IMG/VR virus record: IMGVR_UViG_3300044684_000094
Location: 1-36,028 of that record
Direction: 5' to 3' (one strand)
DNA length: 36,028 nucleotides
From: a virus
Every line of letters starts with the position of its first letter. Positions within the stretch are counted from its first letter, which is position 1. The position numbers were made by a program, and so were the translations under genes. Under the pieces are notes generated by a model. It had not been told where the DNA came from. It saw only the letters and a program-made list of their open reading frames with translations, and searched no databases. Positions 1 through 36,028 of the stretch are shown piece by piece.

Positions 1-2
1 AT

Positions 3-113
3 GTAGCCGATGGTCGTAAACAAATCGGATGGTCACGCGATGCCGTTCGATTGGCGCATTGCGAAGGTGTAATGCGTACGTGGATGTACCGTAAAGAACA
101 TGAATCCAACTAG
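3..113 (+). CDS. 3' end of an unidentified gene cut by the window edge
   Basis: An open frame enters from the left edge and ends at TAG 111-113, giving 36 residues that finish in WMYRKEHESN. The stop overlaps the Shine-Dalgarno of the next gene (taggag, 111-116), as expected for consecutive operon genes. Too little remains to name a family; it could be the tail of an early recombination or replication gene. Confidence 0.55.
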   Translation, partial: VADGRKQIGWSRDAVRLAHCEGVMRTWMYRKEHESN

Positions 114-122
114 GAGATAGCA

Positions 123-677
123 ATGCTTACCATTGAAAACACGCAATGCGAAATTAATGCAGTAACGCCGGTTGCTTGCAAGATCGGGGAATCGTACGAA
201 ACGAAGATTTCGCTTAGCTTAGTGCTAGTCACATTGGCTAGTCACCTTGATGAGATGGAACCAGGCCTACGCAAGGCTCTGTACAAAAAAGTAGCTAAGG
301 CCAAGCGTGTACAGGATGATGATCAAGGAGAATTGCTACAAGGTGCTGATGACAACCTAATTGAGCCTCGATTTGCTGGCAAGATTCCATCCATAAAGTG
401 GGATGACGTGTTGGAAGGCTACACCGTAACCATAGGATCTGGCCTCACAGCTACCGATCCGCGTGTATTCTCTGGAGTTAAGTTAAAGAACTTTGAGATC
501 CAGGCACAGAACGGCGGAACTATCAAAATGAAGTTCAGTGGTCTATTCGAAGCAGATCGAGAGACGAAGGGATTTTTATGCGAATGTCTGCGTCAGACGT
601 TACAGTTTTCTATGCATCCGCCAGGCGATGTTCAGACTGAACTTGTACAGCAAGAAGAATTCGAGGAAGTGGATTAA
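123..677 (+). CDS. Unknown early protein with a strongly acidic C-terminus (SSB-like tail)
   Basis: A 184-residue protein with a good ribosome site (taggag, 6 nt upstream). I do not recognise the family. The N-terminal half is helical and mixed in charge. The centre (about residues 85-160) alternates hydrophobic and polar residues in a beta-rich pattern. The last nine residues are QQEEFEEVD, an acidic tip like those used by single-stranded DNA-binding proteins to recruit partners. It lies a few genes upstream of a RusA-like resolvase. A role in DNA annealing or recombination is inference from tail and context; no catalytic motif is visible. Single-strand binding or an unrelated accessory function are both possible. 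Confidence 0.8.
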   Translation: MLTIENTQCEINAVTPVACKIGESYETKISLSLVLVTLASHLDEMEPGLRKALYKKVAKAKRVQDDDQGELLQGADDNLIEPRFAGKIPSIKWDDVLEGYTVTIGSGLTATDPRVFSGVKLKNFEIQAQNGGTIKMKFSGLFEADRETKGFLCECLRQTLQFSMHPPGDVQTELVQQEEFEEVD

Positions 678-724
678 TCCATCGTTGTAGCGTGCCGGCG
701 CTATATCCGGCTTTGGAGCTAGAC

Positions 725-1261
725 ATGAACGACACAACGAAGAAGACGATGACGTTGGAGGAAGTTTCCACGGAATTGCTTGAATATGAAGAACTGGCAG
801 AAACGCCGAATGAAAAGCGTGGTTATCGTCGTATGCGAGAAGCCATCGACGCCCACCTATCCGCGCAGCGTGAGTTACTGCCCATTGGAAATGCCGACTA
901 CATCCCGCCGGTGGAAGATGTCGAGTTCCTGCACGTTGACAATCTTAGCCATTCGGCGCAGCGCAAGGGCGAGGCGGTGGCGTGGCGCCATAATCGAACG
1001 CATTGTCTCTACGAAACCAAAGATGATGTGCCGCTAGCGGATGGTGACGAATGGGCTGAGCCGCTCTACACCGCACCACCCACTCCTCGCGTGGAGGTGA
1101 CGGAGGAGATGGTGAATCGCGCGTGTCAGGCGTTTTTCGTCGGCAATGTGCGAAAACCATGGCCGTGGCGCGAAACGCAAGACATGGACGAACCTGATGC
1201 TGTTTTCGCGCAGATGCGCGCCGCCCTCGAAGCCGCGCTATCGGAGAAAGGTCATGGGTAA
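725..1261 (+). CDS. Modular phage accessory protein with AIDAHLSAQR and ALEAALSEKGH segments
   Basis: I place the start at ATG 725 because ggag (715-718) sits 6 nt before it; an upstream in-frame GTG at 692 has no such site and lies in a small hairpin. The 178-residue product begins MNDTTKKTMTLEEV, then has an AIDAHLSAQRE segment, a central region with WRHNRTHCLYETKDD and EPLYTAPP, and a C-terminal helix ending ALEAALSEKGHG. Such proteins are common mosaics in proteobacterial phages and have no known function. The first segment recurs in the minus-strand gene at 29,780-30,289 and the last one, at DNA level, in the minus-strand gene at 29,606-29,779. Confidence 0.8.
   Translation: MNDTTKKTMTLEEVSTELLEYEELAETPNEKRGYRRMREAIDAHLSAQRELLPIGNADYIPPVEDVEFLHVDNLSHSAQRKGEAVAWRHNRTHCLYETKDDVPLADGDEWAEPLYTAPPTPRVEVTEEMVNRACQAFFVGNVRKPWPWRETQDMDEPDAVFAQMRAALEAALSEKGHG
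1223..1256 (+). repeat. 34-bp perfect dispersed repeat, copy 1
   Basis: These 34 bases are identical to the reverse complement of 29,611-29,644. They encode ALEAALSEKGH and include the ggagaaagg ribosome site and ATG of the following ORF, so the copied unit is a gene end plus the translation start of the next gene. Confidence 0.9.
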
Positions 1262-1310
1262 GCACATTCCTGATTACCTAGTAGGCGCGCCGGGAGGGAC
1301 TAAATCGTGA
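1254..1310 (+). CDS. Possible 18-residue coupled ORF
   Basis: ATG 1254 follows ggagaaagg at ideal spacing, overlaps the stop of the preceding gene, and reads MGKHIPDYLVGAPGGTKS before TGA, which overlaps the GTG start of the next gene (GTGA). The same translation start on the minus strand drives a DUF551-like gene, so this may be a remnant or a coupling peptide. It is too short to confirm. Confidence 0.3.
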   Translation: MGKHIPDYLVGAPGGTKS

Positions 1311-1558
1311 TCGTCATCAAAGGCGTAAAAGAATATGCAAAGTGCGAATGCTGCGACAACTTTGCAACAATCATCAATGCCGGAAAGCTGGACTGGGATT
1401 GGTTCACCCAATATCTGCCGCGCACTTATCACTACTGCGCAAAGCACAATAACTCACCTGATAGAGAATATATGTGGCAACAGTCGCAGATACCTAACAA
1501 TAAGTCCGTTGGCAGAGGCAGGCGAGGACCTAAGAACAAGGTAGATATAAAACCATGA
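1307..1558 (+). CDS. Small cysteine-rich unknown protein
   Basis: An 83-residue protein starting at GTG with a purine-rich site (gggaggg) 8-14 nt upstream. It has KCECC near residue 13 and YHYCAKH near residue 45, spacing that could hold one zinc ion, and a basic tail (GRGRRGPKNK). No family is recognised. A 72-nt gap follows, holding only two overlapping micro-ORFs of 16 and 18 codons; the second (ATG 1578) ends in an ATGA overlap with the next gene. Confidence 0.7.
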   Translation: MIVIKGVKEYAKCECCDNFATIINAGKLDWDWFTQYLPRTYHYCAKHNNSPDREYMWQQSQIPNNKSVGRGRRGPKNKVDIKP

Positions 1559-1630
1559 CTAAACACACCCACAAGACATGCGCGCCTATGTCGCCAGCAA
1601 GTTAGGCGATGAAATATCGGAGATAAGCCC

Positions 1631-2068
1631 ATGAGCCGACGTTTCGGAAAAGACTCCGAACTTGTCAAAGCGCTTAATAGCTCCAAGACGAACGTAGAAT
1701 CGATTCCAATACTTCCGCCTGATCAATGCCAGGAAGAGAACTGTAGGAGCCTCAGAACGGGTTCCACGCGCCTTCCCGATGGATCTATGGAGCATACCTA
1801 TGGGCGAGGTAAGGCGGCCATCCATATCCGCGATAAGCGTGGCAATTTCGTATTCGCGACATGCCAATCCTGCTACATGAAACGCCTCGAAGCATCCGGC
1901 AAGGATCAGCTCTCACAAGTAAAGATCGAGGGCATTACTGCGCCGCAGCGTGAAATGGGCTTCCAGCCTGGCGCACCGAAGTCCTTGGCCGATCATTTGC
2001 GCGAATGGGAAGATCAATGGGCGGATGAGTGGGTGGCCAATCATCAGAAGGATGACAACTATGACTAA
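1631..2068 (+). CDS. Unknown protein with a CX4C...CX2C zinc-like knuckle
   Basis: A 145-residue protein with ggagat upstream of ATG 1631. Cysteines at about 33 and 38 (CQEENC) and at about 77 and 80 (CQSC) could bind one zinc ion. The region between them (GRGKAAIHIRDKRGNFVFA) is predicted beta. The C-terminus is acidic and tryptophan-rich (EWEDQWADEW). It overlaps the next gene by 8 nt, so translation is probably coupled. No named family. Confidence 0.75.
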   Translation: MSRRFGKDSELVKALNSSKTNVESIPILPPDQCQEENCRSLRTGSTRLPDGSMEHTYGRGKAAIHIRDKRGNFVFATCQSCYMKRLEASGKDQLSQVKIEGITAPQREMGFQPGAPKSLADHLREWEDQWADEWVANHQKDDNYD

Positions 2069-2321
2069 TAAGGCTCAGGCTGGCATAAACGGGCTATTAG
2101 AATTCGCTATTCGGTTCAACAAATGGGCAGATGAACAGAAAAAACCGCTTAGCCTTGATGCGATTATGAATCGATGGGGGGTTAGTTATGCTACAGCTCA
2201 TCGATGGCGTAACGCATGGCTTGCGGCGAATGGACTTTATCAAGATCCGATCAATCCTTGGATAGGTCGCCGTCGAAAATTCAATCCATCGAAAAAGGAA
2301 GATGAACAATGCCAATCGTAA
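2061..2321 (+). CDS. Small helix-turn-helix protein
   Basis: The start is ATG 2061, which overlaps the stop of the preceding gene; an upstream ATG at 1950 in the same frame would lie inside that gene and lacks support. The 86-residue product has a clear helix-turn-helix near residues 31-54: LSLDAIMNRWGVS, then YATAHRWRNAW as recognition helix. Basic residues follow (GRRRKFNPSKK). It could be an early transcription regulator or a DNA-binding replication accessory; no effector domain is present. The window's other regulator (32,247-32,480) is of a different, Cro-like type. Confidence 0.75.
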   Translation: MTNKAQAGINGLLEFAIRFNKWADEQKKPLSLDAIMNRWGVSYATAHRWRNAWLAANGLYQDPINPWIGRRRKFNPSKKEDEQCQS

Positions 2322-2842
2322 ATAAAGCCAACTACATCGAGTGTCCCTCGTGCAATAAGTGGATGCACAGAACTGCAGAAATGGATGTAAAACGACCTGA
2401 TCATATGCTGTTTTCTCCAGAATCATTTCTTGATGAAAATCGCGCTGTCATATGCCAGGATTGCTACGAGAGGGCGGATGGATCTAATAGGGACGCGGTG
2501 CAGAAGGCTGTTAGTGATGCAGTGATGGATGGCGTTGGGATGTACAAAACGGAATATGTTTCGCCACAGCAATTTAATCGGGACATAGTGGAAGCTTGCG
2601 CGAATGCTGGAGGAGTGGGACAACCAGCTGGACAAGGCGTGTATACGCAGGAAGGTCAGCGCAAGTTGGCAGAACAAGCAAAATCGCTTGACGTCCCAGT
2701 CGCGCGCGCGAAATTGGAGATGCCTACGGAGTATGAGCACGATAGATTCATGATTGATTACTTGGTCAGTGACGGTTCTGATGGCGATAGTATTCAGTTT
2801 GCACTGAATAAGTTCGTCGAGCGGCGGAATGCGAAGCTATGA
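2309..2842 (+). CDS. Unknown protein with an N-terminal zinc ribbon
   Basis: A 177-residue protein with aagga 9 nt before ATG 2309. Two cysteine pairs (CPSC at about 13-16 and CQDC at about 49-52) form a treble-clef or ribbon-like site. A helical stretch (about 58-110) and an acidic C-terminal helix follow. It overlaps both neighbours (13 nt upstream, 4 nt downstream), so it belongs to a tightly coupled early operon. No function assigned. Confidence 0.75.
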   Translation: MPIVNKANYIECPSCNKWMHRTAEMDVKRPDHMLFSPESFLDENRAVICQDCYERADGSNRDAVQKAVSDAVMDGVGMYKTEYVSPQQFNRDIVEACANAGGVGQPAGQGVYTQEGQRKLAEQAKSLDVPVARAKLEMPTEYEHDRFMIDYLVSDGSDGDSIQFALNKFVERRNAKL

Positions 2843-3021
2843 GTTTCTCAGAGTTCACTCCCGAACAGATTCGAGAACTATGGCTGCATGCGTGGAATGA
2901 AGCCAAGAAGCATGCGGATATGTGCTATCCGCCAGACTGGCAGCATCGAATCGCATACATGCGTCACTTCAGGAACAAGCTTGAAAAAGATTTCGCTGCA
3001 ATGATTGGGGAATATCGATGA
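2839..3021 (+). CDS. Small helical unknown protein
   Basis: Sixty residues, with ATGA overlaps at both ends. The sequence is rich in aromatics and charge (EFTPEQIRELWLHAWNEAK) and probably entirely helical. Its position directly before the RusA-like gene suggests an early DNA-metabolism accessory, but no motif is recognised. Confidence 0.7.
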   Translation: MSFSEFTPEQIRELWLHAWNEAKKHADMCYPPDWQHRIAYMRHFRNKLEKDFAAMIGEYR

Positions 3022-3491
3022 ACGCGCCTTCGTACATCGGCCGCGTGATCGTTCTTCCGTATCCAGTGAGCTCTAATCGCTACTGGCGAAGCTTCGTTCC
3101 AAAGGGCCACAGTCGAGCCATCGTGACGCGCAGCGATGAAGCGAAAAGCTACATCGCGACGGTACGCAAGCTGCTGATGGTTGCTGGCTTGAGCAAGCCG
3201 CTTGATGGCTGGGTGTATGTACGTATGCGGCTGTATCCGAACCGTCCGCAGGACTGGGCCAAGCGCGCTCAGAAAGACCCGGATGGTTGGGAGATGAGCG
3301 TGCAGTGCCTTGACGTGGGAAACTGCGAGAAGGTGCTTAGCGACGCTCTCAATGGCATCGTATGGCACGACGACAAGCAGATACGCTTGATGATCCTTGA
3401 GCGAATGTCGCCGGATGAGCATGGCGAGCGACTCACGCTCGAAGTGATGAAAGATCCAACGCCACTCGTGCAGGAAGGACTATTCGCATGA
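3018..3491 (+). CDS. rusA: RusA-like Holliday junction resolvase
   Basis: RusA-family enzymes cut Holliday junctions as metal-dependent dimers and process branched replication or recombination intermediates before packaging. The 157-residue product has the family layout: N-terminal PYPVSSNRYWR, a central LDVGNCEKVLSDALNG block (residues 98-113) and HDDKQI (117-122). D99, K105, D109 and D118/D119 match the conserved acidic and lysine positions. The second aspartate of the classical DxDN motif is Gly101 here, a substitution that may alter metal binding. It is coupled by ATGA overlaps to the genes on both sides. The last gene before the early terminator is a usual place for it. Confidence 0.88.
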   Translation: MNAPSYIGRVIVLPYPVSSNRYWRSFVPKGHSRAIVTRSDEAKSYIATVRKLLMVAGLSKPLDGWVYVRMRLYPNRPQDWAKRAQKDPDGWEMSVQCLDVGNCEKVLSDALNGIVWHDDKQIRLMILERMSPDEHGERLTLEVMKDPTPLVQEGLFA

Positions 3492-3685
3492 GCTGGAACT
3501 ACCAGCCGCCTAAATCGCAGGGCTCCTATCTGGTGGTGGAGAAACCATGGCGCCATATCGTCGTTGCGTATTACTGCCCGATCATGGCAAGGCCTTGGTC
3601 CATCCACGGAAGGTGGTACGACTTAGGTGCGGTAGAGGCTTGGGATTACTTGCCCGATTTGCCGCCTGCGCCAGTTGACAAATGA
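3488..3685 (+). CDS. Small DUF551-like unknown protein
   Basis: A 65-residue product that overlaps the resolvase gene by ATGA. The tail AWDYLPDLPPAP resembles the W-x-P-L-P ending of DUF551-type phage proteins, and the body carries several tryptophans. The true DUF551-like gene in this window is at 29,416-29,613. It is the last gene before the terminator at 3,757. Function unknown. Confidence 0.65.
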   Translation: MSWNYQPPKSQGSYLVVEKPWRHIVVAYYCPIMARPWSIHGRWYDLGAVEAWDYLPDLPPAPVDK

Positions 3686-3756
3686 TCGACCGTTGCTATC
3701 CTTACCCCACGCCTCAGTATCTCCATGGTTTCCCCCTGTGCATGAAACTTGAGCCG

Positions 3757-3794
3757 ACCCCTGCCCATCGGGAGATGCGCGGGGGTTATTTTTT
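3757..3794 (+). terminator. Rho-independent terminator ending the early operon
   Basis: acccctgc (3757-3764) pairs with gcgggggt (3779-3786), 8 bp with one G-T, followed by tatttttt. It sits 70 nt after the last early gene and before the first late gene. Confidence 0.85.
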
Positions 3795-3853
3795 GTGTAA
3801 AGTCTGTCTAGAGCATTCCGCTCGGCCCAATATCATCTCGCGAGGATAGGTCC

Positions 3854-4018
3854 ATGAAGAAGGCATACAGCAAGGGTGGCGACAAGCGGTCTTCCGCACC
3901 GCAGAACACGGCCACTGGTTCGGGCAGTCGCCCGATGGGCAGCAAGTTCAAGATTCCGACCACTGAGCCGAAGAATGAACGGACCATGGAACGGGCGCCA
4001 AAGGGTTGGCTGAAGTAA
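3854..4018 (+). CDS. Small basic unknown protein, first late gene
   Basis: A 54-residue ORF with gaggatagg 4-12 nt before ATG 3854. It is rich in Lys, Arg, Ser and Pro and low in hydrophobics (MKKAYSKGGDKRSS to RAPKGWLK), so probably disordered and nucleic-acid binding. It stands alone between the early terminator and the structured non-coding block before the terminase. I do not recognise a family. Confidence 0.65.
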   Translation: MKKAYSKGGDKRSSAPQNTATGSGSRPMGSKFKIPTTEPKNERTMERAPKGWLK

Positions 4019-4084
4019 TCGGATTTGGGTGAAGTACACAGGCTGATGTGGAATAGGCGGGTTCTGCCCCGTAAAACCATCTAG

Positions 4085-4352
4085 GTCCCGATATGAGGCA
4101 GATGCCGGAGATCAGCACCGGCCACCCAATTGAATAGCCACTGCTTCCGTGCTGACGAGCTGTCGGCAGTGGCACAGGCCTAGCCCCTCCTGAAACTGGG
4201 GCGAACAAATTCGATGTGGATGATTGATCCCTGTAACCTGCTGCGATTCTAGGATGTGGTGGCAGCCGATCATTCCTGAATGGAGCCGCAATCCTAACTG
4301 CGGTGGCGGGCGCAGAAAGTTAGAGGCGCTGACTGCTAGGAAAGACTAGCGA
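4085..4352 (+). ncRNA. Hairpin-rich non-coding block upstream of tRNA-Gly and terminase
   Basis: No convincing ORF lies between 4019 and 4358 on either strand; the minus-strand frames here lack ribosome sites. Perfect short helices follow one another: gccgg/ccggc (4104-4108 with 4118-4122), gccactgc/gcagtggc (4137-4144 with 4166-4173), gcccc/ggggc (4183-4187 with 4198-4202), tgatc/gatca (4225-4229 with 4268-4272) enclosing ctgc/gcag (4238-4241 with 4262-4265), ccgca/tgcgg (4286-4290 with 4299-4303) and gctag/ctagc (4335-4339 with 4346-4350). The tRNA begins 9 nt later. A structured RNA processed from the late transcript is the inference; precise ends are unknown. Confidence 0.45.
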
Positions 4353-4358
4353 CAATTC

Positions 4359-4432
4359 GCGAGCTTGGCCGAGTGGCTAGGCAATAGCCTTCCAAGCTAT
4401 CCATGAGGGTTCGATTCCCTCAGCTCGCTCCA
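4359..4432 (+). tRNA. tRNA-Gly (anticodon UCC), CCA encoded
   Basis: A full cloverleaf: acceptor gcgagct/agctcgc (4359-4365 with 4422-4428), D stem gcc/ggc, anticodon stem atagc/gctat around loop cttccaa (anticodon TCC), variable loop ccat, T stem gaggg/ccctc around ttcgatt, discriminator T and genome-encoded CCA at 4430-4432. It reads GGA and, by wobble, GGG. It sits inside the late transcript, 25 nt before the small terminase gene, so it must be excised by processing. Confidence 0.93.
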
Positions 4433-4457
4433 CCCGTTGAGTGGTTACCAACAAACT

Positions 4458-4712
4458 ATGGCCGCTAGAACGCTTCGACCCAAACATACGGATGAGATCC
4501 GGCTAAAGATTCAAACCTCGGTCATTCTCAACCGGCTTACGAGGCACCTTATGGGTGAGATAACCCTTACCCCGGCACAGGTCAGGTCAGCAGAGATTTT
4601 GTTAAAGAAATCAATCCCCGACCTTTCGGCGGTTGAACTTACTGGAAAGGATGGAGGGGAGCTTAAGGTAGGCATTAGCGTCTCCTTCAAGGATCCCGAA
4701 GGTGCAGGTTGA
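4458..4712 (+). CDS. Terminase small subunit (likely)
   Basis: I use ATG 4458 (84 residues); a TTG at 4437 would add seven residues starting 5 nt after the tRNA, and neither start has a clear ribosome site. The family recognises the packaging site and loads the large subunit. The sequence has a basic start (MAARTLRPKHTDEIR), a helical core (SVILNRLTRHLMGE, then LTPAQVRSAEILLKKSIPDLSAVEL) and a short beta end. This matches small packaging proteins seen directly before PBSX-type large terminases. The 11-nt overlap with the large subunit supports the call; homology is judged by eye. Confidence 0.72.
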   Translation: MAARTLRPKHTDEIRLKIQTSVILNRLTRHLMGEITLTPAQVRSAEILLKKSIPDLSAVELTGKDGGELKVGISVSFKDPEGAG

Positions 4713-5973
4713 AGTCGTCGCCCCGACGAAGCTTCAGTTTCTATACCGTCCCAAGCGGTACAAGGTGGCTTACGGCGGTCGTGGCGCAGCTAAGAGCTGG
4801 GCCTTTGCAGACGCCATCCTGGTCAAGGGCCTGGAGAAGCCCATACGCATTCTGTGCGCCCGCGAGTATCAGAACTCGATAGCCGAGTCAGTCCATCATC
4901 TGCTGTCTGACCGCATTCGAGCGTTAGGCCTGGAAGGTCTATATGAACCCCTTCAGTCGGTCATACGGGGGAAGAACGGTACTGAGATCGTGTTCTCCGG
5001 CCTTCGGGTCAATCCCAATAACCTCAAATCCTTCGAAGGGTGCGACATCTGCTGGGTTGAAGAGGCCCAGAACGTGTCTAAGCGCTCCTGGAACGTCCTG
5101 ACGCCCACCATCCGTAAGCCTGGATCTGAGATATGGGTGAGCTTCAATCCGGAGCTTGAGACCGATGAGACCTACCAGCGGTTCGTTCTCAATCCACCGG
5201 AGAATGCCATTTGCCAGGCAGTAAGCTGGCGTGACAACCCATGGTTTACGGCAGAGCTTGAAGCAGAGCGTCAGGATTGCCTGAAGCGGGATGAGGACGA
5301 GTACCTGACCATCTGGGAGGGTAAGTGCCGGGTGGCCCTGGAAGGCGCTGTATACGCCCGTGACCTACGAGACCTCATTGCCCGTAATGGAGTGCTCAAG
5401 GTTCCCTATGACCGCTCAAAGCCCGTACATACGGCCTGGGACCTTGGCTGGGGCGATTCCATGGCTATCGTGATCTTCCAGCAGATAGGCTATGAGTACC
5501 GGTTCCTGGGATACATCGAGGGGCGTCATATGACAACCTATGACTACGTCCTGGAGCTGAAAAAGCTGCCCTACATCTATGGCCACCACTACGGACCCCA
5601 TGATGGGGTCAATGGCAATATCGGCTCTGGCACGAGCTGGGAGCAGGACATAAAGACCTATTTCCAGACCCCGCACGTCCATATCAACCCACAGACGGAC
5701 GAAGCAACGCAAATTGCTGCGGTGCGCAATGTTCTGTCCAAATCGGTGTTTGATGAAGCTGGAACCGTGGAATTGCGCAATCGATTGGCTCGATACGTCT
5801 ACGGTCAGCATGCTGACGGATCATCGACCCGCGTACCGATCCATAATGCTGCCAGCCATGGCGCCAAAGCCCTAGCCACCATGGCTATCGGCTACAGCGA
5901 GGGCCATGACAAGCCCAAGATCAAAGTCGGCAGCACTTCCGCCCCATCAACCTCTTCTTGGATGGCGTCATGA
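4702..5973 (+). CDS. terL: Terminase large subunit
   Basis: The packaging motor ATPase and headful nuclease. GTG start at 4702, with aagga upstream; 423 residues, a normal length. Walker A is GGRGAAKS (25-32), Walker B is ICWVEEAQ with the catalytic glutamates at about 120-121, and coupling motif SFNP follows at about 147-150. The C-terminal RNase H-like nuclease begins with TAWDLGWGDS (244-253), giving D247 as a metal ligand. This pattern is the Terminase_3 (PBSX/P22-like) family. The gene overlaps the small subunit by 11 nt and the next ORF by ATGA, so translation is coupled. Confidence 0.95.
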   Translation: MQVEVVAPTKLQFLYRPKRYKVAYGGRGAAKSWAFADAILVKGLEKPIRILCAREYQNSIAESVHHLLSDRIRALGLEGLYEPLQSVIRGKNGTEIVFSGLRVNPNNLKSFEGCDICWVEEAQNVSKRSWNVLTPTIRKPGSEIWVSFNPELETDETYQRFVLNPPENAICQAVSWRDNPWFTAELEAERQDCLKRDEDEYLTIWEGKCRVALEGAVYARDLRDLIARNGVLKVPYDRSKPVHTAWDLGWGDSMAIVIFQQIGYEYRFLGYIEGRHMTTYDYVLELKKLPYIYGHHYGPHDGVNGNIGSGTSWEQDIKTYFQTPHVHINPQTDEATQIAAVRNVLSKSVFDEAGTVELRNRLARYVYGQHADGSSTRVPIHNAASHGAKALATMAIGYSEGHDKPKIKVGSTSAPSTSSWMAS

Positions 5974-6083
5974 CTACCTTCCGTTTCTGGCATACCCCTA
6001 AATCGCCATGGCGCTTGGTCTTCGGTGGTTATGGAAACGATAAGCCGAGGCTTCGCTACAAGTGGCCGGAATACGCCCGATGA
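5970..6083 (+). CDS. 37-residue coupled ORF after terminase
   Basis: ATG 5970 overlaps the terminase stop (ATGA) and the product (MTTFRFWHTPKSPWRLVFGG, ending RLRYKWPEYAR) ends in another ATGA overlap. The composition is strongly basic and aromatic. No family is known; the double overlap is the main support for it being translated. Confidence 0.5.
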   Translation: MTTFRFWHTPKSPWRLVFGGYGNDKPRLRYKWPEYAR

Positions 6084-6217
6084 GCGATCTAGACCGCATC
6101 AAGCCCATTATTCGACATAATTCAAGCTGTCTGGGCATTCAATGGCCATGGCTATGTACAGGCCAAATGGCATGGGGATTTGGCGCGTGATGAGCTACAA
6201 GCTTTGCCGACTGGTTA
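6080..6217 (+). pseudogene. Small ORF with an apparent +1 frameshift
   Basis: ATG 6080 (ATGA overlap) reads MSDLDRIKP up to a CCC codon at 6104-6106. In the original frame it goes on for 27 odd residues to TGA 6190. In the +1 frame it continues LFDIIQAVWAFNGHGYVQAK and ends at TAA 6217 after ELQALPTG, which reads like a normal protein, though it has no start codon of its own. CCC followed by A is a plausible site for a +1 slip, so this may be programmed frameshifting, a real mutation or a sequencing error. The unshifted ORF and a 17-codon ORF (6190-6243) also keep ATGA spacing to the GroES-like gene. Confidence 0.5.
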
Positions 6218-6239
6218 AATCCATTCCGGAGTACAAGGC

Positions 6240-6512
6240 ATGAACCTGAAACCCATCTATAACCGTCTGGTGGTAAAGCGGGATGATCGCCTGACGAAGA
6301 CCGAGAGCGGCATCCTCCTAGCCCTGAAGGAGACCAACGACCGTAATGAGCTGACGCCGGAAGGTACGGTCCTGGCTATCGGTCACGATGTCCATGATGT
6401 GGCAGTGGGAAATCGCGTGATTTTCCGTAAGATGTCAGGTACGGAAGTCAAGGTGGATGGCCAGGATTTGTTGGTCATGACCGAGGACGACGTAATCGCC
6501 ATCATCGCCTAA
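6240..6512 (+). CDS. GroES-like co-chaperonin, copy A
   Basis: GroES heptamers cap GroEL; some phages bring their own to fold coat protein. The 90-residue product has the whole fold: IYNRLVVKRDD at the start, a mobile loop with the hydrophobic patch ILL (SGILLALKE, about 23-31), GTVLAIGHD (43-51), VGNRVIFRKMSG and the closing DDVIAIIA. It lies between terminase and portal, in the head-assembly part of the late operon. A second, divergent GroES-like gene is at 13,474. No GroEL partner is in the window, so host GroEL is the presumed partner. Confidence 0.9.
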   Translation: MNLKPIYNRLVVKRDDRLTKTESGILLALKETNDRNELTPEGTVLAIGHDVHDVAVGNRVIFRKMSGTEVKVDGQDLLVMTEDDVIAIIA

Positions 6513-6524
6513 AGGGGAAGTGCT

Positions 6525-6731
6525 ATGGCTAAGGTACGGTTTATCGATGGTCCGTTGAAGGGTTCAAACGGGGAGGTATCCGATGAGCACTACAGGCTGG
6601 TTACGGGCACGTCGCTGAATGCCCCAGTGGAGTATCCAGGACAGTTACCGGTTTACGTGCATTACGTGATATCGGGTCGGATCAATGACATTCATTTGGC
6701 CAAGCTAGCGCCTGAGGAAAAGGCTGCTTGA
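6525..6731 (+). CDS. Small unknown late protein
   Basis: Sixty-eight residues, with aaagggg upstream of ATG 6525. The opening MAKVRFIDGPLKGSNGEV suggests a compact beta fold. It is followed without a gap by the next ORF (TTGA overlap). Function unknown. Confidence 0.7.
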   Translation: MAKVRFIDGPLKGSNGEVSDEHYRLVTGTSLNAPVEYPGQLPVYVHYVISGRINDIHLAKLAPEEKAA

Positions 6732-6949
6732 GCGAAGTCACCATCCGCCTGCAGGAATACCGGTTCTGGTCGCCTATCCTCGGCCAGGAAGCCCTACGCA
6801 TCTCGTATTACAACGAACGTGGGCATGAATACTTCTGCATTGTTCCAGCGGAATACGGGAAAGGTCTGAGAGAATTGCGCCAGCGAGCCGCCGAACGGTT
6901 CTATGATGCCGTATCATCCGGGCATGATCCAGGCGAGGTCAGAATATGA
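6728..6949 (+). CDS. Small unknown late protein
   Basis: The frame opens at TTG 6728, which overlaps the preceding stop. The 73-residue product (RFWSPILGQEALRISYYN, then GLRELRQRAAERFYDAV) seems to be a beta strand pair followed by a helix. It overlaps the next gene by ATGA. No family is recognised; the TTG start is the only one compatible with the reading frame length. Confidence 0.65.
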   Translation: MSEVTIRLQEYRFWSPILGQEALRISYYNERGHEYFCIVPAEYGKGLRELRQRAAERFYDAVSSGHDPGEVRI

Positions 6950-7173
6950 ATGTCATTCCTCTTACCACTGTTGAAAATCAGTGCAACCGTAATGCGGTCT
7001 CTCTTCTTCGAGAGATGTTGGACCGGGCTGAAAAGGGAGAGATTGTGTCTTTTAGTGGTGTTTTCTGGCTGCGCGGTGGCAATTATGAAACAGTTAGTTC
7101 TGGGGAAGAAAGTCGCTTGAAGATCGTCGGCGCATTGATGCAGATCATCATTGATCGTCTTGGAGCAGACTAA
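6946..7173 (+). CDS. Small conserved-looking phage protein before the portal
   Basis: Seventy-five residues: a helix (AVSLLREMLDRAEKGEI), a beta part with WLRGGNYETVSSG and a C-terminal helix (GALMQIIIDRLGAD). Proteins with this order (helix, GGxYET, then LMQIIIDRL) recur in phages next to portal genes, but I know of no assigned function. It shares one base with the portal start (TAATG), so expression is probably coupled. Confidence 0.7.
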   Translation: MNVIPLTTVENQCNRNAVSLLREMLDRAEKGEIVSFSGVFWLRGGNYETVSSGEESRLKIVGALMQIIIDRLGAD

Positions 7174-9362
7174 TGGCAAACAGTCCTGACGCGCCTAAAG
7201 ATGATGGCAAGATCGGTCTACCCAGGATCGATAATGGCATGAACAAGCTTCCACCCAAGAAGAAATCGGGCGGCAAGGGTGTTAAGGAAGACGGGTCATT
7301 CGGCAATGACAATGACCCGGATCAGAAGATCCTTTTACAGGCCCGCAAGCGCTTCGAGCGCTGCATTTCAGCCGAAGGCGATAACCGAAAGTCCGCTCTG
7401 GAAGACACCAAGTTCCTGAAGGGGGATCAGTGGCCGGCGGACGTCGCCGCTCAGCGCAACACGGACAAACGCCCATGCCTAACCTTCAACAAGCTCCCGA
7501 CCTTCGTCCATCAGGTTACCAATCCACAGCGTGAAAACCGGCCAGCGATCAATCTGATCCCTGTCGGCGATCAAGTGGACAAGAAGGCTGCGGCGATGTT
7601 CGGCGGCATCTTTCGTTACATCCAGTACGAATGCCAGGCTGACATTGCCTATGACACCGCCTTTCAACAGGCCGCTTCCGCCGGCTATGGCTATTGGCGC
7701 GTGGATACCGAATACGAGTCACCGGATAGCTTCAATCAGCGCATCATTGTGCGTCGAATCCGCAATCAGTTCACAGTGTACATAGACCCGGATGCGCAGA
7801 TGCCCACCGGTCAGGATGCCAAGTTCGGCTTCATCAGCGAGATGGTGCCGAGTGATGAGTACAAGGAACAGTGGCCCGATTCTCAGATGGTCAGTTTCAA
7901 CCCCTCAGGGGCTGGCGATACGTACAAAGAATGGGTGAGCAAGGACTCTATTCGCGTAGCCGAGTACTACAACATCGAGCATGAAATGCGCGATTTGGTT
8001 CAGCTCGATAATGGCCATACCGGCTGGAAGGACGAACTATCCACCGACATTAAAGCTCAGATCGCCAGCGGTTCTATTTCCATCGTCAATGAGCGCAAGT
8101 CCGAGTACAAAAAGTGCATGTGGTACAAGATAAATGCGCTTGAGATTTTGGAGCGTACTGAGGTCAAGACAGACGGCTTCGTGCCGATTGTCCGAGTAAT
8201 CGGTGATGAGATCGACGAACAAGGGAAGGTGACCTATTCCGGAATTGTTCGCCATGCTAAAGACCCGCAGCGCATGTACAACTACTGGCGTACCACTGAG
8301 GCTGAGATTGTTGCTCTACAACCAAAAGCACCATGGGTGATGGAAGAGGGCCAGGTGGAGGGCCATGAGGGTGCATGGAAACAGGCCAACACGAAGTCCT
8401 ATCCCTACCTCCTTTACAAGGGGACCAATATTGGCGGTAAGCCTGCCCCGCCGCCTCAGCGACAGCCTATGGTGCAAGCCCCGAGTGGCGTACTTCAGGC
8501 CATCCAAGGGGCCGCTCAAGACATGCAGGCTGTTACTGGCATCCGCTTTGATGCCACGATTGCCGAGCGCATGCATGATGAGTCGGGCAAGGCAGTGCAT
8601 GAGATCCGACGCTCCGATGACATAGGTTCTTTCCACTATTCGGACAATCTGGCCCGTGCCCTGCATTACACAGGTCTCCTTTTCCTTAAGATGTTCCCGC
8701 ATTACTACGACACCAAAAGGGTCCTTACGATCATCCGGGAAGACGGTAAAGATCAATCGATCCGGCTTGATCCGAATGCCGCCAAGGCCTTCCAGAATGG
8801 CAAGAGCGCGGATGGTAAGTCTCTGCCCGTCTTCAATCCGACTATCGGAAAATACGGGGTACGGGTCACTGTTGGGCCGAGCTATGCCACTAAGCGCATT
8901 GAGGCTTCGGACCAGATGCTGAAATTCGTGGGTTCCATGCCGCCCGAGCTGGCCATGAAGGTCGCCGACCTCATCGCAAAAAATATGGACTGGCCGGATG
9001 CCGATCAGTTCGCTGCCCGTCTCGCCAAGGGTTTGCCGCCTAACCTCTTGGTACCGGATATGGCGGATGTCGATCCACAAATCCAGGCGCTCATTCAGGC
9101 GTTGCAGATGCAATTGCAGCAGCAAACGGTCCAAATGCAGCAGATGGCCAAGCAGCTTCAGGACCAGACGGCCGATCGTATGCTGTTGGCCGACAAGAAC
9201 GAAAAGGACTTCGAAGCCAAGGTTATGGCTGTCATCCAGCGGGCGCTTGCGGCAGACCAGAAGAACGCAACCGGCATGACCGATCAGCTTATGCGTGCCT
9301 ATGACATGCTCCATCGTCATCAATCCGATGCCAATAATTCCGGGGAGAATCCCCAGCAATGA
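7173..9362 (+). CDS. Portal protein, P22 gp1-like
   Basis: The dodecameric portal forms the DNA channel at the capsid vertex, where terminase and then the gp4-type adaptor dock. The 729-residue product matches P22 portal size. After a disordered basic/acidic start (1-45), the clip/wing core begins at about residue 55 with SALEDTKFLKGDQWP and RPCLTFNKLPTFVHQVT, a hallmark of this family. The ESGKAVHEIR and DNLARALHYTG segments form the stem region. A glutamine-rich coiled coil near 640-670 corresponds to the barrel. ATG 7173 has ggag at 9 nt. A long minus-strand ORF overlapping it (8,316-9,659) is a shadow. Confidence 0.93.
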   Translation: MANSPDAPKDDGKIGLPRIDNGMNKLPPKKKSGGKGVKEDGSFGNDNDPDQKILLQARKRFERCISAEGDNRKSALEDTKFLKGDQWPADVAAQRNTDKRPCLTFNKLPTFVHQVTNPQRENRPAINLIPVGDQVDKKAAAMFGGIFRYIQYECQADIAYDTAFQQAASAGYGYWRVDTEYESPDSFNQRIIVRRIRNQFTVYIDPDAQMPTGQDAKFGFISEMVPSDEYKEQWPDSQMVSFNPSGAGDTYKEWVSKDSIRVAEYYNIEHEMRDLVQLDNGHTGWKDELSTDIKAQIASGSISIVNERKSEYKKCMWYKINALEILERTEVKTDGFVPIVRVIGDEIDEQGKVTYSGIVRHAKDPQRMYNYWRTTEAEIVALQPKAPWVMEEGQVEGHEGAWKQANTKSYPYLLYKGTNIGGKPAPPPQRQPMVQAPSGVLQAIQGAAQDMQAVTGIRFDATIAERMHDESGKAVHEIRRSDDIGSFHYSDNLARALHYTGLLFLKMFPHYYDTKRVLTIIREDGKDQSIRLDPNAAKAFQNGKSADGKSLPVFNPTIGKYGVRVTVGPSYATKRIEASDQMLKFVGSMPPELAMKVADLIAKNMDWPDADQFAARLAKGLPPNLLVPDMADVDPQIQALIQALQMQLQQQTVQMQQMAKQLQDQTADRMLLADKNEKDFEAKVMAVIQRALAADQKNATGMTDQLMRAYDMLHRHQSDANNSGENPQQ

Positions 9363-9405
9363 CCGTACCCGTGCGGTACACGGGGTCTTAATCCATAGGT
9401 GACCT

Positions 9406-10350
9406 ATGCCCGACCAATCCGCCCTCGATATGGGTACTAACAGCCGATTCCAGCCCGCTCTTTCGGCAACGTCTGACGCACCCCAGCCCCCCTCTCCCAC
9501 CTCAACCCCTACCACCGAAGCCACTGGCATAGTTGAAAACGATGGCAAGACGGGTGTAGATTCCGCCTCAGCCGCTCCCACACCCAGTGGAGAACCTACC
9601 GAGGCACCGGCTACCTCGGACGATGCCGGCGAAGGTTCCGCCGCGAAACCGCAACACAAAGGCGGCTTTCAGAAACGAATCGACGAACTCACCAAGCAGC
9701 GTGAGGAATTTCGGCGCGAGAAGGAAGAATACGCTCGCCGGCTGGATGAAACCCTGAGGATCCTTCAGGAGCGGAAAGCCCCCGAACGTACCGAACCTCA
9801 TACCGAAAACACAGACGATCCCAAGCCTTCGCGGGATCAGTTTGATGATCCGGATCAGTACATCGAGGCCGTGACCCAGTGGTCTACCCGCGATGCACTC
9901 CGGAAGCATGAGGCTGAGGTGGCGCGTAAGGCGCAGGAAGCCCAGGCTGCCGGCGAGTTCCAAAAGGTGCTGACGAATTGGCACGAGAGCCGCACCAAGG
10001 CCGTTGAGAAGTATCCCGACTATGAATCCGTGGCGGAAAACCCGGATATTCAAGTCGCCCATCATGTCGGCATGGCCCTGCTCCACGTCCCCAATGGTCA
10101 CGACGTCCTGTACTGGCTAGGCCAGAACCCCACAGAAGCCGCGCGTATCTCTGCACTTGGTGCTCCGCATGCAGCCATCGAGATTGGCAAATTGTCGGAG
10201 CGTCTTAACAAGCCCGCTGCTACGTCCAAGGCTCCTGCGCCGGTGAATCCTATTGCTGGTGCGCGTAGCGAAGCCGCTGGCGTCAGCCCTGAAGACGATC
10301 CGAATTACATGGAGCGCAGGCTCGAAGAGATGCGCAAGAAACGAACCTGA
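9406..10350 (+). CDS. Capsid scaffolding protein
   Basis: Scaffold co-assembles with coat and leaves before packaging. The 314-residue product has the expected layout: a disordered Pro/Thr/Ala-rich N-terminus (1-85), a highly charged coiled coil (about 87-125, FQKRIDELTKQREEF), a helical middle, a second disordered linker and a basic C-terminal helix (MERRLEEMRKKRT), comparable to the coat-binding end of P22 gp8. It sits between portal and coat, with aggtgacct before the ATG. A short hairpin (gtacc/ggtac, 9365-9379) lies between portal and scaffold. The identification rests on composition and position. Confidence 0.85.
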   Translation: MPDQSALDMGTNSRFQPALSATSDAPQPPSPTSTPTTEATGIVENDGKTGVDSASAAPTPSGEPTEAPATSDDAGEGSAAKPQHKGGFQKRIDELTKQREEFRREKEEYARRLDETLRILQERKAPERTEPHTENTDDPKPSRDQFDDPDQYIEAVTQWSTRDALRKHEAEVARKAQEAQAAGEFQKVLTNWHESRTKAVEKYPDYESVAENPDIQVAHHVGMALLHVPNGHDVLYWLGQNPTEAARISALGAPHAAIEIGKLSERLNKPAATSKAPAPVNPIAGARSEAAGVSPEDDPNYMERRLEEMRKKRT

Positions 10351-10352
10351 TC

Positions 10353-10395
10353 GCCATGGCTAAACGATGCCATGGCCGGAGAACCAAGCCATGGC
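10353..10395 (+). promoter_or_regulatory. Three self-complementary GCCATGGC boxes spanning the coat start
   Basis: gccatggc occurs at 10353-10360, 10369-10376 and 10388-10395. Each box can pair with either of the others. Pairing of boxes 2 and 3 puts the coat ATG (10391) in an 8-bp stem and its ribosome site (ggag 10378-10381) in an 11-nt loop. Pairing of boxes 1 and 2 leaves the start free. The two hairpins exclude each other, so this may control coat translation. Confidence 0.5.
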
Positions 10396-11575
10396 ATCGA
10401 ATGCCCTTCTTACCCCTAGTTTGATTACCAAGGAAACGTTGCCGATCATGGTCAATAACCTGGTCGCCGCCAACAAGGTCAATCGTCAGTTTGAGAACCA
10501 GTTCGTAAAGATCGGTTCCTCGCTGACTATTCGTAAACCCAACCAGTTCGTCGTAACCAACGGCCCCGGCTTGTCGGTCCAGCAGATCTCCGAGCCTTCG
10601 ACCAGCATCACGATCTCCTACCAGCAGCATGTGGACTTCCAGTTCAACTCGCAGGAGTTGACGCTGACCATCGAAGAGTTCCGCGAACGCTATCTGCTGC
10701 CAGCGGGCGAACAGCTTGCCAACTCGCTTGATCAGACTGTCCTGGCCAACACCCCTCAGGTCTTCAATGAGGTGGGTACGCCGGGTACGCTGCCCAACAG
10801 CTTCGCCAGCATTGCTTCAGTCGGCCAGCGCATGGACGAAGGCGCTGTACCTCAGGCCAATCGCACGTTGATCCTCAATCCAGCGGCGTACTGGTCGATG
10901 GCCAATGGCCTTGTTAACCTGTATGTACAGTCCGTGGCAGAGCCGGCGCTGAAGGGCTTCCTGGCCAACATCGCCAATTTCGAAATCTACATGGACCAGA
11001 ATACCTACACGCAGACGGTAGGTGCTTATGGCGGTACGCCGGTGGTGAACGGTGCCGGCCAGACCGGAAGCTCGCTGGTAACTGGTGGCTGGACGGCTTC
11101 GGTCAACGGCCTGTTGAACGTTGGCGACGTCTTCACCATCGCTGGCGTGTTCGCAGTCAACCCGCGCAGTAAGATTTCCACGCAGCAGCTACAGAACTTC
11201 GTGGTTACCGCGACGGCCAATTCTAGCGCTGGCGGCGCATCGACAATCTCGATCTATCCGGCCATCACCACCAGTGGTGCCTATCAGACCGTCACCAACT
11301 CGCCGGCCAACAACGCGGCCATCACCGTCAAAGGTACGGCCTCCACCCAGTACGCCCAGAACATTGGCTTTACGAAAGACTGTTTTGGTCTGGTCTGCGT
11401 ACCGCTGGAATTGCCGGAAGGTGTGGACTTCAAAGCGCGCGAGACGTTCCGGAATATCTCGATGAGAATCATTCGCGCCTATGATATCAACAACGACGTC
11501 TTTCCCACACGTATGGACATTTTATACGGAACTACGACGTACTACCCGGAGCTTGGTGTTAGGTTGACTAACTGA
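10391..11575 (+). CDS. Major coat protein, P22 gp5-like (HK97 fold)
   Basis: The start is ATG 10391 (MASNALLTPSLITKETL), with ggag 9 nt upstream; an in-frame GTG/ATG further up lies before the ribosome site. The 394-residue protein has P22 coat-family features: an N-terminal arm, LTIRKPNQFVV, the long ISYQQHVDFQFNSQELTL strand, FRERYLLPAGEQLANSLD, an inserted beta-rich domain at about 215-310 and the closing ISMRIIRAYDIN, then YYPELGVRLTN. The inserted domain corresponds in place to the I-domain of P22 coat, which depends on chaperonin for folding; two GroES-like genes are present in this operon. Confidence 0.93.
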   Translation: MASNALLTPSLITKETLPIMVNNLVAANKVNRQFENQFVKIGSSLTIRKPNQFVVTNGPGLSVQQISEPSTSITISYQQHVDFQFNSQELTLTIEEFRERYLLPAGEQLANSLDQTVLANTPQVFNEVGTPGTLPNSFASIASVGQRMDEGAVPQANRTLILNPAAYWSMANGLVNLYVQSVAEPALKGFLANIANFEIYMDQNTYTQTVGAYGGTPVVNGAGQTGSSLVTGGWTASVNGLLNVGDVFTIAGVFAVNPRSKISTQQLQNFVVTATANSSAGGASTISIYPAITTSGAYQTVTNSPANNAAITVKGTASTQYAQNIGFTKDCFGLVCVPLELPEGVDFKARETFRNISMRIIRAYDINNDVFPTRMDILYGTTTYYPELGVRLTN

Positions 11576-11587
11576 TGTATTCCCGAA

Positions 11588-11623
11588 ATAATGGAGACTC
11601 CTAAACAAAGGGGTCTCCATTAT
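11588..11623 (+). promoter_or_regulatory. 14-bp hairpin covering the HNH gene's ribosome site and start
   Basis: ataatggagactcc (11588-11601) pairs with ggggtctccattat (11610-11623), 14 bp with one G-T, around an 8-nt loop. The second arm contains the gggg of the ribosome site and the first two bases of the HNH ATG (11622). No T-run follows, so it is more likely a translation lock than an intrinsic terminator. It begins 12 nt after the coat stop. Confidence 0.7.
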
Positions 11624-12098
11624 GGAAGCGAAGAAATGCAGAAAATGCGGCAGTGAAAAATCGATTGATCAGTTCTATGTGCGACGAGATACGGGCAAAT
11701 GGACCAGTGAATGCAGGGATTGCAAGCGAGAAAGATCAATTGCCCACTTCAATGCCAATAAGGCAAGGCACAAAGAACTAGTCGCTATTCGTTATCGCAA
11801 TTTCGGAAGATTCCAGAGATATGGTTTGACAGAAGACGATTATCGGGAATTGCTTGCTAAGCAAGGAGGCACATGTGCACTTTGTGGAGCAATTGAACCT
11901 GGCGGGAAAGGTAAATGGCATATTGATCATGTGCATAGCGATGAACCGGTAAAAACGTTCAAGCAATGCGAAAAAAAGGATGTTCGAGGACTCCTTTGTC
12001 ACACATGTAATATCTCCCTCGGCCACTACGAAAAGCTCAAGGCGGAAGTGGGTGAGAAAACGATTCTTGGGTACCTTGGGCTTATTTCTTTGGAGTAA
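11622..12098 (+). CDS. Free-standing HNH endonuclease (endonuclease VII-like)
   Basis: A 158-residue nuclease. The N-terminus has two zinc pairs (CRKC 6-9, CRDC 31-34). The C-terminal HNH/beta-beta-alpha-metal fold has CALC (85-88), the catalytic WHIDHVH (99-105) and GLLCHTCNISLGHY (123-136), as in the recombination endonuclease VII family. It interrupts an otherwise structural stretch between coat and a small virion-like protein, typical of a homing-type endonuclease. Its ATG lies in the hairpin at 11,588-11,623, so read-through translation from the abundant coat mRNA is probably kept low. Base composition is slightly more AT-rich than its neighbours. Confidence 0.9.
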   Translation: MEAKKCRKCGSEKSIDQFYVRRDTGKWTSECRDCKRERSIAHFNANKARHKELVAIRYRNFGRFQRYGLTEDDYRELLAKQGGTCALCGAIEPGGKGKWHIDHVHSDEPVKTFKQCEKKDVRGLLCHTCNISLGHYEKLKAEVGEKTILGYLGLISLE

Positions 12099-12103
12099 AT
12101 CTC

Positions 12104-12325
12104 ATGGGCATCGCAACCACCGCAACACTCGTTCCGGCTCCTCGTCAGCTTTCGGACCAAAACAGCCTAGGCACCGTTTTGGGCGCTAGTCCAACCGATC
12201 TGATCGGTTTCTATGGAGCTACGGCTATTCCTCAGAACACTACGGCTATCAGTATCAGTACCGGTACGGTGGCTCAGGTCATCACCGCCTTGGGTAATCT
12301 TGGATTGATCAAGACCACGGCGTAA
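12104..12325 (+). CDS. Small virion-associated protein (putative head decoration)
   Basis: Seventy-three residues, mostly Ala, Thr, Gly and hydrophobics (MGIATTATLVPAPRQLSDQN, ending VITALGNLGLIKTTA). The QLSDQN...GTVLG and DLIGFYGATAIPQ pieces recur in small proteins encoded next to phage coat genes. A capsid-binding or structural role is inferred from position; no experimental function is known to me. A terminator follows 26 nt downstream. Confidence 0.65.
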   Translation: MGIATTATLVPAPRQLSDQNSLGTVLGASPTDLIGFYGATAIPQNTTAISISTGTVAQVITALGNLGLIKTTA

Positions 12326-12350
12326 TACGCCAATTCATGTAAACTCTTTA

Positions 12351-12383
12351 GGCCGCTTCTCGCAGTGGGGAAGTGGCCTTTTT
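12351..12383 (+). terminator. Rho-independent terminator after the capsid block
   Basis: ggccgcttc (12351-12359) pairs with gaagtggcc (12370-12378), 9 bp with one G-T, followed by ttttt. It probably makes the capsid genes a more abundant transcript than the downstream tail genes. Confidence 0.88.
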
Positions 12384-12398
12384 CTTTGAGGATCAGCC

Positions 12399-12593
12399 AT
12401 GCAGAAACAGCAGCTCTACCATGTTCGTGTGTTGGCAAGGAGTCCGAAGACGGGCAGCGAGACCTCAATTGATATTGGCCCAGCCATGATCGAGGAACAA
12501 GCCCAGCGGTTGCGCGATGCGATCGACATGAAGATCCGCGAAGGCAAGGAACGCGACTGGTCCGACCCCATCATTTATCCCGTATACGCCTGA
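12399..12593 (+). CDS. Small unknown protein
   Basis: Sixty-four residues from ATG 12399, with gagg at 8 nt. It seems to be a strand (YHVRVLARSPKTGSE) followed by a helix (EEQAQRLRDAIDMKIREG) and ends DPIIYPVYA. First gene after the capsid terminator. No family is recognised. Confidence 0.7.
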   Translation: MQKQQLYHVRVLARSPKTGSETSIDIGPAMIEEQAQRLRDAIDMKIREGKERDWSDPIIYPVYA

Positions 12594-12605
12594 GAGGTAA
12601 CTACC

Positions 12606-12830
12606 GTGGAAAATCTCTGGAAACTCATCGAAGCGACTGTGGAAACGGAATTTCATGCTCTGGCCGTGGAGGCCAAGAAGGAATGGGGCGAGATCAAGGA
12701 CAAGCTGGAAGAGTACGAAAAGGAATTGTCTGGCGAGTCCTATGTACCCCAGGAATACCCTAAGATGGTCGGCGATAAGGTCGTTCATAACGCCGAGGAA
12801 GAAGCTGCTGTTTCGGGTACGAAGGAATGA
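12606..12830 (+). CDS. Small acidic coiled-coil protein
   Basis: Seventy-four residues from GTG 12606, with gagagg upstream. Residues 5-45 are a continuous charged helix (EWGEIKDKLEEYEKEL), followed by an acidic, probably disordered end. It overlaps the next gene by ATGA. Function unknown. Confidence 0.68.
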   Translation: MENLWKLIEATVETEFHALAVEAKKEWGEIKDKLEEYEKELSGESYVPQEYPKMVGDKVVHNAEEEAAVSGTKE

Positions 12831-13018
12831 ACCGCATCCATGTCATCTCGAACATCGCGATGGACTTGGCGGTCAATCTGTTTGGGTACAAGCCGCCTGT
12901 TCATTACGGTCGAGAACGATCGATGCAATCACCCACTACGCAGTATCACAAGATGAAAGCTTCCCGTGAGAAGCGTGAACGTCGCATGCAGCGTAATCTT
13001 CGCCTGAAGGAGGGTTAG
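12827..13018 (+). CDS. Small basic unknown protein
   Basis: Sixty-three residues from ATG 12827, in an ATGA overlap. The C-terminal third is very basic (SREKRERRMQRNLRLKEG), suggesting nucleic-acid or virion contact. No family is recognised. Confidence 0.65.
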   Translation: MNRIHVISNIAMDLAVNLFGYKPPVHYGRERSMQSPTTQYHKMKASREKRERRMQRNLRLKEG

Positions 13019-13021
13019 ATC

Positions 13022-13474
13022 ATGCAAGCCGGTTACCCGAAAGTGATGAAGCATCCGGCCTTCGTCAAAGGTTTGGCGCAAGAGGTTTGGCCTAGAAATT
13101 ACAAACCTCAACCGGGAGAAGTGGAATTTCCAGGTACATCCGATCGATTCCCTGATGTGACCGTGGTCGATCCGGATCAACAGGAATGGTACGAATCGAG
13201 GGGATATTACCCAGCAGATGGTACGCCTTCCATTCTCGGATTTACTGGTCCGAATGCCGAGTTCAAGGAGTACCCAAAGTTCATTCGAACACCGGACGGC
13301 GAAGAACTTCTAGTGAACTCGGTCGAGGAAGAATCCAAGGCCATGGGTCATGGCGAAGTACCTTGCATGCCTTTGATCCAGGCGGAATCTGATAAGCCAC
13401 CTCGAAAGAAACCAGGTCCTCCCAAAGGCTACAAGCGAAAGCCTAAAAACGATCATATGAAGGTGACTGACTGA
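13022..13474 (+). CDS. Unknown late protein with a basic Pro/Gly tail
   Basis: A 150-residue protein. It has aromatic-rich motifs (FVKGLAQEVWPRNYKP; EWYESRGYYPADG) and a C-terminal KKPGPPKGYKRKPKND segment that resembles an AT-hook-like or generally DNA-binding tail. The first part contains FPDVTVVDPDQQEWY. It is followed at once by the second GroES-like gene, with which it shares one base. A virion or packaging accessory role is possible but not shown. Confidence 0.72.
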   Translation: MQAGYPKVMKHPAFVKGLAQEVWPRNYKPQPGEVEFPGTSDRFPDVTVVDPDQQEWYESRGYYPADGTPSILGFTGPNAEFKEYPKFIRTPDGEELLVNSVEEESKAMGHGEVPCMPLIQAESDKPPRKKPGPPKGYKRKPKNDHMKVTD

Positions 13475-13764
13475 TGGGCATCCAACCGCTCGATAACCGC
13501 ATCATCGTCAAGCCCTTCCCGACCGAAGCTTTGACCTACTGGGGATTGGTATTGGTCCAGCTGGAGGAAGAGAAGCCGATGGCTGGTACGGTCGTTTCCA
13601 TTGGTCCTGGACGCAAGAATGACGATGGATCTCGCCAACCGATGCAAGTCAAGGAGGGCGATAAGATAATGTTCGGCAAGTACGCACAACAACCGTTTCA
13701 GCATAACGGCGAGACTCTTCTCGCGATGTGCGAAATGGATGTTCTCTTCATCATGGAGAAATAG
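13474..13764 (+). CDS. GroES-like co-chaperonin, copy B (divergent)
   Basis: A 96-residue protein with the GroES order of elements: PLDNRIIVKPFP at the start, a mobile loop of altered composition (ALTYWGLVLVQLEEEK, with LVL as the likely GroEL-binding patch), MAGTVVSIGPGR, EGDKIMFGKYAQQ and a closing MCEMDVLFIMEK. Sequence similarity to copy A at 6,240 is low, so it is not a recent duplication. Two co-chaperonin-like proteins in one phage could serve different clients, for example coat and tail, or one may replace a host subunit. That is inference. Confidence 0.85.
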   Translation: MGIQPLDNRIIVKPFPTEALTYWGLVLVQLEEEKPMAGTVVSIGPGRKNDDGSRQPMQVKEGDKIMFGKYAQQPFQHNGETLLAMCEMDVLFIMEK

Positions 13765-13767
13765 GCT

Positions 13768-14499
13768 ATGGCCACCGCTCAGAGTCTTATCCAGACAGCG
13801 CTTGAACAGCTTGGTGTGTATGCGCCAGGCGAAACCATGACGGACGCGGACGCTGAGCGGGGCCTGCAGCTTTTGAATGCGATGATGGATTCATGGTCTA
13901 ATGAATCGCTCATCTGCTATGCCATTCAGGAGCAGAATTATCCGCTACAGGTAGGCGTGAATCAGTACACCATCGGTCCTGGCGGTACATGGAATGGAAC
14001 CCGTCCGCTGAAGATTATTGAAGGTCCCGTGGCGGCGTACATCATGGATCAGAACCAGAATCGCTATCCGGTGGAAGTGATCCCACGTGATCGCTGGAAC
14101 ATGATTGGGTTGCTGACCAATACGTCTAATATCCCGGATACGATCTTCTATGACCCCCAATTTCCGCTTGGCATCATCAACGTCTTTCCGACCCCCAATC
14201 AAGGCAATACGCTGTACTTCGATGCCTATCTACAGCTCACCGATTTTGCTAATTTGACGGCGACGCTCAATCTTCCGCCTGGTTATGAGGCGGCTATCTT
14301 CAGCAACCTTGCGGTGTGGATGAAGCCTTTCTTCCGCGATGCGCAGCTTGATCCGGACGTACGCGAACTGGCCTCTAAGACGCTAGGTAATATCAAGCGA
14401 ACGAATATTCGCGAGAACATTTCCAATTACGATCCTGAGATCGTTAGCCGAGCGACGCCGACGTACAACATCTATCGCGATTCCACTGCGGGACGATAA
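13768..14499 (+). CDS. Head-to-tail adaptor, P22 gp4-like
   Basis: gp4 proteins bind beneath the portal after packaging and connect it to the tail machine. The 243-residue product begins MATAQSLIQTALEQLGVYAP, DADAERGLQLLNAMMDSW and QNYPLQVGVNQYTIGPGG, the standard signature of the family, followed by the VIPRDRWNMI strand and a helical C-terminal half. It is longer than P22 gp4 (166 residues), as is common outside the enterobacterial group. It is directly followed by the gp10-like gene, as in P22. Confidence 0.9.
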   Translation: MATAQSLIQTALEQLGVYAPGETMTDADAERGLQLLNAMMDSWSNESLICYAIQEQNYPLQVGVNQYTIGPGGTWNGTRPLKIIEGPVAAYIMDQNQNRYPVEVIPRDRWNMIGLLTNTSNIPDTIFYDPQFPLGIINVFPTPNQGNTLYFDAYLQLTDFANLTATLNLPPGYEAAIFSNLAVWMKPFFRDAQLDPDVRELASKTLGNIKRTNIRENISNYDPEIVSRATPTYNIYRDSTAGR

Positions 14500-14501
14500 G
14501 C

Positions 14502-16457
14502 ATGGAAACGCCTTTCCTTGGCGGTACTTACCAATCCTTCTCATCGAATCTCGCCGATGATCGATGCATGAACCTGTACCCTGAAGTTGTCGAGACGAAA
14601 CAGGGGAAGCAGGTAGGAGGTTTCTACTCCATACCAGGCCAGAAGCTTCTACAAGTCCTCACCAATAGCGGTTCAGGAGCGGTGTCTGGACCGATGCGCG
14701 GTATCCATAAGACCGCCAACAAGAAGCTTGTAGCCGTATTCGGAAACCAAGTCGTCCAAATCGACATCAACGGCTTAGTGAACCCACTTGGTCACTTGAA
14801 TACCGCATCGGGACCTGTCTCGATCATCGATAACGGAAGACAGTATGCGGTGTTCGATGGATTCCAGGGATGGTCATGGAGCGGTAGCGCTTGGGCGCAG
14901 ATCACGACCATTCCTAATTTCCCATTGATCGCCTGCGAACAGGATGGATTCGGCATCGTAGGGATTGCCGGAACGAACCAGTTCTATCAGTCCAACCTCA
15001 ACGACTTGACGACCTGGGACCCACTCAACTTTTCCAGCGCTGATTCGAATGCAACCAATATTCAGGCGATCTTTACGCTGTTTCGTCAGCTTTGGGTACT
15101 GAAAGAAAACGCCATAGAGATTTGGGAAAACGCGGGTCTCAATGGATTCTCCTTTCAACGCATGGAAGCTGCTTATGTGAATGTGGGGTGCGTCGCGCCC
15201 TTCTCGGTAGCTACCAGTGAAGATCATATCTTTTGGCTAGGTCAGTCTGATGAAGGATCCCTTCAGGCTTACGTCAATAATGGCTATTCGGAACAACGCA
15301 TTTCGACGCATGCCATTGAGTATCAGATTCAAAGCTATCTAGCGATGAGTTCCATTGGTATCGCTGATGCGATTGGTTTCTGCTACACGCAAGCCGGACA
15401 TGTGTTCTATGTACTGACTTTCCCATCCGGCAATGCCACCTGGGTCTATGACATGACCATCGGTCTATGGCATGAGCGAGGTGAATTCATCAATGGGTCC
15501 TATAACCGATGGGACCCATCCTGCTATGCCTTCTTCAACAAACAGCATGTGGTCGGTTCTTCGACGAATCAGCGGCTTTCTGTGCTTGATCTTACGTATC
15601 CCACGAACGATCTGGCGACGGCACCGCCGTCGAATCCTAAGCGGTGGATGAGGCGTTGGCGGGCATTAAAGAAGCCCATGCAGGAACCTGTACGCCTTCA
15701 ATCACTTAAAATAGATATGCAAACCGGAGTAGCGGTAGGAACGGCCACCAAAATCACAAATCAGGCCGATCCTTTCGCCCTAGGTGCATGCAATGTAGTG
15801 ATTACGCTGGGTTCTAATGTCTATCGGTATGCGATGGGATATAACAGCACACAAAACTTCACCGGGACCTATGGCGCCAACACATTTCCCTTACAGATCA
15901 CTGTGAATAGCGTTGGATTCGTCCAACTGAATTACACGGGTTCGCCGACTACGAATTCCTTTGGGGCGTATGTGGAGATTGAGCCTCAATATGCCTTCAA
16001 TGGCGCCCAGCTCAAGCAGTTCATAACTCAAGGTCCGGCTGTTTCGTTTGGCGCCTATATGTCTTCGGATACGGTACAGGGGGGCGGTGTTTACTACAAC
16101 GCGCCTTACTCACCGGTACCGGTACATCGCTATGGCATCACTGGATACAACAACGGTGGCGTTACCCTAAATCCGGGTACTTGGCTAGGATTTTCCTCCC
16201 TAGCGACCCAAACATTGGTTGTAGCGGCCTCGCCGACTTCCAGTCCCGTCATCCTGAAATGGTCGGACGATGGCGGTCATAACTGGTCGAATGAAATGCA
16301 GTCATCTTCCGGCGCTACCGGCGAAACGGCCTATCGGGTCATGTGGAGACGTATCGGATCCACTCGCCGGAATCGTGGCCTGGACCGTATTTTCGAGATT
16401 TCGAGCGAGATGATGATACAAACCTGCCTAGTAGGGGCGTCGATTGGCGATGGCTGA
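14502..16457 (+). CDS. P22 gp10-like packaged-DNA stabilisation / tail hub protein with a large insertion
   Basis: gp10 closes the portal-adaptor channel and holds the tail parts. Residues 1-408 match the family: FLGGTYQSFSSNLADDRCMNL, GMRGIHK-like repeats, FWLGQSDEGSL, WVYDMTIGLWHER and a RLQSLKIDMQTGV strand. In P22-type proteins the next element is an ILxWSDDGGxxWS strand a few residues later; here it comes only at 584-596. The roughly 170 residues between (411-582) are Gly/Thr/Asn-rich and beta-like, an inserted domain. Total length is 651 against 472 in P22. The gene overlaps the dioxygenase-like gene by 8 nt. Confidence 0.88.
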   Translation: METPFLGGTYQSFSSNLADDRCMNLYPEVVETKQGKQVGGFYSIPGQKLLQVLTNSGSGAVSGPMRGIHKTANKKLVAVFGNQVVQIDINGLVNPLGHLNTASGPVSIIDNGRQYAVFDGFQGWSWSGSAWAQITTIPNFPLIACEQDGFGIVGIAGTNQFYQSNLNDLTTWDPLNFSSADSNATNIQAIFTLFRQLWVLKENAIEIWENAGLNGFSFQRMEAAYVNVGCVAPFSVATSEDHIFWLGQSDEGSLQAYVNNGYSEQRISTHAIEYQIQSYLAMSSIGIADAIGFCYTQAGHVFYVLTFPSGNATWVYDMTIGLWHERGEFINGSYNRWDPSCYAFFNKQHVVGSSTNQRLSVLDLTYPTNDLATAPPSNPKRWMRRWRALKKPMQEPVRLQSLKIDMQTGVAVGTATKITNQADPFALGACNVVITLGSNVYRYAMGYNSTQNFTGTYGANTFPLQITVNSVGFVQLNYTGSPTTNSFGAYVEIEPQYAFNGAQLKQFITQGPAVSFGAYMSSDTVQGGGVYYNAPYSPVPVHRYGITGYNNGGVTLNPGTWLGFSSLATQTLVVAASPTSSPVILKWSDDGGHNWSNEMQSSSGATGETAYRVMWRRIGSTRRNRGLDRIFEISSEMMIQTCLVGASIGDG

Positions 16458-17028
16458 ACATCCCCCTATCCGTATGCTCAAAGCCACGTTCCATGTGGAA
16501 CGTGCCTTGGAACAATTAGCCGATCATCCGGAGCTATGGAATCAGCACACCCACCGTACCCAAGGTTACGGAACGCCCCATCGGGCCATCGACGATATTT
16601 GGGTCCGCTATAACGACTTCTCGAAGTACATCGGAGATCGGTCGTTTTTCGCCGACGAACATGACTCTGTATGGTATCCGGGTGCCGAAATGATCCCGGC
16701 AGTCGTGGATTTGGTCATGGATCTGATGGGCGAGGTACGCGGCGAACGTCTAGGGGGGGTCCTCATCACCCGAATACCGGCCGGGGGCCAGGTTGAACCC
16801 CATATCGACCAAGGCTGGCATGCCCGCTACTACGACAAATTCTGCATTCAGTTGATGGGCAATCCTGAACAAGCCTTCTGCTTTCACGGGCATAGCCTTT
16901 CGGCCCTACCTGGACAGGTTTATACCTTCGATAACTCCCGTGAACACTGGGTGACAAATTCGTCTAAAGAGGTGAGAATGTCGCTCATCGTGTGCATAAA
17001 GGGTGCCCATCATGTCGAATTTGATTGA
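16450..17028 (+). CDS. 2-oxoglutarate/Fe(II) dioxygenase-like protein (aspartyl hydroxylase type)
   Basis: A 192-residue protein from ATG 16450; a TTG at 16444 is better spaced from aggggc and is an alternative. It has the facial triad of the 2OG-Fe(II) fold: H118-x-D120 in GGQVEPHIDQGW, distal H166 in NSREHWVTN, and R176 in place to bind 2-oxoglutarate. The HxD plus EHWVTN arrangement resembles aspartyl/asparaginyl beta-hydroxylases. Such enzymes hydroxylate side chains or nucleic acids. Placed between the gp10-like and ejection genes, a virion protein is a natural substrate, but that is inference. It occupies the place where P22 has its tail needle. Confidence 0.8.
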   Translation: MAEHPPIRMLKATFHVERALEQLADHPELWNQHTHRTQGYGTPHRAIDDIWVRYNDFSKYIGDRSFFADEHDSVWYPGAEMIPAVVDLVMDLMGEVRGERLGGVLITRIPAGGQVEPHIDQGWHARYYDKFCIQLMGNPEQAFCFHGHSLSALPGQVYTFDNSREHWVTNSSKEVRMSLIVCIKGAHHVEFD

Positions 17029-17218
17029 CTCCATTCGTGACTCCCTTCGATCCGATGAGTTGATCACTTTCGATATGTATTTTGCATCCGTCCGATCCAT
17101 GCAGTTTCATCCTGGGGCGGGCACCAAAGATCACATGATTGTGACGCGGGAAGAGTGCGCGAAAGAAGCGCTTGAGATGATCAAACTTCGGCGAATCATG
17201 GCCGGAATAGCTACCTGA
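17012..17218 (+). CDS. Small unknown protein
   Basis: The start is ATG 17012 (aaaggg 8 nt upstream), inside the end of the dioxygenase-like gene; the in-frame GTG at 17003 overlaps the ribosome site. The 68-residue product reads MSNLIDSIRDSLRSDELITF, then FHPGAGTKDHMIVTREECAK and a terminal basic helix. Similar short proteins occur in tail regions of podophages, without known role. It is a poor match to a P22-type tail needle, which is a long coiled coil. Confidence 0.65.
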   Translation: MSNLIDSIRDSLRSDELITFDMYFASVRSMQFHPGAGTKDHMIVTREECAKEALEMIKLRRIMAGIAT

Positions 17219-17229
17219 TGAGGTGAGAC

Positions 17230-17970
17230 ATGCCCTGGGGCTTAGCAGCAGCAGCAGTCGGTTCCATTGCTGGTGGGATAATGTCCGGCCAGGGCGCTCA
17301 AGACGCCGCTCAAACGCAGGCCAATGCGGCCAATGCGGCCACTCAAGCCCAATTGGACATGTACAACCAGAACGTCCAGCGGCTATCGCCCTGGACCAAT
17401 GCGGGAGGATCGGCATTAAGCACCCTTCAGGGCATGATGCCGACGCTGACCCAGCAATTCGGGGCGCAGCAATTCCAGCAATCGCCTGGGTATCAATGGC
17501 AGCTTGGCCAAGGCATTAATGCTATCCAGAATTCGGCAGCCGCCACCGGTGGTGTCAATTCTGGCAATACCATGAAGGCTCTAATGAGCTATGGCCAGGG
17601 CCTCGCCAATCAGGACTACTACAACGCCCTGAATGCCTATACGAATTGGCAGAATCAGGTCTATAACATGTACTCGGGCATCTCAAACACGGGTGCGAAC
17701 GCCGCTGGGCAAGTGGCTGGGATCGGTGCCAATACCGCCAATGCCATCGGCAACAACATTACTGGCGCAGGCAACGCCAGGGCAGCCGGCCAGGTAGCCG
17801 CTGGCAATACCATGGGCAACACCCTTGGAAGCCTTGGCAATCTGGGACTGATGTATCAGATGCAGGGTGGCTTTGGTGGTGGCGGTGGAGGCATCCCTAA
17901 CATCCCCAGTAGCGCCTATATGCCCGATTACACCCAAAGCTTTGCACCATCCGGCATCACGGGGGTCTAG
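17230..17970 (+). CDS. DNA ejection protein, gp7-like
   Basis: A 246-residue product starting with a hydrophobic Ala/Gly segment (MPWGLAAAAVGSIAGGIMSG), then Gln/Asn/Ala-rich sequence with RLSPWTNAGGSALSTLQGM, QQFQQSPGYQWQLGQG and GVNSGNTMKALMSYGQGLA. This combination is typical of gp7-class proteins that leave the virion and help form the trans-envelope DNA channel. The tail is glycine-rich (GGFGGGGGGIPN). First of three consecutive ejection genes. Confidence 0.83.
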   Translation: MPWGLAAAAVGSIAGGIMSGQGAQDAAQTQANAANAATQAQLDMYNQNVQRLSPWTNAGGSALSTLQGMMPTLTQQFGAQQFQQSPGYQWQLGQGINAIQNSAAATGGVNSGNTMKALMSYGQGLANQDYYNALNAYTNWQNQVYNMYSGISNTGANAAGQVAGIGANTANAIGNNITGAGNARAAGQVAAGNTMGNTLGSLGNLGLMYQMQGGFGGGGGGIPNIPSSAYMPDYTQSFAPSGITGV

Positions 17971-17972
17971 CG

Positions 17973-19355
17973 ATGCCTATCGATCCGTCCATTGTGCTTT
18001 CCGGAGTCCAGGGACCGCCACAGCCGATTACCCTGAACTCCATCGTGCAGATGATGCAGATGCGTCAGCAATCGCAGCAGATGCAGAAGCAGCGTGCTAT
18101 CCAGAACTCGTTAGCCGCGATCTACAGCGATCCGTCCAATCTTGGACCTGATGGCATGCCCAATGCTCAGTCCATGCTCAAAATAGCCCGTGTTTCGCCT
18201 CAGGCAGCGCAGAGCATGACTGCGCAGAAGGCAGAGATTGACGAAAAGATTGCGCTTACCGGGAAAAATCAAGCAGAAGCAGGTCTAAATACGCAAAAGA
18301 CCATTCAAAGCATCGTACGCGATCCAGCTCTTAATGCTTATGATGATGCTTTATCATCTGGGAAAACCCCTCAACAAGCGCGTGATATCGCTCAGAAGAT
18401 CTATTCCGAAGGACTGGAAAGTCTCTTTGCTGGAGGGTATGTACCTGATGCAATGAAATCGCAAGTTCCCCAAAATTTCGATCCGATACGAGTACGCGCT
18501 AATAGCTTGTCGTACAAAGATGCTCAGACTCTCAATGAGAAGACCATCGCTGATGAGAGAGCTGATAAGCGGTTAGCTTTGACAGAAGATATAGACCGTC
18601 AAAGGTTAGGATTGGAAAGTGCTCGTCTTAGCATCGAAGAAGCACGAGAACAGCGCGAATCCGGAAAAGATGCGGCTGGTGGTGGTGGCGATCTTTCCGA
18701 AGATGCCAAGAATGCTGCGGCAGCACGTTACAACATCGATGGAACGCTGCCGCCTATGGGAATGGGCAAGGCTGGAATGTCCCTACGCACCGAGATTCTA
18801 AATCGTGCTGCCAAAATGGCAGCCGGTCGAGACCCTACAGAGCAGCGGGTTCAGCAAATTTCCAACAAGGCGGATGCATCGGCTTTGCTTCAGCTCCGAA
18901 AACAACAGACGGCCGGCGAGAATTTTGAGAAGACCGCACTCAAGAATGCCGATCTGGCGCTTTCTACCTCTGAGAAGATGGATCGAACTGGGGTTCCGGT
19001 CTTCAATAAATGGCTTCAGGCAGGTCGTCGTGGCACTGGCTCGGTAGAAGCGGCTAACTTCGATGCGGCCAATAATTCCTTTGTGGAGGAATATGCCAAG
19101 GTCATGACAGGATCCACGGGGGGTGCGGCGGCGACGGATTCGGCTCGCCAGCGCGCGCACGAGCTTCTGGATACCTCTATGACGCCAGAACAATACCGTT
19201 CTAACGTGGACATCCTGAAAAAGGAAATGGCTAATCGTGTTCAATCCTTCCGCGAGCAGGCCGAAGAAACGGAAGGGCGCATTCGGGATACAGGCAAGAA
19301 ACCTGATTCGGGTACTTCGCAAGCCAAAACCGTACATTGGGATGACCTGCAATGA
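17973..19355 (+). CDS. DNA ejection protein, gp20-like
   Basis: A 460-residue, mostly helical protein. It has the LNSIVQMMQMRQQSQQMQKQ start common to ejection proteins of this position, a long charged coiled-coil middle (about 190-225), a low-complexity GGGGDLSED linker and a helical C-terminal half. Such proteins are carried in the capsid and ejected with DNA. It overlaps the third ejection gene by ATGA. Codon use and base composition match its neighbours. Assignment is by composition and place. Confidence 0.75.
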   Translation: MPIDPSIVLSGVQGPPQPITLNSIVQMMQMRQQSQQMQKQRAIQNSLAAIYSDPSNLGPDGMPNAQSMLKIARVSPQAAQSMTAQKAEIDEKIALTGKNQAEAGLNTQKTIQSIVRDPALNAYDDALSSGKTPQQARDIAQKIYSEGLESLFAGGYVPDAMKSQVPQNFDPIRVRANSLSYKDAQTLNEKTIADERADKRLALTEDIDRQRLGLESARLSIEEAREQRESGKDAAGGGGDLSEDAKNAAAARYNIDGTLPPMGMGKAGMSLRTEILNRAAKMAAGRDPTEQRVQQISNKADASALLQLRKQQTAGENFEKTALKNADLALSTSEKMDRTGVPVFNKWLQAGRRGTGSVEAANFDAANNSFVEEYAKVMTGSTGGAAATDSARQRAHELLDTSMTPEQYRSNVDILKKEMANRVQSFREQAEETEGRIRDTGKKPDSGTSQAKTVHWDDLQ

Positions 19356-21037
19356 GCATGGACGTTACCCTTCCGGATGGTACGGTCATCAAGGGCGTCC
19401 CTGACGGGACGACGCGGGAACAGCTTGCGCAGAAATTGGTGGCCAAAGGCTTTAAAGTTCCCGATGCCTGGCTTGCTAAGAAGCGTTTTGCACCAGGAAC
19501 GCCGGAATTTGAGGCGGCTTATCAGAAGAAACAGGATGAAATGGTCGCCGGCATGTCCACTGGACAACGTCTTGCCGCTGCCGCTGGTAAGGCCGTCGAA
19601 GATACGGGCCGAGGGGTCGGTGAGCTGGTCGGACTAGTAAAACCGCAGGATGTTGCGGAATCCAGGCGTCTTGACGAAGCCTTGATGAGGACCCGATCTG
19701 GCAAGGCGGGGAATATCGCAGGCTATGCCCTGGAAGCCGTCCCTCTGTCCTATGCGGCGCGTGGTCTTGCTCCGGCTGCTGGAGCTGGTCTTTTAGCTAG
19801 AGTCGCTACAGGAGGTCTCTCAGGGGGCGCTCAGGGCTATGCGGCTCCATATACCTCTACCGGCGAGCATGTGGCTAATACCTTAATTGGAGCTGGTACT
19901 GGGGCATTGCTTCCTGGCGCCGGCGCCATGGTCTCCAATGCCATGCGTGGACTGGCTTCTCCTGAAGCTCGAACTCTCCTGGAAGCCGGAGTACGCCTCA
20001 CCCCTGGTCAGATGCTTGGCGGCATGGCGCGGCGCGCTGAAGACGCTGCTATGAGCCTTCCGGTGGTGGGTTCAGCAATTCGCAATGCCCAGCGGCGCGC
20101 GATCAATGATTTCAACCTGGCTAGCGTGGAGAAAGCTCTGCAGCCGATTGGGGTTAAGCTAGGGAAAGGTGTCGAGGCAGGCTATGACGCCATCGAGCAG
20201 GGCCGTAAGGCGATTACCTCAGCCTATGACAAGGTGCTTGGCCAGATGAAAGGCCGGGTGGATAGCACGCTGACCAACAAGATCGCCGGCACATTGACCA
20301 GTCACGTCAATACGCTGCCGGACAATTTGGCCAGAAAGTTGATGCAGACAGTTGATGAGGATGTTCTTCAGAAGCTTGGGAAAGGCCAGTGGGTTGGTGG
20401 CAAAGAAATCAAGGAAGTGATCTCCAATCTAGGCAATGAGGTTCGCGCTGCACAGCAATCGATCGATCCGGCCTATCGCCAGCTTGGTAAGGCTTTTCAG
20501 TCCATCCAGAACGATGTGAAGGCCATGCTGAAACGTAGCAATCCCAAGGAAATGGGCGAGGAACTGGCGAATGTCGATGCGGCGCATGCCCGCATGCTTC
20601 GCGTGGAAAATGCGGCGGCTCGTGTGGGTGCGGACGAAGGAAAATTCTCAGCGGCTCAGCTCCGTTCGGCCGTTCGCGCTGAGGATTCCAGCTATAAGAA
20701 GCGTGGCTTCAGCCAGGGGAATGCCCTACTTCAAGATTGGGCCGATGCTGGCAAGAATGTCTTGCCTCAGAAGGTTCCGGATAGTGGTACTGCGGAACGT
20801 CTACGCTTGCTAGATACTGCCGCCATGCTTGTACCTGGCTTGGCTGCACATGCCGTCTATAGCGCTCCTAGCCGTTTCCTCATTGAAAGGGCACTCGCTC
20901 CCCGTCCTAACCCAGTATCAAACTATCTAGCCAATCTGGCTCAGCAGCGTTTAGGAAATCCGGCTAATGCTCTGGTGGGTCGTGCATTTGCTCCGCAGCC
21001 AATGCCACAACCATCGCCGCAGGTCCAGCAGCAGTAA
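19352..21037 (+). CDS. DNA ejection protein, gp16-like
   Basis: A 561-residue protein. Residues 5-40 form a small domain (TLPDGTVIKGVPDGTTREQL) found at the N-terminus of many phage internal virion proteins. A central hydrophobic, Gly/Ala-rich region (about 125-205) could enter membranes. Residues 240-480 are helical. The end is a Pro/Gln tail (PQPMPQPSPQVQQQ). Last of the ejection trio. Its exact role (channel, or peptidoglycan-associated) cannot be told from the sequence; no lytic catalytic motif is visible. Confidence 0.75.
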   Translation: MSMDVTLPDGTVIKGVPDGTTREQLAQKLVAKGFKVPDAWLAKKRFAPGTPEFEAAYQKKQDEMVAGMSTGQRLAAAAGKAVEDTGRGVGELVGLVKPQDVAESRRLDEALMRTRSGKAGNIAGYALEAVPLSYAARGLAPAAGAGLLARVATGGLSGGAQGYAAPYTSTGEHVANTLIGAGTGALLPGAGAMVSNAMRGLASPEARTLLEAGVRLTPGQMLGGMARRAEDAAMSLPVVGSAIRNAQRRAINDFNLASVEKALQPIGVKLGKGVEAGYDAIEQGRKAITSAYDKVLGQMKGRVDSTLTNKIAGTLTSHVNTLPDNLARKLMQTVDEDVLQKLGKGQWVGGKEIKEVISNLGNEVRAAQQSIDPAYRQLGKAFQSIQNDVKAMLKRSNPKEMGEELANVDAAHARMLRVENAAARVGADEGKFSAAQLRSAVRAEDSSYKKRGFSQGNALLQDWADAGKNVLPQKVPDSGTAERLRLLDTAAMLVPGLAAHAVYSAPSRFLIERALAPRPNPVSNYLANLAQQRLGNPANALVGRAFAPQPMPQPSPQVQQQ

Positions 21038-21060
21038 GCGTTTCAGAAAGGATTCTCGCA

Positions 21061-21111
21061 TATGGGTCCATGCATAGATGTGCAGTGCCTGGATGCCATG
21101 AAGCACCAGTA
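21061..21111 (+). CDS. Possible 16-residue ORF
   Basis: aaagga stands well placed before ATG 21061, and the frame reads MGPCIDVQCLDAMKHQ to TAA. The ribosome site is good but the peptide is too short to judge. Nothing else is visible between the ejection genes and 21,158. Confidence 0.25.
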
Positions 21112-21157
21112 AGACGATGATGTAAGCAATGCACCGTTCCAGCATGGAGACCAGTAT

Positions 21158-21331
21158 ATGCCATCCAAATCGAAAGCCCAGAACCGCATGATGCATGCGG
21201 TGGCGCATGACAAGAAGCTAGGTCAACGTCTTGGGGTCCCTCAAAAGGTCGCCAAAGAATATGTTAAGGCTGATTCTGGACGTAAAATCAAGAAACTACC
21301 GCTTCACGTCAAAAAGTCGAAGAAACACTAA
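21158..21331 (+). CDS. Small basic conserved phage protein (MPSKSKAQ type)
   Basis: Fifty-seven residues from ATG 21158, with ggag at 9 nt. It starts MPSKSKAQNRMMHAVAHD, then QRLGVPQKVAKEYVKAD, a pattern I know from many phage genomes as a small protein of unknown function. The end is lysine-rich (KIKKLPLHVKKSKKH). Its stop shares a base with the ATP-grasp start (TAATG), so the two are translated together. Confidence 0.75.
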   Translation: MPSKSKAQNRMMHAVAHDKKLGQRLGVPQKVAKEYVKADSGRKIKKLPLHVKKSKKH

Positions 21332-22665
21332 TGCGCGTCCTCCTGATCGATACAGACCGTTGCGGCTTGGATTTCGCCTGGCGCTGTGTCGAGGCGGGTC
21401 ATGACGTGCGCTGGTATAACCGGGATAAAGAGGGAAATAGCTTCAAGGATGGCAAAGGGTTTCCAGGCATTCAGCATATCGACGATTGGAAGCCTTCTAT
21501 GAAATGGGCCAAGGATGGCCTCATCTGGCTATCGTCCAATGCGATGTTCATCAAGGATATGGACGAGTGGAAAAAGCATGGATATCCCATCTTCGCGCCT
21601 TCACAAGCCGCCGCAGATCTAGAGATCAAGCGCGCAAAAGGCATGCGATTGCTTGAAAAGATGGGACTTCTAGTGCCCGCTTATCACACCTTCAATTCTC
21701 TTAAAGAGGCTGAGAATTTTGCGCGTAAATCTGATCAAGCCTATGTATTCAAGACCATGGGCGATAACGAGGACAAGAGCCTTTCATATGTGGCTAAAAC
21801 GCCAGCTGATTTGGTTGGCCGCATCCAAAGATGGATCAAGCTCGGTTTGAATCCTAAAGGTCAGGTAATGCTGCAGGAGAAAATCGATGGATACGAAATG
21901 GGTGTTTCTTGTTGGTTTGGTCCGGAAGGTCCGTTGCCTAATAAGTGGAACATCAATTTCGAACACAAGAAGCTCATGCCAGGAAATTACGGACCCAACA
22001 CCGGAGAGATGGGTACGGTCATCCAGTATTGCCGCGATGAAAAGATGGCCGATGAATTGTTCACGCATGAACTCGTCAAACACTTGATCGAGATCGGTCA
22101 CATTGGCGATATCGACCTCAATTGCATCATCGAAAAAGGAAGTGGAAAGATATACCCCCTTGAATTCACATGCCGGCCAGGATGGCCTTACGACTGGATT
22201 GCCTCTGACCTGCATAAGGGCGATCCCGTGGAATGGATGCGTGACCTCTTAGAAGGTCATGACACCCTAAAGGTTTCTTATGACGTTGGTATCGGTGAAG
22301 TCGTGGCGATTCCACCATTTCCGCGTGATGATTGCGACGAAGCCGAATGCATGGACTTGCCCATTGAGATACCGAATAGATGGGATCGTATACACCCTGT
22401 CTGCATGCAGATCGAGAAAGGACCTTCCATGAAAGATGGAAAAGTCGTAGAAGCCGATATTTTCACCACATCCGGCAACTATGTACTTGTCGCTACGGGT
22501 ATGGGTGAAACCGTCAAACAGGCCAAAGAAGCGGTAGACAAAGTTATCAAGAAGGTAAATGTCTCTAACATGATGGTTCGAAACGACATTGGCGACAACT
22601 TGGAAGAATGCTTACCGGAACTCCATAAAATGGGGTTCGCAACCTCGATGGAGTATGACGTATGA
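21331..22665 (+). CDS. PurD-like ATP-grasp ligase
   Basis: ATP-grasp enzymes join a carboxylate to an amine through an acyl phosphate; PurD joins glycine to phosphoribosylamine. The 444-residue product has an N-terminal Rossmann-like part (MRVLLIDTDRCGLDFAWRC) and ATP-binding features: VFK (K141), MLQEKIDGYEMG (180-191), GPNTGEMGTV (221-230, close to the PurD GPNTGGMG loop), DIDLN (260-264) and YPLEFTCRPGWP (275-286) with E278/R282. The C-terminal domain is PurD-like but divergent. A purine-synthesis role is doubtful because it stands alone among ejection and fibre genes; modification of a virion component is possible. Confidence 0.82.
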   Translation: MRVLLIDTDRCGLDFAWRCVEAGHDVRWYNRDKEGNSFKDGKGFPGIQHIDDWKPSMKWAKDGLIWLSSNAMFIKDMDEWKKHGYPIFAPSQAAADLEIKRAKGMRLLEKMGLLVPAYHTFNSLKEAENFARKSDQAYVFKTMGDNEDKSLSYVAKTPADLVGRIQRWIKLGLNPKGQVMLQEKIDGYEMGVSCWFGPEGPLPNKWNINFEHKKLMPGNYGPNTGEMGTVIQYCRDEKMADELFTHELVKHLIEIGHIGDIDLNCIIEKGSGKIYPLEFTCRPGWPYDWIASDLHKGDPVEWMRDLLEGHDTLKVSYDVGIGEVVAIPPFPRDDCDEAECMDLPIEIPNRWDRIHPVCMQIEKGPSMKDGKVVEADIFTTSGNYVLVATGMGETVKQAKEAVDKVIKKVNVSNMMVRNDIGDNLEECLPELHKMGFATSMEYDV

Positions 22666-23777
22666 CTGGTCCACTTACCCCAAGCGTACCTCCCAAACTT
22701 AAGTTCTTTATTCCTGGCACGACCAATGTGGCATCGGGTGCAAAGATATTCACCTATGCGGCAGGTACTACGACCAAGCAGGCCACATACTCCACGCCAA
22801 CGGGCACACCAAATACGAATCCAATCATTCTTGATGCCAATGGTGAGTGCGTTTGCTATCTGGATTCGACATTGGAATATGATTTCTGGTATTGCCCTTC
22901 GACGGACACTGATCCTCCTACAAACCCCTATTGGACGGTTGGAAGTGTCGGCTTTGGAAATATGATCAATGGCCTTGCGCCATTGAATAGCCCCGCCTTC
23001 ACGGGAACGCCAACCGCACCTACTGCAACGGTCGGCGATAGCAGCACTGATATTGCTAATACGCAATTTGTTCAGACTGCTATAACGAATGCCTTTTCCA
23101 ATAATCCGACTGTGCCCACTCAAAGCGCTGGGGATTACAGCACCAAGATTGCCACCACAGCCTATGTCGGAAACGAAATCAATAGAGCTTGGCAAATGGC
23201 CGTTTTCACCAACTCAGGGACATGGACAATTCCTACGAATGTCAAATGGGCCAAATTCCGTATATGGGGTGGTGGTGGTGGTGGTGGTGGTGCTTCGGGC
23301 AATAATGCTGGCTCGGGGGGTGGAGGAGCTGGATATGCGGAAGGCCCTATTTCGCTCAGTAGTAATACATCTTTAGCCATTGTCATTGGTGCAGGTGGTA
23401 CTGGAGGTTCCTCCGGTAATGCTGGGACTGCTGGCGGTAATTCAACGATCACTGCATTAGGAATCACTGCCAATGGCGGTGGTGGTGGTGGCGGCAATGC
23501 GGGTTCCGCTGGAGCAGGAGGAGGCGCCTCAGGTTTAACCCTAAATCTGTCAGGAACTTCAGGCCAAATAGGTCAATCCGGTCTTATGGGATCAACGACC
23601 GTATACCAAGGAGGCGCAGGAGGAGATGCGCCGTTAGGCGGATCCGGGGGACCTGGATCAGTAGCTGGTAATAATCCAGGAGAGCTAGCCGGAGGAGGCG
23701 GTAGCGGTGGCGGTCCTTTGGTGGCCGGTGGCAATGGCGCCAGTGGTCTTTGCATCATTGAATGGCTATCTCCATGA
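22662..23777 (+). CDS. Tail fibre / adhesin with glycine-rich C-terminal domain
   Basis: A 371-residue protein. Residues 1-100 are a beta attachment domain (KFFIPGTTNVASGAKIF, YDFWYCPSTD). Residues 105-175 contain two fibre repeats (LNSPAFTGTPTAPTA; NTQFVQTAIT; TKIATTAYVGNEI). From 180 a glycine-rich module runs to the end: FTNSGTWTIPTNVKWAKFRI, then long Gly runs at about 203-345 and a closing CIIEWLSP. Such modules form polyglycine-helix sandwiches at fibre tips and bind receptors. The Gly tracts use GGT and GGA codons. It overlaps the ATP-grasp gene and the next fibre gene by ATGA. Confidence 0.82.
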   Translation: MTGPLTPSVPPKLKFFIPGTTNVASGAKIFTYAAGTTTKQATYSTPTGTPNTNPIILDANGECVCYLDSTLEYDFWYCPSTDTDPPTNPYWTVGSVGFGNMINGLAPLNSPAFTGTPTAPTATVGDSSTDIANTQFVQTAITNAFSNNPTVPTQSAGDYSTKIATTAYVGNEINRAWQMAVFTNSGTWTIPTNVKWAKFRIWGGGGGGGGASGNNAGSGGGGAGYAEGPISLSSNTSLAIVIGAGGTGGSSGNAGTAGGNSTITALGITANGGGGGGGNAGSAGAGGGASGLTLNLSGTSGQIGQSGLMGSTTVYQGGAGGDAPLGGSGGPGSVAGNNPGELAGGGGSGGGPLVAGGNGASGLCIIEWLSP

Positions 23778-25957
23778 CCATTAATCCAACCCTACCAGTT
23801 CAACAACAACCTGTCATCGGTAACGATGGAAGGATGACGTTGCCTTGGTATCGGTATTTCCATGACCAAAATCAGGCTTCAGCAGGTTTTGTCACAATTC
23901 CTGCCGGCACCATCCTTGGAAATAGTGGCGCTTCAAGTTCCTATCCAGGTCCATTGACCATAGGAACAGGTTTATTGCTTTCTAACGGCGTACTGAGTTC
24001 TACGGTAACGGGCGGATCAGTCACTTCCGTTGGATTGGCCGTAAGTTCGCCTTTTACAGTCACCAATACCCCCATTACTACATCAGGAACAATCAGCCTG
24101 AATGTATCTCCCCAGCCTGCCAATGAAGTATGGGCAGGTCCTACATCCGGCGCATCAGCTATACCCACTTTTAGGCCATTAGTGGCAGCAGATATTCCTC
24201 CACTTCCTTATGTGACATCCGTAGGACTGTCTGCTCCATCCATTTTTTCCGTTTCCGGATCTCCTGTAACAAGTTCGGGAACACTAACTTTTTCACTAAA
24301 CACGCAAGCATCTAATTTGGTGTGGGCAGGCCCATCCAGTGGATCGGCAGCGACTCCTTCTTTTCGATCATTGGTTGCGGCGGATATTCCGTCCCTTCCT
24401 TACATCAGCAGTACATCGACTCAAAATGCCAATACCTTTCTGTCCGGTCCTTCTTCAGGTGCGGCAGCGTCCCCTACGTTTAGAACGATGGTTATCGCAG
24501 ACTTACCATCGATTGCCAGTCAGACCCTTTTAGGAAATCCTGCGTCAACATCAGGAACTCCCACTACCATCACCATCGGTGCAAACCTCAATCTTTCTAC
24601 TAGCGGCGTTCTAAGTGCCACCGGTAGCGGAGGTGGTGGAGTTACATCAGTAGGTTTATCACTGCCATCGCAGTTCGTTGTAAGTGGTTCGCCTGTCACT
24701 GGATCGGGAACCCTTACCGGTGCATGGAATAATCAGAGCTCTAATCTTGTATTAGCCGGACCCTCTTCTGGATCAGCGACCACTCCTACGTTCCGGTCAC
24801 TTGTAAACGCCGATATTCCTCAGAATCTTTCTATTAATTCAATCACCACTTCTTCAAGCTCTACAATAGGTAATGCATCTTCACAGACAAATATTTCTGT
24901 AAATGGGATTAATTCTGGAACTGCTGGCGGTTCGTTCGTTGTTACTCGTCTTAATGGTTCTGCTTGTACTGCCATTGGAAATAAATCTGCAATTACAGGA
25001 GGAACATATGACTCTACTCCCACATTATTTTATGTTGGAACACTTAATTTCCTTTATAACGGAACGACTACCACCGCCACGCTTGATTCAGTAGGAAATT
25101 TGAGCGTTGGCACAGGATCTGGTCAGATCACGTCAACAGTAAATGGTGGTAATTCTGGCAATGCAGGAGGGGCATATAACATTGTTCGTCTAAATGGATC
25201 AGCATGCATTGCCATAGGTAATAAGTCCGCTCTCAATGGAATTGCATATGATTCAACTCCATGTTTGTATTACAACGGTACATTGAATTTTTTATCTGGC
25301 GCTACTTCGGTAGCTACTATAGATTCATCGGGAAATATTTCAGGCCAAGGCATATCTGGAACAACAGGAACATTCTCTGGTGACGTCCAGTCTGGAAACG
25401 TATCGTTGTCATCATCTGGTGGAATTTCACAATTACATACCTCTGATACAGGAGGACTTTATTTAACAGCATCAACATCTTCCGGCATAGTAATAATAAG
25501 AGGAAATAATTCTACAAACACTGGTGTAAAAGTATTAGCTAATATCTTTGAGCCTGAGGTAGACAATGCGGTTGCATGTGGTGGGACATCAAATCGATGG
25601 ACTGCTGTCTATGCTGTCAATGGAACCATCCAGACATCCGATGCGCGCGAAAAAACAGTTATTTCTCGTCTTACCGAAGCCGAGATACGGGCCGCCAATC
25701 GCATTCTAGATACCATCGGTATTTACCTATGGATGAAGGACGTCGAAGAAAAAGGCGAAGAAGCCAAGCATCACATCGGCGTAATTGCTCAGCAGGTGTG
25801 CTCGATCTTCGATGAAGAAGATTTAGATTGGAGAAAGTACGGCATGATCACCTATGAAGACGATCGCTACGGAATCAACTATGCCCAATTGAATGTCTTC
25901 TTGAATGCTGGTCTACACTCACGCCTGAAACGACTCGAATCTGCCATGGGGTTATGA
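23774..25957 (+). CDS. Tail fibre/spike with self-cleaving S74 chaperone domain
   Basis: I start at ATG 23774 (ATGA overlap); an in-frame ATG at 23762 is possible. The 727-residue protein has a virion-binding start (LPVQQQPVIGNDGRMTLPWYRYF), then repeats of VTSVGLxxPxxFxVSGSPVTxSGTL and SNLVWAGPSSGSAATPSFRS (about 75-345), a duplicated module (about 375-525) and a C-terminal intramolecular chaperone of the peptidase S74 type. The latter has TSDAREKT near 620 and HHIGVIAQQVCSIF near 660, the Ser/Lys catalytic dyad region, so the chaperone is expected to cut itself off after trimerisation. It is the likely main host-range protein. Confidence 0.85.
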   Translation: MTINPTLPVQQQPVIGNDGRMTLPWYRYFHDQNQASAGFVTIPAGTILGNSGASSSYPGPLTIGTGLLLSNGVLSSTVTGGSVTSVGLAVSSPFTVTNTPITTSGTISLNVSPQPANEVWAGPTSGASAIPTFRPLVAADIPPLPYVTSVGLSAPSIFSVSGSPVTSSGTLTFSLNTQASNLVWAGPSSGSAATPSFRSLVAADIPSLPYISSTSTQNANTFLSGPSSGAAASPTFRTMVIADLPSIASQTLLGNPASTSGTPTTITIGANLNLSTSGVLSATGSGGGGVTSVGLSLPSQFVVSGSPVTGSGTLTGAWNNQSSNLVLAGPSSGSATTPTFRSLVNADIPQNLSINSITTSSSSTIGNASSQTNISVNGINSGTAGGSFVVTRLNGSACTAIGNKSAITGGTYDSTPTLFYVGTLNFLYNGTTTTATLDSVGNLSVGTGSGQITSTVNGGNSGNAGGAYNIVRLNGSACIAIGNKSALNGIAYDSTPCLYYNGTLNFLSGATSVATIDSSGNISGQGISGTTGTFSGDVQSGNVSLSSSGGISQLHTSDTGGLYLTASTSSGIVIIRGNNSTNTGVKVLANIFEPEVDNAVACGGTSNRWTAVYAVNGTIQTSDAREKTVISRLTEAEIRAANRILDTIGIYLWMKDVEEKGEEAKHHIGVIAQQVCSIFDEEDLDWRKYGMITYEDDRYGINYAQLNVFLNAGLHSRLKRLESAMGL
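24896..25345 (+). repeat. Internal tandem duplication in the fibre gene
   Basis: Two segments of about 75 codons (about 24,896-25,130 and 25,139-25,345) share NSG(T/N)AGG, RLNGSACxAIGNKSA, YDSTPxLYY and GTLNFL. They are visibly more AT-rich than the rest of the late operon, which suggests the module came from another phage and duplicated. Confidence 0.75.
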
Positions 25958-26220
25958 TCATGGACTATCTGCAGCATCTTGCCGAATGGGCCACCGAGGG
26001 TGTTCTAGCTCTCGTTGTAATTGGACAGATTCGCCTTTGGTTGGCGCATTTCAAGCTTCGAGAGGAAATGGCAAAAGAATACGTAAAAAAAGATGAGGTT
26101 GTTAAAAGTTTCGAGAAGGTCGATGTTCAAATGGACGAGTTGCGCAAGACAACGACGCGCATCCTCGAACTCGTAGCCGAAATCAGGGGTAGATCCAATG
26201 TCCACGGAATCAGCGGCTGA
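25954..26220 (+). CDS. Single-membrane-segment protein of the lysis region
   Basis: Eighty-eight residues from ATG 25954 (ATGA overlap with the fibre gene); ATG 25960 is an alternative. One hydrophobic helix (about 13-33, GVLALVVIGQIRLWLAHF) is followed by a charged coiled coil (REEMAKEYVKKDEVVK, then MDELRKTTTRILELVAEI). It could be a small holin, pinholin or holin regulator; no lipobox is present, so it is not an outer spanin. Confidence 0.7.
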   Translation: MIMDYLQHLAEWATEGVLALVVIGQIRLWLAHFKLREEMAKEYVKKDEVVKSFEKVDVQMDELRKTTTRILELVAEIRGRSNVHGISG

Positions 26221-26509
26221 AACGAATCTTCAGGATGAGTTGCGCTCTGAGCTTGACCGTCTTGAAAAGCTACTTCCACCACGTAGACAGAGCAGCGGAA
26301 ATGCCACTATCAATGTTCATGCCGGTGGCGTTGGCATGTGGATCTCTACTACATGCTGCGCGGTGATGTTCGCACTTGGCATCGCCATGGCGGTCATCGG
26401 TGGCATTGCCTATACCAGCACGCAGCAACGCCTTGACCGTATGCAGGATTACCTAAATGCCATATATATGATGGCTCCAAATCTTAAGCCAAAGGAACAG
26501 AAACCATGA
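26198..26509 (+). CDS. Second single-membrane-segment protein of the lysis region
   Basis: A 103-residue protein overlapping its neighbours by 23 and 4 nt. A charged helical head (ELRSELDRLEKLLPPRRQ) and GNATINVHAGG precede one membrane helix (about 46-70, CCAVMFALGIAMAVIGGIAY) and a short helical end with proline/lysine. The topology could suit a holin, antiholin or inner-membrane spanin, but the periplasmic coiled coil is short for a spanin. Confidence 0.7.
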   Translation: MSTESAAETNLQDELRSELDRLEKLLPPRRQSSGNATINVHAGGVGMWISTTCCAVMFALGIAMAVIGGIAYTSTQQRLDRMQDYLNAIYMMAPNLKPKEQKP

Positions 26510-26997
26510 GCGTCACCCCCGACACGATCATCATCATCACGCCTCCCCATCACGCCGTCGCTGCTCTACGTACCAAGCAGAACGATTGGGAAGGTGTTCG
26601 AACGCTTCCTTATGACGATGCTACGGGCCAGCAGATCAAGCAGAGCACGCTTGTGAAGGGAAATCCATCCATCGGCGTTGGACGAAACCTCAACAAGCCG
26701 CTCTCGCCGGCCGCTATCGATTTCCTTTGGAATGAGGACTTCCAAGAAGCGCTAGCCGGCGCCAACAAGTTTGCTTGGTTCAAAGGACTGGATGAAGCGC
26801 GCCAGCTAGCCATCATTGACATGGTGTTTAATCTCGGATACCAGAAGTTGAGCAACTTCCAGCAGTTCCTTGGCCTCATGGAGAAAGGCCAATACGCCGA
26901 CGCTGCGGACGACTTGGAAACCACAGCGTGGTATCACCAGGTGGGACGTCGAGCAGTCTTTCTTACCAATGTCATTCGAACGGGGGTATGGACGTAA
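26506..26997 (+). CDS. Endolysin, GH24 (T4-type) lysozyme
   Basis: It cuts the glycan chains of peptidoglycan at lysis. In the 163-residue product the catalytic Glu is E29 in DWEGVRTLPYDD, the Asp D38, and PSIGVGRNL (54-62) replaces the T4 segment YTIGIGHLL, so the T4 Thr26 position is Ser55. About ten extra residues (QQIKQSTLVK) lie between. The C-terminal domain has IIDMVFNLGYQKLSNF and AFL/VGRRAVF helices. The start IIIITPP is hydrophobic but short, so release probably depends on the holin. ATGA overlap upstream; it shares one base with the holin gene. Confidence 0.92.
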   Translation: MSVTPDTIIIITPPHHAVAALRTKQNDWEGVRTLPYDDATGQQIKQSTLVKGNPSIGVGRNLNKPLSPAAIDFLWNEDFQEALAGANKFAWFKGLDEARQLAIIDMVFNLGYQKLSNFQQFLGLMEKGQYADAADDLETTAWYHQVGRRAVFLTNVIRTGVWT

Positions 26998-27374
26998 TGG
27001 ATATCACAGGTATTGGCGAAGTGGCCACTGCGGCCAAGGGTATCCTGGGAATGATCTTCCCGGATAAAACTGAACAGGAAAAAGCACAGCTTGCGGCATC
27101 CTTGGCGTTGATTCAGGCGCAAACGGATATCGATAAATCTGAGGCTCAGTCTACTGATCCGCTACAACATTGGCGCGGTGGTCTTGGCTGGGTGTGCGCC
27201 TTCGGCTACGCGTACAACTTTGTCATTCAGCCGCTCATGGTGAATGTGGGTGACATCTTCGGCCACCCTATTCCACTCCATCCGCTTAACATCGCGGAAC
27301 TTTCCACCATCACACTCGGGATGCTTGGCCTTGGCGCCATGCACGTTACCGAACGCATCAAGGGAGCTTCCTAA
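26997..27374 (+). CDS. Holin of the 3TM/GTA-holin type
   Basis: The start is ATG 26997, about 10 nt after ggggg and overlapping the lysozyme stop (TAATG). The 125-residue product has a short N-terminal helix (GEVATAAKGILGMIFP), a charged amphipathic helix with repeated Ala/Gln, then DPLQHWRGGLGWVCAFGYAY, leading into hydrophobic segments near 58-80 and 98-120 (ITLGMLGLGAMHVTERIKG). DPLxxWR followed by GW and a late LGLGAMxVxERI match the 3TM holin family. It would permit lysozyme access to the periplasm. Confidence 0.82.
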   Translation: MDITGIGEVATAAKGILGMIFPDKTEQEKAQLAASLALIQAQTDIDKSEAQSTDPLQHWRGGLGWVCAFGYAYNFVIQPLMVNVGDIFGHPIPLHPLNIAELSTITLGMLGLGAMHVTERIKGAS

Positions 27375-27895
27375 TGCATCCGTTACGTCGATTATTTCAT
27401 TCCACACTCGTATGCGTCCTTGTCGTCGTACTTGGGTTGGTCTGTCATTCCGCTTATGCGCAGAACAACAACAATGTCACCTATTCGAGGCCTTATACCG
27501 GAGGTGGACCTACGCCTTATAACGTTACCGGTCCTTATGGAAATGCGCTGCCAGCGGTGTACTTGGTAGATCCAGTAACCGGTAATCCTATTACGCCGGC
27601 CGGTACACCTACAGGAGGGGGAAGCTCCAATCCTGCTGGTTTGACCAATAATGGATCCGTTGGAACCACGTCAACCACTATCGCCGCAGCGGGGACGTAT
27701 CCTCACTGGTTCACCATCCAGAACACATCGACCAATGGCAATACCCTTTACGTTCGTCTGGACGGTGCAACGGCTACCGGAACGGCATTCCCGATTGCTC
27801 CTGGCGGAGCGTTGACTGTTCCATCCGGACTGAGCACCGCAGTAACCGCAGTGGGATCAGCGGCATCTACCATTTACACCATCGTAGGGTACTGA
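27374..27895 (+). CDS. Secreted protein with signal peptide, unknown function
   Basis: A 173-residue protein sharing a base with the holin stop. Residues 1-28 are a clear Sec signal peptide: basic start (MHPLRRLFHS), hydrophobic core (LVCVLVVVLGLVC) and a likely cut after AYA (28-30). No lipobox. The mature part is Gly/Asn/Thr-rich and ends in a beta domain (PHWFTIQNTSTNGNTLYVRL, then IYTIVGY) like the small domains that decorate phage particles or fibres. An exported late protein with a virion-like domain is unusual; superinfection exclusion or surface modification is possible. Confidence 0.75.
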   Translation: MHPLRRLFHSTLVCVLVVVLGLVCHSAYAQNNNNVTYSRPYTGGGPTPYNVTGPYGNALPAVYLVDPVTGNPITPAGTPTGGGSSNPAGLTNNGSVGTTSTTIAAAGTYPHWFTIQNTSTNGNTLYVRLDGATATGTAFPIAPGGALTVPSGLSTAVTAVGSAASTIYTIVGY

Positions 27896-27896
27896 T

Positions 27897-28352
27897 ATGC
27901 GAAAGATCCTCTTAGCTGTTCTCTTGCTTATCCCAATGATCGCCTGGGGTCAGTACTTCCCGCCCACCTTCCAGATCGTCACAGCGCGCGTGACGACTGG
28001 CACGGCCGTCAATGCCAATTTGCCAAGCTCCACGGTGTACTCCGTCCCATCGAATGCCGGTGGCTTGTATCGCATCTCTGCGTATGCCGTGGAGACAGCC
28101 GCAGATGCCGCCTCATCGACACTCCCTAACGTGGGCATAGGATGGACCGACAACGACACCAGCACCGCGCTACAAGCCAGTACCGTCACTCCTACGAACA
28201 CTGCTAATGCGGTGGGTGCTTTTGGTCAAGGGGTGCAGATTATCAACGCCAAAGCAGGCACAAACATCACCTATCTGACATCCAATTACGCGAGCGGAAC
28301 GGCAGGGGCGATGACCTACGCTGTCCGAATACGAGTGGAGTACTTGCAGTAA
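27897..28352 (+). CDS. Second secreted beta-rich protein, unknown function
   Basis: A 151-residue protein whose ATG follows the preceding stop by 1 nt. Residues 1-18 are a signal peptide (MRKILLAVLLLIPMIAWG), likely cut before QYFPP. The mature part has about eight predicted strands (VNANLPSSTVYSVPS; GGLYRISAYAVETA; YAVRIRVEYLQ), a compact beta sandwich. Last gene of the late operon; the terminator begins 6 nt later. No family is recognised. Confidence 0.75.
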   Translation: MRKILLAVLLLIPMIAWGQYFPPTFQIVTARVTTGTAVNANLPSSTVYSVPSNAGGLYRISAYAVETAADAASSTLPNVGIGWTDNDTSTALQASTVTPTNTANAVGAFGQGVQIINAKAGTNITYLTSNYASGTAGAMTYAVRIRVEYLQ

Positions 28353-28357
28353 CGAAG

Positions 28358-28382
28358 AAGCCGGCGCAATGCCGGCTTTTTT
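28358..28382 (+). terminator. Rho-independent terminator of the late operon, probably bidirectional
   Basis: aagccggc (28358-28365), loop gcaat, gccggctt (28371-28378) and a T-run on the plus strand. The minus-strand operon ends its last stop codon inside the same T-run and would meet the same stem followed by ttcttcg, so it may stop converging transcripts in both directions. Confidence 0.9.
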
Positions 28383-28608
28383 ATTGGGTGTCTTCGTTCA
28401 TCACAAGGCAATGTTCATGCATCGCTTTTTGGTATTTCAACGGACACACTCTATGTAGTAAATGGGATGCTACATCTATGAAAAGTTGGCTTCGGCCATC
28501 CCATCCAAGACGATAGATATAGTTGTAGAAGTGTGATTTCTCATCTTCATTGAATGATCTTTCACACGTGCCTAAAGCTGCGATGAGATTTATTTCGCCG
28601 AAAGTCAT
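28381..28608 (-). CDS. Unknown small protein, last of the minus-strand operon
   Basis: Seventy-five residues, ATGA overlap with the upstream gene. It is helical, with several aromatics and His/Cys residues (DEKSHFYNYIYRLGWDGRSQ, then HLLHRVCPLKY). No family is recognised. Support comes from the overlap and its fit up to the terminator. Confidence 0.6.
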   Translation of the reverse strand: MTFGEINLIAALGTCERSFNEDEKSHFYNYIYRLGWDGRSQLFIDVASHLLHRVCPLKYQKAMHEHCLVMNEDTQ

Positions 28609-28841
28609 GTCGTCACTCCAAGCTCCTGCAACTCTACCGTATCCACGCGCTCCAACAGCGTCTTGCGCATGGCCCTCAGCTTCACTGCACGCTCCCTTCT
28701 AGACTCACCCTCGAACGTCCACCATTCGCAGTACACGCGGCGGTTGAAGTCGCGACGGAACAGGCGATAGGTGATGCCACCTTCTGTTGGAATGCGCGTC
28801 CAGGAGAAGCGTGAGTGAGGATTGGGGCCTTTTCGCTTCAT
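28605..28841 (-). CDS. Small basic unknown protein
   Basis: Seventy-eight residues with ATGA overlaps on both sides. Basic and aromatic (RFSWTRIPTEGGITYRLFRR; CEWWTFEGESRRERAVKLR), probably beta strands and then a helix. No family is recognised. Confidence 0.62.
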   Translation of the reverse strand: MKRKGPNPHSRFSWTRIPTEGGITYRLFRRDFNRRVYCEWWTFEGESRRERAVKLRAMRKTLLERVDTVELQELGVTT

Positions 28842-29419
28842 GCATCATCCTTAGGCGAAGGTGCGGCGGCGAGCATGGCTCTGTAAACCAATCCAGGCGC
28901 ATCTGCTGGAGTTTCTATATCAAAACCTTCGCTCTCCGATAGGAATCCGGCGCGAAGCATTTCCGCTGTTGGCTCAACCGGCACCAGATTCCATCCATCC
29001 GGCACGCTCACCTGCACAGCCTCAGCCTTAATTGCTCGATCTTTCCAGTAATCGATGGCGTTTTGCAGGTCGGTGTCGCCGGTTACGATAGCCTCGGCCT
29101 CATTAGCAAGGTCGCGGAGCATGTCGGCTGCTTGGTACATGCAGTTGTATATACGATAATACTCACCGCCAGTGGTTTTGCTTTTGAGTTGTTCAGCCAT
29201 CTTCCGCATGTCTTGTGGGGTGTGCCTTGCTGTAGCGTTTGTCCTGCGATTCCACTTTTTGATAGCGTCCTCCGGAGTTTTGCCAACAACATCAGCATTA
29301 CAGTTGGGATTGCCGCATCTAACAACATAGCAACCCGGCTTGCCGAATGGACTGTCCTCAAAATCGTCTTGTGTGTTGCCGCAAAAAGGGCACGGCAATA
29401 GGTCAATGTGCTTTGTCAT
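28838..29419 (-). CDS. Lar-like zinc-ribbon protein with a long C-terminal extension
   Basis: Residues 1-60 match the Lar (restriction alleviation) type: LLPCPFCGN with C10/C13, then VRCGNPNCNADVVG with C35/C40, then TPEDAIKKWNRR. Classical Lar modulates type I restriction in favour of unmodified DNA, but many phage homologues are untested. The extension (61-193) is helical and ends VPDGWNLVPVEPTAEML, then YRAMLAAAPSPKDDA, a segment commonly attached to small phage accessory proteins. It has ggag at 8 nt and overlaps its neighbours by ATGA. Confidence 0.78.
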   Translation of the reverse strand: MTKHIDLLPCPFCGNTQDDFEDSPFGKPGCYVVRCGNPNCNADVVGKTPEDAIKKWNRRTNATARHTPQDMRKMAEQLKSKTTGGEYYRIYNCMYQAADMLRDLANEAEAIVTGDTDLQNAIDYWKDRAIKAEAVQVSVPDGWNLVPVEPTAEMLRAGFLSESEGFDIETPADAPGLVYRAMLAAAPSPKDDA

Positions 29420-29613
29420 TTCGGCGGCTCCGGAAGTGGCATCCAGTGCGACGGTACATTTTCCCGAGCATATTCTGTGCCGAAAAATAGCTCAATGTCG
29501 TCAGACCAATACCCGTCCTCACGCCAACATCCTAATACATGATGTCCATCGCGGTACAAGAGTATGAGCGTACCATCCTTCGGTGCCGTCTCGATGGGTT
29601 GCCATTCAATCAT
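29416..29613 (-). CDS. DUF551-like protein
   Basis: The real start is ATG 29613 (ggagaaagg just upstream), not the longer frame reaching 29,772. The 65-residue product reads MIEWQPIETAPKDGTLILLY, then GYWSDDIELFFG and ends HWMPLPEPPK, the usual beginning and end of DUF551-type phage proteins. Function unknown. Its translation start lies within the 34-bp repeat shared with 1,223-1,256. Confidence 0.78.
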   Translation of the reverse strand: MIEWQPIETAPKDGTLILLYRDGHHVLGCWREDGYWSDDIELFFGTEYARENVPSHWMPLPEPPK

Positions 29614-29779
29614 GACCTTTCTCCGATAGCGCGGCTTCGAGGGCTTCAGCGGCACGATCCACGCAAAACTGATGGCCGGCTGCATCGAATGTACGGCCGC
29701 CCGGGTTACCGTTATCGCCCCACGAATCAGCAATATCGCCCAAGGCATCGAGATAGATGCGCGTCTGCTCATCCGTCAC
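29606..29779 (-). CDS. Small helical protein ending ALEAALSEKGHD
   Basis: Translating the minus strand from GTG 29779, which directly follows the stop of the upstream gene, gives 57 residues: MTDEQTRIYLDALGDIADSW to DRAAEALEAALSEKGHD. It ends with an 8-nt overlap into the DUF551-like gene. The last 11 codons are identical at DNA level with the end of the plus-strand gene at 725-1,261. Unknown function; probably a member of an accessory helical family. Confidence 0.6.
   Translation of the reverse strand: MTDEQTRIYLDALGDIADSWGDNGNPGGRTFDAAGHQFCVDRAAEALEAALSEKGHD
29611..29644 (-). repeat. 34-bp perfect dispersed repeat, copy 2 (inverted)
   Basis: Reverse complement of 1,223-1,256 without mismatch. 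It carries the end of one gene and the ribosome site and ATG of the next. The surrounding sequence is unrelated, which shows that a short module moved between the two early operons. Confidence 0.9.
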
Positions 29780-30289
29780 CTACATGCGGGGATGGGGTGG
29801 ATGTGCTTTGACGTATGCGCAGTACTTGTCATTCATCGCTGCGCCGAAATTGGTTGCCTGAATCAGCGCATCTAGCGTTTCCTGTATGTGATTCAAGATT
29901 CGAGGCACAATTAGATATCCGCACTCAGTTCTAACTTTTTCCGGATCAAGTCCAAGTTTTCTAAGGATTTGATCTACGTCGTTGCATTCTTGCTCGAATG
30001 CGGCAGCAACACCCTCGCGCTGCGCGGATAGGTCATTCATGCCCGCTTCGTATGCCTCGCGCATACGTTGTTTTTCTTCCTTGTTTCTAGGCTTGAACTC
30101 ATCGGCGTACCACCATTCAAAATTAGAGTCGCCGACGCATTTACGTTGCGCGGATAGGTGGGCGTCAATGGCATCAGCAGCCGAGCCATAGGCTTCGCGT
30201 AGAGGGGGAACAAGGTCATGCTGTTTCTCCAACCTACGCATCCAATCCCGCACGTCCTCCAACGTCATCGACTGCTTCGTTTCGGTCAT
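29780..30289 (-). CDS. Helical accessory protein with repeated LSAQR segments
   Basis: A 169-residue protein, ATGA overlap with the upstream gene. It begins MTETKQSMTLEDVRDWMRRL, then AIDAHLSAQRK (about 51-61) and a second NDLSAQREGVAAAFEQE (about 90-106), then a helical end. AIDAHLSAQR is shared with the plus-strand gene at 725, with about 20 identical bases. Such proteins are mosaic fillers of phage early operons; function unknown. Confidence 0.72.
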   Translation of the reverse strand: MTETKQSMTLEDVRDWMRRLEKQHDLVPPLREAYGSAADAIDAHLSAQRKCVGDSNFEWWYADEFKPRNKEEKQRMREAYEAGMNDLSAQREGVAAAFEQECNDVDQILRKLGLDPEKVRTECGYLIVPRILNHIQETLDALIQATNFGAAMNDKYCAYVKAHPPHPRM

Positions 30290-30810
30290 GAATGGTACTT
30301 ACCCTCCGCAATCTTGGCGTAGTTAGTGGCATTAGTGAGCCACTCGATGTCGGCTCGGAATGGGCGCCGGTCTTTGCTAGCAACTTGACCCGTCAGGAAT
30401 GGCGATGCTTTGACGTGCTGGAAGAAGTTTCTCCATTCGTCCAAGTTAGGCAACCCGTCTTTCTCGTCTTGCCAGCGCTGCCGAATCTGCCCCTGGCGCT
30501 TTGCTGTGAGAACCTCGCACCTGGGCAGCGGCGGGCACAGGATTTCGTGGTACAGGTCGAGGATGGATTGGAAAGGAACCTTGACAACTTTTGCCTGGGG
30601 CTTAGGTGTCTCTGCCTTGATTCCCAGGGCCGACAGCCGCTCAGCAATCGGCTGGGCTAACCGGACAGGCATGATGAGCGTCTGGACCACGCCGGTCTGC
30701 AGGTTTCGCTGGGTAAGCCAAATGGCGCCAGCGATGTGCTCCATCGCGATTGGCTGAAATTCCAGTTCGTTCAGGTTGTCGAAAAGATGTAGGTCAGTTG
30801 GATTATTCAT
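30286..30810 (-). CDS. Probable replication-associated protein
   Basis: A 174-residue protein with aagggg before ATG 30810. After an N-terminal part of unknown type, residues 75-170 read VVKVPFQSILDLYHEILCPP, LTAKRQGQIRQRWQDE, LDEWRNFFQHVKASPFLTG and RPFRADIEWLTNATNYAKI. This order (short DnaT/replisome-organiser-like tail, RPFxADxxWLxxxxNxxKIxEGKY) is typical of the C-terminal part of phage O-type replication proteins. A missing DNA-binding N-terminus means it may be a split or accessory replication factor. Confidence 0.65.
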   Translation of the reverse strand: MNNPTDLHLFDNLNELEFQPIAMEHIAGAIWLTQRNLQTGVVQTLIMPVRLAQPIAERLSALGIKAETPKPQAKVVKVPFQSILDLYHEILCPPLPRCEVLTAKRQGQIRQRWQDEKDGLPNLDEWRNFFQHVKASPFLTGQVASKDRRPFRADIEWLTNATNYAKIAEGKYHS

Positions 30811-30900
30811 GGAATCCCCTTGAATGCGTTTGGCGGATGCGCATCCCCCGTTACTTCAATGGTTGTGACCAGGGCGGTCTATCCAATTAACATCACCTCC

Positions 30901-31119
30901 CTATTTTTCCGCAAAAGTGATCACTTCAACCGGAACACTCCGTTTCGCTTGTTGTGTCACTTGGAGTTGTACCTTAACAGTACGAAGAATTTCACGAGCC
31001 TGTGAAGCAATCGCATCCCCTTGTCCGGGTTGAATCGTTCTGCTCCGCAGATCCGTAAGGGTTTTCCATAGCTGATCCTTGATATTCGAGGCGGTCAGCT
31101 CTTGCGCATCAGTTGCCAT
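30901..31119 (-). CDS. Small helical phage protein
   Basis: Seventy-two residues: ELTASNIKDQLWKTLTDLRS, QGDAIASQAREILRTVKVQL and a closing VPVEVITFAEK. It resembles short helical proteins next to phage zinc-finger or replication genes, function unknown. It overlaps the upstream gene by 25 nt. A 90-nt gap follows (30,811-30,900) that holds only ggaggtgatg, with no lasting ORF, and a 12-nt palindrome ggatgcgcatcc. Confidence 0.68.
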   Translation of the reverse strand: MATDAQELTASNIKDQLWKTLTDLRSRTIQPGQGDAIASQAREILRTVKVQLQVTQQAKRSVPVEVITFAEK

Positions 31120-31634
31120 AGTTCTCTCCTACGTTGGGTGGCTTGCCGTGTATATCGCCCATTGGCGATGTAAATTTCGTATCTAGTAGCACGTTTGTCT
31201 ATTTCAGTTTGAAGCTCCGACAATAGGCGTGCCGCATCCTCAAAAGGGCCAAAAGCCTTAAATCGTCGATCCTTGTCATATTCCTTTTTCTTAGCGCGAT
31301 ATTCAGGTTGGCGGCAGTATTCAAGGTGCTTAGACATACGCTTTTGTCTTTGTAGGCGATGAAGCTCTTTCCGTTCCTCTTTGTGCTCGTGATAGAAAAC
31401 TCGCTTTTTTGCTCGAAGCTCATCACCTTTCAATTCTCTTCGTTTCTTGTCGTACTCAGCTTTAGCTATCTTTTTCTGTTCTAGGGTGGGAGGGTTTTTC
31501 AATCGTCTAGCCAACCCGGCACAGGAGCGAGAACAGTAAAGACTTCTTTCCATGGCCATAGCACGATTTAAATGACCAGTCTCAGCGAAGAAAGGCATTC
31601 GGCATTGAGGACAAATTACTTCTTGCTTAGCCAT
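31095..31634 (-). CDS. Zinc-finger protein with a long basic helix
   Basis: A 179-residue protein. The N-terminus has CPQC (about 9-12) and LYCSRSCAG (about 32-40), a treble-clef knuckle of the kind used in MYM or HNH-like nucleases. Residues 50-125 are a very basic helix (KKIAKAEYDKKRRELKG; HRLQRQKRMSKHLEYCR). No catalytic HNH residues are evident. It probably binds DNA or RNA. The region upstream is non-coding and structured. Confidence 0.7.
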   Translation of the reverse strand: MAKQEVICPQCRMPFFAETGHLNRAMAMERSLYCSRSCAGLARRLKNPPTLEQKKIAKAEYDKKRRELKGDELRAKKRVFYHEHKEERKELHRLQRQKRMSKHLEYCRQPEYRAKKKEYDKDRRFKAFGPFEDAARLLSELQTEIDKRATRYEIYIANGRYTRQATQRRRELWQLMRKS

Positions 31635-31674
31635 AGATATCTAGATCCTAGGATTAGCTCTTTGGTGAAGTCCC

Positions 31675-31730
31675 GAGCAAAGCACCCCCTAAACCCCTAA
31701 AAAAGGGCCCGGGAAGTGCTGACTTAGCTC
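31675..31730 (-). promoter_or_regulatory. Long imperfect hairpin in the leader of the zinc-finger gene
   Basis: gagc (31675-31678) and agcac (31681-31685) pair with gctc (31727-31730) and gtgct (31716-31720); the inner part contains facing C- and G-runs. It lies about 40 nt before the start at 31,634, in the minus-strand transcript. Rest of 31,635-31,770: nothing further supported. Confidence 0.35.
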
Positions 31731-31874
31731 TCCGGAGCCAGTCCGTCGCTTTTGCACTGAGAAGGTCTTTTCACGTACCCCTCTCAACAACCCGTGCCCA
31801 GGACGACGATTTCACTTCCTGAACACACGCGAGCTTGCACCGCGCCTGATACGGCCCGAGCGCGTTAAGGGCGC

Positions 31875-31903
31875 TTGACACAAGGGATAGGGGATTCGAA
31901 GAT
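31875..31903 (+). promoter_or_regulatory. Candidate promoter for the antisense small RNA
   Basis: A perfect TTGACA (31875-31880), 17-nt spacer and a weak GAAGAT (31898-31903). It points away from the minus-strand operon and lies 62 nt before an intrinsic terminator. The weak -10 box leaves room for an activator. Confidence 0.45.
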
Positions 31904-31909
31904 ATGCAC

Positions 31910-32000
31910 GTGGCACGCGTTGTGCCCAGCAAATCCATCCGGTTCGCTCTACCGATGGTCACGCGCCCGAGTGTTGCTAGCACTGCGGGCGTTTTTATTT
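31910..32000 (+). ncRNA. Putative antisense small RNA (OOP-like position)
   Basis: About 90 nt with no ORF, running from a TTGACA promoter to a strong terminator. Three hairpins are visible: ggcac/gtgcc (31912-31916 with 31922-31926), ccatc-ggt/acc-gatgg in 31937-31960, and the terminator stem. It is complementary to the minus-strand transcript between the 32,042-32,266 gene and the zinc-finger gene. In lambda, OOP RNA has the same relation to the cII-O boundary. No plus-strand gene lies upstream to explain the terminator. Confidence 0.5.
31965..32000 (+). terminator. Rho-independent terminator with no upstream plus-strand gene
   Basis: gcccg-agtg (31965-31973) pairs with cact-g-cgggc (31981-31990), one bulged G, and is followed by gtttttattt. 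Among the strongest terminators in the window. Confidence 0.85.
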
Positions 32001-32041
32001 GGCGCTTCCGTGAAGCCGAAGTCAAGGGGGAGTGAACTGGC

Positions 32042-32266
32042 TCAACCATGAGCATGGCGTTTCTGCCAATTACGGAGATAGGTGCGGACGACTTCCGCCT
32101 CCTTCACAATCGCGCCAGGCGAAAACTGGGCGTCAGCCATCATCTGCTCGTACTTGCGCTTGGCTAGGGCCTCTCGGATGGCCTGGACGGCCTCCTGATC
32201 GACCTCGAAGGGGATCGAATCGGCTATCGGATCGTAAGGTCGACGGTTATCGATGATCGTTGGCAT
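32042..32266 (-). CDS. Unknown small early protein after the HTH regulator
   Basis: Seventy-four residues with aggaga 6 nt before ATG 32266, inside the end of the HTH gene. It has a disordered start (MPTIIDNRRPYDPIADSIPF), then one long helix (DQEAVQAIREALAKRKYEQM) and a basic tail. It stands where lambda has cII, but no HTH is visible. Confidence 0.7.
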   Translation of the reverse strand: MPTIIDNRRPYDPIADSIPFEVDQEAVQAIREALAKRKYEQMMADAQFSPGAIVKEAEVVRTYLRNWQKRHAHG

Positions 32267-32480
32267 GAATCTTTCTCCTGTTCCTGCGGTGAAGTTCGAT
32301 GAGCTTCAGGGCTACGTTCCCAGTAGGTTGCTTGCTTCTGCCTGACATGAGGTCGTGGCAGGCTCCTTTTGATATCCCAAGGGCCTCCGAAAGCTCGCGG
32401 AATTTAAGACCTGCCGTACGCAGGTCAAGCATCATTTGTTTCCACTGGAACTGTTCCATGATGGCATCTCGCTTGGACAT
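32247..32480 (-). CDS. Cro-like helix-turn-helix regulator
   Basis: I use ATG 32480 (77 residues); ATG 32459 is an alternative and a GTG at 32495 lies in the promoter. The HTH is KFRELSEALGISKGACHDLM (about 26-45), an XRE/Cro type, followed by SGRSKQPTGNVALKLIEL. No cleavable C-terminal domain, so it is not CI-like in length. The -10 box of its promoter ends 6 nt before ATG 32480, so the mRNA may be leaderless; no ribosome site exists. A palindromic operator covers the promoter, so it probably represses itself and the divergent operon. Confidence 0.8.
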   Translation of the reverse strand: MSKRDAIMEQFQWKQMMLDLRTAGLKFRELSEALGISKGACHDLMSGRSKQPTGNVALKLIELHRRNRRKIHANDHR

Positions 32481-32486
32481 GGATGA

Positions 32487-32514
32487 ACGATACACCGAAA
32501 ATTATTTTCGTCAA
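32487..32514 (-). promoter_or_regulatory. Minus-strand early promoter (PR-like)
   Basis: Reading on the minus strand: TTGACG (32514-32509), 16-nt spacer and TATCGT (32492-32487). Transcription would begin at or next to ATG 32480. Confidence 0.65.
32496..32510. promoter_or_regulatory. Operator: perfect 15-nt palindrome
   Basis: cgaaaattattttcg is a 6-3-6 perfect inverted repeat overlapping the minus promoter's -35 box and spacer. Next to it lies actagaaaatagt (32514-32526), and an inverted match caccgaaaa/ttttcggtg (32493-32501 with 32537-32545) joins both promoters. These are likely binding sites for the HTH protein. Confidence 0.65.
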
Positions 32515-32528
32515 CTAGAAAATAGTGC

Positions 32529-32557
32529 TTGACAATGTTTTCGGTGAGGCGTAAATT
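32529..32557 (+). promoter_or_regulatory. Plus-strand early promoter (PL-like)
   Basis: TTGACA (32529-32534), 17-nt spacer, TAAATT (32552-32557): a near-consensus sigma70 promoter. It faces the plus-strand early genes and begins 15 nt from the operator half-sites. Confidence 0.8.
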
Positions 32558-32585
32558 CTCATCCAACGAAACGGGAGACGCAGCC

Positions 32586-32834
32586 ATGACGCCGAACATC
32601 ACCGAACGCAGCAAGACCCTTTTCCTCGCCTACGCGAAGGACGCCGGCAATTGGAGCGGTACGCCGCTCGTTGGCGGCAACGTCGGCGGGAGTGTCGAAG
32701 ATCGCGGCAACCTCACGCAGTTGAAGCAAGCTGGCCTGCTTACGACGGATCGGATGGACGGCCATTTGTGGGTTCACTTCACAGACCTGGGCCGCGAGTT
32801 TGCACGCGAAAACGGCGTTGAGATTCGCGACTAA
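32586..32834 (+). CDS. Small unknown early protein (winged-helix-like)
   Basis: The start is ATG 32586, with gggag 9 nt upstream; the longer frame from TTG 32529 would use the promoter's -35 box as codons. The 82-residue product has SKTLFLAYAKDAGNWSGTPL, then RGNLTQLKQAGLLTTDRMDG and HLWVHFTDLGREFARENG. Helix, helix, then a beta hairpin resembles a winged-helix domain, often seen in short phage proteins. First gene of the plus-strand early operon; it may be regulatory. Confidence 0.72.
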   Translation: MTPNITERSKTLFLAYAKDAGNWSGTPLVGGNVGGSVEDRGNLTQLKQAGLLTTDRMDGHLWVHFTDLGREFARENGVEIRD

Positions 32835-32874
32835 CCACCCACGGCCACGGACGGTCTCTATTGAGACAATAGCC

Positions 32875-33063
32875 ATGACTATCAAAATCGAATCAATCGA
32901 CGAAGTACCCGGCTATGCTGCACAGGTTTGGGGAGGGTGGGTGTGGATAGATGGGAGAGGCTTTGAACAGCGCTGGAGCAAGGAAACCACGCGCGAAAAG
33001 TGCGAGGACACCGTGCTTAATGTCGTCAGGCGCATTGGCGTCGAAGCCGCTTTTGCTGATTAA
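32875..33063 (+). CDS. Small unknown early protein
   Basis: Sixty-two residues from ATG 32875; the longer frame from 32,800 lies inside the preceding gene. MTIKIESIDEVPGYAAQVWG, then tryptophan-rich WVWIDGRGFEQRW and a helix ending EAAFAD. Its leader repeats ccacccacggcca (32835-32847), shared with the next gene. Confidence 0.68.
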   Translation: MTIKIESIDEVPGYAAQVWGGWVWIDGRGFEQRWSKETTREKCEDTVLNVVRRIGVEAAFAD

Positions 33064-33101
33064 TTCAACGTCCACCCACGGCCAGCATTGAGATCAACGC
33101 C

Positions 33102-33353
33102 ATGAGCCATAAACAGAAAATCGAGGTTACGAAGCTCTACGAGTCATCAGTGTGTACGCGCTGGTTGGTCAAATTCCCATCCACACCGACCAAGGAAGGC
33201 CGTAGATGGTATGCGACAACCTACCCGAATAGCGATCAGGTTTTCGTCGAGACTGTTGTAACTCGTCGCGCATCAAGAAATCTACGCGTTGCGGATGCCG
33301 TACGGATTCATATTGCTAAATCAAAATCGTCCGTGACGGACGGCAAGCATTGA
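33102..33353 (+). CDS. Small basic unknown early protein
   Basis: Eighty-three residues: a beta-rich, basic protein ([39 protein letters not shown]). The leader carries ccacccacggcca (33072-33084) and attgag, as in the preceding gene. No family is recognised. Confidence 0.68.
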
Positions 33354-33363
33354 GGAAATGAAG

Positions 33364-33804
33364 ATGGCCCGAGCTTTCAATGGTGATCTAGTAAATGATC
33401 CGCGAGTCACACCTGTTCCAGAAACGGGCTGTTGGCTTTGGACTGGATCATGGAATCATCGCGTATATGGTGTTGCGGGCGCGAATGGAAAATCATGGCA
33501 AGCCCATAGGCTTTCTTGGACGATCACGAATGGACCAATTCCGCACGGCCTATTCGTATGTCACAAGTGTGATACGCCGGCATGTGTTAATCCACATCAT
33601 CTTTTCCTCGGAACGCCACGCGAAAACAATGTGGACATGGCGATTAAGAAAAGACATCAAGAACAGAAACGCACCCATTGTACGCAAGGTCATTCGCTTT
33701 CAGGCGAAAATCTACGATTCAATGGTAGAGGAGAGCGTGTCTGTGTCGCATGCGCAAGAATTGCCAGCAAAGCAACAAGAAAACGTAAGAAATTAGCGCA
33801 TTGA
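33364..33804 (+). CDS. HNH endonuclease with an extra zinc finger
   Basis: I start at ATG 33364 (gagga at 7 nt); ATG 33358 is too close to it. The 146-residue nuclease has [15 protein letters not shown] (22-36), AHRLSW (47-52), then [20 protein letters not shown] (64-83) with H67 and the N76/H78/H79 set, as in HNH_3 endonucleases. A second zinc site follows (THCTQGHSL 104-112 and CVACAR 127-132), then a basic tail. It is probably a selfish, homing-type nuclease inserted in the early operon, or a DNA-processing enzyme. Confidence 0.88.
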
Positions 33805-33810
33805 TCTACC

Positions 33811-33856
33811 GCCCATGCCTTTGCCATCCGCGAGGGCATGCACGGGCGATCCGATC
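33811..33856 (+). repeat. Early-operon hairpin plus CACGG element, copy 1
   Basis: catgcc (33814-33819) pairs with ggcatg (33835-33840), with an outer gcc/ggc helix (33811-33813 with 33845-33847), then cacgggcgatccg from 33841. Lies between the HNH gene and the 33,880 gene. Confidence 0.55.
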
Positions 33857-33879
33857 AACAACAAAACGGAAATAAATCG

Positions 33880-34050
33880 ATGAAATACCGCTACTACATC
33901 GTTGATCTTTTTGATGGTTGCGTAAAAGGCACGAATGACGAAAAGACGGCTCGAAATTTCTCCATATGCGAAGAATGGTATGTGATTGATACAGAAACCG
34001 GAAAATGGATTGTAGGCGACGAAGATATGGAGATTCCCGAAATAAAGTGA
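33880..34050 (+). CDS. Small unknown early protein
   Basis: Fifty-six residues from ATG 33880 (an upstream ATG at 33838 falls in the hairpin element). MKYRYYIVDLFDGCVKGTND, then EEWYVIDTETGKWIVGDEDM: a small beta protein that resembles short phage proteins describing no known function. Acidic end. Confidence 0.7.
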   Translation: MKYRYYIVDLFDGCVKGTNDEKTARNFSICEEWYVIDTETGKWIVGDEDMEIPEIK

Positions 34051-34059
34051 TTGTCGGCC

Positions 34060-34097
34060 ATAGCGCATTCGTTGAGTGCTCTATCACGGTCGATCCG
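34060..34097 (+). repeat. Early-operon hairpin plus CACGG element, copy 2
   Basis: atagcgcattc (34060-34070) pairs with gagtgctctat (34074-34084), one mismatch and one G-T, followed by cacggtcgatccg (34085-34097). Lies before the DUF6948-like gene. Confidence 0.55.
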
Positions 34098-34123
34098 ACC
34101 CGATCCACAACCAAGGAACCTAA

Positions 34124-34483
34124 ATGGACATCAACTCTCTCACGATTGGTCAGGCTCGCGAATTGGCTTCGTTGTTTGGTAATGCGGGTACCTCGAAGCT
34201 TTCGCCCTTCCTCGGAAGATACGTCATCGTTCGCACCTATTCCGCTGGCGTGCATGCTGGTGAACTGGTGAGTCAGGATGGCGATATCGTTGTGCTCAAG
34301 GATTCGCGTCGCCTGTGGAAATGGAAGGCTAAGCAAGGCGTGGCGCTTTCTGGCGTTGCCGTACATGGCATCCATCGACCCGACAGCAAAGTGGATGTCA
34401 TCGTTCCCGAACATATGTTGATCGGGTCCATCGAAGTCATCCCCGCTTCTGGTGACGCGAAGGAATCTATCCATGGAGCGTAA
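34124..34483 (+). CDS. DUF6948-like protein
   Basis: A 119-residue protein with aaggaa upstream of ATG 34124. MDINSLTIGQARELASLFGN, RYVIVRTYSAGVHAGELVSQ, VLKDSRRLWKWKAKQGVALS and EHMLIGSIEVIPASGD follow the pattern known from the DUF6948 family, common in phages and of unknown function. The central beta barrel with WKW could bind nucleic acid; that is inference. It overlaps the start of the repeat gene by 11 nt. Confidence 0.82.
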   Translation: MDINSLTIGQARELASLFGNAGTSKLSPFLGRYVIVRTYSAGVHAGELVSQDGDIVVLKDSRRLWKWKAKQGVALSGVAVHGIHRPDSKVDVIVPEHMLIGSIEVIPASGDAKESIHGA

Positions 34484-34766
34484 TCGAAAAATGGTTGGTA
34501 ACCCGCACCGGACATTGATTGGGTCCGGGGACGGGTACGGGTCCGGGGACGGGTACGGGTACGGGTACGGGTCCGGGTCCGGGTCCGGGGACGGGGACGG
34601 GTCCGGGGACGGGTCCGGGTACGGGGACGGGGACGGGTCCGGGTACGGGTCCGGGTCCGGGTCCGGGTACGGGTCCGGGTCCGGGGACGGGGACGGGTCC
34701 GGGTCCGGGTCCGGGTCCGGGTCCGGGTACGGGTCCGGGTCCGGGTACGGGTACGGGGACGGCTGA
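34473..34766 (+). CDS. Low-complexity (Gly-Ser/Asp/Tyr)n repeat protein
   Basis: I start at ATG 34473 because aagga lies 8 nt before it; this gives 97 residues: MERNRKMVGNPHRTLI followed by 40 Gly-X dipeptides (20 Ser, 10 Asp, 10 Tyr) and a final G. Every Gly codon is GGG and every X codon ends in C (TCC, GAC, TAC). The dipeptide frame is chosen because the ORF has a ribosome site; other frames of the array (GP/GT, or antisense DP, RT, PV) lack one. Such a chain would be flexible and sticky, like other Gly/Tyr repeats, and might phase-separate or coat DNA. Function unknown. Confidence 0.7.
   Translation: MERNRKMVGNPHRTLIGSGDGYGSGDGYGYGYGSGSGSGDGDGSGDGSGYGDGDGSGYGSGSGSGYGSGSGDGDGSGSGSGSGSGYGSGSGYGYGDG
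34521..34760. repeat. 40-copy hexanucleotide tandem array GGG[T/G][C/A]C
   Basis: Exactly 40 hexamers, of three kinds: gggtcc (20), ggggac (10), gggtac (10), without any frame-breaking change in 240 nt. The plus strand has a G-run every 6 nt, so it could form G-quadruplexes as DNA or mRNA, with no C-run of three on that strand to compete. Confidence 0.97.
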
Positions 34767-34814
34767 TTGCCAGCCATAGACCTTCGAATGGAGGTCTATC
34801 ACGGGCAATCCGTC
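34766..34814 (+). repeat. Early-operon hairpin plus CACGG element, copy 3
   Basis: Outer stem attgcc/ggcaat (34766-34771 with 34804-34809) encloses inner stem atagacct/aggtctat (34776-34783 with 34792-34799), both perfect, joined by agcc and cacg. cacgggcaatccg runs 34800-34812. The best-formed member of the family. Confidence 0.65.
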
Positions 34815-34837
34815 TCGAAGCGCAACCGAGAGATACC

Positions 34838-35251
34838 ATGAGCAATGAACACGTCAATCCAGTTTTTCGCGATATTCTGAGTGGCATGAAAGACAAAGCC
34901 ATTCCTGATTCGTACTTTGCCAAGCCAGTCGCTGCGGCATTGCAAGCAGATCGTCAGATGATCAATGCAGCGCAACAGCGCATCCGCGAGCTTGAATCAG
35001 CGAATGCCAACCTTCGTGCCCACGTCCGTCATCTCAATTCGATCATCGACGAGATAGCGCCTACTGACTACGCAATGGTCCTGGAAGGCGACATCGAAGA
35101 AACGACGATTCCGCAGGAGGTGATGATTCCTGCAATGGCCGAGCTGATGCTTGATATCGACGTTCGCCTGAAGCTCGAAAAGATCGTCGAACGCAAGTAC
35201 ATGCAGTATGTGCGGCGATTGAACGATGATGCGGCGCGGGGAGAAGAGTGA
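34838..35251 (+). CDS. Coiled-coil unknown early protein
   Basis: A 137-residue protein. After PVFRDILSGMKDKAIPDSYF a coiled coil (about 37-72, AQQRIRELESANANLRAHV) is followed by an acidic middle and a basic helical end (EKIVERKYMQYVRRLNDD). It may be a small DNA-metabolism adaptor. Overlaps the next gene by one base. Confidence 0.7.
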   Translation: MSNEHVNPVFRDILSGMKDKAIPDSYFAKPVAAALQADRQMINAAQQRIRELESANANLRAHVRHLNSIIDEIAPTDYAMVLEGDIEETTIPQEVMIPAMAELMLDIDVRLKLEKIVERKYMQYVRRLNDDAARGEE

Positions 35252-35469
35252 TGAGTGAACTTAAGTATGCATTTCCTAGTGCATTCATTTCAGAAGCCGG
35301 CATGACATTGCGCGATTACTTTGCAGCCGCATCGCTTCCAGCAATTTATGCCGAGTACATGGCTAGCATTCGTAACCATGAATGCAATTATGCAGAAGAA
35401 TGGCGATTGGGATTGGCATTTAGCGCATATGATATGGCGGACGCCATGATAAAGGCGCGCAAAAAATGA
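35251..35469 (+). CDS. Small phage protein of the GMTLRDYFAA type
   Basis: Seventy-two residues from ATG 35251 (TGATG overlap). The segment GMTLRDYFAAASLPAIY, followed by a hydrophobic helix with YDMADAMIKARKK, is widespread in phage early operons, with no known role. It overlaps the next small ORF by ATGA. Confidence 0.75.
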   Translation: MSELKYAFPSAFISEAGMTLRDYFAAASLPAIYAEYMASIRNHECNYAEEWRLGLAFSAYDMADAMIKARKK

Positions 35470-35591
35470 CATCTCTTCATAGCTACCTCAACCGCAAGAC
35501 CGTCACGGATCGCGCCGAGCAGATCGCCATATTCACGGTTGGCATGATCGTCGGCATTGACCTTTGCATTTGCTTGGTGATTATCCCATGA
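35466..35591 (+). CDS. Small membrane protein
   Basis: ATG 35466 gives 41 residues. A charged start (MTSLHSYLNRKTVTDRAEQI) is followed by one hydrophobic segment (IFTVGMIVGIDLCICLVII). ATGA overlaps at both ends support expression. It could be an exclusion or inner-membrane accessory protein. Confidence 0.6.
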   Translation: MTSLHSYLNRKTVTDRAEQIAIFTVGMIVGIDLCICLVIIP

Positions 35592-35809
35592 GCGCCATTA
35601 CCTGTACTCCATTGGATCATCTGGAGATAGCTGGACAGCATTGTCCGGAATGCGACTCAGATGTAGATGATTACGGCAATACGGAAGAAATGTTCCATTA
35701 CTGTAGCTTTCCTGATTGTGGATGTGATGGTGCACGACTTTGCATGGCACCGAATGGAGCTAGTGGTGCATCGCTGACTCTTAACATCGAACATGGTTCT
35801 TTAAAATGA
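35588..35809 (+). CDS. Small cysteine-rich protein
   Basis: Seventy-three residues from ATG 35588 (ATGA overlap); an upstream GTG at 35564 lies in the preceding gene. Cysteines form HCPEC and YCSFPDCGC with a later LC, enough for one or two zinc sites. No family is recognised. It overlaps the next ORF by ATGA. Confidence 0.68.
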   Translation: MSAITCTPLDHLEIAGQHCPECDSDVDDYGNTEEMFHYCSFPDCGCDGARLCMAPNGASGASLTLNIEHGSLK

Positions 35810-35922
35810 ACGCGAAGCCGCCGAGTAGTTGGCCGTTCTGGCGTTTTATTGCCAAATGCCTAGTGTTCGAGGCGGCAATCGGCGTGGCTGTAGTTTGGCT
35901 GGCGCATATCTGGAATCAATAG
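35806..35922 (+). CDS. Small membrane protein
   Basis: ATG 35806 gives 38 residues: MNAKPPSSWPFWRFIAKCLV, then one hydrophobic segment (FEAAIGVAVVWLAHIW). Second short membrane protein within 350 nt. Its end contains the ribosome site region for the next gene. Confidence 0.55.
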   Translation: MNAKPPSSWPFWRFIAKCLVFEAAIGVAVVWLAHIWNQ

Positions 35923-35933
35923 AGGACATTACT

Positions 35934-36028
35934 GTGAACGCAATCGCTACAACGGTTGAATCAACTGGCATCCTGGCATCTATGGCTCAGCATTACGGTA
36001 TGAATAAGGATGCGTTTGTAGCTACTGT
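35934..36028 (+). CDS. recT: 5' end of a RecT-like single-strand annealing gene (partial)
   Basis: GTG 35934 has agagga 7 nt upstream and the frame stays open to the edge: MNAIATTVESTGILASMAQH, YGMNKDAFVATV. The pattern LxxMAxxYGMxxxxFxATV is the usual beginning of the RecT family of phage annealing proteins. Only 31 residues are visible, so the call depends on that N-terminal signature and on the early-operon context. Confidence 0.6.
   Translation, partial: MNAIATTVESTGILASMAQHYGMNKDAFVAT

Follow-up and report, generated by a model that had tools for sequence, protein, structure and literature searches.

The late leaders of lambdoid phages are a known home of small RNAs (PMC4104026). STnc100 and PasD are prophage sRNAs that are expressed near Q and the lysis genes (PMC5331693, PMC13192938), and phage P22 makes a small RNA, P22E, at the locus of the RNA described here (PMC13397905). 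In this study, we analysed a window of 36,028 nucleotides of viral DNA (IMG/VR record IMGVR_UViG_3300044684_000094) and found that the main part of the non-coding block before its terminase genes is almost certainly a conserved structured RNA. We named the RNA family 'kissing-loop leader RNA' (KLL). Copies of it turn up in numerous phages that infect Gram-negative bacteria and frequently adjoin tRNAs. Because the lambdoid late-leader site houses small RNAs and STnc100 and PasD are expressed, KLL is likely to be expressed as well.

Results

On the plus strand of the window, 340 nt of non-coding DNA (4019-4358) run into a tRNA gene directly before the terminase genes, as the first-pass annotation had described. 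It had also noted that the block lacks a credible open reading frame, and this was borne out, since the best candidates in the ORF list were short TTG-start frames. The tRNA-Gly(UCC) at 4359-4432, with an encoded CCA, was called by ARAGORN and scored 63 bits with the Rfam tRNA model. The helices listed earlier at 4025-4031/4123-4129, 4104-4108/4118-4122, 4137-4144/4166-4173, 4183-4187/4198-4202 and 4335-4339/4346-4350 are real as sequence, and the gap between the last hairpin and the tRNA is 8 nt, not 9. The frame at 4458-4712 (17 viral relatives, no PHROG match) was named terS by its position, and terL at 4702-5973 matched phrog_3717, the PHROG terminase large subunit (E = 1.5e-59). Portal, scaffold and major head genes lie downstream of terL, and a RusA-like resolvase gene lies upstream of the block. 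Elsewhere in the window, the minus-strand gene at 28838-29419 resembles Lar-like restriction alleviation proteins in its N-terminal part (phrog_599, 4.8e-11).

A consensus scan with 0.9 matches expected by chance gave a candidate late promoter at 3675-3702 (+), TTGACA-16-TATCCT with TG before the -10 hexamer. It is followed at 3757-3794 (+) by a predicted intrinsic-terminator-like hairpin of 8+4 bp and -20.4 kcal/mol and then TTATTTTTTG. We infer that the promoter and the hairpin form a PR'/tR'-like start of the late transcript, which may be used by Q-type antitermination. A small basic ORF of 54 aa in the ORF lists (3854-4018, +) lies upstream of the block; it had no PHROG match, and relatives in L002 and L003 were recognized by eye. 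The block is best explained as the untranslated leader of the late transcript.

A near relative, L082, was found through the anticodon arm of the tRNA-Gly. It keeps the promoter, the terminator, the ORF, the 5' part of the block and the tRNA (93% identical); both promoter hexamers are unchanged in the alignment while the spacer differs, and the terminator-like hairpin is identical. Its leader and tRNA precede a different terS (L082 1787 onward), and the junction of leader and terS is therefore a module boundary. About 140 nt of the window that end with the hairpin at 4335-4350 (module B, 4214-4351, +) were absent from L082 by alignment and nhmmer. Copies of the direct repeat AATTCG (4208-4213, 4354-4359) stand on either side of module B, which holds a strong hairpin set (fold z = -1.94). 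No relative of module B was found, and it may be either an insertion in the window or a deletion in L082. The first-pass annotation had considered a remnant of a lost tRNA cluster. This does not hold for 4019-4129, where compensatory change keeps the structure, and is possible for 4214-4351.

A covariance model, R1, was built from 35 elements of other phages with the window, L082 and L083 left out. It matched the window blind and over the full length of the model at 4022-4132 (+), with 62 bits and E = 7.7e-18, although E-values of R1 are rough. R1 also matched L082, L083 (three copies), phage P1 (two copies), HK633, K751 and others. The RNA identity that the first-pass annotation had inferred is supported: the late transcript carries a conserved RNA domain with co-varying pairs, to which the tRNA is joined.

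The common element consists of stem P1, AAU, the hairpin GCGC[AGGCUGAU]GCGC, a variable insert (V), the hairpin GCCGG[AGAUCAGCA]CCGGC and the other side of stem P1. The frame of the family is a closing stem of 7 bp, a hairpin of 4-5 bp, V of 12-200 nt and a hairpin of 5 bp, and the two loops are complementary. In the window, the strands of stem P1 are UUGGGUG (4025-4031, +) and CACCCAA (4123-4129, +), which were assigned from the co-variation of this stem in 90-96 relatives and from the fold. The P2 hairpin CAC[AGGCUGAU]GUG, placed by the model match and the fold, lies at 4037-4050 (+) with the kissing segment GCUGAU at 4042-4047; its stem has 3 bp, and L082 has 4 bp (GCGC/GCGC) in the same place. 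V occupies 4051-4103 (+) and cannot be aligned with V of L082 between the conserved hairpins. The P3 hairpin GCCGG[AGAUCAGCA]CCGGC at 4104-4122 (+), with GCCAG/CUGGC as its stem in L082, carries the kissing segment AUCAGC at 4111-4116, and its 17-mer is common to more than 100 viral contigs among the matches listed. The window copy thus has stem P1 and P3 paired and the loops GCUGAU/AUCAGC complementary. An outer domain was predicted by folding at 4019-4214 (+), in which a P0 helix (4019-4024/4209-4214) surrounds KLL, hairpin H2 (4137-4144/4166-4173) and hairpin H3 (4183-4187/4198-4202). Both hairpins are kept in the alignment with L082, the H2 stem with a U-G change.

Stem P1 conserves its pairing in many different sequences. 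Among 96 non-redundant rows with V removed, 95-100% were paired at the first six positions, and up to six pair types occurred per position. Doubly changed cells numbered 265, compared with 86 in shuffled alignments; because the copies are related and not phylogenetically independent, this contrast overstates the significance. In the alignment of 35 sequences, seven of the eight modelled pairs had two-sided changes, and 97.9% of the cells were paired, compared with 86.3% in shuffled and 30-52% in slid alignments. The stem stops sharply after 7 bp: pairing is 93-100% at positions 1-7, then 62%, and then at chance level. Of 163 copies, 20 were left out because fewer than five of their six inner P1 pairs formed in the fixed register; among these 20 are some true copies shifted by one base and some false matches.

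The loops are complementary over six bases, and GCUGAU/AUCAGC is near-invariant. As most copies were collected by the exact 17-mer of P3, the invariance of P3 and of the loops comes partly from this selection, and the evidence from stem P1 is less touched by it. Two loop variants were found: GGUGAU/AUCACC in Stenotrophomonas phage CUB19 (L100) and L392, and GCCGAU/AUCGGC in L495 and L499. L392, with its altered loops, is an independent match of R1 (E = 2.1e-11), while L100 scores weakly (E = 0.25) and belongs to the family by its readable stems. A search of viral contigs for AUCACC loop variants gave 120 matches, nearly all due to chance, with L392 as the one true KLL. The co-varying variants support a real loop-loop pairing.

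The first-pass annotation had proposed to compare the folding energy of the block with that of shuffled sequence. The result was borderline, with z = -2.01 for the whole block (3 of 100 shuffles equally good) and z = -0.56 for the opposite strand. In sliding windows of 120 nt over the whole genome, the mean z was -0.3 and 8% of windows fell below -2, and pieces of the block reached only -0.3 to -1.5. The value thus lies inside the genome background, and folding energy was rejected as proof of a structured RNA. What is decisive instead is the blind match of the covariance model and the co-varying pairs in relatives. The fold of the window that conforms to KLL lies 4.5 kcal/mol above the computed minimum when the kissing contact is not counted, and L082 folds directly into KLL, H2 and H3 (z = -2.84).

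A DNA similarity search of phages with the whole block matched only the tRNA. A short core at 4099-4126 is common to the TerS relatives L083, L086 and L088, and the core scan gave more than 100 places in viral contigs and more than 100 in genome contigs among the matches listed; 138 of 244 exact 17-mers in the collected loci were preceded by a second core like GCAGGCUGAUGC. A query with one V variant alone, counted where the match spanned most of its length, placed KLL in prophages of at least 629 of 5,426 complete E. coli genomes. Within one family of bacterial genomes, KLL was matched at E 1e-5 in 6 of 79, several of them weakly.

The element lies between Q and the holin/lysis genes in HK633, the P22-like phages IME10 and CUS-3, and ES2, and between Q and a tRNA-Phe in phiEt88. 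It stands just before or after tRNAs in phage P1, KP591P3, swi2, SOVA965 and R656, and its tRNA-neighbouring copies include those of Klebsiella, Stenotrophomonas and Pseudomonas phages. It also lies inside a non-coding array of 3.3 kb in K751 and adjoins repressor genes of E. coli prophages. Upstream of terS it was found in the window, L083, L086, L088 and Aeromonas phage 62AhydR11PP, and L083 has three copies in tandem around a tRNA-Pro before terS. A tRNA on the same strand within 300 nt accompanied 15 of 129 copies, compared with 1.9 expected. Of 108 distinct contexts, 13 had an intrinsic terminator no more than 120 nt downstream; the opposite strand had none, and random sites gave 2.1. This bias establishes the strand of KLL.

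V behaves differently from its frame. Among 90 pairs of copies with flanks at least 80% identical, V was at least 80% identical in 79 and at most 51% identical, which is no more alike than unrelated sequence, in 11, with none between. Six pairs share V although their flanks do not match. This all-or-none similarity indicates that V is exchanged as a unit. V of the window had no antisense match in its own genome beyond that of shuffles. T-arm-like hairpins are present in a minority of inserts (4 of 118, compared with 0.04 expected). In addition, a V sub-element, GTAAAACGAGGCGT...ACGCCTAT, is common to different phages (L534 1955-2000, L540 1950-2000, L203 and L218), so V has its own subfamilies.

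Other elements were seen in the same kind of region. In lambda (L544, lambda 43800-45700), the late leader from PR' to S contains a stem element, 'X' (ACAACAGGTAAGAGCATT...GTGCTCTTTCCGTTGTG), at about 995-1062 and partly under orf-64. At the place that KLL takes in IME10 and CUS-3, directly after X (1055-1145), lambda has another insert, which is closed by GTTGTGCTG/CAGCACAAC. X-like stem pairs occur in 27 loci, such as L340, L339, L344, L101 and L298, and often adjoin KLL; one of the 27, in the window, lies far from the block and is due to chance. The late-leader/tRNA regions of phage P1, HK633, K751 and relatives also contain tmRNA-like reading frames, which are preceded by a conserved stretch with AUAAAUGCAAACGA at its end. 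These frames lie at L340 2368, L339 2796, L344 2823, L165 1320 (-) and L298 5557 (-), and their tags (ANDDLMMVAA, ANEEMYLAVA, ANDNTFLAVA, ANDDLMLMAA and ANDDAVLMAA) are each followed by a stop. Rfam tmRNA models match weakly at the tag frames.

Discussion

KLL is a strongly co-varying RNA that is unannotated in much-used phages, namely P1, the P22-like IME10 and CUS-3, and HK633, and in E. coli prophages, and Rfam is without a family for it. With it, the long untranslated leaders of late transcripts in lambdoid phages gain a concrete and testable content, and the exchange of V points to the part that is expected to be under selection.

Our preferred explanation, which we hold tentatively and give somewhat less than an even chance, is that KLL may be a stable leader RNA, a frame that displays a swappable effector arm and acts in trans through V. 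Transcription from the PR'-like promoter past the terminator would yield a leader with KLL, the tRNA-Gly and the packaging mRNA. The 7-bp stem would close the junction, the two short hairpins would kiss through six loop bases that complement each other, and V would sit on the strand that joins these hairpins. Host processing, at least by RNase P at the 5' end of the tRNA, could then part the leader from the mRNA and leave a compact stable RNA. The first-pass annotation had suggested an RNA processed together with the tRNA, and this is plausible and fits the tRNA neighbourhood in other phages. A terminator directly follows some copies, which means that processing out of a long leader would not be general. 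The constant frame would confer stability and perhaps recognition, and V may be the payload for a changing partner, such as an RNA of the host or of a rival phage, or a nuclease or defence protein of the host. A changing partner would explain why V is exchanged as a unit.

The main rival, which we consider unlikely, is that KLL acts in cis in the leader and controls late-operon transcription (by antitermination or pausing, like the HK022 put RNAs), mRNA stability or the timing of late genes. The position downstream of PR'/Q-type promoters and before late genes in HK633, IME10, CUS-3, ES2 and phiEt88 agrees with such a role, as does the conservation of promoter and terminator between the window and L082. 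However, KLL also lies in the tRNA clusters of phage P1, in the array of K751 and beside the repressor genes of E. coli prophages, and a swapped V would be odd for a cis controller. Moreover, lambda has the same Q-PR'-S layout, and no KLL match was found in it.

It is quite unlikely that KLL is a tRNA-shaped decoy or mimic, a special form of the preferred explanation in which V replaces the anticodon arm and the RNA diverts a tRNA-binding enzyme or a defence that cuts tRNAs. The order and lengths of the helices are tRNA-like: a stem of exactly 7 bp, a linker of 2-3 nt, a D-arm-sized hairpin of 4-5 bp with a loop of 8 nt, an insert in place of the anticodon arm, and a 5-bp hairpin stacked on the stem with a linker of 0 nt, with loops that touch. 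ACCA right after stem P1 was found in 6 of 90 copies (0.4 elsewhere) and ACC in 14 of 90 (1.7 elsewhere). Together, these features make tRNA-like processing or a decoy role attractive, and the tRNA neighbourhood agrees with it. Phage tRNAs are reported to counter tRNA-targeting defence (PMC11555353, PMC10264068). On the other hand, P3 has no T-loop consensus and a loop of 9 nt instead of 7, six kissing base pairs replace the contacts of the D- and T-loops, the window copy is without ACCA, and most V are without the T-arm-like hairpins found in four. ARAGORN and the Rfam models of tRNA and YrlA (Y RNA-like) do not call KLL; only 4359-4432 was called as a tRNA in the window.

The swaps of V between near-identical flanks, and module B within its direct repeat, could also be expected of a selfish or passive mosaic element, whose hairpins would be recombination boundaries between phage modules with incidental RNA structure; in CUS-3, the KLL 3' end is spanned by a feature that the depositors annotated as 'boundary sequence' (bsq3). 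We regard this as improbable, since stem P1 conserves pairing and not sequence, which DNA recombination would not need, the loops co-vary, and the terminators favour one strand.

It is distinctly improbable that KLL is an Hfq-dependent base-pairing sRNA of the STnc100/PasD type of lambdoid late leaders. STnc100 and PasD have the same order of stem, hairpin, insert and hairpin: a closing stem whose 5' side is followed by GGUGAAU, then the first hairpin, the long insert and a 5-bp hairpin set directly against the closing stem. They share the lambdoid late-leader location near Q and the lysis genes, where they are expressed (PMC5331693, PMC13192938), and STnc100-like and KLL RNAs occur in the same arrays of phage P1 and K751. 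R1 gave a weak match at the STnc100-like place of phage P1 (19.1 bits, E = 0.0024). In contrast, their loop sequences are different and have no clear 6-bp complementarity, and STnc100 (RF02076) matched neither the window at E up to 10 nor the KLL places in four further scans. They are also described as stand-alone sRNAs, PasD with a terminator, whereas the window copy has neither a terminator nor a U-run after it.

A packaging RNA or site (phi29-pRNA-like, or cos/pac), which the first-pass annotation had suggested from the position directly before terS, also seen in L083, L086, L088 and Aeromonas phage 62AhydR11PP, is very improbable, because the close TerL relatives L002 and L003 (68-70% identity) and most other TerL/TerS relatives tested are without KLL (3 of 17 TerS relatives carry it before terS), a different terS follows the leader and tRNA in L082, Q-holin or tRNA loci far from terminase genes house most of the annotated copies, and Rfam gave no pRNA match at E up to 10, so that KLL appears to be an accessory of the leader and not a part of packaging.

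With X-like stems often next to KLL, late leaders give the impression of arrays in which structured RNAs are the modules. A bolder proposal, which we consider rather unlikely as a whole, is that KLL would be a tRNA-shaped chassis whose payload arm can be exchanged; phages would trade it as a cassette, and it would form one block of these arrays. Its array partners would be tRNAs, STnc100-like RNAs, the X stem element (also in lambda) and the tmRNA-like tag frames. If true, the arrays would be a phage RNA arsenal made in late infection, which could include decoys for defence systems that cut tRNA or RNA.

The covariance model and the Rfam search proposed in the first pass had different outcomes: R1 matched the window, and Rfam 15 has no family that covers KLL, even at permissive thresholds (E up to 10 for the window; further loci were also scanned); a weak isrJ match in these scans was a terminator. 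The core sequence of KLL was not found in the main texts of the freely accessible papers searched. P22E was considered as a KLL transcript because of its locus and rejected, since its printed sequence is without the KLL core. The C4 antisense RNA and isrK are, like KLL, small structured RNAs encoded by phages, and L108 and L341 carry both kinds. They differ from KLL in sequence and structure, and their Rfam matches in L108 and L341 lie elsewhere, none at the KLL place. The purine riboswitch is a three-way junction in which two parallel hairpins are joined by kissing loops. The architecture of KLL is alike, without an Rfam sequence match, and V sits between the two hairpins of KLL. With about 100 nt and no Rfam match, KLL is unlike GOLLD and ROOL, but it shares with them that they are structured RNAs beside phage tRNAs, held by kissing loops (PMC12286853).

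Follow-up and report, generated by a model that had tools for sequence, protein, structure and literature searches.

A Gly-X array gene overlaps a DUF6948 gene

The window, the whole stretch of DNA analysed here, is a virus record of 36,028 bases that carries portal and coat genes of the P22 type, together with one for Terminase_3. Near its 3' end lie two overlapping genes, with the following features:

34124 to 34483, plus strand: DUF6948 gene, 119 aa, with a predicted Sm/LSm-like fold (PF22253, AlphaFold model)
34460 to 34465, plus strand: AAGGAA 5' of the array-gene ATG, a putative Shine-Dalgarno-like word (sequence)
34473 to 34766, plus strand: array gene, 97 aa, ATG start, TGA stop (sequence and translation)
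34521 to 34760, plus strand: (Gly-Ser/Asp/Tyr)40 array of 40 hexamers, each GGGTCC, GGGGAC or GGGTAC (sequence, pattern scan, Tandem Repeats Finder)
34761 to 34766, plus strand: last Gly codon, GGC, then the stop TGA (sequence)

The array is composed of GGGTCC (20 units), GGGGAC (10) and GGGTAC (10); the fourth possible combination, GGGGCC (Gly-Ala), is not among its 40 units. Scanning the window with a four-unit pattern gave 37 overlapping matches on the plus strand, which equals 40 units, and none on the minus strand; a reversed control pattern also gave none. Tandem Repeats Finder placed 40.3 copies of period 6 at 34521-34762. The reading frame is open from the ATG at 34473 through the TGA at 34764-34766. 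Hence the first-pass annotation, which had described exactly 40 units of three types in an unbroken frame, is borne out by the sequence, its translation and the pattern scan. The same annotation had overlooked the DUF6948 neighbour, which is key to understanding the array.

The array protein contains 42 Gly, 20 Ser, 10 Asp, 10 Tyr and 15 other residues, and has a pI of 4.05 and a net charge of -7 (K+R-D-E). The earlier statement that GGG is its sole Gly codon is true of the 40 units but not of the whole ORF, which has one GGT in its head and the terminal GGC. Across 18 clear coding sequences of the window, GGG accounts for only 63 of 626 Gly codons (10%), and for this reason the 40/40 GGG of the array cannot be put down to phage codon usage. 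A Pfam scan of the array protein returned a single match, TrAA12, below its cut-off (17.6 versus 30.9 bits).

The array appears to be translated in the Gly-X frame

In the window, the array-gene ATG at 34473 overlaps the DUF6948 stop by 11 bp, the start chosen by our script being a later ATG. We compiled 84 entries from 83 contigs, cited below by L numbers. The array ORF starts with ATG in 75 and GTG in 9; 79 of the ORFs occupy frame +1 with respect to DUF6948, and in 72 the overlap with its stop measures 8, 11, 14 or 17 bp. L133 and L378 are one contig, and without L133 the counts are ATG 74, GTG 9, frame +1 78 and overlap 71 of 83. Given the overlap with the upstream stop and the constancy of the frame, translation of the two genes is probably coupled. 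A loose SD-like word precedes the script-chosen start in 65 of the 84 entries, and the head preceding the array often reads M-A-x-N/Q-K-x-F/W, with K and a nearby F or W in 49.

Among 129 closed arrays from the pattern sets, 23 continue in frame for at least 60 aa into C-terminal domains. By homology these fall into three families, with 13, 7 and 2 members, and one domain stands alone. At 2 of 90 loci (L422 and L445) the stop of the first ORF is followed by additional Gly-X sequence in a different frame, representing either second array genes or old frame breaks. Frame breaks are thus rare among relatives, and the coding reading stands. In L437, whose flank is identical to that of L436, a deletion, or else an assembly error, fuses a shortened array in frame to the next gene. 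A minus-strand ORF at 33806-34777 (Pro-Tyr/Asp/Ser) was considered as conserved coding sequence and rejected: the reverse complement of GGCTAC puts TAG in its frame, as in L129. The Gly-X frame alone keeps its meaning when codons change.

The first-pass suggestion that the array acts as protein is therefore upheld by the start overlapping the upstream stop, the constant frame, the G-S/Y/D pattern kept through varied codons and the in-frame C-terminal domains. That the chain is the flexible, sticky polymer proposed there is plausible. We conclude that sequence comparison gives good support to a protein-coding array translated in the Gly-X frame.

The C-terminal domains themselves drew no Pfam match at E 0.001 in the members tested, weak ones standing at 0.13 and 0.17. 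The 13-member domain, FWRS..G..NGG..GPL..C..LHAT..P.KWKGER.W.VAL, occurs in L018, L033, L070, L106, L114, L122, L175, L233, L237, L257, L331, L339 and L346; three members tested had no Pfam match. A second domain, G..AKG..L..DLT..PC.V....FAHG, occurs in L153, L193, L230, L235, L238, L243 and L369, and also in L142 and L150 and in the bacterial contigs L471 and L481; two members tested had no significant Pfam match. DUF7666 matches a separate N-terminal part of L097 (query with one letter changed).

Residues are kept while codons and G-runs change

Over 69 arrays of at least 15 units, 93% of the 2375 X residues are Ser, Tyr or Asp (S 0.397, Y 0.298, D 0.237, A 0.012). The codons behind these residues vary between arrays and are near-uniform within most. 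By third-base majority for Gly and X, 38 arrays are C/C, 20 C/T, 6 T/C, 4 G/C and 1 T/T, and Ser is elsewhere in the family also encoded by AGC or TCA. The Gly third base is fully uniform in 48 of the 69 arrays and at least 90% uniform in 58; for the X third base, 56 arrays reach 90% or more. Mean entropies at unit positions 1 to 6 are 0, 0, 0.16, 0.95, 1.00 and 0.24 bits, with the synonymous positions varying far less than positions 4 and 5.

The window array has 40 G-runs of at least three, separated by 3-base loops. The earlier description of the plus strand as a quadruplex candidate is correct for this sequence, but G-runs are not a conserved property. Only 4 of the 69 arrays are of GGG type, including the window and two close relatives. 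L129 has 42 GGC units and no G-run, and encodes the same type of protein as the window; its flank is 96.5% identical to that of L373, 90.5% to that of L372/L130 and 85.4% to that of the window. The L372/L130 array has 37 GGG units, and the GGG-type array of L373 ends at the contig end. GGCTGATTGCCAGCC at the 3' end of the array gene is common to the window, GGG-type L130 and GGC-type L129. Eleven long phage-collection arrays use GGC for Gly, with a few GGT or GGG. Since the residues are conserved while codons and G-runs change, these data argue against a quadruplex function and for translation.

DUF6948 and array genes occur together

We scanned IMG/VR with a DUF6948 alignment that is blind to the array, which confirmed at least 595 relatives, and kept the best 80. 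Among these best 80, a GGN-NNN hexamer array lies 10-83 bp 3' of the DUF6948 match in 76, the loci being partly non-independent (L427 and L429 have the same flank and the same array, and certain further pairs have flanks in common). The other four contigs end 11-49 bp past the match, too early to tell; hence all testable loci among the 80 have an array. In the phage collection, DUF6948 matched 16 records, and a Gly-X gene adjoins it in 15 of the 15 read. Eleven of these are the long arrays, downstream of DUF6948; L141 has a degenerate Gly-X gene overlapping the DUF6948 stop, L142 and L150 have short arrays fused to a C-terminal domain, and in L138 the array lies upstream of the DUF6948 gene. 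The hosts of DUF6948-carrying phages include Pectobacterium, Dickeya, Iodobacter, Vibrio and Chlorobiaceae.

The reverse search, which started from S/Y/D arrays in the pattern scans and shares few contigs with the forward one, gave the same pairing. Among the matches listed that had at least 400 bp of upstream sequence, a DUF6948-like gene lies within 900 bp upstream of 103 of 113 viral arrays; the partner is absent at the other 10, and none of the 113 has it downstream only. On bacterial genome contigs a DUF6948-like gene pairs with 9 of 13 arrays. Among the loci listed, S/Y/D arrays make up 53 of 120 in the GGG set, 77 of 119 in the GGC set, 22 of 102 in the GGW set and 14 of 119 in the genome set; many pattern-scan loci hold arrays of other kinds (mostly Gly-Ala, GGGGCC, in one scan). 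Different parts of the profile phrog_18306 match the two proteins, the array at E 0.07 and DUF6948 at E 0.0016; this is possibly a natural fusion of the two, although its array part could reflect composition alone.

Several records show the array gene in unusual states. In the Iodobacter phage phiPLPE (EU876853; L137), the array gene at 1173-1409 is unannotated. At about 1500-1660 of L138 (MW202478, UOF77468.1), the annotated DUF6948 start reads the array out of frame, as Met-Ala/Leu-Ala repeats. L134 carries, at 3289-4188, several consecutive degenerate Gly-X stretches 3' of DUF6948; they contain Trp, Phe and Val, use mixed codons in more than one frame and resemble an array that has decayed or diversified.

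The DUF6948 protein has a predicted Sm/LSm-like fold

The upstream gene of the window is a member of DUF6948 (PF22253), a domain of unknown function in Pfam, by the curated cut-off of that database: it scores 92 bits (E=2.7e-26) against a cut-off of 27 bits, with residues 31-116 aligned to positions 1-85 of the 85-position profile. Our DUF6948 profile found the gene in the window's own record at E 7.5e-28 and matched 0 of 14 control genomes.

An AlphaFold model built from 47 sequences (pLDDT 92.5) combines one helix with five strands, and an additional helical segment is inserted between strands 3 and 4. The 50 PDB rows listed by Foldseek are Sm/LSm or spliceosome/snRNP chains (E 0.002-0.008, probability 0.99-1.00), the Sm identity of the latter being taken from title and length. 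Structural matches include SmF, Lsm and SmAP. A sequence search of PDB chains with the DUF6948 profile gave no match at E<=1.

Forty-three arrays in four pattern sets lack a match to our first DUF6948 profile, and these are mostly preceded by divergent relatives. One divergent set is DUF6948 by Pfam. Another, the "DRGF/DRGW" type, had no Pfam match in three members tested; by profile comparison it links to the Pfam-positive divergent set at a probability of 96.5% but only weakly, at 19%, to the first DUF6948 set. We modelled this type separately (8 sequences, pLDDT 86.3). The listed Foldseek rows for the two models have E of about 0.0013-0.0084; lower rows for the "DRGF/DRGW" model include two chains of the designed cage TIP60. 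By VIA-align, the DUF6948 model gave a best Z of 8.5 against yeast SmF (rmsd 1.8 over 64 residues) and the "DRGF/DRGW" model 8.9 against Sm/LSm chains (rmsd 1.9 over 62 residues), values that barely exceed the 7-8 typical of models without a clear match and that the tool grades as middling. The latter model also matched PDB 3by7, with a Z of 8.4. The agreement of two separately modelled families on Sm/LSm is stronger than either Z alone. We conclude that the upstream protein is predicted to adopt an Sm/LSm-type fold, an N-terminal helix with a five-stranded bent barrel.

Nucleotide contact in Sm proteins uses the Sm1/Sm2 motif, Asp..Asn in loop L3 and Arg-Gly in loop L5. Among the 47 DUF6948 sequences, the L3 positions are Asp52 in 39 and Asn55 in 20; in L5, Gly101 is present in 42, and position 100 is Thr, not Arg, in 37. 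Judged from this alignment, the canonical RNA-contact residues seem to be kept in part.

Arrays change rapidly in length and order

The first-pass annotation had proposed comparing repeat number among related phages, and lengths do differ beside identical flanks. The Pectobacterium phages Ymer, Taid and Amona have flanks of 348-350 bp that are 100% identical, yet their arrays, counted at 29, 35 and 26 units, match over short parts only; Ymer and Abuela have the same array. L211 and L260, again with identical flanks, differ by one clean indel of 27 units (prefix 14 plus suffix 7 versus 48 units). When loci were grouped by identical 200-bp flanks, six groups had two array versions, although in L438/L441 this is due solely to a contig end inside the array, and a single version was seen in two groups (Ymer/Abuela and L427/L429). 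The main text of the Ymer-genus paper gives an Illumina 300-cycle kit and metaSPAdes assembly (PMC11445585). Because this is short-read assembly, exact array lengths in the Pectobacterium isolates are uncertain. The differences among Ymer, Taid and Amona start right at the unique flank and can be covered by a single read.

The order of X residues is indistinguishable from shuffled at lags 1-12 (65 arrays; largest z 2.1, at lag 9), the same-neighbour frequency at lag 1 being 0.328 as against about 0.326 in shuffles. Simulated tandem duplication of 1-4 units drove this frequency to 0.71 (z 31.8). Because variation affects only two bases of the unit, we also considered a target of a diversity-generating retroelement; with added mutation aimed at these two bases the frequency was still 0.60, and the order remained clustered. 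Tenfold higher aimed mutation without selection left z of 3.5-7.7 at lags 1-4. We therefore rejected single-unit or short tandem slippage as the source of the order. Duplicating blocks of up to 15 units gave 0.357, near the observed value, and copying units to non-adjacent places reproduced random order. Since the simulated order matches, long out-of-register exchange fits better than slippage, as far as simple models can indicate. Thus the hexamer slippage that had been proposed is right in one respect, because length does change in register with the unit (L211 versus L260), but short slippage predicts a clustering that is absent.

Turnover simulated without selection on composition lost the S/Y/D mix. 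Adding a composition penalty of our own choosing to this simple model, we ran three mutation rates. The lowest gave entropies of 0.07, 0.82, 0.98 and 0.00 bits at positions 3-6, close to those observed although smaller at positions 3, 4 and 6, and was the only one to combine a uniform Gly third base with the S/Y/D mix; neither higher rate fits.

Contig ends often fall within arrays: the array ORF runs off the contig in 13 of the 76 DUF6948 loci with an array (L372-L451). One contig ends in an array on both sides, its ends being L217 and L249.

Genomic setting

The window had no near match in the phage collection over positions 1-25000 and no distant match over 33300-36028. Rfam had no match in 33000-36028, and promoter and terminator patterns were no more frequent than in shuffles. 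At 34838-35251, 3' of the array, lies a gene of 137 aa with weak coiled-coil-like matches; L129 and L130 have the gene in the same position, where its N-terminal part differs. A GTG-started frame at 35934-36028 ends with the record and by eye resembles the RecT-family gene that stands directly 3' of the array in L132/L374. Elsewhere in this P22-type phage, 21331-22665 encodes a GARS/ATP-grasp-like protein (PF01071; PF02843 just below cut-off).

RecE and Bet lie further down in phiPLPE. In annotated Pectobacterium phages the pair sits between the tail fibre gene and tail genes, on the opposite strand. We scanned neighbours with Pfam, covering plus-strand ORFs, 79 of 90 upstream and 59 of 66 downstream (both strands: 145 and 109 ORFs). 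No family had more than four members: AAA_24 had 4 and 2, ERF, YqaJ, DUF669 and PDDEXK_1 3 each, SSB 2 and 1, DnaB_C 2 and RecT 1. To judge from these family names, the neighbours lean to DNA metabolism (ERF, YqaJ, SSB, DnaB, RecT, AAA_24). A recombination-gene neighbourhood was nevertheless unsupported as the defining context: by tblastn such genes were found at 10 of 80 DUF6948 loci and at 3 of 62 controls, the controls coming from the GGW array scan and some perhaps carrying the module. No family-wide neighbour gene emerged by Pfam and tblastn among the best 80 of at least 595 DUF6948 loci.

Discussion

The array gene overlaps the DUF6948 gene and changes rapidly, with constant composition and free order and codons. 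Because it adjoins an Sm-like gene in relatives, it looks like half of a two-protein device and not like a DNA structure. We give an even chance to the reading that it encodes a disordered, low-complexity chain which partners the product of the Sm-like gene immediately upstream and serves early nucleic-acid handling. More tentatively, tailed phages may widely carry a two-gene condensate module, an Sm-like ring protein plus a trans-encoded (Gly-Ser/Tyr/Asp)n polymer, whose DNA is rewritten out of register.

Such a pair might work as follows. Selection would keep the composition of the chain, alternating Gly with about 40% Ser, 30% Tyr and 24% Asp, but not its order or codons. Rapid recombination in unit register between misaligned arrays would rewrite order and length and homogenise the synonymous bases. 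The Sm-like protein would bind nucleic acid or an RNP surface, and, being basic (pI 8.1 in the window), could work together with the acidic array chain (pI 4.05). That chain would act in trans, with Tyr as sticker and Gly, Ser and Asp as spacer. It could be a multivalent scaffold that gathers complexes into an RNP body; alternatively, it could be the counterpart of Hfq's acidic disordered tail, detached from the folded protein. Physical interaction, nucleic-acid binding and condensation of the pair would all belong to this scheme, and its task would be early nucleic-acid handling during infection.

Could the pair instead be a counter-defence or decoy device, in which the Sm-like protein joins a hypervariable polymer, awkward for proteases, in binding a host factor, with variation tracking host recognition? 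Very different arrays do stand beside identical flanks within the genus of Ymer, Taid and Amona, and DUF6948 occurs in phages of five host groups and, with arrays, on bacterial contigs. However, Ymer and Abuela carry the same array, no defence-linked family is prominent among the Pfam neighbours listed, and composition is constant while order looks random. The last point makes bulk physical chemistry a better fit than recognition of host epitopes, and we regard a counter-defence role as unlikely.

Known elastic proteins have Gly-Ser/Tyr-like repeats, and the array resembles them. A structural or adhesive protein, such as a silk-like coat or fibre part with no nucleic-acid role, would agree with this likeness and with the position of the Pectobacterium pair next to tail genes, though on the other strand. 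In other phages, however, the pair lies among or near recombination and replication genes. The coupling of the array gene to a predicted Sm-like fold and the failure of its lone Pfam match, TrAA12, to reach the cut-off also speak against a structural role, which we hold to be improbable.

Quite improbable, in our judgement, is that the selected function is a quadruplex or other nucleic-acid structure of the GGG repeat, controlling translation, replication or packaging. Every one of the 40 window units does carry GGG with 3-base loops. For the family, however, the quadruplex or DNA-structure role raised by the first-pass annotation is contradicted by the synonymous loss of G-runs in the all-GGC L129; GGG-type arrays are few, and the long arrays of the phage collection are mostly GGC. 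RNA folding of the start region was likewise no better than in shuffles (z -0.17), under an energy model not known to include a quadruplex term. Finally, a non-functional microsatellite open by chance would explain the unit-register indels, the fast turnover and the related arrays of other kinds in the same scan (mostly Gly-Ala, GGGGCC), but is scarcely credible given the near-obligate partner gene, the start overlap, the head, the residues conserved through varied codons, the in-frame C-terminal domain families and the loss of the S/Y/D mix under simulated neutral turnover.

The two-protein reading has parallels in known systems. FUS-type RNA-binding proteins carry Tyr/Gly/Ser low-complexity domains. 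The array family likewise has a low-complexity Gly/Ser/Tyr composition without conserved order, with alternating small residues and Tyr, mixed order and conserved composition, and its partner has a predicted fold of RNA-binding type. Unlike FUS-type domains, it strictly alternates Gly, is acidic (24% Asp at X), is encoded in trans and is found in phages. C9orf72-type GGGGCC and EBNA1-type Gly-Ala repeats are also G-rich repeats that encode Gly-containing dipeptides or stretches. The array differs from these in that the Ala unit GGGGCC is absent from the window array, Ala makes up 1.2% of family X residues, and G-runs are not conserved. With Sm/LSm/Hfq proteins, including PDB 3by7, the upstream protein shares its predicted fold, but only some of the contact residues are conserved, and in the phage pair the disordered part has an overlapping gene of its own. 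In Hfq itself the C-terminal tail is described as usually disordered (PMC6561178).

In the literature searched, which was thin in subscription journals, we found neither a mention of DUF6948 nor a description of its pairing with the array; the main text of the Ymer-genus paper has "glycine" 0 times and "repeat" twice (PMC11445585). The predicted Sm-like fold and the repeat-protein partner appear to be new for DUF6948. Neither Sm-like proteins nor low-complexity repeat proteins are new as such, but the form found in phages, split between overlapping genes and hypervariable, appears to be undescribed.

In the phages examined, the array gene pairs almost obligatorily with an Sm-like protein, as predicted from models. 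Genes of this class are prone to loss in annotation and assembly, through their low complexity, contig breaks and cases such as the unannotated gene of phiPLPE. The family offers a natural experiment on disordered proteins, with one composition, several codon solutions and changing order and length. If the condensate module is real, it would show in nature a disordered protein whose evolution is governed by composition alone. And if the pair forms an RNP body, it would be a phage version of the ring-plus-low-complexity design of eukaryotic RNA granules.
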